In this document: positions 1 to 64,000 of the stretch, piece by piece
Numbering within the stretch: the first letter of the stretch is position 1
Layout: each line of letters opens with the position of its first letter
Notes under the pieces: generated by a model
Database searches by the model: none
What the model was told of the DNA's origin: nothing
Seen by the model: the letters and a program-made list of their open reading frames with translations, nothing else
Made by a program: the position numbers and the translations under genes
NCBI GenBank assembly: GCA_947396885.1
Contig: OX377202.1
Coordinates: 34,587,407 to 34,651,406, forward strand
Length of the DNA: 64,000 nucleotides
Source of the DNA: Heligmosomoides polygyrus polygyrus
Taxonomy: Eukaryota; Nematoda; Chromadorea; Rhabditida; Heligmosomidae
Reading direction: 5' to 3'

Positions 1-582
1 AGAGGTGGGTAGGTTTCAAAGATAGACAGTTGTAAACAGTTTTAAATTTAATTTAATTAGAGGCCTGAAAATAGCACCATCTGCGATCTCCCTATGGCTA
101 TGAGTGCCGCTAGTATTGCAAAGCCTTTCACTAGTTGCCTTCTCACTGATGGTTTTTAAATGAATGCTCGGATCTACGCATTATCTCCTTATTTATTTAT
201 CCACAAGTGCTCCGTCACGCCTATCGTCGCGCCTGTTGCAGTATCACTAAGCTTCGCGCGATGTTGCAGTATCACTAAGCTAAGGACAATCACATAAAGC
301 CAGATGCTTTACTTGTGCAGCTTTGTTCTCTACTTAGGAGTACAAAAGGCTCGCAGTACGTACAGTATATAGTGTGATACGGCGATCTATTGGTTTCACA
401 CTACTGGTCCTCCCTTAGTGAAACGGTCCTCCATTACTGGTACTGGTCCCCCTCAATGATCCCCCCTTAGCGGACGACGTCTTCGGCAGGCCTTCTTAGT
501 CCACAGGCACTTTGGACGACGTCTTCGGCGTCCTTTTGAGTCGAGGCATGTCATGCGACGTATTCCGCACGTCGTCCTCTGA
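1..582. other. No gene recognised
   Basis: No open frame, RNA gene or element boundary could be supported here. The right part (460-580) contains several copies of short ACGTC/CTTCGG words that lead into the tandem repeat next door. Confidence 0.4.
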
Positions 583-925
583 ATCCCCTGGCACGTAGAA
601 GACGTCTGGGTATTTTCCGCTATTTTCGCGCCTCGTAATTTGATCTGTATCGATTGACGGTGATCGGTACTTCAAAAACGAACTCCAGATTCGCGTTAAG
701 CGACCTCGACTCCCCCAGGGCTAAAATTTTCAGGCAGGTAGAAGAAGTTTGGGTATTTTCCGCTATTTTCGCGCCCCGTAATTTGAGCAGTATCGACTGA
801 CGGTGATCGATACTTCAAAAACTTCAGATTCGTGTTCAGCGACCTCGATTGTCCCAGGGGGAGAAGTTCCCATGCAGGGAGAAGACGTCTGGGTATCCTT
901 CGCTATTTTCGTGTTGTAATTTCCC
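583..925. repeat. 141-bp tandem repeat, about 2.4 units
   Basis: The word AGAAGACGTCTGGGTATT or a close variant recurs at about 597, 738 and 879. It is followed each time by a CGCTATTTTCG stretch and, in the first two units, by TATCGAYTGACGGTGATCG. The spacing is about 141 bp. The short open frame at 832-1032 lies in this repeat and is not considered a gene. Confidence 0.7.
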
Positions 926-1029
926 CCATTTCCCTCCCCCACCCCGATTTTCCCCCTATTTTATGGCTAATTTCTTCGACGGCGCCAATCGATGGTATGA
1001 CTCATCGCTTAGCGCGTTATTGTAGGGTA

Positions 1030-3050
1030 TGATGATGACGTGGACCGAGGCCGCACGAGAAAATTCACTGCCATTGCAAAACCACAGTGAATTCCATCAA
1101 TAACAAGTGCAACTGAAGACACGCGTTTGACGCGTAAAAATAGTGTCCTTCAACAAAAAAAAAACATAATCTCCGCTTTGAAAGTGTGGCTGAACTCTTT
1201 AACTTCTATAGGTGAAGAAGTTTGATCGAAATTGCGATGTTGTTACCGAAACATAGAGTCTGAGCTTTTCTTTTAGGTTCTTTTTTAATGTAGATCTAAA
1301 AAAGTTGGCAGGGCTTCTGACAGGACAGAAAACTTACCTGTGAGTATTTCAATTATCAAATTTTTCAGCAGCTTAATGGAAATCTATCAATGTCTTTGAA
1401 AATTCTGAATAGACCACACCTATACGCTTGTTTTCCTCAACAGCTTTTGTCCAATCATTTAACGATGTAAATGTAGCAGTCTCAATTAACCTTCCCTTCA
1501 AAAGCCAAACTGATTGTCAGAGATGGTTTTCCTTTAAATTCTAGAAGACCTAAAATCAAGCCGATATCACGACTATGGGTACGATAGTGTTTGGAGATTT
1601 CTAACGTTTCTAATCTTTACTTCTTTCTGTTGGTAGTTGTCATTTATCTACACTTTCAAAGTTTTCAATAAAACCACTTGTATATGCTTCGTTCTTCCGG
1701 TACCATATCTACTCTAGAATTATTGTCCTAGGGTTCGGAAAAAAGGTTATCCGACAATTTTATCTGTTTTAGTGATTTCGCAGAAAGAAAATTGCAATCT
1801 TCCTCGAGGGCGAATGTTGTTCGTGAAAAGTACGATCAACTATAAACAATTTCATTGAAGATAATTCTTATTACACATCGTATAGCACGTTTGGCTAAGG
1901 ATTAGATTCTCTTGCTTGACGAGGAATTACCAATCGAAGCACTAATTCTAAGATAACATTAAGAATGCCAAGAAACGGAACTTACTCCACCATATCACGT
2001 GAATGATCTTCTTCAAAAAGATCAAGCGGTCTTAACGACAAAGATGCAAAGCCGACGAATGGGTTCGCAACAACGCATGATTTGACAAGATATTCAAGAG
2101 TACCTGCCTTCTGGTGAGGTTCTGGGTTAGGGTTGTGAGAGCGAATTCCTAATCGATGCGCTATTTCGTTAAAAAAGGAGGTGTCAGAAATCCTTTTGAG
2201 CCAGGAGTAAAGAGACACAGTTTTTATTATTATATTTATTACAATCAATAACAAAAAAGACATACAATAAGAGATTTACGATTGGCTACGGGCCTGAAAA
2301 AAGTGGCAGTTCTCGGAGTGGTATTTGCTGCTGTCAAAGAGTAGCCCGCCTGTTTATTATAATGGAAGAGAACAGGTCGTGAAGCCTGTTGAAAATGCAG
2401 CAAGAACATAAGGTTTACACGGGATTCCTTCCGAGAGGACGTATTGCATGCGAATTATAAGCTGCTCCAGGTCTACGACCTTCTAAGCACATGACCCCAA
2501 GGCGGGCCCTGTATCTCAAAGGCCTCTTAAAATTATTGTCCTCAGGCGGTAGCATAGAAGGGAGCTGCGCATATTTGAACGCACGAACGAAGAACGTCAA
2601 TACGGAGCATGAGAATCTTCAAAGCAACCTTTAAATTTGTACAGAAACAGAACAAAAGAAAATTGTTAAACGACAAGTCAGTTTGGTAACTCGTTCTGAG
2701 GACGAAGACAAGGTTTGCGAGATACGACGTTAGTTCGAAATGGAAGACATATGGTGCTATTCTAGGTAAGTCCGCTGGTGAGAATAAGTAAACAAAGGAG
2801 CTTAGGACACCTAAAACCATCGCTCACATGTACAGAATTAGTACCGGTGAGGGCGAAAAACTCATGCAAACTGAAGATCTCCCCTTACGCTGCATTGATG
2901 AGCAGTGACAGTGAGTATTGACATGGCAGTGAAGAGGAGCAAGGAGGCTGTGCGTCCGCTCTTGAAGCCCTGCGTGCATGGTGGCTATCCGTGGATTGAC
3001 GTGCACTTACAGAATCATCTCTAATCGGAAATGCTAGGAAGAGAAGGCAT
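1030..3050. other. Intergenic, nothing recognised
   Basis: Only short, low-complexity open frames on both strands. No domain, TIR pair or tRNA-like module was noticed. Confidence 0.4.
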
Positions 3051-3052
3051 CA

Positions 3053-3541
3053 TCAGAGAGCGCTAGAAAAACTCAGTGTCTGCAAGAAAGCCACAACATC
3101 AGAGAGAGGCGTCGCTTCAAGATGAGCGGCAAAGTCGACGGCACACCACCGACAGCGCTCTAATTGAGACAGGCTGTAGACGTGTTGGAGAAGCTTCGGA
3201 AGCGAACGTTCGCTGTAGCTTGCTCGAAGACCCCACCAGTGCCAGAGGTACGTGCGTGAGGGAGAGACATCTCCGGCTTTTCTCGCAACAATGCGGACAA
3301 TTTTTACGGCGCCCCCGTGTTGTAGCGACGGAGATCCGCAGCTGATAGAGCTAATGGGCGTGAGATCAAAAACAACAACAACGACGGGAAATACAGGCGA
3401 GGCGAACAGAGCACGAAGGACAGCGTCGTCAAACTCCTCGGAACCTGCCTCGACTCCGCTTTTCTTTTGCAAATAGAGAAGAGGCCTTCTTGACGAGAGC
3501 AGACTTGAACTAGACAAGGTAGTGATATATTCCTTCGTCAT
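3053..3541 (-). CDS. Hypothetical open frame, 162 codons
   Basis: An uninterrupted minus-strand frame runs from an ATG at 3541 to a TGA at 3053. It is the longest frame in the first 15 kb outside elements. The protein has no recognised motif; residues 44-60 form a run rich in F, V and P. An AG that could act as a splice acceptor (TTTCTTGCAG) falls inside its 3' end, so the true exon limits may differ. The local sequence is more GC-rich than its surroundings, which alone lengthens open frames. It may be spurious, and no function is proposed. Confidence 0.2.
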   Translation of the reverse strand: MTKEYITTLSSSSLLSSRRPLLYLQKKSGVEAGSEEFDDAVLRALFASPVFPVVVVVFDLTPISSISCGSPSLQHGGAVKIVRIVARKAGDVSPSRTYLWHWWGLRASYSERSLPKLLQHVYSLSQLERCRWCAVDFAAHLEATPLSDVVAFLQTLSFSSAL

Positions 3542-3559
3542 ATGTTCTCTACCACTTTG

Positions 3560-4745
3560 CAGACTTCGAGTGAACGAACACTCCCTCAGCTGAATGAACA
3601 GTTGGAGTTTAATGAATTCGTTTTCCGGTAGGGGAAGGTATCCTTATGCGCACTGCTTCCGTCATGGATGAACGCTGCCGGCCTTCTTATAACTGCAAAA
3701 CAGGGCATCTAAAATATGCAAGCACTGGTTTTGAGCGGTTATTCCTCTGCTGCCAGTGAGTCCTATGGCCACGGAAGGAGCTTAAGCGCTTTACGAAAAA
3801 GTACGGTTCAGGTCAACATCAAGTTTTACACTCGATTGAGGAGTTCTTTTAGAGCAATTCTTTTTGCAGTTTAGTCGCAAACTGACCATGTTGCCGTCCT
3901 ATTCTTTCACTATTATCTTGAACAAACGATGCATTACAATTTATGGCAGAATAGGTTCCTTCAAATGTGCGAGCAGTAAGGAATCTACGGACTCCAAAAT
4001 GTCAAGATCGAGACATGTGCATGTTCAAAATTTCAAATCAGAGACGTGATTGATCATGCGGGAGTTGCATGAATGATCAGTTTTGTGGCTGACTCGCAGC
4101 CTTTCTTGCCAAACTGTCGAGGAATCACAAATGAATACCGCAACACAACCAACAAGAAGCACCGCTAAATCTTCAAGACGGAAACCAAAATGATCACGAC
4201 TCCTTGTAAAGAGGTTACACGGCTCCTTTTTCAAGCATGTCTCTTCGTATTGCGAACAAGTAAACTGGAAAAATACTCGCTGAATCTCTGTGTCACGTCG
4301 ACTAGGTTCTCCTAATCACAGAAGCATTTAAAATTAACCCGGATTCAAGAAAAAGGGTGAAGGAAGAGGGACCAGAGGTGCAACGATACGATTTGCTTCT
4401 TCGTGATAGCTGCTTTAGCGTAAATATGCAGTGCATCCCAAAAAATGTAACCACACTTCTCTGCCAGTAAGGGTACTGAGAAAGTTATGAGCGTTATGAG
4501 CTTGTATGGAATTATGACAAGTATTCAAGCGAAGCAGAATCAATCGAGTGTAAAACACAAGAATTCAGACGAGTGCGTGGCACAATCTTAACCGCTCATA
4601 TGTCCGAAAATTCCTATTTTCTTGCGCCTTTATATGATATCTGCCTTTGAAAAGTGCTTGCATTTTGTGGGACACCCTCTTCAAGTGTTCGGATGTGTTC
4701 ACATCATGTCCAACATTTGACGAGCACGCTTAGCGTCTGACGCAT
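3560..4745. other. Intergenic, nothing recognised
   Basis: Short open frames only. No repeat structure was seen up to the foldback that starts near 4750. Confidence 0.35.
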
Positions 4746-4929
4746 AAGAGGTCTGACAAGGAGAGCCTCCAGAGTGGCCGTGAGCTTTTGTGATGTAAGT
4801 TTTACAGGATGTAGGGTCCCGTGTGGGAAGTTCAAAAGCATAGTTACTTTTTTCGAAGTGCTCTTTTGTGGTCAAAAAAAGGCGTGTGGAAGCGCGAGCA
4901 CGATATTCATTACGCCCGGCTGCACAACA

Positions 4930-5010
4930 AGCGATTGGCGCAGTAGTAGCGGCGTCGCCTCGCGGCCGGATCGAGTGAGTGGGTTCTAAGGTTTGACCTC
5001 CGGTGTCGCC
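4930..5010 (+). repeat. tRNA-like module (SINE-type), left arm
   Basis: An A-box-like TTGGCGCAGTAG lies at 4935-4946 and a degenerate B box GGTTTGACCTC at 4990-5000. The spacing suits a tRNA-derived RNA polymerase III promoter. The acceptor stem does not close, so it is not a functional tRNA. Confidence 0.5.
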
Positions 5011-5159
5011 ACAGTTTTTGCACACATCGGGTCGGTCGGTTATTATTATGTGCCCAGCGTGATCACAGGATTCACGATTAGTGCTTTTAGCAAGTGAAAG
5101 TATTTACCGGTATCAAGCCAAATTCATGAGCTAGCTCGTGAGGTGTATACAAAAACTAC

Positions 5160-5240
5160 GGCGACACTGGGGGTCGAACCGTAAAACCCGCTTGGTCAAG
5201 GAGAGGGGCGACATCGCTACCCACTGCGCCAGCCGACCAC
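5160..5240 (-). repeat. tRNA-like module (SINE-type), right arm
   Basis: On the minus strand an A box TGGCGCAGTGGG (5220-5231) is followed by a B box GGTTCGACCCC (5170-5180). These fit RNA polymerase III promoter boxes better than the left-arm copy does. It lacks a cloverleaf with a paired acceptor stem. Confidence 0.55.
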
Positions 5241-5429
5241 GTTATGTTGGCTGGCAGCAGAGCGTGATGAATTTCGCGTTCGCACATCCACACGCATTTT
5301 TTCCACCACAGAAAAGCATTCCGAAAAAAATTCCCTACGATTTCTGACTCCCCAGGCGAAACCCTACATCCTGTAAAAATTGCAACGCAAAAGCCCACCG
5401 TCACTTTGGAGGCTGCTCTCCTCATGAGA

Positions 5430-8400
5430 GGCTGCTCTTCCTCTGGATGTTTTGAACTTGGACCAACTGCCAGTAAAAGTGATACGGGGATAATGCTCTG
5501 CACGATGAACGACAATTAACACTCTTGAACCACTAGACAGCGCTCTACGTTTTGGAGCCAGTCGGAACTATAACTGCAAGAAAAATTTTTCGCATCAGTG
5601 GAGCGTAAAAAATGTTCGAACGCAATCCTCTCACTCCGATAATATTTGTGAAGTTTCTGGCATGTGAAACACCAAGTGTTCGCTTTGATTGGCTAGTTCT
5701 TTAAAATCTTAAATAAAAGAAAATGCCAGCAAGAGCTGTCCCTGTATCATGAACAACATTCTTCCCCTTTATGTTCTCCTCATCCATTGAATACACTATG
5801 TTATATTATTTTAGGCATATGCAAAATGATCCCTTCCAGCTTCCTGGACATGAAGTTTTAAAAGATGATATAAATGGCGGCGGTTTAAGTGGAACAAACT
5901 TTCCAAGCTATCCAAACTCGTTTTATTTTGACATATGAAGAAATACTATGAACCCAAATTGAAGAGATATTAATGAAGGCGTATGCCGGTGGTGTCCCTT
6001 TGAAAAAGCGGATGGCGCGATATGTCAACCGTTGTGTAGGCTCAAACAGTTGGATGAGGACGGAGGAAGCTATGCATCATGGCCGCTATTCGATTTCGTC
6101 CACGAAAGCTGCCGCGAAAAACGCGAGAGAGAAGCAGCCAACGGCCGGCTGAGGTCATCTGTTACATCGTCGCCGTGCAAAACACACGGCGTAACTCGGC
6201 GTAAGACCGGTTTCACGCGGATTTCGATTTACTGCCACATGGAGTAAGCCCGTGGACAGGGCACGTGCAGCTATCCACCTGCTCACATGCACTATCCACT
6301 TATCAGCAAGCGTAAGCCCTCAAGCCGCGAAGGAATCCGCCAAGTGCAATTCATCAGCGGCGGCATGCCTGGCACCGAAGAGTACTTTAAGGGCATCTAC
6401 GAACAGCGAGATAAGGCATACACGTGCTGTTTTCTGCCGAAGGAGAAAGCACGTCGCAAAAAAATCGCATGGGAAACGGAAGCACTACAGCTTCAATAAG
6501 CTTTGTCAAGCACTGTAGGCCTCTGCGGTTCTCTCCCTCAGCACGTTAGGACCAGAAGAGCTGCCAGGCTAGCTGTTCACCGCTCCTCTTCTCCCAACTC
6601 ATTGTCGATTTTCCACCTAGGGGGCTAAACCGCTTCTGGAGAGCTTATCCTCTCTTCGCTCTCGCTGAATTTCATTACATCGCTATAACGAACACAACTC
6701 GTTAACGCAATAAAAAACAGTGCCGCCCAAAAAAGTACTGAAGCTCGTAGGCTCTGTCTTCCAAGGTTTTTTATTGGATGCACTTGACAATTTTTGTAGG
6801 AACCTTTTAGTGGCTTTCTTCCACTGAGTTAAAGGAGTTGCTGTTGTTTATTCATACGCACTAACATTCTATCACAATTGGAATGAGGATAGCAATGCTT
6901 TGGATGCCGAAGAAAATTCTGGCGATATTAATTTGTTTATTGATTGGCCGCACAAAATTTCCTTTTCGTTGGAATACCCGTACGAAGTGTTTCATGTGGT
7001 TTCACACCTGCCTGTCTCATCTTGAGAATCGCCGAACCAGCGGTGTGGATTTTTGGCACAGCATCGCCGTTCGCTTGTGGGAAGCAAAAGGTTGAAAATG
7101 AGTCAAGACGACAGTTTTCGAAAGTGTCAAGTCTTGAAAGCAGCATTTTTCATTATCGCTTAAAATATGAAAAAACAGACAGAGGAATGATTAATAAGGA
7201 GTTACGCTTGGGTCGAACTACGAAGAAAAATCTAAAAAGAAAGTGCAACTTTTTCTACAGGCACCCAAAAAATGTCCAATTCATTGGGTTTCTGGTAATA
7301 CAGAATCATTTCGGCTGTTAATCCTCAAGAAAGGTTGCTAGCGTTTTAGGCATTCTTAGTTAATACACTCAGGAAGGGCAATTCTAAACTGAAGAATTTC
7401 AAGCAGATAAGACACGGAAATAAAGTAAGATTTCTTTTAGCCAAATTGGTTCTTAGAACAGTCACAGAAAGTTTGAATACAGCGTTATTGGCTACCAGCA
7501 CCAGAGGTAGGACAGCAAAGACAAGTCTATCACGTTTCAATATAAACTAAATCTCTTTAAAAATGCAGCTTAAAAATCAGAAGGCAAACGTGAACCAGAC
7601 AGGAGATGAATATTTGCTTATATGACGAAAAATCGCGCGCGCTTATCTGATTATACAGCCTCATTAAATGTCTTGGCGATTCAAGTAGTAAGTTATTCAA
7701 ATGGTTAGTAATGAGGATGGCCGAGAGTAGCTTTACACAGTGGATCCGGATTTGAGCTGTAGTCCCCTCCAATCTCCAGGTGTTGACGAGAATTACCAGC
7801 TCTACGACTATGAGTTTGCGTGACCATACATCAACTTACATCAACTGCATAAATGATGTTCATTCTTGGAAATGCAGAAGAGATAAATAGAGGAGAACGG
7901 CCGGCAATACTGAATCACCTCCAGTCGATCCACGCGCATCATTTCCCCCACGACTAATGGTGCAGCACAGCCTGCTTTCCAAAGGAAATACCTGAATAGA
8001 AATATGCCCTGAATAGACGTCAGGAACGTCGAAACTTTGGCGAACCTCTGAATCCCAGGAAAATTAATGGCATATATGGTACTGCGGAGCTGTTCTCGCC
8101 CGAATCTAGACAGAGATTTTAAAACTAATTGGGCTGATGTCTCACTGGAATCTCCTCTATCAGAGCACAAGCGGGCGCCATTTAAACACCGGAGATTCTA
8201 GAAAGTAGATGGTTTTTGGAAAGAGAGGAACATTAACTTCCCTTTCGCGTATTATTCAGTCAAAATTCTCTCTATTTTTTACACGTTGCTTCAACGATCA
8301 CAACTATCGCGCTGAGGAACGAAAATTGAGGCCTCCGTAAAAACGATAAATTTGAGCTCCTGGTAATTCTTGAACCGATTGTAATGATACCTTGACCTTG

Positions 8401-10675
8401 TCATATTCAAGAGATCACGCTAAAAATTCTTTCAGTAGAAAATTTGCGTTCTACCCTAATTTCCATCCTAGATAATTATGATACATTTGGAAAATCATGG
8501 CAATAGTACATAAAATATTATAATGTTATCCAGCGTAATTTTCTGAAAAAACTGCGTCTGGCTTTTCAATAAAAATGCTTTTTAAGCCTCACAGGAAAGT
8601 TTTGAGAACTAATATGCATTTCTCATCGAAATCGTAACATAAAATCAAACATATGTAGGTACTGCGGAAAGGTGACAATATACATACAGCAACTATTTCA
8701 AGGCATTAAGATTAGGTAAGAAATAAAACCAGTTCGAATGAAGTGGGGTAGATTTCAGGATCTAAAGAAGAAGTGTAAAAAGAAGAGAAGAAAGGGGAAG
8801 AGGAAGTGGAGTATTTATCTTGCCTCCTATTACTGTAACAGAGAATGTTACTGCACCTTTTTGCACTGTTTCGCTCTGAAGTGAACCGTTGTTAAACCAA
8901 ACCAGACACGTAGGATTCCTAATACACACAACATTTCAAGAAATCAAATAAATAATTTGTCTAAAAAGCTTTTTTACACATCAACTGAACTACGCAGGCA
9001 TCTAAAAAAATGACGCCTTTCAAGTCTCTTCTTTTAGCACATCGGAAAGCACTATACTTTGACTCTGCATTTTAAAACTTTTGATGCCATTTATTTTTTG
9101 GTGGATAGAAATTTCCCAAGCACCTAATCTTTACATCGGCTTTTTCTCAGAGACCTGAATGGATGTGTTTAGTACAAAATTTCATAGTCAAGTAAATATA
9201 CTATCGGCTTCCTTGAATGGTATCTAATTCGGCTTTGGCCGCATCAGCCTCGATTCAAAAAAAAATCAGTTATAAGTGGAAATGCCGTCATTTAATTTTG
9301 GAAATTTTGAGGTTGACTTCCTCACATGTATAAAAGGCATCGCAGGAAGGGCCATGGAGGCTAAAGAGCAGGGTGATCTTGCCTCCAAGTTTTCGGACGG
9401 AGCTTCGCTGCAAGAGAACTGGGGCTCGACTTTCGGTGAACAAACAAAGCGGAGGCGGATAGATCTCCTGAAGGTAGCTGTCGGATCGCTGAGCATTCGG
9501 CTCACTTTTCTTACTTGAAACTAGGCGATTATTACAGTAACACTTGTTAGACTCAGGAGTGAGATAGCTTACTGCGCTCAGCCTTGCAAGTAATGCCGAT
9601 TTTTTCTTAAGAACTGAAAACAGAACTTCCTAACTGAGCTTTATAGAGCACACTGCACTCTCCAACGGTGCATAGACTCTTCATCTCAAAAGTTCCTTTG
9701 AGTTAATAGCGATGCAATAAAAAACGCAACGACAACGCATAAAACGCACATGCAACCGCATTGTGATATAACACGCACGTTGAGTTGAAGGAGCTTTTAA
9801 ACAACATTAAGAACCAATCTGATCCACAATCTTTTCTTTACTTCCCAGTATTCATTCAGAGGATGAATTCAAGGAGGAGCGAGTATTTAGCCGACGGCTG
9901 CGAGCTGATATTATTAATTAGGGGTGTTCGTTCAACGATTGACGAGTTACCGAGTGTACCAGCATTTTCCATAAAAATTTCTTTAATAAGGATTAACGGC
10001 TATTTTTCACTCAGCTGTCTTTCAACACTGCTAGGAATTTCACCTGGGAAGATTTCGCCTATAGAATTAACGATATGGAGTCCGCACCCGATACCAGGCT
10101 CCTGGTTCGGATTTCCTTTCTTGTAAGACCAGCCAAGCCTTCCATCCTTCCAGAGTTGGTGAATTGGTAGCAGACTTGTCTGTTGAAAGGGTGAAGTGCT
10201 GACTTGTTCATCGAATGGACACCGCAAGTCATTGTATAGGGTAAATACGCAGTTTAATCGCCTCCTCAACATCTCATAGAAGTAAATAGAATGCGTGACG
10301 CATCCCAAAAGGGATTGTCTAACGCCGTCCTTTATCCTTTAATCCTTTATTGACTTAAATATCCACAAATACCTTTTCTTTTGGCTGAAGCCTTTTTTGC
10401 GGGAGTTCGACAGTTTTGATAGGCACTTCGTCGTCTCATGTCATAGAGAATATTCCCAGAGCACATTAAAATCTTCGCAGCCAAGACAGCTGTCGAGCGA
10501 GTGGTAGCAGTTGGGGCAGAAAACAACGAATCCAGCTTTCATTTTGCAGCTCATATGGAATTCATATCTAAGTGTCTAAGCCTAAGTATCTAGTGAAAAT
10601 CCATATATTAAACCGAAAACAGTTACTGCACTGATTGTTGGAAGGCCTAGTATTATATTCAAGGTAAATGATTTG
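5430..10675. other. Long gap without a supported gene
   Basis: No domain could be recognised. Plus-strand frames at 6032-6247 and 6252-6518/6287-6499 read somewhat like coding sequence and contain a GGMPGTEEYFKGIY stretch. They sit in shifting frames without a convincing splice pattern, so they may be exon or element remnants. A sequence near 10150-10215 (AGCAGACTTGTCTG, GACTTGTTC) recurs in related form near 38197-38240 and probably marks a dispersed repeat. Confidence 0.35.
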
Positions 10676-10677
10676 AT

Positions 10678-11640
10678 ATGGGGCCGGATTCACGAACGCG
10701 GCCGGAAATAAATTCTACCCCCACTTATCTCGACGGGACATTTACCCCGCCACTTCCCCGAACTTACCTCCGTTTTCTGATTCATGACGGCCAAGGCGAG
10801 GGTTTTTGCTCCGCGGCCAATTTCTGACCCAATGAGCATGCCTTCGCTGGCCCGCTGGCATCAGCTAAGCAGTCACACTTGCTGCTGGGACGTCGCTGGC
10901 ACCGACACTAGCAGCATCGTATTAAGGGGAAATGAAATGTGAAATGTGGGGTTGGGTGAGGGGGGGGGGGGGGGAGGGAGGAGGAGAGGGTGTGGAAACT
11001 AGTAGCATAGCAGGAAGTAGAGAAACAATGGTAAATGTGGGGCCTACATGACTAATAATGGGTGCCATCCACCACAGTAGCCCCCATAGACAACATATGC
11101 CAAGGAAGGCTAAGGCGGCGGACGGGCATAGCCACCCACGCAAATCGCAAATTACGATTTGCGTGGTGGACTAAGCTCATGGTGGCCCATGACGACCCAT
11201 AATGCCACTAAAGGAAGAAATTCACTTAAAAATAAGTGGCATTGTGGGCCGCCGTGGTCCACAGAGCCCAAATAATCATGGAATGCAAGCCTAATAAAGA
11301 AAAACAGAAAGTAAAACAACTCAGCGAAGTGCGGCGAAAGACGTGCGCATGGCGACGGCAACTAGGGGCCCCTGTCAGGCATTGAATTTGCGGCTGGCGG
11401 CCAGCTTCAGAGCTCTCTAAGGACCAGCGGAGGCATGCATTGGGTCAGTCAAGTTGGCCGTGGAGCAAAACCCTCGCCTTGGAGGTAAATGTTCCCCGAG
11501 GCGCTGACGGGGTAGCATCTACCTCAACACATACCTCGGATTTTTCCCGCCGCGCGTTCATGAATCGCGCGTAAGTGGGGAGTGGGGGTAAACTGTGCAC
11601 TTACCCACCGGCAAATCGTTCATTAATCCGGGCATGGTAT
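10678..11640. mobile_element. Nested foldback element, about 0.96 kb
   Basis: The outer ends are inverted: GGCCGGATTCACGAAC near 10682 and GTTCATTAATCCGGGC near 11619. An inner inverted pair is the AAGGCGAGGGTTTTTGCTCC block near 10793 against its complement near 11462. The interior has a perfect 12-bp hairpin, 11136-11147 with 11155-11166 and a 7-nt loop. A 15-base G run lies at 10960-10974, followed by further GGG groups, and could form a G-quadruplex. No transposase is encoded, so it is non-autonomous. The ends resemble the short MITE at 33952-34052. Confidence 0.65.
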
Positions 11641-13730
11641 CACAACACTCTGCTTGGCCATTGTAGATTGCACATAAATGAGTTCTGCGCATCGTGAAGG
11701 TCGACTACCACAGGAGGGCCACTTAAATTCGTTCCACTGAAGGATAACAGAAAGAATCGAGTTCACTACTTCTCTACGAGAGCTGCTTAGGACTACCTCA
11801 AGGTCTGAAAAGGCTCACCATTCCTAGCAACTTTTTGTCAATTAAAGGCATGTTAGACCGCTGCGGTAGCGTGACTTCTTGTTAATACTTTTCCTTACAA
11901 CTTCGTGTCCTCTTCCGATTTTGAGTTTCTATGTTTCTCTTCCACTTTCTACCCCACGTGTGCTCGTTTTTACGTGATTAATTCATGTATTAAATAAATA
12001 TAAATGTGAAGTAGCAATAATAGTCAAAAGAATAGGCGGGTGCTTGACATCATGTGCACACAAAAACCTTCGAAGTTCATTGTGGAGTCGTAACCAGGCC
12101 AAACTAACATCTTCACGCTTCGGGGTTGGCAAATTCGTACCGGACTTATCTGCAAAAGACAGAAGAGACTGACGGAATAAAACACTGCCAAATATGTAAG
12201 CCAGCGCTGTCCTTCATAGGAGCACTGTGCGTCAACACAAGCAGTTTGAAGCTTCAAGAAATGATAGAGACACCGCCATAAACATTAGGAGGAACTACTA
12301 CTATGTATACGGTAGGTTTTGTCAGGGAACAATATTCGACGCGTTCTTTGTGTGCCACTTGGATGGTGTTGGATAAGTGGTGCTTTTAAAACGCAGCCTC
12401 CCAGATAAGAGCCTCTTTTCGGATATTTGATTAATCCCGAGATAGTTGGCAGACTGATGTTATTCTCAGTATAGGAGTTCAATACCGAAAAAACGCCAAC
12501 AACCGCTGATTAATTACTGTAATCGCTTCACGCGGCGTAAACACGCAGGAAAAAGGGAGGAATGATGCGCCACGCATTTAAATTCGTTGAATACTAGCTT
12601 TACAGGCTTGGCGAAACTAAACACCTACAACAAATAGAAAGGAAATGGAATTACAAGACGCACCCGCACCTCTTTCTGATATTGGGCGCGCCTGGAAGGG
12701 CGTTGTTCGAGGTGTAGACTGAGGCAAAAGGTTCATGCGTTCCTGGAAAAAAAGGAAAACAGGCAAAGACAACGGTCCAGTCATGAGTTTCACATAGCGC
12801 GGTTTACTAAAAACAAGTCGTCTAGATCCCTTCAGAAATCCGAGGTCTCAGGATCATTTTAGAAAGCGATTGAAGACGGCGGAGGATTAGATGCGGCGGG
12901 AACAGCACGCAGTTGTTTTTGGTTTCGTTAACAATGCTAATCTTGTTATTGTATCGGCAAGACGAGGACCACCGGCATCAGAGACCGAGCAACATCTGTC
13001 GTTCAACGAAAGCGAAGCGCGAAGAATTGGTTGTGAGGAGTTATGCTGAAAGAGGAGTGAGCGATATCCAAGCGATGAGGCGCTAGAGTCTGAGAGGGGC
13101 ACAAAGCCGTCATTTGTCTTCACCAAAGGCAAATGCAAATGAATTCGGTCGGAGATTAGATGGGATGTTCTTCCAATCCCAAGAGGCCAGCGCTGCATCA
13201 GAAGAGAGCACCTTAGGTCGATCACAGGATACAGGTGGGCATGACGTCAATTAGACTTACCCACAGTTTAGGCCCCAGCCAAGGCACACGAACCATCTGT
13301 TCAGTTTTACACATGAAGCCGCTTCTCCCGGACAACGCAAGGATGCTCTACACCTAAACTGGCTTATTTCTCGACTCCACTTGACAGCTGAAAAATACTC
13401 CCGCTCATGTCTCAGCCATTCTCACCATCAGAAAGACGCAAACAGCTGTAGCCAGGGAGCATTTTTAGTTCTCCGCGAAGTATTTGAAAACGCTTAATAG
13501 TGCAACAAGGTGTCTTTTGTTCCACCTCAGCTTAGTGGGAAACAAAGTGAAATGACTCAGAGCCGGAAATCTTGATAATGTTCTCTGAAGCTCGCTCGTA
13601 CTTGTTGTTCACTTCTTAATCGAATTATGAGCTACTTCATGTTTGGTAGAAGTAAAAAATGTGCAGCTGTAAGGTGTTGATTTTAATACGACTGTGCAAA
13701 TTTTGCATGAAAAATATGAATAGAATAATA
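11641..13730. other. Intergenic, nothing recognised
   Basis: No gene, TIR pair or tandem repeat could be supported. Confidence 0.35.
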
Positions 13731-14040
13731 ATAGGATGGTGCAAAAGAAATGTTGGCTTTTTGTTTTAATGGTTTCAGCACTATTTCTAAAACAAACTTA
13801 GACTTTCTAAAAGGCATTATATATTATTGGAAAGCTTATTGTATGCGCTATCTAAATATGTAAATAGAATTTAATTCAAGTCGCTTATTTAAAAAAATAA
13901 TTAGGTTTTTATTTTCAGATGTCTAAACGCGATTTTCATCAAATTTACTTTTACTAGTTGAAACGAGGCCGACTTCCACTCAAATCGCTCGAAATATCCA
14001 CGAAGTATGGGGCCATGGAAGTATCAACGATTGCACATAC
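13731..14040 (+). mobile_element. 5' fragment of a mariner-like transposon
   Basis: The start GGATGGTGCAAAAGAAATG resembles the terminal repeat of mariner elements. After an AT-rich leader, an ATG near 13918 opens a transposase N-terminus beginning MSKRDFHQI. The next residues, read through a frameshift, give a helix-turn-helix-like RNIHEVWGHGSIND, as expected for mariner DNA-binding domains. The element stops abruptly at 14040, where the 3' tail of a minus-strand RTE fragment begins. The rest was not found. This is a dead, truncated copy. Confidence 0.55.
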
Positions 14041-14863
14041 TTACTTTACTTTGATACTTTGATGGTCCTTTTGTCGGCTGCAAGACTTCTCAGCGGAGAT
14101 CACAACACATCCAGACCGCTCGATCTCTGGGAGCTTGCTTCCAGTGGGGCAGACTCCGCTCTCTGAAAGATCTTGAGACTGAGTCTGGCCATCGCGTTGG
14201 AGGTCGTCCCAATGGTCTTTTAGCCCTAGTTTATACTTGCGCCGCCACCGGCGCGGCACCACGATCGCCATAGATCTCATTTTTCGCGCCGCCCGGCTGA
14301 TATCAATCCCGACCATCGTGCCGCGCCGCGCAGCGGTGCAAGTATAAACTAGGGCTTATGGTTTCTTGGGAGCCATTCTGTGACACGAAGGCTCCATCTA
14401 TCGCTCTTTCGTCGAAGCAGGTGTCCGGCCCAGCGATATTTGGATTTCTTCGTCTACTGCAGCGAGTCTGCTAATTGCGACTTCTCCTTAGTTCCGAGCT
14501 TCGTAGGCCTTCTTGCCATTGCTGACGAAGGCTTGTCCTCAGAAGGCATCTCTCCAGTGCCCAATGCGTAGTCTGCATTGCTCTGGCGGTTGTCTTGTTG
14601 TCGGGCCAGATTTCCGTCGCGTAGCATATCGCACACAGTACAGAGGCCTTGAATATCGAGGCCCTGATGCCGGCATCTTTGACCAACTTTCGGTGACTTT
14701 GCGAAACGAACTGAAGGCTGCCCATGCTGAGCGTCTCCTGGGGTTTTCCAGAAGCAAGGTCGTTACCCATGTTCAGCTCTCTTCCCATATCGACGTACAG
14801 TTGTGGACGTAGCCTTTCAAAAATGCCGCATTTTTTTCGACCTTTTGAAATAACTTCCTTCAA
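14041..14863 (-). mobile_element. RTE retrotransposon 3' fragment, interrupted by a MITE
   Basis: On the minus strand, 14863-14359 encodes the C-terminal part of an RTE reverse transcriptase polyprotein, including ICYATEIWPDNKT and LERCLLRTSLRQQWQE. After a 133-bp insertion, 14222-14041 encodes the end of the same protein, including GLKDHWDDLQRDGQTQS. The same segments occur on the plus strand at 20757-21217. The element ends in an AAGTA-type repetitive tail at 14041-14060. It is 5' truncated and inactive. Confidence 0.75.
14220..14358. mobile_element. Palindromic MITE, 133 bp, TTA target duplication
   Basis: The element at 14223-14355 starts GCCCTAGTTTATACTTGC and ends with the complement. 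It is flanked on both sides by TTA (14220-14222 and 14356-14358). Its interior is a CpG-rich hairpin. Comparison with the RTE copy at 20757-21217 shows the uninterrupted target, which proves insertion. A 3-bp TTA/TAA duplication is typical of PIF/Harbinger-type elements, so this class is inferred. Confidence 0.8.
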
Positions 14864-15010
14864 AGTTAACTAATTGAGAAAGCAAGAACATTTTTGAGTT
14901 CAGACGAGTTCAGGGGAGTTTTGAGCTCAAGCACAATTAGATAGCTTAAGATAATTTTGAAAATTTTCAAAACTGAACCGAATTCTCCTACATTTTAATT
15001 TTACATTCAA

Positions 15011-15020
15011 TATTGTGCTC
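15011..15020. repeat. Left target duplication of the RTE copy
   Basis: TATTGTGCTC here is identical to 21218-21227. It abuts the first base of the HDV-like ribozyme at 15021, so the two RTE pieces 15021-15994 and 20757-21217 belong to one insertion. Confidence 0.75.
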
Positions 15021-15085
15021 CCCCTTCATGTGCCACCTCATCGCGGTGAAGGGGTGAACATCACTTTGTGATGGCTAACGGCACA
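15021..15085 (+). ncRNA. HDV-like self-cleaving ribozyme at RTE 5' end
   Basis: The full nested double pseudoknot can be drawn by hand. P1 pairs 15021-15027 with 15048-15054 (CCCCTTC/GAAGGGG, 7 bp). P2 pairs TGTGCC 15029-15034 with GGCACA 15080-15085. P3 pairs ACC 15035-15037 with GGT 15045-15047, closing the 7-nt loop TCATCGC. P1.1 could be CA 15039-15040 with TG 15055-15056. P4 pairs CATCAC 15059-15064 with GTGATG 15068-15073. J4/2 reads GCTAAC with the candidate catalytic C at 15075. Cleavage would fall 5' of 15021, exactly at the target duplication. HDV-like ribozymes are known at 5' ends of RTE and R2 elements. Confidence 0.85.
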
Positions 15086-15994
15086 AACGGTCACGCAGTA
15101 CGCGACGCTATGTCGTGTATGGGCGGCTCTCCTGTATCCCTGGCCAGGAACATGTGAGTAACCAGACCACCGCTATGGCTCAAGCAACTAAACCCGTGCC
15201 CCAGTCCTCCGCGCGCCGGAGGTGGACTTCTACGACGTCGGTTCCATCCACCTCCGGCAAGGGGCCATCTAATCTCGGGGTTAAACTATCAGGACGTCAT
15301 TAGAATTAGACTAACGGAAACTCCCTCCCAACACGACACGGAATCTGCCTATTCGTCTGCTCTTATAACTGTCGTTCGATCGCATCTGAGTAGGATCTTC
15401 GGACACTGCTTTACAGAAGCCGCAACATCAAATACGACGTTATCGCCCTGCAGGAAACGAAAGGCAGAACGGAAACCATAAGAAGGACCGACCACAACGA
15501 GCTTCTCATTATCGGAGCAAAGGTGGTCAGAAAGAATATTGGCGGAGTTGGATTTCTCGTCAATTCGACAGTGCACCACCAAGTAGACTCTTACAAGATC
15601 ATCAGTCCGCGAGTAGCTGTTCTTCGTCTGGAAACCAAAGACCAAGGAACCATCTCCATCATAAATGGATATGCTCCAACATCTGCGGCCACAGAAGAAG
15701 TAAAGGAGGAATTCTACAAGCTGTTCGAAAGGACTGTCAACGACGAGAAGAGCTACTACAAAGTTGTCGTTGGTGACTTTAATGCTATCGTCGGTACGAA
15801 TGATCACGACGAATGGAGGCTAGGGCCACATGGAACTTTCTCAAGGAACGAAAATGGAGAGCGCCTAATAGACTTCCTATCCGCGTGCCGTGTCTACCAT
15901 GGAAATTCTATGTTTAAGAAGCCTTCAAACCGATGATGGACCTGGGAAAGCCCAAATGGAGAAACACGTTCGGAGATCGACCATGTTCTTATAA
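15021..15994 (+). mobile_element. RTE non-LTR retrotransposon, 5' part with AP-type endonuclease
   Basis: This is the 5' end of an RTE element. It starts with an HDV-like ribozyme, followed by a leader frame beginning MYGRLSCIPGQEHVS at 15115. It then encodes an apurinic-type endonuclease, read with frame breaks from about 15350 to 15990. Catalytic motifs visible are LQETKGRTE (metal-binding Glu), NGYAPTS, and VVGDFNAIVG (catalytic Asp and Asn). The element nicks target DNA and primes reverse transcription from the nick. The frame shifts before the SDH motif. At 15995 it is replaced by Naiad sequence. The copy at 35622 is very similar. Confidence 0.85.
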
Positions 15995-16099
15995 ACTAGT
16001 TCCAGAACAGTCCACTGCGTCATTCAGACACGGTACAGGATCAGGACGTCTACCTAGGAAGGATACAGGTATGTTAGTTAAATCACTCATCCGTCCCCT

Positions 16100-16180
16100 C
16101 CCTTACTGATGAGCACAGGGGGATGGATACTTCTTAGTTTGGTTTTCGTATAAGGGCCCGTGCGAAACGAAAACCAAACT
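16100..16180 (+). ncRNA. Hammerhead-like core with permuted strand order (candidate ribozyme)
   Basis: Three strands match hammerhead junctions. Strand X is CCCTTA (16100-16105), CTGATGA (16106-16112), GCACAGGG (16113-16120). Strand Z is a 13-nt stem arm (16136-16148) ending in CG, then U and A (16149-16150), then TAAGGG (16151-16156). Strand Y is CCCGTGC (16157-16163), GAAA (16164-16167), and the exact complement of the 13-nt arm (16168-16180). Stem I is CCCTTA/TAAGGG, stem II GCAC(A)GGG/CCCGTGC, stem III 13 bp. All conserved core bases are present. The order X-Z-Y is not one of the three natural circular orders, so the fold in cis would be a pseudoknot. Activity is inference. Confidence 0.6.
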
Positions 16181-18247
16181 ATCTCTTTCCTTTTCCATTT
16201 ATCTGCATGCCTTGTTTTGTTCTTCCTTTTATTACATAAGCTAGTATCTGTTGGTTGCTCGAGGGTAACCCGACTCCAACTGATGCTAGTACCTTAATGG
16301 GTTTTGTGAAAAAATTCCTTTACTCAGTTGATACAAGGCTTTCCTTGTTTAGACCAATAGGTCGCCTCTTTTTCCGACCAATGGTCGTCCTATCCGTCTA
16401 ACTGACGGTCCTTCTTTTCAATTCTATATCATATTTTCTACTACTTCCGTGTCCGCATTATATTTGTTCTTTGATATTATACATTTTCCTTACACTCTTC
16501 CCTATATAATAACATAAGATCCTTATTACGTCTTCATTTGCCTTTAATTTCTACTCTCTTCTTCCATAAGCTTATTCACTATTTAACTCATCAAATTTAT
16601 TTTTCTGGCTCTTTGTGTAACAAACATAACAATTCTAATTCAAAGATTTCAAATTGACTGGCTCCTTCTTCCTATTCTCCTATATGGAACGTTGCTTTAG
16701 TGATGGAGCTTGACTCGTGTCCTCTTCATCCTTTTCCTCATAACTTCGTTTACGACCACCTCCACTCTAAACATTATATATCTACTCATTTTATTTTACT
16801 TTATACAAAATTCATCGTATTCTTCTACTTACTTATACTAACCTTTTCCTCATTCCTCTCCTCAACGGCTCCTTCCTTCTCTTCCAGAGCTTGTATGTCT
16901 CCCAATCCAGGCAGTTCTAGTGTTCCTCTCTGTAGTCTTCCATTCTAAAAAAAATTTATATCCAAATAATTGTGTTTCTCAGCTAAATAATTCATTTATA
17001 CACTTACTTCATAGTCCCTTTTTTTCTTTTCGCCTAATAGGTCAGCAACCGGGATTCCTTGCCATTCGGGAAGCTTCATTCCCATCTTTATTGCAGCAAC
17101 AGAAGGTTTCATTCTCTGAATAACTGTTAGTTTAACTTCCACCAAACCTTTATTTATTTTCAGTACTTCTAACTACTCACAATGCTTCTTCCTATTTCCA
17201 AATACCCTCTTCTCACGTGCATCTCTGGCGCTCTTTTACCATGCTTTGAATACAGCTCACCTAGCTTTTTGCGCAACAACAGTCTAAATACATCACATTA
17301 CTTTCTAACCCCAATATTGCCCTTTCTTCTTTGCTTACCCCAAGTTTGTTTCATCACTTGCTCTCAGCGTCGCCTCTTTTATTAGCTCGATACGGGTGCC
17401 ATGTGTTCGGTTGTATTCCATCAGCTTCTTACGACCTTCAGTCAAATAATATTTCCAATACTCATACGACACCCTTGCCTAAATCAAAGTTTTCACTCAT
17501 TTGTTATATTTTAAATTATTCTTTCACTACTTTAACAAATTACCCTCATGGCAGGAATACCACGTGCCTCGCCAGCCGATGTGGGCCACGTAAAGGGAGT
17601 TGGTCTCCCGTCTCCACTGTATCTTAAACACTTCTTCTTACTACCCAATTTCCTAACCTTTAATAACAGTTTTTCTCTCTCACTTACCCGGTAATCACGT
17701 TTGCCAAGTGCGACAGCAATCGATCGTACCTCCAATTGTCTTTATTGGGCAAGCCGATTATTCGTACCCAGTCCACTAGTACACGTCGATTCACGTTCTC
17801 TTGGAACGTTTCCTTACGGCGATCCTGCTCAGCTCTTCCTTTCTAAACAACTCCAATTCACTATCATATTGGTTCCTTTCGTTTTCCTTGTCAACTTATA
17901 CAACTTCTTTAAACTATACTTTCATTTATAAATTTCTTCAACACATTTCCTTTCCCCACTCTTGGGTTTATCCTTTCCTTCTACCAAAATCTTTACTAAT
18001 CTCTTTAAACACGGGGACCACACCCCTTTAACAATAGGGGCTCTTTTGATAGGGTTCATAAAAGTGGTTACAGCAAGTGGGGGTATGTATCTACGCCTTC
18101 ATAAGGGTCTATGCACTTCTCCTACTAACTCTTTAATAATTTCTCTCATCACTTAGGGTTCGCGGGTCCCTTGGGGCAATCCCCCTAAAACCTACCCCTA
18201 GTATATGGATTGGGCCGTCCATATACTCATTTACAGGCCTACCACTA
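16181..18247 (+). other. Pyrimidine-rich leader of Naiad copy 1
   Basis: This stretch of about 2 kb between the hammerhead-like motif and the endonuclease is strongly C/T-rich on the plus strand. Its open frames are rich in S, L, F and P and have no recognisable domain. They are best explained by the base skew rather than by coding. Near 16257-16277 and 52128-52143 the two Naiad leaders share a CTCGAGGG...CTCGA/CCCGAC hairpin-like word. Confidence 0.5.
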
Positions 18248-18784
18248 TTGCTCCCAACATTAACAGCTACTATCTTAATAATCGTTTTCAAAAAAAACAA
18301 GGAAAACGGACATTATCATTTGATTAACTTTGGTACTGATGACCACCCCTCAGCTTGTTCTTCACAATGCAGTCTTTGTTTTCTTATTAATAAAAACAAC
18401 TACATTATTTCCACAACTACTAAACTAAGAATTAAAACCTATGTTAATAACATAGCTAATTGCAGTAGCAGTAATGTAATTTATTGTTTAGAATGCCTAG
18501 AATGCGGGCTTCAATACGTTGGACTTACTACAAGAAAGCTCAAGGATCGTATGAGAGAGCACATGCTCAATATTAAAAAAGGTTCTATTCACAATTATCT
18601 ATATAGCCACTTCACTAATAAATGTCAAAAAAAGCTATACACCTTTTACATACTAGATAATTTAAATGACAACAGCAATAAAGCTGTACTACAAGAAAAA
18701 GAACTTTTCTGGACTCATCTTTTAATCAGCAGCTACCCCTTTGGTAACAACGATAACATAAAATCCTACGGTGATGTATCATAA
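18248..18784 (+). pseudogene. N-terminal GIY-YIG endonuclease domain of Naiad copy 1
   Basis: A continuous frame of 178 codons ends with TAA at 18782-18784. It contains a cysteine cluster CSSQCSLC (residues about 38-45). The GIY-YIG fold signature follows: VIYCLEC, then LQYVGLTTRKLKDRMREH with the catalytic Arg and a His. Near the C-terminus QEKELFWTHLL carries the expected catalytic Glu. In living Naiads this domain and the reverse transcriptase are one protein. Here a TAA separates them, and coding sense resumes just after it in related frames. The domain would nick the target for target-primed reverse transcription. Confidence 0.8.
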
Positions 18785-20756
18785 ATAAATAACCCCCTCA
18801 CTTTTAAGCCAAACCATCCCTATTTTAATCTAAGCATAGTTAAAGAAAGAAAAAGAATTACTCATAAATCTAAAAAACATAAAACTCATTCAAATGTTAT
18901 TGAAGAAACCTATCATTTCCTTAATATTGTAAAAACAGCTGACAAATATAACACTATAAAAAATAAACTATATAAACTTAAAAGGAAAGTTATTAAAAGC
19001 ATTATTGTAAAATGTTACAATGGAGAAATCCTTAAAGAACTTACTAAAGAAAAAGGCTTTATTTTGCTTTGCTTGCTTTGTAAATTTCAGTTTTATTGCA
19101 AAAATAAAAATATTTACATTTCCAAAAATACTCATTCTTAATTTTGCAATCTTAAAACGCCTTATATTCACAAAGTATTAGACAAAATAGATATAGGGAA
19201 GATTGTGCGTACCAATGAAATAACTAACCTTATCAAAATCCATTCGAAAGTTAATTATGTTCTTTTTAGAATCATTTATACATATAACCCACCTATTTCC
19301 AAAACAGTTTTCAACTATAACAAGATTCTTAAAAATCTTAATGATTGTGATATTATAGGAATAACGGAAAACCGTTGCATTTGTAGTAATCCTTTATTCA
19401 AAAAATATATACATCCCCAATTTAAACATATAGCTACTGGTGACTACGATGTTATACCTAACCCAGAAGTTAAACATTTACTTAATAAAGGTTGCAAATT
19501 CAGACCTTCTCCAAATGTCAACAAAAAAGTTTTCGTTCAATGGATAAATCAAAACGCCGAAGATTTTACAAAAACTATTAAAAATAAATATAAACTACCC
19601 AATAATATATGTAATAAAATTAAACTATTAATTAGTAATAATTTCAAAAAGAAACTTAAACCACTATTGTACGTTAACTCCTTCAATAATGATAACTGCA
19701 TACCAAACAAAACCATTACTAGCATTAAAAAACTTCAAAATAATTTCGTTTTCTGTCCCTTAGATAAAGCCTCAAATAATTATGGAATAATTTGTAAAAA
19801 ATTTTACATCTTAACTTTGATGAAGGACATGGGAATATCAATAGTCAATAATACCATTAACATGTCAACTACCAATAATACTTATAGCGTACATCCAGAG
19901 AATAATCTAAATGATGTCATTAAAAAACACTCACGAATCATTAACAACATCGATATAACTACGTCTACCTAAATAGGAAAAATACCGTTTATCTATGGTA
20001 TTCCTAAATTGCATAAAAATCCCTTAAAATTCAGATTCATTACTGGGGCAGCAAATAGCACCATAAAATCCCTTTCGTTACTTCTAACTAGTATTTTAAA
20101 ATTTATCAGAAATCACTTTAAAAATTATGTAGAAGCAGTTAGGACTAGGAACTCAACCACCATTGGATATTGGTCTATTAATAATATTAATATCAGCGAA
20201 AAACTTCAAAACATTCATGGTAATAATTTAAAACTGTTTTCTGCTGACTTCAGTGAGATGTTCACAAATTTGCCTCATAACATTATACTCAAAAACATTA
20301 AGGAAATTCTTCAGATTTGCTTTAAAAACTCACAAAAAACATTCATTGCTTTTAATGGTTATAAAAGTATCTTCTACACCAACACAACAAGTAATAAAAA
20401 ATTCAAATACTATAATATCATGGATATAATTTACTTTACTGATTTTATTCTCAATAACTGCTTTTGTAAATTTTCAGAACATCTCTTTATACAAGAACTG
20501 GTGTCCCACAAGGTAGTAACGTTAGTCCTTTGCTAGCCGATCTCACACTATCATATTTTGAATATCTTATTCCAAAAGTCAACCAAACCATTCCATTTTC
20601 GAACCTTTCCGCCATATGGACGATTTACTAATAATACACAACAGCAATTCCAATTTTATATTTCACACGCTAAATAATATTTACCACAACATAATCAAAT
20701 TAGATATCACACACTTAAATGATTACAGTTGCAATTATCTAGACTTAGAAATTCAA
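18785..20756 (+). pseudogene. Reverse transcriptase part of Naiad copy 1
   Basis: The linker encodes NHPYFNLSIVKERKRI and, after two breaks, the main frame 19205-19972 with the CxC motif and LDKASNNYGIICKKFY. After a stop, 20009-20536 gives the LHKNPLKFRFITGAAN block and motif A SADFSEMFTNLP with its catalytic Asp. A one-base shift near 20497 is needed to read motif B GVPQGSNVSPLLADL. Another is needed for motif C MDDLLI, which holds the catalytic Asp pair (near 20616-20633). These reverse transcriptases are related to telomerase. Sequence ends at DLEIQ, so the thumb is missing. The number of breaks is small, suggesting a fairly young copy. Confidence 0.8.
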
Positions 20757-21217
20757 GCCCTCTGTACTGCCTGCGATGTGTTACGCGACGGAAACCTGGC
20801 CCGACAACAAGACAATCGCCAGAGCGATGCAAACTACTCATCGTGCACTGGAGAGATGCCTTCTGAGGACAAGCCTTCGTCAACAATGGCAAGAAAGCCT
20901 ACGAAGCTCGGAGCTACGGGAGAAGTCGCAATTAGCAGACCCGCTGCAGTACATGAAGAAGACCAAATATCGCTGGGCCGGACACCCGCTTCGACGAAAT
21001 GACGACAGATGGAGTCTCCGTGTCACAGAATGGCTCCCGAGAGACCATAAGAGACCACTGGGACGACCGCCAACGCGATGGGCAGACTCATTCTCAAGAT
21101 CTTTCAGAGAGCGGAGTCTGCTTCACTGGATGCAAGCAGCCAGAGATCAAGCGGTCTGGAAGAGTTGTGGTCCCCGCTGAGAAGACCTTCAGCAGACAAA
21201 AGAACCATCAAAGTAAG
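20757..21217 (+). mobile_element. RTE retrotransposon, 3' part
   Basis: Frame 20776-21180 encodes the C-terminus of the RTE polyprotein: MCYATETWPDNKT, KTKYRWAGHPLRR and GRPPTRWADSFSRSF, ending WKSCGPR. The element ends near 21217, directly before TATTGTGCTC, the same ten bases that precede the RTE 5' end at 15011-15020. The central reverse transcriptase, about 2 kb judging from usual RTE length, is missing between the two parts. Confidence 0.8.
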
Positions 21218-21227
21218 TATTGTGCTC
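21218..21227. repeat. Right target duplication of the RTE copy
   Basis: TATTGTGCTC, identical to 15011-15020. Confidence 0.75.
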
Positions 21228-23175
21228 CAGTGCGAAGGGCGATCACAGACGAGTTGTCCACCGGAAACCGCCGGAAAATGTTGCATGCTCATAATTCCTC
21301 TAATTTGAAATTTTTTTAAAACGGTTGGTACCGTTGAATTCGTCTTTTCGAGGTCTATACAATCATGTTTACAGCTTTATCGTTTTCGCAGTGGGTGGGA
21401 AAAAATGATTGAAGCAGGCTGTTTGCGATTGGAGAAGCTTATTTTTCAAGATTTGCATGCTCTCGGAGTATCTCAGGCATAGCGTAAAGTACTTTGTCAC
21501 GCTCGCTAGGAATCATCCGAGGATGCTCCGCGCAGAATGATTATAGGATGGAACCTTTCAATCGAGGGGGCGCGACCACTTGTAGAGTGGGCGTTTGGGG
21601 AATTTTACCAGAAATTCATAGAGGCCCTACACAGGAGTCGCCGGGGACTCTGTCCAGGTGGGACTTTGGAATGCGCCGTGCACAATGCATGTAGGATCGG
21701 ACCTATTAATCGAGTGGCCCTCACAAATTGCTCACGCTGGCGTCTTCTGAGCACTCTGCAAGGTGTGAACCTTTCCGTTTGCAACTTGTGCGTTTTATAG
21801 GCAGCAAAAATCTCTAGGGTGCGCTACAACACAGTAATGCGTCTCGTGCCTGAACAAATTCACAGTGGAGCGAACATACAGGTTGTCCTTGTGTGACACG
21901 ATTTTTCCGAATTTAGTCGACTCTTGGGGAAGACTGGTAGAGCTAAGGCCTATGGTATACTCCCGCGTCGCTCCAGCGATGGGCGCGAGGCAACTGTCAA
22001 CGGCGCGCCTTCGCTGCAGTGGCGGACGGCGCAGTGGGGCGCGGTTGTCAGTTAACGCGCCATCGCTTCCGCGATGCGTCGCAGAGGGGTGTTATACCTC
22101 CGCGTCGCGGGAGTGAAACATACTCCCGTGCGACAGCCGTCGCAGTGCAGTGCACTGCGACGAGCGACTGGCAGCGATGGTCGCGGAGGGGGGAGCGCTT
22201 GTCATGCCCTATTCTATGCAGTTCCGCTCACTTATTTCGACACTTCTTGGTTCGTGAGCATACCACAGCAATTTCAACACACGTCTGGTGATGTTGGGTG
22301 GTCATGTGATATCTCTGTTGTTCTCCTCGTGGAGATTTCGTCGTGGCTAGACTCATTTTGGGTTTTTTCGACGACTTGAACGGCTACTTTTCGGATGAGA
22401 TGTTTTTCTAGGCCGTTTTCTCCCAATTTTGTGCCGATCCTCGCATTTTTTTTCGCCTGTGAAATCCACATTTTTGTGCCGGACAAGTCACAGGGAGGTT
22501 CTGCTGACATGTACGGCAAAGAAATGCATGAGTGGGCACAGACATGGCGGAAGCCCCCCTAGCTAAACATCGCTTTGAAAAAATTGGGCCACAGCTGGGA
22601 CGTTTTCGTGCTGGACACGTCACGAGAACCCTCTCGTGTCGTTTCGAGCACAGAAACGTGAGTTTCCGTGCCTGTGGATTGCATGAGGAACGAAAGAAAT
22701 GCATGAGTCGACACAGGCATGACGGAAACCCCTCTTGTGAAACACGACATCGACGAAATACCTTTGAAAGCAACAACCCTACGACGGCATACGGATCAGA
22801 AGGCGATCAAACGGGAAAAAACGCGAAATCACGAACGAAGCGGCTGAGAAAACAAGGAATCCGAGAAAAAATGCACTGAGTCAGCTGATTCGCTAAAATT
22901 CTGCAAAAGTCTCCGTCTGCAGAACTGCGTGAACTATGTCAGCCTCAGCGACGGCGACGGCTCGCGACGCGCATCGCGAGCCATCGCGTCGCTGTGCACT
23001 CCCGCGTCGCGGCAGCGGACGGGAGTATACCATAGGCGGAACAGCCTACAAGTGCGTAGGCGAGCAGAACACTGAAGGAAATTTGCGATGGTGTGCTCAT
23101 AACTCCCCTTCCGCCTAAACTGCTTTAGCCCCATCTGCCATTTTAGAGAGGCGGAGGGCAGCGCTGAGGCTTCAT
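21228..23175 (+). repeat. Dispersed repeat family X, plus copy, split by a TIR element
   Basis: The stretch 21235-21946 is the reverse complement in kind of 33010-33480. It also shares the AATCGAG...TGTAGAGTG...CGCCGTGCACAATGCAT block with the 146-bp units of the palindrome at 27.3-31.5 kb. Homology continues after the insertion at 21947-23037, with GCGAGCAGAACACTGAAGG and TAGAGAGGCGGAGGGCAGC matching 28170-28270. It has no coding capacity. Small open frames here are shadows. Confidence 0.65.
21947..23037. mobile_element. TIR element, about 1.09 kb, non-autonomous
   Basis: The left end GGCCTATGGTATACTCCCG is matched by an inverted CGGGAGTATACCATAGGC at the right end (23020-23037). The interior has CpG-rich inverted words and an internal direct duplication: the block AAGAAATGCATGAGT at 22519 recurs at 22697 with flanks. 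No transposase frame was found. Smaller relatives lie at 23720-23816 and, as an end only, near 26390-26407. Family X sequence resumes on both sides, proving insertion. Confidence 0.65.
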
Positions 23176-23449
23176 ATTAAGCATAAAATGACCAAAAAGG
23201 AATGGTTTACCTATTGTTCAGATATATCCTGCGGATAGTATTGTAATCGACATCAAATCGTTTGAGCTGCATGGTCAGAGTGTAGGGAAACTGTGTAGCA
23301 TCAAGTCCCTAAACTGCAACCCACACCCGTAGCATCAAGTCTCTGAACGGCAACGGTTCGAGAAAAAAATCGGAACGTAATGGACACTTACCTTGTGGAC
23401 ATCTTGCTTTGAATTGCATCCTCGCAGAAAGGTTTGCAATTTAGAACTT

Positions 23450-23631
23450 GGCACTATTGTACTTTCAGCACCCCAGAGGTTGAGGAAAGGACGGAAAAAT
23501 TCGCCCAAAGTTTGCCCAAGGGGTTATTTAGGGATGTCATCGTTATCAGCACCCCAAATAACCCCGAATTTTGAGCGAAGTTTTTTTTCGACCACTCGTC
23601 GACCTCTGTGTCCTGAAAGTACAACAGTGCC
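23450..23631. mobile_element. Palindromic MITE, 182 bp
   Basis: The ends are GGCACTATTGTACTTTCAG and its near-complement CTGAAAGTACAACAGTGCC. A further inverted match is ACCCCAGAGGTTGAGG against CGACCTCTGTGTCC. A relative of the left half, GGCACTATTGCACCTTCAC, occurs at 57143 inside the 56.9-58.1 kb foldback. No coding capacity. Confidence 0.65.
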
Positions 23632-23719
23632 CATATCAATCCGCAAGTTCACAAAATGCAAATACAACAACAAAGCATGACAATGAAGATCAATCGCTCT
23701 TCACAGCAAATTCACGGCT

Positions 23720-23816
23720 AAGGCTCTTGGTTTACTCCCGCTTCGCGCCGGCGAGGTTGTGCACAACACTGTCGCAGGACCCGTCGCCGGCGCGACGCGG
23801 GAGTATACTATAGGCC
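23720..23816. mobile_element. Small palindromic MITE related to 21947-23037
   Basis: GGCTCTTGGTTTACTCCCGC faces GCGGGAGTATACTATAGGCC. The interior is a CpG-rich inverted hairpin (CGCGCCGGCG against CGCCGGCGCG). TAA/TTAA borders the element. Confidence 0.6.
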
Positions 23817-23946
23817 TTAAATGGATTATTATGACAGCATTAGTTGCTGTCATATCCCAAAGGTTTGGGCGTATAACAGATTGTTCTCATCGCTAACGGC
23901 ATCGGACTTCCTACGCCTCTTGCGGGCCCTTGAATTTAGAGGATTT

Positions 23947-24657
23947 CTAATGTTTGCCCAGGTTTCCTTCTTCGCCGCTTCGGTATCTCGTAAAACATGA
24001 AGACGCACTGAAAATTTAATATTTTCTAAGCACCACGACGAACTTGTAACGTCCCTTCTCACCTCTTAAATGAGCTCAACTTCATCAGCGCTCTGATTCG
24101 TCTCCCGACAGCCTTCTTAAGTTCTTCGCGATCGCCAGCGAACAATTCCTTTTCCATATCCAAAGCAAATCTTGTCATATTGTCCCGTCGAAGTTTTTTT
24201 CTTATTCGAGCCACTTTCTCTTTTGACATGAAGGCGAAATTTGGCTCTCCTTCCGAAGGTCTGGTGATGTCGTAGCTGGTCTTCCCTAGGAGAACATTCG
24301 TCCCAGATAGCTTCGCCGTCATCGTTTCCAAACACCTGCGACCATACCTTTCCAAACTTTTCTCTGCCATACTGACCTCAATCCGCTTAATTCTATCCAA
24401 AACTTGATCGAGTGTTCTTCTTGTTTCTTGTGCTCAAGTCCGGTAACAGCTGCACCTGTAGTGAGTAGTGTAATCGCAATAATTGTAGAACTTCTATATG
24501 TTATCTCTCTCATTACTTTGCTGAGGCTGTTAGGTCTTTTATCGATTCCGAATCCAGGCTCCTCTAAATTACCATCTGAAGTGTCTTGAGTCACTTTTTC
24601 CTGACAAATCCTTCTAGACACCGCAAAGACGATCCAAGCAAGAAGCCCCGCAGACAT
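23947..24657 (-). CDS. Probable nematode-specific gene with one frame break
   Basis: The start is ATG at 24657 (MSAGLLAWIVFAVSRR, a signal-like hydrophobic N-terminus). A second hydrophobic stretch, STIIAITLLTTGAAVTG, follows. The frame runs to about 24403, where a run of four T (minus strand; 24399-24402) needs one more base to reach the next frame, LDRIKRIEVSMAEKSLERYG. The C-terminal part is charged and helix-rich (SKEKVARIRKKLRR, DREELKKAVGRR). A 55-bp intron (24008-24062) has donor GTGAGA and acceptor ATTTTCAG; exon 2 ends at TAG 23947. With the one base the total is exactly in phase, 218 codons plus stop. It could be an assembly error or a young pseudogene. No domain was recognised. Confidence 0.5.
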
Positions 24658-24989
24658 TTCGAATGCCAAATTACCCTAACTTACTTTTGCATTATAGGAT
24701 CGTTCTTTCCAAATATCTTTTCTTGTTGCTCCCACCGAAATTTCACCTTGGACGGCATCCGAAGAAAGGACGTCCACTGTTTTTGTATGTGAAAAAAGCA
24801 ACGATTCAGTGGTCGCTCATTTCTAAATTATGCATTTCAACAAATCTGGATTACGAATTTCAAGATGCTGAGCACAGAAAACATAGGCATACAATATTAT
24901 ACAATATCGAGGAACTGCCAAACAAGTTTAAACCGATTTGTTTCCGAAAAATCTTATTTTTCTTCACGATGTTTCCTCCATCTGCCGCG

Positions 24990-25780
24990 AGGAGTTTCTC
25001 CGTTCTCCAATGGACTCCCTTAATGTAGTTCCTAAAAGGGTCACCGTCGAAACGCGCAGAGATCAAGAGACAAGTAGAAATCGAACCTTAAATACTTGTT
25101 CATGTTGCTCCACACGAGTTCGATAGGATCGAAATCTGGTGGAGGAGATGTGATGTGGAGGCCAATCCAGCGTAGTTATCCGCTTTTCTTGAAACCAACG
25201 TCGTGCGTACGCACTGCAGTGGGCGCTGGCGTTGTAACGGACGAGTTGTACAAAGCCTGAACTAACCACTATATGTATTCGGGGTGCTTTAGCGTGTGCG
25301 CGGCGCGCAGCACTGCACTGAAGCACCCCTTCAACGAGAAGAACAGTACCCTTGAGAGAAGTTCGACCAACAGTGATGTCGTCGATTGATAGACCTTAGG
25401 CACGACGCCTCTAATATTTCATAGTACACAGAGCTGTCCATGCGTGTAGATCCGGGAAACAGAACTAACTCCGTGGTTCTTCGGGCGGATAGCCTCAGAT
25501 ATGCACCTTCGCTGGCTGTTTCGCTGTAGGTGGGAGCAGTGGGGCCTCATCTGCTTTTGCACCGGCACACATTCGACTAAATGGGCAACTTTCACTGCCA
25601 GCCAAAGAAAAGCTTTCAGAGAGCCTATCCTGGATGGTGCTTTCATCCGCGAAGACACAATCAGTGAATGTTTCCTTCAAAGCCAACATGTGCGAGCAGA
25701 TCTCAATCCTTTCCAATCGAATTGTATGTAAAATTACCTGACAACATTGAAGAGATCTTCTTTCTAAACCATTCATGCTC
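24990..25780 (-). pseudogene. Tc1-like transposase remnant
   Basis: Read on the minus strand with frame shifts, it gives FADESTIQD near 25650, with the first catalytic Asp. It then gives RYNASAHCSAYARRWFQEKR near 25240 and, in another frame near 25130, PDFDPIELVW with the final catalytic Glu. The second catalytic Asp, normally in QDN, reads Y here. The family is the DD34E Tc1 group. Terminal repeats were not found, and the reading frame has many stops. The element is dead and lies just upstream of the minus-strand gene 23947-24657. Confidence 0.65.
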
Positions 25781-25789
25781 CGCAGACGC

Positions 25790-27320
25790 TTGAGAGCTTA
25801 CAGTGACTCCCTTTCCTAATAAGTGGTTCCCTATACAAGGAGTAGATGGATCTGATGCGTAAACCCTAACGACGGTGTTCCGAATTTCCGGGTAATGGTC
25901 TGAAATACCTCACATTCGGGGTACACCACACTAACACAAAGGTAAGAGGCTGCTAACCATAATGTCTACACGTCCTGTGTATCTGCGTTCTCGAGGGATT
26001 ATTGGACTGCGATTTGGTCACGAGTCTTCTTAACGTTGAGTACGAGCTCGTATAGCCAACCTAAAACAAGTCTGAAAATCTCCAAATTTTAGAGGATTTG
26101 GGTGGAAGTGCGCACCTGGACAAGACGTCTATGAATCTCTTTAAGTGATACCTCTTCTGTGATCGCGATTATCGTAGGAATGTGTTCCGAAGATGTCATT
26201 GTTCCACACGAGTTTCACACTTTCACAGCTGAAGCATATTCTACGCCAGGATCGCAGACAAGATGTAATACAACGAGATACGCAGACGATATTGTACCTC
26301 TGCGACGTTGCCTGCGATAGTGTTGTGCAGGTTGCTACGGTTTACGCTGCACTCGCCCAACACTTTCGTCGACGGACAACGAGAGTATAGGAGAGTATAC
26401 CATAGGCTAAACTGTGATCGATGAAGTTTAGAATGGTAATTTACAGGTGTGCATGAACACTGAGATAGCGACCCTAAAGTCCAAATATAGCCCAAAACTT
26501 GACTATATTTAGGGCTACTCCAGCCAGTTTTAAGAATAAGATATTCACTCAAAATTCACCCAAAAATGTGCTTGCTTTCTGAAATGGTCAACTTTGAAGG
26601 TTCTTTCGAAAGACCGAAAAAGCCGTGAAAATGAGGGTTTTCCGCGATTTGACCAAAACCTACGGCCAGTACTGTAGTTAGAGCGCAAGCCTAATAGTAA
26701 GCACACAGCAAAAGTCACCGCCAATGAAGCAAAGATGGAAACAAAGTGCCAATTTAGCCTTCGATTTGATGCAAAATGGCAATCGAGGTTACGATTACAG
26801 TGTATGGAGATTTGGTGGAAATCGCCGTGCTATCAAGAGATATTTGTGCTAAAGATATGGCCGAGCTGTAGTGAACAAAGTATAAGAATGAAGGATGGTC
26901 GTCATCAAATCCTATTTGGTAGGCGCTGAGAGTCTACTGCTACGATAACAGTTGGAACGCGAATTTGGCCTATACTACGACCTACAGGGCACAAAGCAAG
27001 AACCTCGATTCGGGCTTTACAGAGCAGTTGCCACCTCTGCGCTACTAGCGTTTCCTACAAGTCAGCCTTGTTGAAAGCCTAAACAGCTATTATGCCCTCG
27101 ATCTTCTTCAAAAGACCAAACGGACCTAGCTTACAATGTCTGCATGCATTATCGGAAAGCTACATCCACGCAAGAGGCATTAGCTCAACAGGAGATGAGG
27201 AAGAGCAGCTTGAGCAAAGGTTCAAAACAATTTCGAAAAAATCAACAAAGGACAGCATCGATTGTTCATATTATGCCTTCCTATATTGGCAAAAAGAACA
27301 TAATTGCTACTAAATGACGA
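25790..27320. other. No gene; scattered repeat ends
   Basis: No coding exon could be supported. The end GAGAGTATACCATAGGC near 26391-26407 is a right end of the 21947-23037 TIR family without a clear left partner. The stretch 26560-26690 (GATTTGACCAAAACCTACGG) is related to 33640-33690 (GATTTGATCAAAAGATACGG). Confidence 0.4.
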
Positions 27321-27590
27321 AATACAGTACCGGACATGCCGCTGCGTCCAACAAGCACAAGCGGCGAAAAAGATGAGAAGCGGCGCAAAAGGGCGCCGGA
27401 GTGCGCCGTTTTCCGCTCGCCACGCGCCGCGTCTGAGGCAAGTCGCGTTAGTGCGCGGCGTCCTCGACTTCTGGACGTTAGACTGAATGAAGGAGCTTAT
27501 CCATGCGTTCGGACGAGCATGGCCTACTGTTTGGAACTAACTTCCGGCATAGCGCGCGCTCTGAACAATGCATGTAGGCCGGCAGAATCA

Positions 27591-27905
27591 ATCGAGTGGG
27601 AGCGACAACCTGTAGAGCGAGCGACAGCTTGAACAGTGAACGCATGGGAAGTTTTAACGAAAATGCCTAGCCTTCCTACTCAGGCATTGCTCTAGGACTG
27701 TCCAACTTACATCTGGAGTGCGCCGTGAACAATGCATATAGAGTCGAACCTATCAATCGAGTGGTCACGGAAGCTTGTAGAGTGAGAGTTTGAGGAGTTT
27801 TATCAGAAATCCCTAGCCGCCCTACTCAGGTGCTGCTCTAGGACTGTCCAGCTTGCATCTGGAGTGCGCCGTGAACGATGCATATAGAATCGAACCTATC
27901 AATCG
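27591..27905. repeat. 146-bp units, left arm (about two)
   Basis: The anchor word ATCGAGTGG occurs at 27591, 27757 and 27902, spacing 166 and 145 bp. The units are reverse complements of those in the right arm. Confidence 0.7.
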
Positions 27906-30340
27906 AGTGGGCCGACCGCTCGCAAATTGCACGCGCGGGCGTGTTTGGAGCGCTATAACTCTGTCAAGTGTGAACCTTTCCGGCTGCAGCTTGTGGATTT
28001 TGTAGTCAGTAAAAAGCTCTAGCAGCCCGCCGAAGCACAACGAAGTAGCCTAAGAACTGACAAAGTTACGGTGTTGCAAATATGCAGGTCAAGCTTGTGT
28101 GACACGATTTTTTCCAAATTCAGTCGACCCCTGCGGAAAGACGCGAAGAGCTAGCATCTTACAAATATGCAGGCGAGCAGACCGCTTAAGGTTCTTTACG
28201 ATAACGTGCTTACAACTCCCTAGCTTATTAAATCGCCTTAGTACCAGCTGCCGCTTTAGAGCGGCGGACGGCAACAGTTAAGATTCTTCCGCCCTTATTC
28301 CTTCCATTTTTGAGTTTTCGGCACTAGCAATGACACTGTTCTGTTCACGTCGATGAGCTCTATCGAACGGTGTCAATCTCGACCAATGTTGGAGATATCG
28401 ATTTTTTGACATTCGCGGCGAAGAAGAGGGCGCCGCTCTAGATCGCGGCAGAGGATGATGATGTCATCGAAAACCGATATTTCCGAACCGGACCAAGTTG
28501 GTTAAGATTCGATAGAGCTTTTCGTGCTGAATTGAACAGTGCTGCTACGATTAGCGAATACCGTAATCTGAGCGAGTAAGAGCAGGGAGAACATCGACCG
28601 TTATTGTGCTAAATTGCACATGCGGGCGTGTTCAGAGCGCAGTAGCTCGGTCAGGTTCGAGTCATTTCCGCTGCAACTCGTGGGTCTTATAGGCAGTAAA
28701 ATGTTCTAGTAGTACGCCAAAGTAGAAGTGGCGTAGCTTAAGAAGAGGCAATGTTACAGAGATACGAAGGTGCAGATGCGGGTTGTGTGACGCATTTTTT
28801 CCGATTTCGGTGAACCACTGCGGGATAACGCAGCTAGCTAACGCGCTTAAAATGCGTGGGCTAACAGGACGCCTAAGATGCCTTACGATGACGTGCTCAG
28901 AACGCCTCAGCTGCCTAAACTGTTTTAGGCACAGCTGACAGTTTAAAGCGTCGAAAGATAGCGGTTAGAGTTTCTTGCGCTCTTACTCTCCAAGATTTGA
29001 GTTTTCAACACTCGCAGTGGTACTTTTCTGTTCAGCATGAAAAGCACTATCGAATGGTATCAATTACGACCGATTTTGGAAACATCGATTTTTTGGCGGT
29101 TTCGCACCGAGGACAAGGCCACTCAAGGCTGCGCAGAGGGACGATGACGTCATCGAAAATCGATTTTTCCGAATGGGGCCAAGTTGGTTACCATTCGATA
29201 GAGCTTTTCGCGGTGAAGCTAATTGTGTTATTGGGGTATCGAAAACCCAATATGGGTGAGTAAGAGGGCAGGAAACTTCAACCGCTAAGTCCGCCGCTCT
29301 AAAACGGCAGCTGGTACTAAGGCAATTTAATAAGCTAGGGAGCTGCGAGCACGTTTTCGTGAAGAACCTTAAGCGTTCTGCTCGCCTGCGTATTTGTAAG
29401 ATGCTAGCTCTCCGCGTCTTTCCGCAGGGGTCGACTGAATTTGGAAAAAAAAATCGTGTCACACAAGGCTAACCTGCATTTACGCAGCGCTGTAATTTTG
29501 TCCTATCGTAAGCTACATTACTGTCTTTTGACAAACTACTAGAACATTTTACTGCCTATAAGACCCACGAGTTGCAGCCGAAACGACTCGAACCTGACGG
29601 AGCTACTGCGCTCTGAACACGCCCGCATGTGCAATTTAGCACAATAACGGTCGATGTTCCCCCTGCTTTTACTCGCCCAGATTACGGTATTCGCTACTCG
29701 TAGCAGCACTGTTCAATTCAGCACGAAAAGCTCTATCGAATCTTAACCAACTTGGTCCGGTTCGGAAATATCGGTTTTTGATGACATCATCATCCTCTGC
29801 CGCGATCTAGAGCGGCGCCCTCTTCTTCGCCGCGAATGTCAAAAAATCGATATCTCCAACATTGGTCGAGATTGACACCGTTCGATAGAGCTCATCGACG
29901 TGAACAGAACAGTGTCATTGCTAGTGCCGAAAACTCAAAAATGGAAGGAATAAGGGCGGAAGAATCTTTACTGTTGCCGTCCGCCGCTCTAAAGCGGCAG
30001 CTGGTACTAAGGCAATTTAATAAGCTAGGGAGTTGTAAGCACGTTATCGTAAAGAACCTTAAGCGGTCTGCTCGCCTGCATATTTGTAAGATGCTAGCTC
30101 TTCGCGTCTTTCCGCAGGGGTCGACTGAATTTGGAAAAAATCGTGTCTTACAAGCTTGACCTGCATATTTGCAACACCGTAACTTTGTCAGTTCTTAGGC
30201 TACTTCGCTGTGCTTCGGCAGGCTGCTAGAGCTTTTTACTGACTACAAAATCCACAAGCTGCAGCCGGAAAGGTTCACACTTGACAGAGTTATAGCGCTC
30301 CAAACACGCCCGCGCGTGCAATTTGCGAGCGGTCGGCCCA

Positions 30341-31236
30341 CTCGATTGATAGGTTCGATTCTATATGCATCGTTCACGGCGCACTCCAGATGCAAGCTGG
30401 ACAGTCCTAGAGCAGCTCCTGAGTAGGGCGGCTAGGGATTTCTGATAAAACTCCTCAAACTCTCACTCTACAAGCTTCCGCGACCACTCGATTGATAGGT
30501 TCGACTCTATATGCATTGTTCACGGCGCACTCCAGATGTAAGTTGGACAGTCCTAGAGCAGCTGCTGAGTAGGGCGGCTAGGGATTTCTGATAAAACTCC
30601 TCAAACTCTCACTCTAAAAGCTGTCGCGCCCACTCGATTGATAGGTTCGATTCTATATGCATTGTTTACGGCGCACTCCAGATGCAAGCTGGACAGTCCT
30701 AGAGCAGCTGCTGAGTAGGGCGGCTAGGGATTTCTGATAAAACTCCTCAAACTCTCACTCTAAAAGCTGTCGCGCCCACTCGATTGATAGGTTCGATTCT
30801 ATATGCATTGTTCACAGCGCACTCCAGATGCAAGCCGGACAGTCCTAGAGCAGCTCCTGAGTGGGGCGGCTAGGGATTTCTGATAAAACTCCTCAAACTC
30901 TCACTCTACAAGCTTCCGCGCCCACTCGATGGATAGGTTCAATTCTGTATGCATTGTTCACGGCGCACTCCAGATGCAAGCTGGACAGTCCTAGAGCAGC
31001 TGCTGAGTAGGGCGGCTAGGGATTTCTGATAAAACTCCTCAAACTCTCACTCTACAAGCTGTCGCGCCCACTCGATTGATAGGTTCGATTCTATATGCAT
31101 TGTTCACGGCGCACTCCAGATGCGAGCTGGACAGTCCTAGAGCAATGCCTGAGTGGGAAGGCAGGCTAGGAATTTTCGTTAAAACTCCCCATGCGCTCAC
31201 TGTTCAAGCTGTCGCTTGCGGTACAGGTTGTCGCTC
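30341..31236. repeat. 146-bp tandem array, right arm (six units)
   Basis: The anchor CTCGATTGATAGGTTCGA or a close variant starts at 30341, 30488, 30633, 30779, 30925 and 31071, giving periods of 147, 145, 146, 146 and 146 bp. Each unit contains GGTTCGAYTC (one unit GGTTCAATTC), then CGGCGCACTCCAGATG (one unit with CAGCGC), GGACAGTCCTAGAGCA and CTCCTCAAACTCTCAC. Single units occur outside at 33010-33245 and, diverged, at 21540-21720. Confidence 0.8.
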
Positions 31237-31519
31237 CCACTCTATTGATTCTGCCGGGCCTATATGCATTGTTCAGAGCGCGCGCCATGCCGGCAGTTAG
31301 TTCCAAACAGTAGGCCATGCTCTTCCGAACGCATGGATAAGCTCCTTCATTCAGTCTAACGTCCAGAAGTTGAGGACGCCGCGCACTAACGCGACTTGCC
31401 TCAGACGCGGCACGTGGCGAGCGGAAAACGGCGCTCTCCGGCGCCCTTTTGCGCCGCTTCTCGTCTTTTGCGCCGCTTGTGCTTGTTGGACGCAGCGGCA
31501 TGTCCGGTACTGTACAAAA

Positions 31520-32013
31520 GGAAGCCACAACTACTCCCTAAAACTCTCATGAAGCCATTGTTTCGGCTAACCGTTGTCAACTGTGTCAACAAAAACCAAA
31601 CCGGTATAAATAGGGTCGGGGGTCAACCCATGAAAAGTGCCTGTATTAACATGAAAGTCCTTCCTCTGCCCAAATTTTTGGTCTCCTCCTCACACGCGGA
31701 GGAAGCCATAGAGTTGGGCAGGGGAAAGGATCCAGGGTGTGGCTCAAGTGAGGCCCCCGTATAAAATTGCCTACATCCTGGAGTTCCCTCCCTTCCCTAA
31801 TTCGGAAACACATATAGCACGGATCTGTAATTGAAACGAGGAGCTGCATTTACATTCCCTGTATGTAGCTACTCACCACGCCTGTCCGACGCAGCATTCT
31901 ATGGTGGTCTCCCTTCCCCCCCCCCCCCCCTCCCGACCCTAGTTGCACCCCAGCCATCTCGCGAAGTGAAAAAACACGTTTCTGATGTTCAACACATCGA
32001 AAGTACGCGAATC
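31520..32013. other. No gene recognised
   Basis: A TATAAATA word lies at about 31603-31610, but no coding exon follows that could be supported. A run of C (31917-31930) could form a G-quadruplex on the minus strand. Confidence 0.35.
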
Positions 32014-32153
32014 TAAGGGGTCGTTTAGTGTGCGCGCGACGCGCAACGCGATGACATGTGCAGTGGCCGAATTGATCAATCGCGTCGCTCGATCAATTTG
32101 GCCACTACACATGCATCGCGTCGCGCGTCGCGTGCACACTAAACGACCCCTAA
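32014..32153. mobile_element. Palindromic MITE, 134 bp, TAA target duplication
   Basis: The element at 32017-32150 begins GGGGTCGTTTAGTGTGC and ends with the exact complement. It is flanked by TAA at 32014-32016 and 32151-32153. The interior is a CpG-rich near-perfect inverted repeat. Size, duplication and layout match the 133-bp element at 14223-14355, although the end sequences differ. Confidence 0.85.
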
Positions 32154-32159
32154 CAAGTG

Positions 32160-32820
32160 GCTCCGCGACAGGAAAATTCTCGAAAGTTCGGAGCTGTCGT
32201 ATGGCGTGTGGTGTCCGTAATCACGAAACACTGCGGGCGCCACGAGCTCTATAATACGAAGCACCATCTGGAGGCCAGAAAGGTTTAGCTGCCGAAGGAA
32301 GAAAATAAACAAAGACTGCCTGGATGGCGACAGAATCTGCGAGGAAGCCTGAACTAGAAAAGCAAATTCCCGAGCTTTGCTAGTTCAAGGCTCCTTTGGT
32401 TCACACCCTAGCTTCCTCCACAAAGTCCGAGAACTTTAAAAAAACAGTGAAATAAAAACGCCAAGCATGGATGAATACACACAATAACTGCAGTAAGAAA
32501 TCTTCTTTACTTGTTTTGGTGGGGTAAAGCTGTTAGGGTTGGATGAAGTACAGGGTGAAACCATACTCAAAAACTCCACCAGCTTTTCCTCCCTTACTTG
32601 TCTCCAACTGAGGAAGCGACCAATTAGAATATTGTTGGTTTGGTTTTGCAGCACCGGTGTGGGTTTACACAACTGTATCACTTCTTAACAACGTTTGCAT
32701 TCTGCATGTAGCGACAATAGACGGATGATAGCGCAGTCGGAGGAGGCGCCGACAGTTGCGTGTACCCAGCACCTCGTCTCGTGGTCTGTGACCTCCGAAA
32801 TTATCGGGACGGATAACACG
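32160..32820. other. No gene recognised
   Basis: Short open frames only on both strands. Confidence 0.35.
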
Positions 32821-32827
32821 CCGAATA

Positions 32828-32908
32828 GGACACTTTTCAAATCAAATTGCACACTTCTCAAGACGAATTGGAACTTCTCAAATCAAACTGGATACTTTTC
32901 TAAGCAAG
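32828..32908. repeat. Minisatellite, about 21-23 bp, four units
   Basis: Units follow the pattern ACTTYTCAAATCAAAYTGG. They begin near 32830, 32852, 32873 and 32894, then decay. A short frame across it repeats the unit and is not a gene. Confidence 0.6.
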
Positions 32909-33009
32909 CGTAAGGCTTTTGAAGTTAAAGCGAACTCTTCCAAATCAAAACGAGCTTGTTTTGCATTAAACAAGAGACTCTCCAAAAAAGTTAGAATATT
33001 CTTATCTGC

Positions 33010-33480
33010 ACTTTGAGAGCGGCCGCGCCCACTCGATTGATAGGTTCTGTTCTATATGCATTGTTCACGGCGCACTCCAAAGGCTAGCTAGACAGTCTTA
33101 GAGCACTTCCTGAGCAGGGCGGCTGACAATTTCTTATAAAACTCCCCAAACGGTCTCTCTACAAGTGGTTGCGCCCATTCGATTGATCGGTTCCATCCTA
33201 TATGCATTCTGCACGGCGCACTCTCAGATCATACCTGGCATGACAGAACACTTTACGCTATGTTTGCGATACTACGAGAGCAAATCCTGGAAAATAAGCT
33301 TCTCCTATCGCAAACAGCCTGCTCCAATCATTTTTCCCCACCCACTGCGAAAATGCGGTGGTCTGATGAAGCTGTATACATGATTGTGTAGCAACCGTTT
33401 CTCAAAAATTCTCAAATTAAAGGAATTATGAGCATGCAACTGCTTCCGGCGGTTTGCAACCGACAATTCGTCGCCCACCG
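33010..33480 (-). repeat. Dispersed repeat family X, minus copy
   Basis: It contains two diverged 146-bp-type units (33010-33245). These are followed by the reverse complement of 21235-21470, with shared landmarks AAGCTTCTCC, CAAACAGCCTGCT, CCCACCCACTGCGAAAA and GAATTATGAGCATGCAAC. Confidence 0.65.
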
Positions 33481-33699
33481 CAATGGAGCGTAAGTTTTCA
33501 ATTTCGAACATTTCCATGGCTCCATACGAACAATGTATACCAAACGATAGATCTAGAACTCTTGAGCTCAATTGTATTTTTGGTTTTTAAAATGAGCGAA
33601 TATTAGACGAATTATATCCGAAAGACGCAAAAGCCGGGAAACGCGGCTTCTTCGGGATTTGATCAAAAGATACGGTCATAACTGTAGGTGTCGACCTGT

Positions 33700-35060
33700 T
33701 ATAGAGCGACGCCATTTAACCCTACGAATCCCGTGTCACATCGCTGGCTGACCATAAATTGCCTTTTGGACATATTCATGTCTAATCCAAACTTCATATC
33801 CGCCACATTAAGCTCGTTCAGCATTTCCTCGATTTCTGTCATACTGGTAGAGATGAGAACAATATCGTCGGCTAAGCGAAGGTTGCTGATCCGTATACCG
33901 TCCGCAAGGTAGCCTCTATCGTCCCAGTTCAAGTCCTTTATGGCATCCTGGGGTCGGATTCATCAACACTAGCCCGCAGGTATAGGGGTAGAGATACCCA
34001 CGATGAAGCCTGCGTCGCATATCTACGGGTCTAATTGTTGATGAATCCGTCCCCTGGAGTGCCGCTGTGAATAGCTTGGGAGAAATCGTGTCTCCCTGCC
34101 GTACTCCTTTCCCGATAGGAATTTTAAGCTTTCGATCGAACAGCTGGATGGTAGTCGATGTGTTCGAGAAGCATTAGTCGAGAAGTCGGATGTAGGGCGA
34201 TGGTATACCAGCGTGCACAAGTGCGTTCAAAACGGCGTTGATTTCCACAGAGTAGAACGCTTTCCGGTAATCCACGAAGACAAGGACAAGTGGGAGGTGG
34301 TATTCGCGGCTCCTCTCGATGAGCTGTGAGACAGTCTGAATATGGTCCATGTCAGAGAAAACCTTGCGAAACCCTGCTTGTTCCACTGGCTAATACTCAT
34401 CCAAGCAACGCTCCATGCGGTTAAGCAGTATCTTGGTGAAGATCTTGTACACAAACCGAGAGAAGACTGATGGGTCGATAGTTGATGATATCCTCCTGCT
34501 GACCTTTTTTGAAGATTAAAACTGTTTTCGACTCCTTCCATGAGTCCGGAATCCTACCAAGTCGAAGGTAGTGGTGGAAGTGCTTGGCAAGAAGTGAGAA
34601 GAGGGCACTGCCACCCGCACGAAGGAGGTCAGCAGAAATGCCGTCCGGTCCGGGAGCAGTGCCTGGCTTCATTCTTCTGATGACATGAGCAACTTCTGGT
34701 TTCAGAATGGGAGCAGAATGGGAGGTACTTCCTCAGCTGGTGGCATCAAGCATTTGGGGACAGTGCTGGAAGAACGAAACAGATCTGTGTAGAATTCTTA
34801 AACGATGGCCTCCATCGCCCTTTGAGACGTTTGCGTTGTTTCATCCTTATCCACAAGGGCTGTCATTATTGCCTTCTGATCGCAGAGATCTCTTTGCAGC
34901 GCTTTATGCTTGAACCTTTCCCAGCGGCTTCTAACAGCTTCAATCTTCTGTAGGCTTTACAGCAATTCGACAAAGACTCGAAGACGAACCACGTGTTGCC
35001 ATCACGAAACTTTTGGAACCAACGAGGATTTGTTCTCTTCATGTGCCACGTCATCGCCTG
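33700..35060 (-). mobile_element. RTE retrotransposon reverse transcriptase fragment
   Basis: Read on the minus strand it gives AYRRLKLLEAAGKGSSIKRC near 34950. Next come MKPGTAPGPDGISADLLRAG (34672) and KTVLIFKKGQQEDIINYRPI, then motif A LVFVDYRKAFYSVEINAVL (normally VDYxKAFDSVE; the second Asp is Y here). NLRLADDIVLIST near 33870, with the catalytic Asp pair, closes the set. It is truncated at both ends and carries frameshifts plus a 101-bp MITE. It lies head to head with the plus-strand RTE copy starting at 35622. Confidence 0.8.
33947..34057. mobile_element. MITE, 101 bp, CCTGG target duplication
   Basis: GGTCGGATTCATCAACA at 33952 faces TGTTGATGAATCCGTCC ending at 34052. CCTGG flanks it on both sides (33947-33951 and 34053-34057). 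It interrupts the RTE reverse transcriptase. The ends resemble those of the larger foldback 10678-11640. Confidence 0.75.
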
Positions 35061-35621
35061 GAACTGCCATGTCGCGGTTAGAATGTAACCTGCAAAAGGT
35101 TTGGGGCTGGAACAATAGCGTATTACAGCGATTTCACAATTTGCTTGTTAGTGGTACAGTGACCGAACTGGAACGTTGAGGTGTGCCGTTCACCACCAAC
35201 AGCGCAGCGAACGGATGACCGAGTGGTTGTGAGGGCGGGCTTGCGGGAAAGGTGACGGAGTTCGGATCCGGAGGTGCTGCTCCTGCATTGATGGTCTTGC
35301 TCCATCCATTTTTGTCGACATAAAGTGTATGTTGACCACGGTAGTGTGTCATACTGATATTATAACTTTATTTTAACCTGGATGATACAATATAAACACA
35401 AAAATAAACACCCAAAGGAACAGCGTTCATAGTACATAATTCGATTGGCCATTGAGGAGGAGCAGGCGACTCTTCTTTGCCTACAAAATAGATAGCTTCA
35501 AAACTCCAAAGATCAAGGAAAAATTATTATTTTGATTTTATTTATTATTTTATTATTTTTTATTTATACTTTTATTTTTATCAATTAATTGACTATATTT
35601 ATGTTTGATTTTTTTTTCGAT

Positions 35622-35686
35622 CCCCTTCATGTGTAACCTCATCGCGGTGAAGGGGTGAAGATCACTTAGTGATGGCTAACGGCACA
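35622..35686 (+). ncRNA. HDV-like ribozyme, RTE copy 2
   Basis: P1 CCCCTTC (35622-35628) pairs GAAGGGG (35649-35655). P3 ACC/GGT closes the loop TCATCGC. P4 is ATCAC/GTGAT (35661-35665 with 35669-35673). The candidate catalytic C is 35676, in GGCTAAC. P2 is weaker than in copy 1: TGTGTA (35630-35635) against GGCACA gives four Watson-Crick pairs, one G-T and one mismatch. It may be partly decayed. Confidence 0.8.
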
Positions 35687-35715
35687 AATGGTCACGCAGT
35701 ACACGATGCTTTGTC

Positions 35716-36534
35716 GTGTATGGGCGGCTCTCATCTATCCCTGGCCAGGAACATGTGAGTAACCAGACCACCGTCATGGCTCAAACAACTAAACCCGGGC
35801 CCCAGTCCTCCGCGCGCCGGAGGTGGACTTCTACGACGTCGGTTGCATCCACCTCCGGCGAGCGGCCATTTAATCTCGGAGTTAAACTATCAGGACGTCA
35901 TTGGAATCGGACTACCGGAATCTCCCTCCCACCACGACACGGAAACTGCCTATTCGTCTGCACTTATAACTGTCGTTCGATCGCATCTGAGCAGGATCTT
36001 CGGACACTGCTTTACAGAAGCGGCAACATCAAATACGACGTTATCGCCCCGCAGAAAACGAAAGGCAGAACGGAAACCATAAGAAGGACCGACACCAACG
36101 AGCTTCTCATTATCGGAGCAAAGGTGGACAGAAATAATATTGGCGGAGTTGGATTTCTCGTCAATTCCGCAGTGCACCACCTAGTAGACTCTTACAAGAT
36201 CATCAGTCCGCGAGTAGCCGTTCTTCGTATGAAAACCAAAGGTCAAGGAACCATCTCCATCATAAATGGATATGCTCCAACATCTCCGGCCACAGACGAA
36301 GAAAAGGAGGAATTCTACAAGCTGTTCGAAAGGACTGTCAACGACGAGAAGAGCTACTACAAAGTTGTCGTTGGTGACTTTAACGCTATCGTCGGTACGA
36401 ATGATCACGACGAATGGAGGCTAGGACCACATGGAACTTCCTCAAGGAACGAAAACGGAGAGCGCCTGATAGACTTCCTATCCGCGTGCCGTCTCTACCA
36501 TGGAACTTCTATGTTAAAGAAGCCTTCAAACTGA
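35716..36534 (+). pseudogene. RTE endonuclease frame, copy 2
   Basis: A 272-codon frame starts at MYGRLSSIPGQEHVS and enters the AP-type endonuclease near residue 75 (NCLFVCTYNCRSI). The metal-binding Glu motif reads APQKTKGRTE, where the copy at 15021 has LQETKGRTE, so the catalytic Glu is replaced by Lys. NGYAPTS and VVGDFNAIVG are intact. The frame stops at TGA 36534, just before the C-terminal motif, which continues in another frame. Inactive as it stands. Confidence 0.75.
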
Positions 36535-36535
36535 C

Positions 36536-37106
36536 GATGGACCTGGGAAAGCCCAAATGGAGAAACAGGTTCGGAGACGACCATGTTCTTACAAACATAC
36601 GCTGGAGTCTGTTCGACGTCTCCGTGCTGCCTTCATTTGACACCGGCTCGGATCACCGTCTTGTCCTTGCGAAGCCGACTTTCAAAAAGAGTATGTTCAA
36701 GCGTGACACTCATAAACCGGCACCGGTGAGGATCCCCACATTCAAGTCTGAGGAGTTGGAATATGCAATAAAGTCGTACGATTGGAATCTTCTTGAAGAT
36801 CCATCGGAAGACTACGACCTCCTCTCCAAAGGACTGTTGGAATGTGCTAGCAGCTCTTGCGAAGCCACTTCACCGTCTGCTTCAAGACTCAACGCACATG
36901 CGATTAGGCTCTTGGAGCAAAGAAGAGCTGTCAAACAGGATCCTAATGCTTCCCATCTGGAAAAAGTCACCATCTCGAAGATCTGTCGAATTGCAGTAAA
37001 GGAGTCCATTCAAGCCTACAGAAGATTGATGCTGCTAGAAGCCGCTGGGAAAGGTACAAGCATAAAGCGCTGCAAACGAGATCTCTGTGTGATCAGAAGG
37101 CAATAA
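36536..37106 (+). pseudogene. RTE endonuclease end and linker, copy 2
   Basis: The frame reads TMDLGKPKWRNRFGDDHVL and then FDTGSDHRLVLAK, the last endonuclease motif with its catalytic His. It continues through a basic linker (KSMFKRDTHKPAPVRIP) to AYRRLMLLEAAGKG and IRRQ, followed by a stop at 37104. In an intact RTE this would be one protein with the preceding frame. Confidence 0.75.
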
Positions 37107-37259
37107 TGTCAACCCTTGTGGATAAGGATGGAACAACGCAAACGTCTCGAAGAGCAATGGAAGCCATTGTTCAAGAATTCTACACAGATCTGTCTCGTCT
37201 CCCATCACTGTCCCAAGAAGGCATCTTTCACTCTCGAGTTCATTGTTCCCAAACGCGTC

Positions 37260-37945
37260 TGTCGAACGGATAGCCGAGGGGAAAGGGTATCAGACTCACG
37301 AGCGGGAGGTCAGGGATTCGGTTGTTGAGTGGCGCGTATTCACGTCTGCAAACTTCGTGTTCGTGCGAGGGTTACATGCGGTGACAGTAGAGCAGGTAAG
37401 CAACAGGTTTACTTGTCATTCAATCTTTACCTATCACCCCTGTCGTCTGTTGATCATCGGGTTGCTCCAGCGGGCGCCAGCAACGTCCCCATTCGTTCTG
37501 TTGTGTGCCAGGGTGCTCTAATAGATCATGCCCACTGTAGAAACACGAAGAGCGTTTAGGTATGTAAAAATAATCCACCTCTTCTCTCCCCACCCCCAAA
37601 TCAAGTCGGTGACGACCCTCGTCCAACGGATATCTACAAAACGCACCAAGTGCCGGCCCACGTAACTTTCGAGGACTAGCTCATTCGATAGCGTCTCTGA
37701 TCTTCGAACCTTCCAGGCCCGGAACTCCGTAGGACTTCTCTCACCTGCTTAAATCGTGTAACTCCAAACATTGAAGTCAAATAGGTAGACATAAAGTCAG
37801 ACGCTTTTCGTCTTCTTGACGACTTCTTCGTCGCTCTTGATAGCTTCCTCCAATTCTCGCCATACTCTCACGGAAAACGTCTGCTTGATGTTCACTTGCA
37901 GTCCGATGTCCTCACATATGCAAAGTCTGCCAGCATTCGCTCCTC
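37260..37945. other. No supported gene
   Basis: Starts with a weak tRNA-like stretch (TAGCCGAGGGG near 37272, GGGATTCGG near 37314). The rest has no recognised feature. Confidence 0.3.
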
Positions 37946-37949
37946 CTTA

Positions 37950-38435
37950 CTAGTGCTTGGTGCTATATAAACATTGTGGTCCTTGGCAGAACGCCAACCA
38001 GGAATCCTGAATTGGAGCTCCCGGAAACTGGTTCTTCCCCGTTGCATCCACGTAAACGTGAAACACTAGCTTCAGCAAACCAAGGTTGTATTGATAACAG
38101 ATTCTCATGCACAATTCCCGAAATTTAAGGTTTTTGGTTCTGGTCTCACAAAGATTACAAGCCTTCGATACAGGCTAGATCAGATCTAGATTTTGTATCA
38201 GACTTGTCTTGCTAGGATAAACTGTGACTTGTTCGTCGGAGTTCCGAGCTTCGTCGACGTTAGAAGGCGCCCCGCATGGGCCAAGTCGTCGAAAATTAGG
38301 TGAGCCGGCCAGGTATTGCGCTTCGAAGACAGCCAGCTCGCAGAAAGCCGTGCCCAACTGAATTCCACGCAGACTCAAGCTTGAGGTTTGTGAATGGAAG
38401 GAGGTAGTACTCTCTTGGTAATTTGTTTTTTCCAT
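37950..38435 (-). pseudogene. Possible exon or ORF remnant with one in-frame TAG
   Basis: A minus-strand frame opens at ATG 38435 (MEKTNYQESTTSFHS) and meets TAG at 38175. It resumes in the same frame as PVSKACNLCETRTKNL and FRELCMRICYQYNLG, and ends GPQCLYSTKH at TAG 37950. The second half has regularly placed cysteines. GATCTAG just before the second half could instead be a splice acceptor. Part of the first half matches a dispersed repeat also seen near 10150-10215, so this may be element-derived. No family was recognised. Confidence 0.25.
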
Positions 38436-38439
38436 CTCT

Positions 38440-39540
38440 TAATAAGCTTTTTTTACGCGTGGCTACGACAATGTGGTGAATCACTGCAGATTCGTTTCCC
38501 AAAGTTAAGATTAGGATTAATAAAACGTTTTAAATGATGATTTTTAAACAATTAAAGATAAAGATTTCCAATCAGAAAATTTTGAATCATTGCGAAGTGT
38601 TCAATTTTCTTCAGATTTTTCCTGGATGTCATGAACACGACAGTTCTCTAGCTGAAGGAGCGACATTTACGTCATAAACTGCCTTCTATAAAATTTCGAG
38701 TCTTATTTACAAAGTATGACTTAAGTGGCTTCTCTGCAAGAGTTTTTGAAGCGCTCTTCAAATTGATGAGGATTCACGAAATAAGTTCTCTCTATTCTGC
38801 AGGAAACAGCATCAGGAAGTAAAATTTGGCCCTACACAATTTAAAACCTGCTTGACACACAATGGTAAAACCTTGTTTATCTTGACACGATCTTCTGCCT
38901 GATTAGAAGATTTGATTTCACATCAAATGCTGAAATAATCTACCACTCCTAGATCACATCTAAGCTGTTAATTTGAAACTTTTTGGTAAACCTGGAATCT
39001 ATATCCCCATGAATTTTTCGGATGCTCCAAAAAATCTCCGAGTTTTGGCAGCTTACGTGTGGCAAAAATCGACCAGAAATCGAACCCACCCCGGCTCCGC
39101 ATGAAGACCTCTTCTTGAGAATTGTTTCTATAACCCCGAAAAGCGCTTTCTTCAATTCTCCAAAAAGTCGTAAACTAACAGAGCTATGATAGTTTTTGTG
39201 AAGTTCTCTCAATGACGTCGGCACACGTACACAAGCTGGGAACGACGTATAAATGATCAAAACTCGGTGAATTTCTCGAATTTCCAAGAAGCCAGTGTTT
39301 TTTTAGAAAATAGAGAATTATCTAAGGATAAAGGAGGTAGGCAAGCGTTGCTGAATCACTTCTGGAATGCTCCACGCATTCTAATTCTAAGGGATGTCGT
39401 GGATCGATTTCAGTGCATTTCTTCCTATGCGGTGGCCTGCCGTAGCCAGCCGGTGAAGACGTCAGTGCTTCATCCATCACAGACAACTCTGGTAGCAACT
39501 ACAGCTTCTAACTCATCATCCTTGCAAAAAGAATGGCTTC
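38440..39540. other. No gene recognised
   Basis: A lone B-box-like GGGTTCGATTTC on the minus strand (39076-39087) has no matching A box. Nothing else was supported. Confidence 0.35.
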
Positions 39541-39544
39541 GTTG

Positions 39545-39620
39545 GCCTAGCGGAGATCTGAACCAAGGATCTGGCGCAGGCGCATGCGACAACCTGCGTC
39601 TCCTCGACTGCGCTCCATCG
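39545..39620 (-). repeat. tRNA-like module (SINE-type)
   Basis: On the minus strand GGAGCGCAGTCGAGG (39602-39616) is placed as an A box, and GGTTCAGATCTCC (39552-39564) resembles a B box. No paired acceptor stem was seen. Confidence 0.4.
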
Positions 39621-39624
39621 AAAG

Positions 39625-40555
39625 GATAACAGAGGAAATGTCGATGACCTCTGCCAGAAACTCAACTAAATAGCTTCCCAGCAAAACTTATGTGCAAGAA
39701 ATTAAAAGTGATTTTGATAGGTACACTTTACCTAGATCGTTGTTACAATATTTGTCCAGCTATTTGCCCAGAGCATTGTTACACTATGAACAGAGTCTTT
39801 GCTATTCCTGAACATGTGGCGTGTCGTTTAACTAAAGTGGTCAAACAAAGTTTGCCAGATCTTCTTCAGCTGAAATGTACGACTTGCAATTTTTTAAGGG
39901 ATGATACTGAAAGGGATGAATCTTGCGTTGGCCTCTACTGTAGCTGCGAGGCTTTGAATCTCATTTTGGCACGGAGTCACACAAGAACCACAATTGTGCA
40001 AGTCAACTTCAACGCAATAAACAATCTATGAACACTCACTAGCACTGAGGAATACGCCTCGACCTCGAGAAAATATATAGATCGAGAGATTTCGATTTTT
40101 GTCAGGCTTTAATCATTGGAATAATTTTGACTAGATTGTGGGAATTTCGGCCAACAGTGATATGTAGTTGAAAAAACGCGTCTCAAAGGTCCCTTCGGCG
40201 CACATAAATTACGCTCAGCAAAGAGTACAGCTATCTATTTTCACTTCCGCTATTAATTACCCTCGTGAAGGTGTCACATTAAATCGAAGCCTAAGAAGTA
40301 TGACTACATATGTACAATAGCTGGTTACGTCATCAACAGGCAGAATCAGGCACAACTCTAGCAGGGGACGGGTCTGAAGCGTATGTTGAATTGGGAAAAC
40401 GAGTCCTATAGGAATAATCTCCACTCTTCACTTAGTATAAAAGGGTGTTTCTTTTTGCCTAGTCGTTAAACTAAACGAGTAGGGGACCCCGAATTTACTA
40501 TGGATTAGCGGCAGCTGCGCTCAGGAGCGCTCATTTATGTGCTCGGGATGCCCAC
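39625..40555. other. No gene recognised
   Basis: Short open frames only. No repeat was noticed before the foldback at 40562. Confidence 0.35.
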
Positions 40556-40561
40556 TTCGAA

Positions 40562-41880
40562 AGGCGATCTCAGGCGCAGTGGACAGTGGCTTTGCTACAT
40601 GGGAGGTTGGGGTTCGGTTCTCGGGTTTTGTAGCATTTTTGCATTTCCACTGTTTACTGACATTTGAGGGGTCCCGACGTCCACACAGTTTCAGGCGTTT
40701 TCTGCAGATTTTTCAGCTGTTGCTGTGGAAAGTGACCTTGTTGCGAGTTGTTTGTTTCGGACGGGTATTCCAACAATCCAGTGAGGACAGTATTCAACAT
40801 AGTGATGTATGAACGTTCAAGACCACTGATACACAGGCACAAAGTGCTTGAAACGGAAGGTCTAATCACAATGCGGGCAGCGCATAAAAGCTACAGGTTC
40901 CTCACAGCTTGTTGCCCTACATGGGCTAGTGGCTTCGGGAAAAACAGCCTGCTCGGGTTTTCAAAGAAACCGCGGTGGGATGTCGCATAATAAGTTTGAA
41001 CCTATCATAAGCAACCAGCTTTTCCACATGAGGATGGCGCAGGATTCGGTAGACCAGCGATACGACATTCAATACTATTATAACAAATCCGTTCTCCTTC
41101 AGCTACCCGTAACTTCTGCACGTACCTTCATAATGCTGTTCCTTTTTTTTACAGGTCAAAAGGAAGGTCTTGCATAATGACGTGGAAGTGAAATCGCTTC
41201 ATATGCGACTTCGTGTAACTGAAGAAGCCCGCGTGGGCTGCCTGAATCTGGTCGGTGGCACTCGAAGCTATAGTCCAGATACGCAAGCTCTTACCTTGGG
41301 GCATAGTAGCCTGTATCGCCATGTGTTCCGAGAACCATTGTCACGACATCTGTCGGGCGAAGACATACTCAAATGAAGAGAGTATAGTTTGAGTCGGCAT
41401 GATGTGTGAAAAACCAGCCTTGACGATAACATTGTTCGTCTGGAAGATAACGTAAGCGCACGCCTACGAAGTCACTGGTCATTGTGGTGGGTCAAGTTGT
41501 GAAGAGGTTGTAGTTTTTATACGCTGCCCGCATTGTGACCACTTCTTGTCACACGACTGTCTTAAATAGTCGTAACAAATAAACAATAAACAATAAACAA
41601 TAAATTTCTTTCATTTCAAGCACTTTACGCCTGGCTATCAGTGATGTTGAACGTTCACAAACATCATACTGAGTATCTTTCTGACTGCCTTGTTGTTAAA
41701 AACAGGTCAGGAGCGAACAAGTTGCAAAAAGGTCGCCTTCCACAGCCTCCCACAGCTGAAAAAATCTACAGAAAGCGCCTGAAAACTTTGTGGACGTCGG
41801 GCCCCTCAAATGTCAGCCAACAGCGGAAATGCAACGATTCTACAAGACACGAAAACCGAACCCTCAACCTCCACCTAATG
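40562..41880. mobile_element. Foldback of two tRNA-headed repeats
   Basis: The left arm (about 40562-40870) and right arm (about 41620-41880) are imperfect reverse complements. Shared landmarks are GGAGGTTG(A)GGGTTCGGTT, TTTCAGGCG(C/T)TTTCTG and TCAAGCACTTT. The left tRNA-like head has A box TCAGGCGCAGTGG (near 40569-40581) and B box GGTTCGGTTCT (40610-40620). The right arm keeps the B box (41851-41864, minus) but its A box is degraded. Heads point outward here, opposite to the 4750 and 56877 elements. The interior of about 750 bp is unrecognised. Confidence 0.65.
41576..41608. repeat. AATAAAC microsatellite
   Basis: Four near-perfect AATAAAC units, next to the inner end of the right foldback arm. 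Confidence 0.8.
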
Positions 41881-41884
41881 ATGT

Positions 41885-43230
41885 TACTGGGCCCCGAGCC
41901 GCCTGCCGGAACAGACATCGCGGGAAGACAAGTAAGCGCCCCTGAGTGCCACCGCCGCCATTCCTTAGTAAATTCGCCGTACCCTACTCGTTTGGTTTAA
42001 CGACTTGGCGAATTATTCCCATACGACTCGTTTTTCCCCCTCAGACATACGCTTCAGAACCTTCCTTTTGGGAAGGTCCAAATTATAGTATGAGCCACAT
42101 TACTGACTTGGTGTTGGAAAATAACGCTTGGTGGCAATGTCTGATACGTGCTCACAATTTCCTCACTGATCGAAGCACAGCATTGAACGGCAGATTTCAG
42201 CATTTCAGCAGAATTTTTGCAAAACCAAAACCATGTGTTCTTCTCCTAACCGGATTGAGAATCGATCTTAGCAGTTTCTTCCCTGCTCATTCGATGTCCT
42301 TTGTGTGTTTCGCTTATCTTTCGATTTTCTGTCAAAGAAGCGAAGTAAAGCAGTTAAATAGAAGGTCCTACAGAATTATTAAGCCACTGATTCACTGCTT
42401 ACAACTACTCAGATACTATGGCGCCCTACAGGTGGTAAATTGTAGTGGTGTTTTTCTTTTAACTGAACCCAGTGAATGGGTTGCGCTAGTGATTCGAACA
42501 CATCTTTAATCACACACACAATAGTTTTTTAACTTGAGATTTTATTGAAACAACTGGCTGAATTTGTGACAGTGATGGACAGCAGGTGCATGCCGCATCG
42601 CATTTGATATCCTATGCAGTTTGTCATGATTACGTATCGACCCGAAAATTTCACGAAATCATCGTCAAGATTGACTTTCAGGAAATATTCAGTCCAACGG
42701 AAAGTGAAGATCAGTGTTCACTTCTCATCGGATTTATGAGAAGTCAGTAAGCCAAGTTAGGAAGAGTAAGACTTTTTCTGTGAAAATTAGTTTTCCAACG
42801 ATTTCGTGCGTATTTGGAGTGGACACATAATTGTGATGAGCCCTGTAGGCACGAAAAGACCTGTAGCCAAAAACACAACTTATCAGTTTGCCCTTCATTG
42901 TAGTAACACTATGCACCAACTTATCTTTTCACTCACCGTAGATAACCTTTCTCAAACGTTTAGATACTCCTATGAGAGGCACAATTTTGGGACGCGATCC
43001 AGTTCAGAACATTTCTGCTCCATTTTAAGAGGACGTTCTTTTTCAGCTTTAACTTATGTTGAGGAACAAGTACTGTTTGCTTATCTATTAAAACAGGCTT
43101 TTTGTTTACTAAACATAACTTTTGACAAATCCACACGTGTTGCACGTTCTTTCAATATTAGTTGGTTTATGTTAAGATCTTATTCTATGAGATAGCTCCT
43201 CATCTGCAACAAAATTCTTCAATAAAAAAT
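41885..43230. other. Gap 3' of the collagen gene; weak frames only
   Basis: Plus-strand frames of 187 and 129 codons (41946-42509, 42806-43195) have no recognised motif and no splice support. They are treated as chance frames. Confidence 0.35.
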
Positions 43231-43233
43231 CCA

Positions 43234-43264
43234 TTTATTGAAACAATTCGCTAAAGTATTTATT
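43234..43264 (-). terminator. Polyadenylation signals of the collagen gene
   Basis: Two AATAAA hexamers lie on the minus strand at 43264-43259 and 43239-43234, 21 and 46 bases past the TAA stop at 43285-43287. Either would give a very short 3' UTR, usual for nematodes. Confidence 0.7.
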
Positions 43265-43284
43265 GAAACAAATCGCTTCGCTAA

Positions 43285-46200
43285 TTAAGACGCGTACGGT
43301 GGGTTCAGAGCCGAGGGTGCAACAGACGGTGGAAACACCTTGCTGAACCCCTCAACAAACGAAGATGAACTTCTCATCGGGCATGGACAGTAGGCAGCAT
43401 CTCCACCCGGCAATCCGTCGGTACCTCCTTCACCTGGCTCGCCATCCGGACCAGGTAGTCCGGGTCTTCCCGGAGGACCACGATTTCCAGGCAGTCCTGG
43501 GGCACCATCGAATCCGTCTTCGCCGTTCAAACCAGGGTTGCCCTCAATCCCTTGAAGTCCTGTCTCGCCTGGTGGACCTGGGGCGCCTCGTCCTTTGATA
43601 CCGTTGCTGCCTGCGTATCCCGGCTGTCCAGGCGCACCTGGCTGACCACGCTTTCCAGGATCACCTGGCGGCCCTGGTTGGCCGTTTTCGCCAAATTTAC
43701 CGGGAGCTCCTGGAGGACCATACCATCCGACCGGTCCAGCTGGTCCTATTGGGCCCGGCAAACCGGGGGGTCCAGGTGGTCCGGCAGGACATGTGACACA
43801 CTCCATGATGGGTCTTTTGAACAGAAGTAGCATTTGGTTGTGACCTGGCACACCCGGTGCCCCAGGTGGGCCGTCGTGACCCGCAGCGCCAGGTCTTCCT
43901 CGTGGTCCTGGTTTGCCAGCCGGGCAGTTAAACGGGTTCTCCTCGCAATTGCAGATCACAGATGGTGATTTTTTGCTTCTGCGTAGAAGGGAGCTGCTAG
44001 GTGCTGGTGTGTCCAACATCTCCTTCCATGCGCTGTTCGCAATTTCCTGAAAAGCAAACAGATATCAAATTATGTCTTTAAAGATGGTCAACATTTTTAA
44101 GCTAGGTCAGTCTGATTAGGAGCCGGTGAAAGCACTGATGTCCCAGAAGTTGAAAAAATTGGTGAGAAGCATCTAATCCCCGATCCTCATTTTTGGTCGC
44201 ATAAACCTACGATGCTGGAAGAATCTTCCTCGTGTACCTGAACAGGGAGCAAGTGGTTTCAACTTAACCCTATGATTTGAAACAAGACCATGAGACCTAT
44301 GATATTCAAAAAGGCACTCAAAAACTATTAGCTGTGTGTAAACCACTTGTATGGGGTACAGAAATTAGAGCAAAGCTGATTACACTTGCTCATGAAACGT
44401 GTGAGCTGCAAAAATTTATGGGTATAGATGGTCTAGTGGTGTTGGCAACTATTGCTGAGTAGACGGTCGAAGGTTTCATTTACCTGTATCGCCCACTTTT
44501 TTCCAACGTTTCCAGTTCCACACTAGTGAAGTAGTTTTATACCTCGTCCCATATCCGCCCTAGTTGTTTGCCGTGATGGTGCGACCAACTGTTTCTATAG
44601 TTGACCAACCGTTTCTATAGCGGATCATGCCGAATCCAGAGGAAAGTGCGATGCATGCTTTGAAGGGAGTGACATTTGCTTTCCATTCAGCTGCAGTTCA
44701 CGATTAAATTTTTGACCTATACAGCTGGTGCAGCAGGCAAAATTAGTACGAGACTCCATCAATGGATCGCAGTAGGCACACTTCCTTGATTACTGAACAC
44801 CTCTGTTGTCATCGGCGGAGGCCGATGTTGCTTTATCGTCCTCCTTAACATCAAGATTCAACTCTGACTCTTACGTTAGTCGACGTTAGGTTCCTCTTCT
44901 GACTCTACTCCACGCAGTTTCGTGATACGCCATCAAACTTCTCGGCAGTGCTCTCGGGTGGCGTATCTACACGAATGTCGCCGGAAACCGTAGTGGACTA
45001 ACAAAGCGGAGCGGAGAAATGCAGAGAAGAGGGCACGTCGAGCACACTACTTCACTTTGATATACAATGCCCATAGCATGTCTATTTCACCCACTTCTTC
45101 AAACTACTTGACTGAGGAAGAAGTACGCATTGCCTTTTGTTCTTCACAAGGAATTTGGGAAGGGACAAGCACCGAAGATCAATTCCTAGCAATAAAAGGG
45201 TCCACCGCACGATTAAAAGAAAAAACCAGGCCTGAAATTGAAACCAAACACAAAAAGGCTTTGCTAGTGCAAACCCAGAGAACTTTTAGTGAAGACGCGT
45301 TAGCGGAGAAAGGAGCTTCGACCGTCTTCTTAAAAGTCCTTCGCCTATATCATCGCTACACCATTCGTGTCTGTTCTAATAATCATGCCCTCACAGCCAA
45401 ATAGCTATATACAGCACCCTATGCAGTTTATTTAGCTTTGAAATTAACTTTAATGAGAAAAAACGAAAGATGCGAGTGATGTTGAGGTCGCGTCATGTGC
45501 TTGCCTACATTACTTTACTTAGATGCCATTCGTATGAGAGTACTATTTTTTATGTATCGCCTTGCTAACAGCACATAAAGCCGCAACCTGGTTTTGCCAA
45601 GATCTCTTAAAAGCTTTGGAGTCCCAATTAGTCACTCAGGTCAACCTGAATTTTTGTAGTCATATTATTAATTGGAAACATTATAGAATAAGATAGATCG
45701 AAGAATTTGTGAAATAAAGGAAAAGAAGACAAGCACTCAAACCTAACGCACTTACAGGGGACGACTGTGAAACACCGATGCAATTCTAAACAGGACCCCT
45801 GATCTTGTAGGACATCTAACAACTAGCACAGAGGCGGAGTTAGTCTTTGCTGCGGGCCACTGGTTAGTCCATAAATGGCAAGAAATTGCCGCCTAGTAAA
45901 CCTGTTTGGACCTGCTACGGGACCGAGAGGAATGGGTACGTACCTCTCTTCCACGAATTACTAAGAAGATGAGTTCACAGACGTCCCTTGTTAGAGGATG
46001 ACAAATGACATCGCGGCTCTTGAATTATCTGTGCTTTCTCTAACAATCCTAATGCCGACCCCACGGCCTTATGTGCGCTGTCAACTATGGTGGATACGCG
46101 AAATATTTGCCGATTGCGCGCAGTTCTCAGCTTTCCCATGCAACACCAAACTTGAGGGCTGTTTGGTAGCAAGTAACGCTTTCTTTTTGATAAAGAAATA

Positions 46201-46970
46201 ACGTGGTTGCATAATTTTTAGGCCTGACTGAAGTCTTATTCGTAATTTGAAGAAACCACAAGCCTTCTTTAAGGCGTTGTAATGTTGTTGCCTTCCTTAG
46301 AATGTCATGAACAGCACTTCAAAACTTCGTGGTAAAGGCATTTATGCTTCTAATCAACTAAATTGAGCAATACATTGGATAAAAACGCGGTGTGATCTTG
46401 ACAGCGAACCACTGTATCATTTTCGCCTTACTGTTCACATCGAAGTTTATTAGCCTCCGGTGTCCTCACCAAGAAGCACTGTCTCAGATACTCGCTGCAC
46501 TCGCGCCAGTCGTCTCCGAAATCGAAAAGAGACTTCTCAAACTCAGGCAGCCACCGGATTTTACACGTAAGACAGTCTAGCAAATTTTATTCTGGCCCTA
46601 AATTCATGAGGCTCCCTCACTCAGTGACCATGCTGCTGCCCGGACACGATGCATGTAAGCCAAGGGAATCTCGCTGATATTGTTTTAATGTGGTCAAGCT
46701 TGAGAAGTTTTGAGCAGTCCAAGGGCTTGGTGTGCCGTTGCACATATGTAGCGTTGCAGTGGCGTCAACCACTCCAAATAATGAATCAGACCCTTAATAA
46801 CGGTTAACCTTATTTTGATCTCGGCTCACCTTAAAGTCGCTTAGATCCTTCAGTGACTGGCTGTAGAACGAGCTGATATCCGAATAGATGCGGTGCGATG
46901 TAATCAAGCACACAGTCACCAGGACGGCTGTGATGAAGCAGACCGCTGTGATGAGGACATTAGACGTCAT
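43285..46970 (-). CDS. Nematode cuticle collagen, two exons
   Basis: Exon 1 (46970-46830, 47 codons) encodes [16 protein letters not shown] and on to SLKDLSDFK, the cuticle-collagen N-terminal domain with a signal-anchor hydrophobic run. Donor AAG|GTGAGC joins in phase 0 to exon 2 (44046-43285) after TTTTCAG, starting [10 protein letters not shown], a family hallmark. LLRRSKK could be the pro-region cleavage site. The cysteine cluster [14 protein letters not shown] leads the first Gly-X-Y block. A non-collagen insert containing [20 protein letters not shown] separates it from the long second block, itself broken briefly near [20 protein letters not shown] closes the triple helix. The product is 300 residues, typical of the family. 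It is secreted, trimerised and cross-linked into cuticle. Which paralogue it is cannot be told. Confidence 0.93.
44047..46829 (-). other. Collagen intron, 2.78 kb
   Basis: Bounded by GTGAGC and TTTTCAG on the minus strand. It is large for a cuticle-collagen gene. It holds two plus-strand open stretches without recognised function. One, 45078-45404, starts [16 protein letters not shown]. The other ends near 46580 and contains [20 protein letters not shown], followed by a possible donor, CAC|GTAAGA. Neither has convincing exon partners. Confidence 0.7.
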
Positions 46971-47011
46971 CTCACCCTTGGATTCGAGATGCCGGTGAGC
47001 CGTTTCGTCGG

Positions 47012-47019
47012 CTTATAAG
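47012..47019 (-). promoter_or_regulatory. TATA-like box of the collagen gene
   Basis: CTTATAAG lies about 43-50 bases upstream of the collagen ATG (46970), a distance that fits a TATA box with a very short 5' UTR. The surrounding 47000-47040 stretch is GC-rich. No trans-splice site was identified. Confidence 0.45.
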
Positions 47020-47039
47020 CCTAGAGCGGACCGGACCGA

Positions 47040-47855
47040 TTACGCTCGATTACGTCGTTTGTCATCCCTGCAAAGACAACAACATTTTAGCCGTAATAAA
47101 GCGGCCATAATAAATCCCATTACACTGGATGGGCGTCCGGGTGCAGTCGCCGTTGGACGTGGACTTATTCCGTCGCGAAATCGCCTGTACACGACGCTCG
47201 CGCTCTTTGTGCCGCCATTAATATTGTTGGTGGTCGGGCTGTGGTGTTCCTGAGCAGTCGCTGTCCGCGTGTGCGAAGATGTGGCGAGTGGGCTATGAGC
47301 GATGAATCTTTGAATTTTCGGATTTTTTTCGTCCTGTTTGCAGAAACTTTGCTTTGAATCATTAACGAACCTCAGAAGCACCTCACAAGCCAAAACCGCA
47401 ACAAGATCTACCACGATTGGTGATTCGTGGTTTGTCGTTCCCACGTTGCCTCTAATACCTAGGTATGTTGAGGAAGCACAGCTTCAACCTCGACAGCTCA
47501 AACAATTTGTGCTGGTTTATCAGTGCACTATCACTTCGCGGCAACGGGATACGAACTGTTTACGGACATTCCCAGAGAGCGAATTAGAATTGGAGACTCT
47601 TGCTAGGAGGGAAGCCCCAAACCTACTAAACAACGGTTTGGGGCCAGTTTGGGGTTCTTGTTTTCTTCTTTATCTATTCTTACCTTTATCGCAGTAAAGG
47701 AACGACACGAAATTTAAGGTGGAGCTGGATAGTGGATATATCAGAATAGAAGGATATGGTTTTCAGAAAGATTATTCACTCCCCTCGAATTCAAGCGATT
47801 TTCACTCCAACGTGTGCCCCAGTCAACGTGTCGACAGCAGAGATGTGCGGAAATT
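47040..47855. other. Upstream of collagen; no gene recognised
   Basis: Open frames on both strands (up to 134 codons) lack motifs. The region probably includes collagen regulatory sequence, but no specific site can be named. Confidence 0.35.
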
Positions 47856-47857
47856 TT

Positions 47858-47945
47858 TTCGAGAAAATCGGAACACGGAATACGGAATAGAAGAGGTCAA
47901 AATGGGCGGAAATCGTAATACGAAACACGGAAACGGGAATAACTC
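47858..47945. repeat. GGAACACGGAA-type purine repeat
   Basis: Irregular copies of GGAACACGGAAWACGGAA. A second cluster of the same words occurs at 48826-48905. Confidence 0.5.
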
Positions 47946-47999
47946 AAAACTCAACACTTCATTTAATTTTCATAAGTGTATATCCATAATGGGAGAACT

Positions 48000-48825
48000 A
48001 AGTCACCGCTAACGAATTTGGGAAATGCGTAAGACAGCATGCTACTCCTTCTCAGCAACATATGACAATAAAAATCCTTGTAATCGTATCATTACTAAGA
48101 TGAATTTTTAAACAAGAATAGTGTAAAAAACCGACGTTTGGGCCAAATCTTTCTGCAAATAGGAAAGTATTTTAAACGCATTGAACCCAGCCGACGAGTA
48201 AATTTCGCCACTCATAGCACTTAGCAGGTTTTATTGAATGTTCCAGATCTATCCCAATTGGGAGGGGCAGTGCTAAGGTTACGGTTGCATTCAACACCCA
48301 CGACACGACACCGACTCTCTGAGTCCCATGGGGAGAATTGTATCATTTGGCAGTAGCTGAAGCTATGGGATAAAATCAGGGGAGGTGTTGGAGAGGCAAG
48401 ACGCCGCAGATGCCCCCTCCAACCAGAATACATAGAACCAATGTCCCTATGGAGCGCATTGCTAGCAACCTCTAAAAGTGCTTATAGAACTCTGATCTAG
48501 AATTGGTGTTCCATGCGAGATCTGAGATTATTAGGGAAAAAATAGGCATGCCCCAGGTAAGGAAATTGGTTCTTGACTTAAACATTCGTGAAACCTTCTT
48601 TGGCCATACTCGGTAAAGCACGGTTTGATGAATGGAAAAAAGAATCCAGTTTGGTTATCACCCTGTTTCGACAAAAGGATGCACCACCGGTTTGAAAGCA
48701 ACACAGTTACTAAAAAGACGACGCATGGTTCATCTCTTTCCTCATTCTTTCGTTTTTGTTCAAGAGTTAAATAAAGGCAGCGAAAAATAATCAGTGAGTG
48801 ATGAGGCATCATTTCCGTTCAGTCT
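48000..48825. other. No gene recognised
   Basis: No domain, TIR or tandem repeat was supported between the two purine-repeat clusters. Confidence 0.35.
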
Positions 48826-48905
48826 TCCCAAAGCAGAACGGAACACGGAACGGAATGGAAGGACAAAAAATGGCCGAAAACCGGAATACGGAGCACGGGA
48901 ACCGA
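48826..48905. repeat. GGAACACGGAA-type purine repeat, second cluster
   Basis: Shares GGAACACGGAACGGAATGGA and AATACGGAGCACGGGAA words with 47858-47945. Confidence 0.5.
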
Positions 48906-49139
48906 GATTCCGCACATTCCTGGTCGACACTCAGATATGCGCTACCTGATTTAATAAATAAAACTGTGCGATCCTCCTTCCTACGGATGCAATCTGCGAA
49001 AAGATAGATAATCAACGATGGTTGCCTGCTTATTTTCCCGTGACATACTCATTCCTGTAGTAATGGCATTCTCTCCTCCCACAACATGTCTACATACCTT
49101 CAGACCCCACTAATTATCTAGGATAGCGAATGACCACTG

Positions 49140-49330
49140 TGACACGTCTTCCGAATTCGGGCGTACGTCGTGCACCGACTTTAACACCTCTTCTGAATCC
49201 GAACGTCGTCCTACGACGTGTGCGACACTACTTCTGAATCCGGAACCTCGCTGCTCGATATTTATAACGCGTGCTCTGAATCCACGCTCTTTTCACGAAG
49301 TTTGTGACATATTCTCCGAATCCAGACGGT
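49140..49330. repeat. Spaced TTCTGAATCCG motif, five copies
   Basis: Variants of CTTCTGAATCCG recur at about 49148, 49189, 49230, 49270 and 49316, spacing about 40 bp, with ACGTCGT words between. The same words (CTCTGAATCC, ACGTCGT) occur near 560-590. Confidence 0.5.
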
Positions 49331-49334
49331 GCCG

Positions 49335-51980
49335 CAGATAGTCGATAGCAACTGAGACTCACTATACTCCTCATTCTACAATACGTATACTGTGTATACC
49401 AGTGCTCTTCTTAACCACATTCTTGTCACACTGTTCACTCTACATGTGTAATAACTCGCAATGCGAAATAAACCGCAAAAAGTCATCGGTGACCTAATGA
49501 CACCCCGTTTTAGTCTAACATGATAAGGCTATAGAACACTGGACAAGTTGCCAAACTGCCAACTTGAGCCTCCTGAACAATTTTGGATCAATTCCAGCAG
49601 ATCTGCATTCGATCATTCTAACGTAATTAAGGAGTCTACACTGCGATGAAACGACGATGAACGCTAGCGCGGCAGTAAACTGCAGATGGAGCCCTGTCAC
49701 GCCTCTCCAGGGATTATGGCATAATCACAATCTCCCACCTTTGTCGCTTACAAAAAAACGAACTGTATCACATGATCTCAATTCGCGTAGTTCTCGAACC
49801 CTTTCCATTGAACGTATGTCAAATTGTTGCCGTTGAGCCGCTGGTGGTCTCTGAGAACTACCAATATAACAGATGTTAGAACCCTTATCTTTACATTAAC
49901 TTCTGTATCAAGAGCTGTTTTTTGTAGAAAATTTGAGGAAACGGTACTGATGAAGGCATTCTCTGATTCGTAGTGGTCTGCTGACTAAATGCACTTATGT
50001 ATCTAGCTCGCAATGCATCTCTAAGCCTATTTAAGCTCACTTACTTTTGCGGAATGATAGTGTTTTGAAGCTTCGTGTTGGCGAAAATGGCAGGACAAGA
50101 CTCAAGAAAATCGGGGCGCTGAACGAAACGATAGGGTCTTCGATAACAGTAGACCCGGTCTGCCGCGCATGATCTTCAACTCGAGTTCCATTGATCGGAA
50201 GTATTGCTCGACAACCAGTGAAACTAGCTCATTCAGGAGTTTACACTCTGTCGGACTTTTGCAGCCCCCTCAACTCCTAACGATTTGCCACAACCGCCAG
50301 CGACTGCGTTCTTTTAATGTTAGCGAAGATCACAGCATTCTGCAACTTGAGTGCATCGTACTGCTAGAAACATAACGTTGCTTGGCTTTGGGTTCCTCTA
50401 AACCTCCTATCTTGTTTATTACTGCCTTTCGTTCCATTTTTAGCCTGTCTCGAGTCGCGTGTTGGAGGGGTATTTTACTGTCGTCTACAGTTACCGATAC
50501 TTGACGACCAGGGGTCACCCTCTCGGTTCCTTGTCGTGCGAAAATGATAAACCGCGTTTATCCAGCTTCAAATTTGATAACCTAATTCTTTGTCCTGGTC
50601 GCTATCGCTTTGTTGTTTTTAAGCCTAGGTTCTAGCTCTCAGTTCTGGAATAAGTTGGTTGTCCACTTATATTCGCGCTTTCGACAAGTAACTTGAGCTT
50701 AAACTTAGTGCTGGAGAGTTTAGAGTTCCGTCCACTGAGCGTTGAAACTTCTATGTCTGTTGTAAACCCCGTTCTCTTATAAAACAGACCTAGTTTAACC
50801 TCTTCACAAATAACGCTTATTCATTTCGGCCATCAATTTCGACTTCGTCAGCTCAACTAGCAAATCAGCTACGACAAAAGGTGGTTATGCCAACATCTTC
50901 ACTTAGAACCGAGGATTCCGTTGCGCTTCAGTGATTTTTTTAGATTTACTCTTATAAAGAACAAATTATTGCTAATTTTTCCAAGATCTAGTTTACCCAA
51001 CACTGTCAACAGTCGGTGTCTCATACATTTCTTGTAGGCCGCTTGATGGCATATCTATGTCACAACCAATTTTCCGAACAATGTCATCATTCTCTCGAAC
51101 GAAGAGGCTGTGGTGTCGTCAATGATTCACTAAAACCAAGTAGAAACAATGTAGCTGCTTATAATTAATCGAAAATGCGGGACTGGAAACAGATAAGGCT
51201 TACCAGAGTGGATTAGGGTGTAATGGCTTATGAAGAAATACAATACACCGGCCTTAGTAGCGTAAGTGACATCGACAACTTGGGTTGTGTGGTAACCAGC
51301 AACCTAGGTTTGGCAAGCACGGCAAAGCAATGTCTAAGAAAGCCACCCGGGCTATATACTATTTAGAGCACTGTCAACGAGAAATACTCCTGTGCTTCTA
51401 CAAGCTTATAAACCCTACATCAGACCAATCTTGTATTTGGAAATTCCAATAAGATTCACTAGCACACTTTAACGGGTTCAGAATTGTTTCCCAAGAAAGC
51501 TTATAGCGCGCGTCGGGATGTCTATAATACATATACGATCAGATTCTGCTCAGCAATGTTAGGAACGTAAACTTTTGCATACTATAGCTTCTCTTCATTG
51601 TGTTTGGTGTAATTACACACAATACACCAACTAATTTCCTGACTCTAATACTAAAGATTTTTGATATTTGGAGCCTATTTTGGCCTGCCTGAGTATCCGT
51701 TAAAATTATAAATATTCTGGCTGAGTTTATCGGTGATGTCCATTTTGTTCGTGTTTGTTCGTGTTTCGTGATTTCGTCGATGTCTTCAGTTATAATACTT
51801 GGTTAATCCAAAGTTGCAGATTTAAACCTCTACTAAGTATTCACTTACTTTACTAAAACGACGCTGTAGCGTCTACTACTACTATCCCTTTATTATTATC
51901 GCTACAAAACACTTCTATTATTATGAATTTGTGGATTTTCCGATGATAGGTCAGTTTTTTCCTTTTTGTTGCACTTATGG
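49335..51980. other. No gene recognised
   Basis: AT-rich with very short frames. The boundary with the second Naiad leader is not visible. Confidence 0.35.
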
Positions 51981-51987
51981 TCTAATT

Positions 51988-52075
51988 TCCTTCTGATTTG
52001 TTCCAGGACAGACCGTATGCTTCTACAAACTACATTTTTCCATTATCCGTCTAAGGACAGGAACGAAACGGATAA
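51988..52075 (+). ncRNA. Second permuted hammerhead-like motif (Naiad copy 2)
   Basis: Strand X is TCCTT (51988-51992), CTGATTT (51993-51999, a decayed CTGATGA), GTTCC (52000-52004). Strand Z is TTATCCG (52043-52049), U and C (52050-52051), then TAAGGA (52052-52057). Strand Y is GGAAC (52060-52064), GAAA (52065-52068), CGGATAA (52069-52075). Stem III (7 bp), stem II (5 bp) and stem I (5 bp, one A apparently lost from X) all pair. Their sequences differ from those in the copy at 16100. The order is again X-Z-Y. Probably inactive as it stands. Confidence 0.5.
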
Positions 52076-55000
52076 CAGTCTTCTTCCTCTTCTAGAACCG
52101 TTTTGTATATGCTGACGTCTAGTGGGAACTCGAGGGAAACTCGATACCACTAAATGGTGGTACCTTTACTGGGTTGATTCATATTTGCTTTGCAACCTTT
52201 TTAATTTTGGAGGCTTGGATTGGGTCGACCGTCGCATAGGCGGTCTTTTCGTTTCTTTCCCATAGACTACTAAACAACTATCCTCTCTTTTGCTAATCTG
52301 ACACTACACACTTAGATTCACTTTCTTGCAAATTTTATTTTGTCAACTAACAAGATATACTAGCTAGAACACACAGACAAAATATTTTACACATTGTTTC
52401 ATATCTGCCTTTTTTGGAAGGAAATGTTGCTTGCCTTTCGGTCATGGAACGCTTGCGTCCAGAGTTCTTGCTTGAGCTTAGTCGGCTTGCAGTGGGATAA
52501 AATAAGAAGATTTTAGTATTTTAAAACAATGAGCAATTTAAACTCACGGGTTTTCTATTTGTTCTTCAGCATTAGCTTCCTCATTGACTGACTCTTCGGT
52601 GACATCTATTCCGTCCAACTTCAAGGAGCCGTAGACGAGTTTTCCCTCCTTAAACAATGGATAAATTTGCTGATTGCTACAATTTAGTAATCGCTTACAT
52701 CTATCAATCTCTTCTCATCCAGGGTCAACATCTCGTCCAGTTTACTTTCGCTCCAGTCATGCATAGACATGTTTAACTTCACTGCAGCTACTGCTGGTTT
52801 CAGGAACTGTAATTGACTTATTTTAATACATTCCCTAGTTTACATAACTTTTAAACTTCCTGATTCTTCTCCAATACTTAATTTCCCTTCACTATGGCGA
52901 CATCCTTTTCACGCTTCCCAGCCTGACGATATTTTTCCTTGATGAGCCTTCGAATGTATAACCTTAAAATCTATCACAGTTTATTTTATGTAGTTTACTA
53001 GCAACTTACCCTAATCTATCTTGCTTTTGTAGGGTAAAAGATTTTTCCCTGCTTTTTTATATCAGTATTGTTCTTTAAATTGTAGTCGTATAAGGTCTTC
53101 CGTCCTTCTCTCATGAAGAATTTCCAGAAATCATGCTTTAGTCTAGCCTAAAGTAGTTGTTTAACATATTTTAATAATTTTTTCTCTAATGTACTTAACA
53201 TCTGCAATAGTATTTTTGTGCTTGTTGGCTTCAGAAATATTATTTCGTGGTAGTAGTATTATTCCCATAGTTTGTTGACTATTTGTTTAATTTAGTTGTT
53301 TATGTAACATTGTGCTACACATAATTAATAAGTTACTATATATTTATGATATCTAGTGTTGGTACATTAAATATAGTACTGCATGTAGTAGGACTACGGG
53401 CACAGCCAAAAAATTAAACAAAAATGCCAGGTCTTTTGTATTGTATTTATACGATTATTAGTTCGTATTTCGATTCGCACACAATTTGCCCACGGGACCA
53501 CGTAAGAGTCCATAGATTGGTATCATCACCTTTACATTTTTACCTCACTAATTTTCAATTCGACTCTTTACCTATTCCTTGTTTCGAAACATTGTATATG
53601 CTCTTTCTAGTTGCTAACCTCACTTTCTAACAATTCTTTAATGTTTAACTAAGCAGTAAGTTTCTTCCTTTTTAGCATTATACCCTCCACTCGCTCGCTT
53701 TCTGGTCTGCTAAAAGGGACGCACCTCTTCAATAGAAAAAATAGGGGATTTATTAATGGGGCATATAAAAATAAGAGTTCGCATGGGAGAATAGCTTCTT
53801 CGCCTCCATAAAAGCCTTCCATTCGTCATATATCCCTTTTAAGCATTCCACGGACACCATAGAATTTGCGGTAGCCTAGCGGCAAGTCTGCTAAATACTT
53901 TCTTCCTTTGCATTTAGTATAGACTGGTCAAACAACAATTTGCAGTATGCTAAAACGCTATGTACAAATGACTCTAAATATTACTTGTTCAACAGATTCT
54001 ACAAAAGTAAGCTTGGTAACATATACAGTTTACAACACCTTGGTAATCCACTAACAACGACAAAATGTAGTCCCAACTGTATATATGCACATTGATTAAT
54101 AAAGAAAGCTATATTGTAAGTAATACCACTAGACTTAAGATTCACACGTGCTAAGTCCTGGTAGTAACTCTAACTCTGGAAACGAGACATATGCATTAAT
54201 TGCAGACAATGCAGTATGCAATACGTAGGCTTAGCCACAAAAAAAGCTTAAAGTTTGAATTTAAAAAAACTCTTGTACCATATTAATAAAAAAGATGTCA
54301 ACAATTACCTCTATGAATACTTCAATAAAAAATGCGTCAGTAAAGAAATTACCCTCACAATTCTTGATAGCTTAGAAGATAATTGTGGTGAGAAGTGTTA
54401 GCTGATGAAGAACGTTTTTGGATCAAATTAATGAATACAGCTTATACGTTTTGATTAAATGACAACATTAAAGGATATGGTAGTATATCTAATTTTTCTA
54501 ATCCTCCTGTGAATAAACCCTCTAGGCCATATTATTGTTTCAGAGCTGTTAAAACTAGAAGACGTAGTACTAAAAGAAATAAAAATAAAACACCTCTAGA
54601 TATAACTTTATCTTTTGTTTATCAATGATTGTCTCTGCAACCAGTAGTATTGAATTATTTAGGTTCATTAATTCGTTAAACAAAAACATATAAAGAACTC
54701 TTAGTTTTATGTTATAATTCTAACTTCTTTCTGTCTGCATAAACGACGAGGTTAGGCAAAAACTCCTATGCATTCTTTGTAGATTTCAGAACACCTCTAG
54801 TACAAGTAAGATCAGTTTTTTGATGTTAATACTGCATATATTCACAACATACTCGATCAGAATAACTTCGACCAGATTATTAATACTAGTTATAACAAAA
54901 TTATTGTTGGTTGTAACAACACTTTTCAAAGGGGCATGTTAGTATACGAATACAACATGCCTATTTTTAAAACAATTTTTAATTACAATCTGGTATTGCT

Positions 55001-55560
55001 TAATCAAAATATTGAGCAAATGCGTAGCTTAATTAATGGAAACTGTAATTGTGATTACGTAGAGTTCAATAGGTATAAGGATAAAAATTATGAACATGTA
55101 ATTACAGGAGATTTAAGGATTATCAAAAGTTCTTTACTCTATAATATTATGAACAAGGTAACCAAGTTTCGTCTAGGGAGAAATTGAAGCAAGCAGAAAA
55201 TTTTGGAATGGCTTAACAAAACTTTACATTCCACCACTACATCCTTACAATAAATACAGACTTAACAGTAAACAAGGACAAGATATTTACAAATGCCTTC
55301 GTAACAAAATGCTTTTTAATTTTAAAACTATGCTTTATACAAAAAAAACAACAGCTACGACACATCTTTATTTGATAAAAGATGTCTAAGTACAATACGA
55401 AATAAATTTGTAATATGTCCATTAGATAAGGCTAGTAATAATCATGGTATCATTTGTAGAAAACTTCTATATTTCTACTGTCGTAAAAGAAATGAATTTT
55501 AATAACCAGAATATTAATAGTACTTATGAATAGGAAAGTGAACAACAAGGCATACAAATA
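51988..55560 (+). mobile_element. Naiad-type Penelope-like retroelement, copy 2 (decayed)
   Basis: After a leader of about 2.2 kb, the endonuclease remnant gives CRQCSMQYVGLATKKA near 54205 and DNIKGYGSISN near 54460. The reverse-transcriptase side follows: PIFKTIFNYNLVLLNQ and the CxC motif GNCNCDYVEFN at 54936-55187, then CPLDKASNNHGIICRK near 55418. Again the endonuclease precedes the reverse transcriptase. Many stops and indels mark an old copy. The 5' boundary is uncertain; the hammerhead-like motif at 51988 is taken as near it. The 3' end stops near 55560. Confidence 0.75.
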
Positions 55561-55574
55561 AAATAAAAAAAAGA

Positions 55575-55765
55575 AAAAAAGAAAGGAGCTATTTTGGTTT
55601 TCGTTTCTCACGGGCACTTACACGAAAACCAAACTAACAATAAAAAATATCCGTTCCCCTGTGCTGGGAAGGGTGAGAGATCTAGTCAACCTATCTGTGT
55701 CCTTCCTAGGTGGATGTCCTGATCCTATGCCGTGTCTTGATGACTCTGAGGACTCTTCTAAAAGT
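55575..55765 (-). mobile_element. Inverted 5'-end fragment of a copy-1-type Naiad
   Basis: Its reverse complement follows 16025-16190 closely: GGATCAGGACATCCACCTAG, GCACAGGGG, TTAGTTTGGTTTTCGTG and GAAACGAAAACCAAA. The stem II and III pairings survive, but the CTGATGA segment is lost and the UH position reads UG. Only about 190 bp is present, next to the 3' end of copy 2. Confidence 0.7.
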
Positions 55766-55984
55766 AAATTAAAAGGTTAATCAGAAGAGTCTATGTAAGA
55801 GATCAAGTACGCTGAAGAAAATGAGAAAATCCAGAACGTAATAACGTAGGTGCAATCAAGAAGTTATGAAGTAACCACAAAGTAACCACAATAAAGAATG
55901 TCAAAGTGCATGGGATTAGACGTGAAACTGAATGTTCTGTAACATTTTGATGGGACCCACTCCAAGAAAGGGTGAGGTCAAAGG

Positions 55985-56050
55985 TGGTGGGGAGGTTCAG
56001 TATAGAGAGCTATAAGCTCCTGATGCAATGGAGAACAGGTTCAAACCACG
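55985..56050 (+). repeat. tRNA-like module (SINE-type)
   Basis: An A-box-like GAGGTTCAGTATAGAG near 55992 and a B box GGTTCAAACC at 56038-56047. No cloverleaf with a paired acceptor stem could be drawn. Confidence 0.45.
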
Positions 56051-56118
56051 CCACTAGTTTTTGTGAATAGACAGCCGGTAAATGCTTTTTTATTGTCCGA
56101 AACAAGCGGTGTGAACTA

Positions 56119-56838
56119 ATAGGTTGGTGAAAAAGTTTTGGACCGCAGCGTAATTTTTTCAAAATTTTATTGTTTCTTTTGTAAGCGAATTTAATCTACA
56201 AAATAGTTACCATTTACATCTACAACCATCTGCCATCTGACAGGGAGATCATGAGATCCTTTCTTCCAGAATGAAGTCAGCTGTGACTCCAAGAAGTGCT
56301 CCACCTCAGATTCCAGTTCACCTATCCCTTAGGTGTTGCTTGAGAGCTCGAAGGAGGTAGCAGTGGCGCAAGATCTGGCGAATACAGCGGGTGGGGCAGC
56401 ACCTCTCACCTAAGCTCCTGCAACTTCTGGCGAGACGACCTTGCAATGTGGATGGCGAGCTTTGTAGTGGAGAAGGTAAACATCCCTCCAACACCTCTCC
56501 TCCTCCTTGACGGAGTACTGGGCCTTCGATATGTATGGTTAGCGAGAAAGAACCAGGATTCATCTTCCGTGACGACATTCTCGAGAAAGTCTTATTACAA
56601 AAACGAGCAAAGAGAGACTAAGCGATAGTCAGCCGCGAAGTCTTGTTAGGGTCACGGAGTCACTCAGTCTTCACTGCAATCGCTGTATTTATATGCCCTC
56701 AGAAGCAAATTGCCAGTATAGGAAATGTTCTAGAATGTTTGTGCTACTACTACGTAGACTAAACGTCCCTGGGGAAGTTCCTTTTAAATCTTGAAGAATT
56801 TTCAATTTTTTGGTGCAAACTTTTTCACAACCTAATAT
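56119..56838 (-). mobile_element. Mariner-like transposon, internally decayed
   Basis: The terminal repeats TAGGTTGGTGAAAAAGTTTT (56120) and its near-complement AAACTTTTTCACAACCTAAT (56818-56837) enclose about 720 bp, with TA at the borders. The minus strand encodes a broken transposase: TEDESWFFLANHTY near 56560 (first catalytic Asp), HPLYSPDLAPL near 56385 (the mariner YSPDLAP signature), and GRWL with VNG-like residues near 56230. The N-terminal DNA-binding domain is missing. A dead, internally deleted copy. Confidence 0.75.
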
Positions 56839-56876
56839 TTCACCAATGGAGATGTAAACTAACGAGGTAAAGGGTC

Positions 56877-58083
56877 TCAGGTGTAGGTCTGAATGGGTGA
56901 ATGGATAGTACTGCGAGAATCTCCACCCTTGATATAGTAGAACATCAGGTTTCGTTTTTGCTGAGTCCTTGAACCAAAAGAGCTAGGGCCCTCAAAGGCG
57001 GGGTACTGTGGTGCACCGTCAGCACGTGCCCACGTGCACACGTGCGTGCGTACGCGCGCGCTGTTGTATAGGACGCGGCGAAAGCGAGTCGGTAGCTCAA
57101 AAGGTTGATGTGCAGAAACTAAGCTTTTCATACCGCCACTAAGGCACTATTGCACCTTCACGACTCCAGAGATCGAGGAGAGGTCGAAAAAGCTTTTTCG
57201 CCCCAACTTCTCCTAGTGGGGTTATTTGGGGTGCGGATCATGAATCTGACATTTGTTTATGAAATTTCGGCTGATTACGGTAGGTTATAGTAGGTTTCGT
57301 TTTTGCTGAGTCCTTGAACCAAAAGAGCTAGGGCCCTCAAAGGCGGGGTTCTGTGGTGCACCGTCAGCACGTGCCCACGTGCACACGGTTGTAGGAACAA
57401 ACATATTTCACTCTAAATTCTTAAATAAGAGTTCACTTTGAGCTGCGCTTCACTCACTTTCTCACTTTTTGTATTATACAACGTTTTGTGTTTTTCAGCG
57501 AATGTTAAACAGTGACCTCACAGCAGGCAGGTCACTGCTTGAATAGGGCTGTCGAGGTCATAATCACCGATTTCGCTCAAACTTCTCCCACTGGGGTTAT
57601 TTGGGACATTCGTTTTTGAAATTTCTACTGATTATGGTAGACTACAGCAGATACGATTGACTAGGGCTGTCGAGGTTTTGTTTTATTTTTGGGTTTTGAT
57701 CAAGAATCTGATCCTTTTGACAATTTAGAGTGAAATAAATGTGTTGGACATGGGTAGGAAGGAGGCAGCGGTTATGAAAAAGTGCATAAGGTGCATAGCA
57801 CGGGAGTCGAACATCTGGTCTAGCACCTTTGAGGCAGCCCCGTACCCTCTGAGCCACCGACTCGTTTGCAGCAGAGCTTTCGCTGCGTCCCATATAACAG
57901 CGCGTGGGCACGCGTGCACGTGGTACGTGCTGACGGTGCGCTACTGTACTCCGCCTTCGAGGGCTCGTAGCTCTTTTGGTTTAAGGACTCAGGAATAGCG
58001 ATAATGTTTTTCTATTTAATGAAGGTGGAGATTCTCGTAATACTATCCAATTCCCCCTTCACACCTACGCCTGAGACCCTTCC
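56877..58083. mobile_element. Foldback element with tRNA-like modules, about 1.2 kb
   Basis: The outer ends GGTCTCAGGTGTAGGT and ACCTACGCCTGAGACCC are inverted. The arms match for about 200 bp through CCGTCAGCACGT and the CACGTGCACACGTG-like run. A tRNA-like part toward the centre follows (A box GGTAGCTCAAAAGG near 57090 on the left; complete module 57795-57865 on the right). A direct duplication of about 95 bp (56949-57046 and 57295-57386, GTTTCGTTTTTGCTGAGTCC) lies inside. A piece of the 23450-23631 MITE family sits at 57143. Confidence 0.65.
57795..57865 (-). repeat. tRNA-like module (SINE-type)
   Basis: A box GTGGCTCAGAGGG (57845-57857, minus) and B box TGTTCGACTCCC (57802-57813, minus) at proper spacing. 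Acceptor pairing is absent. Confidence 0.55.
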
Positions 58084-58089
58084 CTGGTA

Positions 58090-58850
58090 CGTAGGCAAGT
58101 TATACCGACGAGGCATCCAGGACCAAGAGGTAATTTAAACCTGAAGAAGTAAATGTAAATGTTAAACGCTAAGTTAGTATAGGAAATAGGCCCACTGTGT
58201 GAAGTAGATAATGTATTATTTGGAGTGCTATGTGAACGATCATTTTATCGTTGGAGGTAGATGTGCTATATAACAGCATCCCATGTGGTTGTGCACAGCT
58301 GTGGGGAAGCCGAAGGGTACCCCTTCCTTCCAGCACACCTACGCCACTTCTTCTTCCATCCGGACACCTCGGGCAGCCCAAAACTCATGGTCTCGACCCA
58401 TTCGCCGAAGCAGTATGCTAGACCTCATTACAAGAGGGACCGCTCCGTCCCTATGGATTTTGTGGTGTATGCGGCGCGTGCTGTCCGAGAATCAATCTCG
58501 AGGCAAGGAAAGCATATGAAAATAGAATTCAAAGCGGCGCCGTTATACCTAGTTATAGTTATTGCTACCCTACCTTTGACAACTGATCCACGAAGAGCTC
58601 ATCGTTGCAAGTGCATCGCGTAGTGAAATATTGTAATGGAATTTTCGGAGAGGTAGTGTAAGATGTGTAATGCATCAGTCCGCAGTCAATTGTTGGGGTC
58701 TCTTCATAGCTCGCGACAAGACTCGTCGCCTGTACAAAACACGCATATCGATTAAAACCGAGCGCGTGCCGCCGTGTGTGCGTGTCATACTCGAGCGCCG
58801 GCGCTGTCGCTCCACTCGCTCTTATCGCTCTATTCGCTCCAGTCGCTGCT
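58090..58850. other. No gene; TCGCT-rich stretch at the end
   Basis: Open frames lack motifs. 58805-58850 is an irregular run of TCGCT words. Confidence 0.35.
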
Positions 58851-58854
58851 GTCC

Positions 58855-58946
58855 CTGTTCATACTTTCGCGCGTTGCGCACGCCGCGGACGCTGCGCGCA
58901 CTGAGCCTTCGTCGCTCTTGTCGCTGCTGTCGAGAAGTATGAACAG
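58855..58946. mobile_element. Small palindromic MITE
   Basis: CTGTTCATACTT (58855-58866) and AAGTATGAACAG (58935-58946) are exact complements around a CpG-rich interior, as in the other small MITEs here. A clear target duplication was not seen. Confidence 0.5.
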
Positions 58947-58984
58947 GCCCTTAGAAGAAAGGGGAAATCTGCTCCAATGACCTA

Positions 58985-59870
58985 ATTAAAGGACTGATGA
59001 TACAGTTTCTGACTGGAGGTGAAATATTTATTTTGGTCCTAAGGGAGGTGGATAAAGTTGATCTTATTCTACGCATTCAATTCTTTTCTTATTTATTTTT
59101 CTGATGCCAGTTGTGATTAGAGGTTGCTGTTGTAGCTGTGTAGGTATAGTACCGTTTTACCGTCTCGCGTTCGCGTCGTGATAGCTTTTTTTTTGAAAGG
59201 ATGTAGAGTATGTATGTTTACCATTTATTCTATAGGAAATAAAGGCGGATGCCGTGCGAGATGGAAGACTGGATATTGGATATATTAGAGACTGGATAGG
59301 GAGGGTATTTAATGTTAATAGATAGATTAGAAGAGAATGTGGAATTATATTAACATGAAAGGGCAAGGAGTCAGTTTTGTTATAAATTTAGTTATTATTT
59401 TATTATCAACTATGGTAATTTCTAAGTCAAGGTAGTTACAACTATAGTCGTTAAAATGCGTAATGTCTATGATGAATGCATTTCGATAGATTGGAGTCGG
59501 TATTGTGTAATATTGTAGTAAGTCCTATTGTCGGGAGCTGATGGTAGCCGCCCGCCCCTAAAGCGCAGAGCGGTGTAGGGAATGAAATGTGGACTAAAGA
59601 CAAGAGGTGCTCAAATGGCGATGTGACGATCTTTTTAGGTAATTCTAGCAAATCTGCTCCAATCAAGCCGCCATCCGCTCCCTGCACGACTTGGCGCCAA
59701 CTTGCGAGCCCGACCCGTGGGCCCATTTTCCGATATCCTTCACTTCTTCTGTTCGGCCCCCCGACTGGTGGCTTCGTTTTGTTTGTTTATCGTGTCCATT
59801 TATGAGATAAACGTTTTGTTTTGCTCGTCCTTCTGTGATACCGTATATATAAGGGCTCAAAAATGGAATA
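58985..59870. other. No gene recognised
   Basis: AT-rich. It may include the decayed 3' end of the third Naiad, but this could not be confirmed. Confidence 0.3.
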
Positions 59871-60444
59871 GATTGAATATTTCGTGTGTACCACCTTGTG
59901 GGACTCCAGTTTTTTGCAATAGTTGTCCAGAGAATATACAAAAACTGTTAACGAGATTGTAATCAACGAAGTATGTTAAATCATAGATGTCAAAATATTT
60001 ACAATTTCAATTATTTGATGTATTACTACTTATAGAATATAGTTTTATAACCGTTATATGCTATGTAGGTTTTTTGTGAGTTTTTGAAGCATATTTTATG
60101 ACTTTTCTGTATGGGGCAAATTTGTGAACGCATTAATAAAGTCTGCTGAAAAGAGTTTAAAATTATTTCCATGTATATTTTGAAGATTGTCTTGACATTG
60201 ATATTACTAATAGACCAGTAACCTACCGTGTTACGGTTTCTTGCTTTAATGTTTTCTACATTGTTTTTAAAATGATTTCTGATAAATGTTAAGATGCAAT
60301 TCAGTAAAAGTGGTAAAAGTGGTAAAGATTAATGCTACTACTTGCTGCCCTGAATCGAAATTTTGTTTCATGCATTTTAAGAATATTATATATGAATGGT
60401 ATGGAGTTAGTAATAGTAGAGGTAACTAAGCTATTACTCTTTGT

Positions 60445-60462
60445 GAACTGCATATGTTGTCT
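60445..60462. repeat. Left 18-bp target duplication of the non-LTR element
   Basis: GAACTGCATATGTTGTCT matches 63574-63591 (GAATTGCATAAGTTGTCT) at 16 of 18 positions. Confidence 0.75.
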
Positions 60463-60536
60463 GGTGGCGATGTCCGTTCCTCCACGTGGTGCCACTGGAA
60501 ACTGCTCGCTCTGCGAGCTAAACTAATCACGGATAT
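60463..60536 (+). ncRNA. HDV-like ribozyme at 5' end of the non-LTR element
   Basis: P1 GGTGGCG (60463-60469) pairs TGCCACT (60490-60496), with G-T at the cleavage-site pair as in HDV. P2 ATGTCCGT (60470-60477) pairs ACGGATAT (60529-60536). P3 CC/GG (60479-60480 with 60488-60489) closes the loop TCCACGT. P1.1 CC (60482-60483) pairs GG (60497-60498). P4 GCTCGC/GCGAGC (60504-60509 with 60513-60518). The candidate catalytic C is 60523, in CTAAT; the P4-to-P2 joiner is longer than usual. The predicted cut 5' of 60463 equals the target-duplication boundary. Confidence 0.75.
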
Positions 60537-62401
60537 TCGAATGCAGGCGACAGGCCCTTGTGACAGGCTGGCTTACGAGCATGGTGTATGAATAGTCATG
60601 TTTTTTCGAAATTGTGCTAAGGCGTCCGCTGGAGCCGACGCGCACTCGCAGAGCCCGGCGAGTGTGGAAAGTATGCGAGGGTCCCTGATGCGAGGACGGC
60701 ATCGGAGGGAGCTGAGCTAGTCCGAAAGTCTCGAAGCGTAAGCAGAAGCCGCGTAGCAACGCATAATGTGGGTACGTTGACGGGCCACTCATGCGAGTTG
60801 GTTGAAGCACTGGAGCGAAGAAGAGTTGACTTCTGTGCGGTGCAGGAGACGAGGTGGTCTTGCAGCAAGTCAAGGGACTAGGACATGGCTTCAAGGCCGT
60901 TCTATGTGGAAGTCCAAGGAGCACCAGTGGTGTCGGAATAATCGTCTCCGAACGATTTCGTGACTCGATTGTAAGCGTCGAGCGCTTTGACGATCGATTG
61001 ATGAAGAACGTTGTCGTCGCTAAGGAGCGACTCTATCACTTCTTCTCTGCGTATGCTCCGCAGACTGGCTGCTCCGATCAAGCCAAGGATGAGTTTTGGA
61101 ACCTGCTTGATGAGAAGACAGCAGATGTACCGCCGAAGTTGTCATCATAGTAGCTGGTGACCTTAACGGGCACGTAGGTGCTGCGAAGGACGGGTACAGC
61201 TGTCATGGTGGTTTCGGATACGGGTCGCGTAACGCCGATGGTGAGCGTATTCTTGAGTATGCGGAATCGCATAATCTCACCATTGTGAACCCGTTTTCCG
61301 AAAACGCGACTCCCACCTCATCTCGTACTATACTGGGAGCTCCAAGTCTCAGATAGATATTGTCCTTGTGAAAGATCGCGACCGGAGCATTGTCACAGAC
61401 GCGAAGATCGTGCCGTATGAGACGGTTGCCCCACAGCATCGACCGCTGATCTGCACCCTAAAGATCGCAACTCCGAGGCTGAAGCAGAACGAGCGATGCG
61501 GTGCTGTAAGAATCAAGTGGTGGCGAATGAAAGAGAAGGAAGCGGCTGTGATTTCCCGCGTACGGTTGCCGACAGTAACGACTGTCAACGAAACTTGGAA
61601 GAGAGCAACCATGCCGCAAGATTGGAACTCGGCACTACGAAGCCTGGACGACGCAAAGTCGACAAGCAGACATGCCTGTGGACAGATGACGTGAAAGGGA
61701 AAAATGCGAGAGAAGAAGGCGCTTTATCACGTGTTTCTCAGCGACAAGACAGCCGATAACTGGCGGAAGTACCAAGAAGCGAGGAAATCTGCAAAGAAGG
61801 CCGTGGCTGTTGCGAAAGCCACTTATTATAGTGATGTCAACGAAAAGCTCGCGTCATGCGATGGTGAGCGGTATTTGTACCGACTAAAACCCGCCATCGC
61901 TAAACCGAGGTTATTGAATAGTTCTTTGGCATCAATGATGAGAGCGGCCATCTTCTGACAGACCGCAAAAAGGCGCTGAAGCGATAGCGTGATTACTTTG
62001 AGGAAACTTCCACTATGGAATTTCCTCACCCGGCCATCCTTTCTGTGGTGTTCACGGTCCCGTTCACAAGATCACCGTGGAGGAAACAGAAGCGGCTCTG
62101 CAGAAAATGAAGCCATGCAAGGCAACAGGACCGGATGATCTGGCAGCCGATGTTTGGAAGTCGAAGCTCTGGTACCCTGCTGAGTGGTTGACTGAGTTCT
62201 TCAACCAGGTAGTAAAAGATAAGAAAGTACCGGAGTGTTGGCACAACAGTACGACGATTAAGATTTGGAAGAAAAAGGGCAGTCCTGCACACTGCTCCAA
62301 TTACCGTCCGATTCGCTTGCTTTCGCACAGCCTGAAGCTCTTCTATCCTCGACAGACGAATTCGTGAAATCGTCAAGCTCTCCGACAATCAGTGCGGTTT
62401 T

Positions 62402-63376
62402 GTGTATGGTTGTGGGATCATTGCTGCTATACACGTCGCCCGCCTCCTGGTGGAGAAGCATCGTCAGAAACAGAAGCCGGTGCTTATCGCCTTGGAGAAG
62501 GCTTTCAACCGCTTACCGCGTGAGGTTATATGGTGCGCCTTACAACAACACAACGTACCTGAGGAACTCGTAGAGTGGGTGCGGATGCTCTACTCTTGCC
62601 CAAAGAGTAGAGTGCAAGCTGCAACTGGAACCTCAATGGAGTTTCCCATCTCTGTTGGGGTGCGCCGGGATTCTGCGCTTTCTCCACTCCTCTCTGTTGT
62701 CGTCATAGATACCATTACGAGAGACCTTCAGAAGCCTGTCCCATGGACGATGCTTTGTGCTGATGACGTAATGCTCGCAAAAGAAGATAAGAATGAACTC
62801 GAGCGGCAGGCACAAGCTTGGTGCGACCGCCCGGCGATGTTCGGACTCAAATTGAACGTCAAGAAGACCGAGTACCTAACGACTGACGTAAACGAGTCCG
62901 GCTCCATTAAGATTAACGGTACTGAACTTGCACGCACTTCGGTGTTTAAATACCTGAGATCAGCAATAGCGTCTGACGGCAGTCTAATGGTCGAAGTGAA
63001 CTCACGCGTGAGTGCAGCTTGGTCCAAGTCGCGTTCGCTGACTGCTGTGCTCTGCGATAGGAAGATACCAGAGCACCTGAAGTCGAAGATCTACAGAGCA
63101 GTCGTGCGACCATTAGCGATGTACGGCGCTGAGTGTTGGCCTGCGACTAAGGAACTTGAAACGCGCCTCAGCGTCATGGAGACGAAGATGCTGCGCTGGA
63201 CGGCTGGAGTCACGTGCATGGACCACATCCGAAATGAAGCTATTCGGCAGAAGTTCGGTGTCGCGCCGATAGCGGACAAGATGCGCGAAGCTCGCTTGCG
63301 ATGGTACGGCCACGTTCTGCGTGGGAAAGAAGACAGCGACAGCGGAAAGAAGACAGAGAAAGAAGATAGGCCTTGA
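62402..63376 (+). pseudogene. Reverse transcriptase frame of the non-LTR element
   Basis: An unbroken 324-codon frame. Motif A reads KPVLIALEKAFNRLPREV, where a catalytic Asp is expected before LEKAF but Ala is present. Motif B reads GVRRDSALSPLLSVVVID, with the usual HQGS altered. Motif C is LCADDVMLA with both Asp present. The thumb and C-terminal part include GLKLNVKKTEYL, EHLKSKIYRAVVRPLAMYG and RLRWYGHVLR. Upstream motifs (GPDDLAADVWKSK, APAHCSNYRPI-like) lie in the frame 62077-62367. The altered motif A predicts no polymerase activity. Confidence 0.8.
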
Positions 63377-63545
63377 ATTGGAAGTGTCAGGAAAGCGGCC
63401 TAGAGGACACCCGAAGCAGCGTTGGTCCGATACGTTACACATGGACATGAAAGTAACTGGCGTCCACCCTGATTAAGCACAGGATCGAGAAAGGTGGTGT
63501 CACGGCACTAGAAGAGCGGACCCCGCTACGAAGCGGGACAAACGC

Positions 63546-63573
63546 TGAAGAAGAAGAAGAAGAAGAAGAAGAA
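63546..63573 (+). repeat. (GAA)n 3' tail of the non-LTR element
   Basis: Nine to ten GAA units between the last element sequence and the right target duplication. Microsatellite tails replace poly-A in several non-LTR clades. Confidence 0.85.
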
Positions 63574-63591
63574 GAATTGCATAAGTTGTCT
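63574..63591. repeat. Right 18-bp target duplication
   Basis: GAATTGCATAAGTTGTCT; see 60445-60462. Confidence 0.75.
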
Positions 63592-64000
63592 AATAACATT
63601 GTCTTGATTATTATTGGGATTCAGGTTATAATCTTTGTTTGTTGTCGACATTTGAACGGTGTTATCGACCACTGTAATACCCATTTCCTTCAAATGTGAT
63701 AAGATATAACTTCTTGCATATGATCTCGTAGTTGTTAGATGCTCTACCTAATGGGCGGAAGACGAAATTATGTTGCTGTGTTTTAATACCTTTAATTATA
63801 GAGTTGGGAGGTTGTGAGGGATGGAGAGCTTTCGTACGGGCTAATGAGCATTCATTAGAGGTTTGAGTTTACGTTTGAAATTATTTTTAATTATTTTTTC
63901 CTTTTATTGTATATGTTGTTAGATAGCTTGTATTTGTTTTTATAGTTGTTGTGAAGCTTTCCACATTGTTATTTATCCAATCTATAATAATTTTGTTGTT

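Follow-up and report, generated by a model that had tools for sequence, protein, structure and literature searches.

A candidate type-CSG hammerhead ribozyme near the 5' end of a Penelope-like element in a nematode genome

Eckert, Friedrich, Weinberg, and Weinberg (2023) laid out the six block orders of the hammerhead ribozyme (PMC10085705) and counted 583 predicted sequences of type SGC, two similar sequences of type CSG, and one GCS candidate (PMC10085705). In vitro, both CSG RNAs are cut where expected, with rates of 0.004 and 0.026 per minute, into fragments of 48/49 nt and 29 nt, with some full-length RNA remaining in the case of CSG-1 (PMC10085705). In types SGC and CSG, stems I and II are tied together on their outer sides by a helix, and in type SGC their other sides are joined by a linker of typically 3 nt (PMC10085705). 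The CSG sequences come from metagenomic DNA only and, the GCS candidate aside, none of the RNAs was located in the genome of a known organism (PMC10085705). Covariation in CSG is modest, and its discoverers considered the type likely valid, with a biological relevance less supported than that of SGC (PMC10085705). The word "Penelope" occurs once in that paper, in the reference list. Penelope-like elements are reported as hammerhead carriers; further related papers are PMC7761336, PMC6155905, PMC11472068, and PMC10941475, and the title of one cited paper speaks of "permuted domains."

Here we describe a locus of the C-S-G order in a 64-kb stretch of DNA from the nematode Heligmosomoides polygyrus polygyrus (hereafter the window, numbered from its first letter). 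The whole core spans 16100-16181 on the plus strand, with CUGAnGA, GAAA, and UH all joined by stems I, II, and III of 6, 4, and 14 bp (24 bp in total in a scan of the window for all six orders). It opens with the stem I 5' strand CCCUUA (16100-16105), the CUGAUGA segment of block C (16106-16112), and the stem II 5' strand GCAC (16113-16116). Within block C, G16108 corresponds to the conserved G of CUGAnGA, whose alteration did away with cleavage in the work of Eckert et al. (PMC10085705). Block S follows with the first strand of stem III, TAGTTTGGTTTTCG (16135-16148), and with U16.1 and A17 (16149-16150); by analogy with the hammerhead, cleavage is predicted after A16150, between A16150 and T16151. 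Downstream lie the stem I 3' strand UAAGGG (16151-16156), a 3-nt linker, CCC, between stems I and II (16157-16159), the stem II 3' strand GUGC (16160-16163), the GAAA segment of block G (16164-16167), and the second strand of stem III, CGAAAACCAAACTA (16168-16181). The stem strands and block G were read from both the letters and the scan, and block C and the CCC linker from the letters. The conserved core pairs G10.1-C11.1, A15.1-U16.1, and C15.2-G16.2 are present, and stem III has 14 bp, or 15 if the core pair T16149-A16167 is counted.

A preliminary description of this DNA had proposed a hammerhead core in a permuted, pseudoknotted strand order, X-Z-Y, at the 5' end of a Naiad element. Every segment that it named is found at 16100-16181 together with the three stems, and the scan, open to six orders, arrived at the same one, C (CUGAUGA), S (site), and G (GAAA) from 5' to 3'. 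The cut that it predicted fits the position in the putative core, and the setting close to the start of a Penelope-like element agrees with a GIY-YIG frame that precedes reverse transcriptase (RT) downstream. Its length for stem I (6 bp) stands, whereas stem III, given as 13 bp, reads as 14 bp. Its assertion that known hammerheads are limited to X-Y-Z or rotations of it no longer holds, because X-Z-Y has been published as type-CSG by Eckert et al. (2023, PMC10085705). Taken as a whole, that interpretation is partly supported; at the level of sequence, there is good support for a permuted hammerhead.

A fourth helix, absent from the preliminary description, completes the predicted structure. 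Helix IV pairs a 5' arm, AUCCGUCCCCU (16089-16099, plus strand), with a 3' arm, GGGGGAUGGAU (16118-16128, plus strand), in 11 contiguous pairs, 2 of them G-U, according to the letters and RNA folding, and it fits the published stem I-II interaction helix. It directly adjoins stem I, and one A separates its other side from stem II, so that a helix bridging stems I and II, as in type CSG, is predicted here too. Both this helix and the CCC linker lie outside the scan criteria, yet they are present. The locus can be described as two hairpins joined by a 6-nt linker (16129-16134, plus strand): hairpin IV (16089-16128), with the loop CCCUUA CUGAUGA GCAC A, and hairpin III (16135-16181), with the loop side UA UAAGGG CCC GUGC GAAA. 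The loops are complementary at CCCUUA/UAAGGG, which is stem I, and at GCAC/GUGC, which is stem II.

Other pairings in this region were considered and dropped. The 7-bp bulged stem II of the preliminary description (GCAC-A-GGG/CCCGTGC) is possible on paper, but its extension needs G16118-G16120, in competition with helix IV; we set it aside because the 11-pair helix takes the same three outer G's into a fuller pairing and agrees with the published model. An alternative bridging register, 16095-16099/16117-16121, had pair probabilities of only 0.005-0.022. The nested minimum-energy fold places a small mispaired stem inside the block C loop, and flanking sequence matters, since folding from 16095, with the outer 5' arm missing, pairs the CCCUU of stem I with the G run.

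The core lies far beyond chance expectation. Our scan covered both strands and looked for CTGANGA, GAAA, and T followed by A, C, or T, arranged in any of the six orders and with stems no shorter than 4/4/4 bp, and 16100-16181 was its single match in the whole 64-kb window; the orders of types I to III were open to it, and none came up. Among 1,000 dinucleotide-preserving shuffles of the window in 4-kb chunks, 7 gave any match (2 CGS and 1 of each of the other five orders), and the highest total was 16 bp versus 24 bp at the locus (0/1,000 above 16). The minimum free energy of the region has a z-score of -4.73, with none of 200 shuffles equally stable. Individual ingredients are more common: CTGANGA occurs 42 times in the window versus 33.6 expected, and hairpins with 16- to 23-nt loops and 10 or more pairs (G-U included) number 66 in its 128,000 nt of strand, a count that includes both locus hairpins and takes palindromic hairpins on both strands. 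No second candidate was found in the window among stem III/GAAA hairpins with an adjoining CTGATGA. An Rfam search recognized no hammerhead at the locus, even at E ≤ 10.

As a control, 159 viral loci (1.43 Mb), most of them picked via CSG-like patterns, were scanned with looser stem limits. They yielded five ordinary-looking type II (GSC) hammerheads of 15 to 21 bp, four weak matches in other orders of 10 to 12 bp, and no CSG core. Four type II hammerheads sit inside 1.6 kb of an IMG/VR contig (L135:7539-9141), and one is on a separate contig (L121:3622-3677). Pattern searches of viral contigs returned no match for block C plus stem III, no match for the conserved upstream block, and two matches for the DNA pattern GTTTGGTTTTCGTNTAAG, both judged to be chance since the partner strand is absent from both. 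A CSG pattern had no match in genome contigs, and two looser CSG patterns matched 65 and 92 stretches of viral contigs (80 of the 92 among the matches listed). Because the patterns fix several stem bases, other CSG ribozymes in viral contigs may have escaped.

The carrier is a Penelope-like element, copy A (15997-20747, plus strand). Its 5' boundary probably lies at about 15997: similarity to an RTE element (94% to 35622-36596) ends at 15996, where the other RTE copy continues in frame, and the start of similarity to a second copy of the ribozyme region, copy B, varies among alignments from 15988 to 16004. The 3' end is cut at about 20748 by an RTE-like piece. A GIY-YIG endonuclease frame (18140-18784, plus strand; Pfam PF01541, 23.4 bits versus a cutoff of 22.6) lies ahead of RT sequence in the same frame (19142-20536, plus strand), which was recognized by protein similarity and is broken by stops. 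Stops in the frame of the element at 18782, 19139, 19970, and 20534 indicate that copy A is decayed; the ribozyme core is still intact. Pieces of the RT are 46% identical to the Cooperia oncophora protein P0002 (PF00078) and 52% identical to protein P0001, and Cooperia, also a nematode, is the nearest named relative. A Pfam search of 19142-20536 gave the RT no match of its own, and protein searches with pieces of the element gave 1, 2, and 2 matches at E ≤ 0.001. Peptide patterns from the RT matched 41 stretches of viral contigs (pattern from 19142-19969) and 60 stretches of genome contigs (pattern from 19973-20533), none of which encodes a relative. Between the ribozyme and these frames, the leader (16200-18000), nearly 2 kb long, is pyrimidine-rich, with a GC skew of -0.35 and an AT skew of -0.22 over 16001-18000.

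The order of GIY-YIG ahead of RT in a single frame is Naiad-like, and a plus-strand element at 54071-55466 has its matches in the same order, GIY-YIG and then RT. Endonuclease before RT is the arrangement of the Naiad clade of Penelope-like elements, which, according to the preliminary description, are reported to lack canonical hammerheads. Tandem copies that form pseudo-LTRs are a general trait of Penelope-like elements. At this locus, copy A breaks off before its 3' end, at about 20748, and copy B lies apart on the other strand.

Besides copy B, blastn and tblastn searches of the window with the element turned up pieces of two further elements. Copy B (55577-55775, minus strand) retains hairpin III, has lost block C, and has G in place of the cleavable A. 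Its stretch 55577-55759 is 74% identical to 16004-16194, and the longer alignment of 55577-55775 with 15988-16194 is 73% identical. Agreement is higher in hairpin III (43/47 positions) than in the sequence that flanks the two hairpins on the outside (16000-16088 and from 16182 to about 16230; 103/138, Fisher P = 0.013). Left out of this comparison were the positions before 16000 (8/15 agree), the helix IV arms (16/20), the block C loop (6/6 aligned, with 12 gap columns), and the linker (4/6). Copy B is without 14 nt that carry stem I and most of CUGAUGA; its cleavage position is G, its position 11.1 is A, and stem I and stem III have one change each, so that it should be inactive. We judged a deletion in copy B far more likely than the opposite history, a 14-nt insertion that brought block C into copy A. 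The comparison of pairing, with copy B and its deleted block C as the one relative, gave no covariation. The layout in the two copies suggests that the two-hairpin arrangement predates both.

Copy B (55577-55792, minus strand) adjoins the plus-strand element, in which the RT ends abruptly at about 55470-55500, and the 5' edge of copy B has an 11-bp inverted repeat (55751-55791). The plus-strand piece at 54071-55466 and a minus-strand piece at 64000-59408 belong to two more Penelope-like elements, and the latter is split at about 63580-60460 by sequence with an RVT_1 frame. By eye, about 56120-56850 resembles part of a mariner-type transposon with inverted ends.

We consider it probable that the locus is a type-CSG hammerhead near the 5' end of the element, whose transcript would cut itself in cis between A16150 and U16151. 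The two hairpin loops would pair twice, CCCUUA with UAAGGG as stem I and GCAC with GUGC as stem II, and this double pairing would give CUGAUGA, GAAA, and the UA step the positions that they have in an ordinary hammerhead; helix IV and the 3-nt CCC linker would replace the usual contact between stems I and II. The fold would arise in cis while the RNA is being transcribed, part of the outer pairing in hairpins III and IV would stay open, and the element's protein would perhaps assist, as in the Anolis element PAc, where the hammerhead needed the protein of the element for cutting in vitro (PMC11167929). The predicted fragments are 62 nt (16089-16150) and 31 nt (16151-16181). Such cleavage could define the 5' terminus of the element RNA or, where copies stand in tandem, separate the units. 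The start of the integrated copy seems to precede the predicted cut by about 154 nt, so its source RNA was probably uncut there; uncut RNA also served for insertion of PAc, for which cleavage was not required in vitro (PMC11167929).

Geometry poses a difficulty for this mechanism. A rough straight-stack model sets a distance of about 92 Å between the distal ends of helix IV and stem III, and a 6-nt linker spans about 42 Å. Because only these 6 nt join the hairpins, cutting in cis would need outer pairs to open. Opening about 6 of them would cost about 7 kcal/mol, and stems I and II would contribute about -9.9 kcal/mol in duplex energies without loop terms. The same geometric tension was pointed out by Eckert et al. 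for a few SGC ribozymes (PMC10085705).

The chief rival to cleavage in cis is a core assembled between two RNA copies, in tandem or dimeric RNA, where hairpin IV of one would meet hairpin III of the other and the cut would need both. Such a reaction would avoid the strain that the short linker imposes on the modeled cis fold, and the minimal type I hammerheads of Penelope-like elements are reported as possibly acting as dimers, and the elements as standing in tandem arrays. We nevertheless regard it as unlikely: both published CSG ribozymes cut while transcribed as single-unit RNAs (PMC10085705), and no tandem was seen at the locus, where copy B lies 39 kb off on the opposite strand. Copy B bears on another reading as well, in which the hairpins serve a different purpose, such as protein binding or the start of reverse transcription, and the core in copy A is an idle leftover. 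Its hairpin III is retained (43/47) with the catalytic parts gone, reverse transcription of PAc starts at an AC-rich stem-loop downstream of the hammerhead (PMC11167929), one strand of hairpin III is AC-rich here, and cleavage is dispensable for PAc insertion in vitro. We find this reading quite doubtful, given that all core positions are intact in copy A and that copy B, with its 14-nt deletion, may simply be decayed.

It is very improbable that chance placed a long hairpin beside CTGATGA and short complementary stretches. CTGANGA is somewhat more frequent in the window than expected (42 versus 33.6), and hairpins this large are no rarity there, but no shuffle in 1,000 exceeded 16 bp against the 24 bp observed, none of the 159 viral loci gave a CSG match at looser limits, and the bridging helix and linker also agree with the published model. 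Cleavage in cis by a type-CSG hammerhead is the reading that we favor.

The block order itself is already published as type-CSG. What the locus adds is a carrier element, a description as two hairpins with a fourth helix, and the strain problem. In the open-licence part of PubMed Central, we found no second paper with the term type-CSG, and none, judged by title and abstract, that puts such a ribozyme in a retroelement. We tentatively propose, as a possibility that deserves some credence, that CSG is the native self-cutting device of one group of Naiad-type Penelope-like elements in nematodes, that this group is the source of both orphan metagenomic CSGs, and that a double kiss of two hairpin loops builds the catalytic center. 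If this is true, one hairpin bears CUGAUGA and the other bears GAAA and the cut site, and the element RNA could be cut only once both hairpins meet, in one RNA or between neighboring copies. With this locus, a rare ribozyme type, here a predicted self-cutter, acquires a likely home in animal mobile DNA, and the permuted form becomes tied to Penelope-like elements, the reported hosts of ordinary hammerheads. As a third CSG example, and one in an identifiable retroelement, the locus is a pointer to further copies and hence to covariation. It also poses a structural question, that of two strong hairpins, 6 nt apart, facing each other.

Among known systems, the Naiad clade resembles the carrier in having GIY-YIG ahead of RT. 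The minimal type I hammerheads reported from Penelope-like elements and Terminons share with the locus a core within a Penelope-like element. They are reported to have the order C-G-S, to lack helix III or have a minimal one, and perhaps to act as dimers, whereas the locus has the order C-S-G and a 14-bp stem III; neither C-G-S nor a very short or missing stem III was found here. The SGC ribozymes (HRIMA-1 and variants) share with it a bridging helix and a stem I-II linker, typically of 3 nt; they differ in the order S-G-C and in their metatranscriptome source (PMC10085705). CSG-1 and CSG-2 have in common with the locus the order C-S-G, the core CUGAnGA/GAAA/UH, three pseudoknotted stems, and a bridging helix. 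The 3' fragments are also similar, 29 nt in CSG-1 and CSG-2 and a predicted 31 nt here. In the locus, stem III has 14 bp, the bridging helix 11 pairs, and the linker between the hairpins 6 nt, and whereas these two ribozymes are metagenomic, with no named organism, the candidate described here has a Penelope-like carrier.
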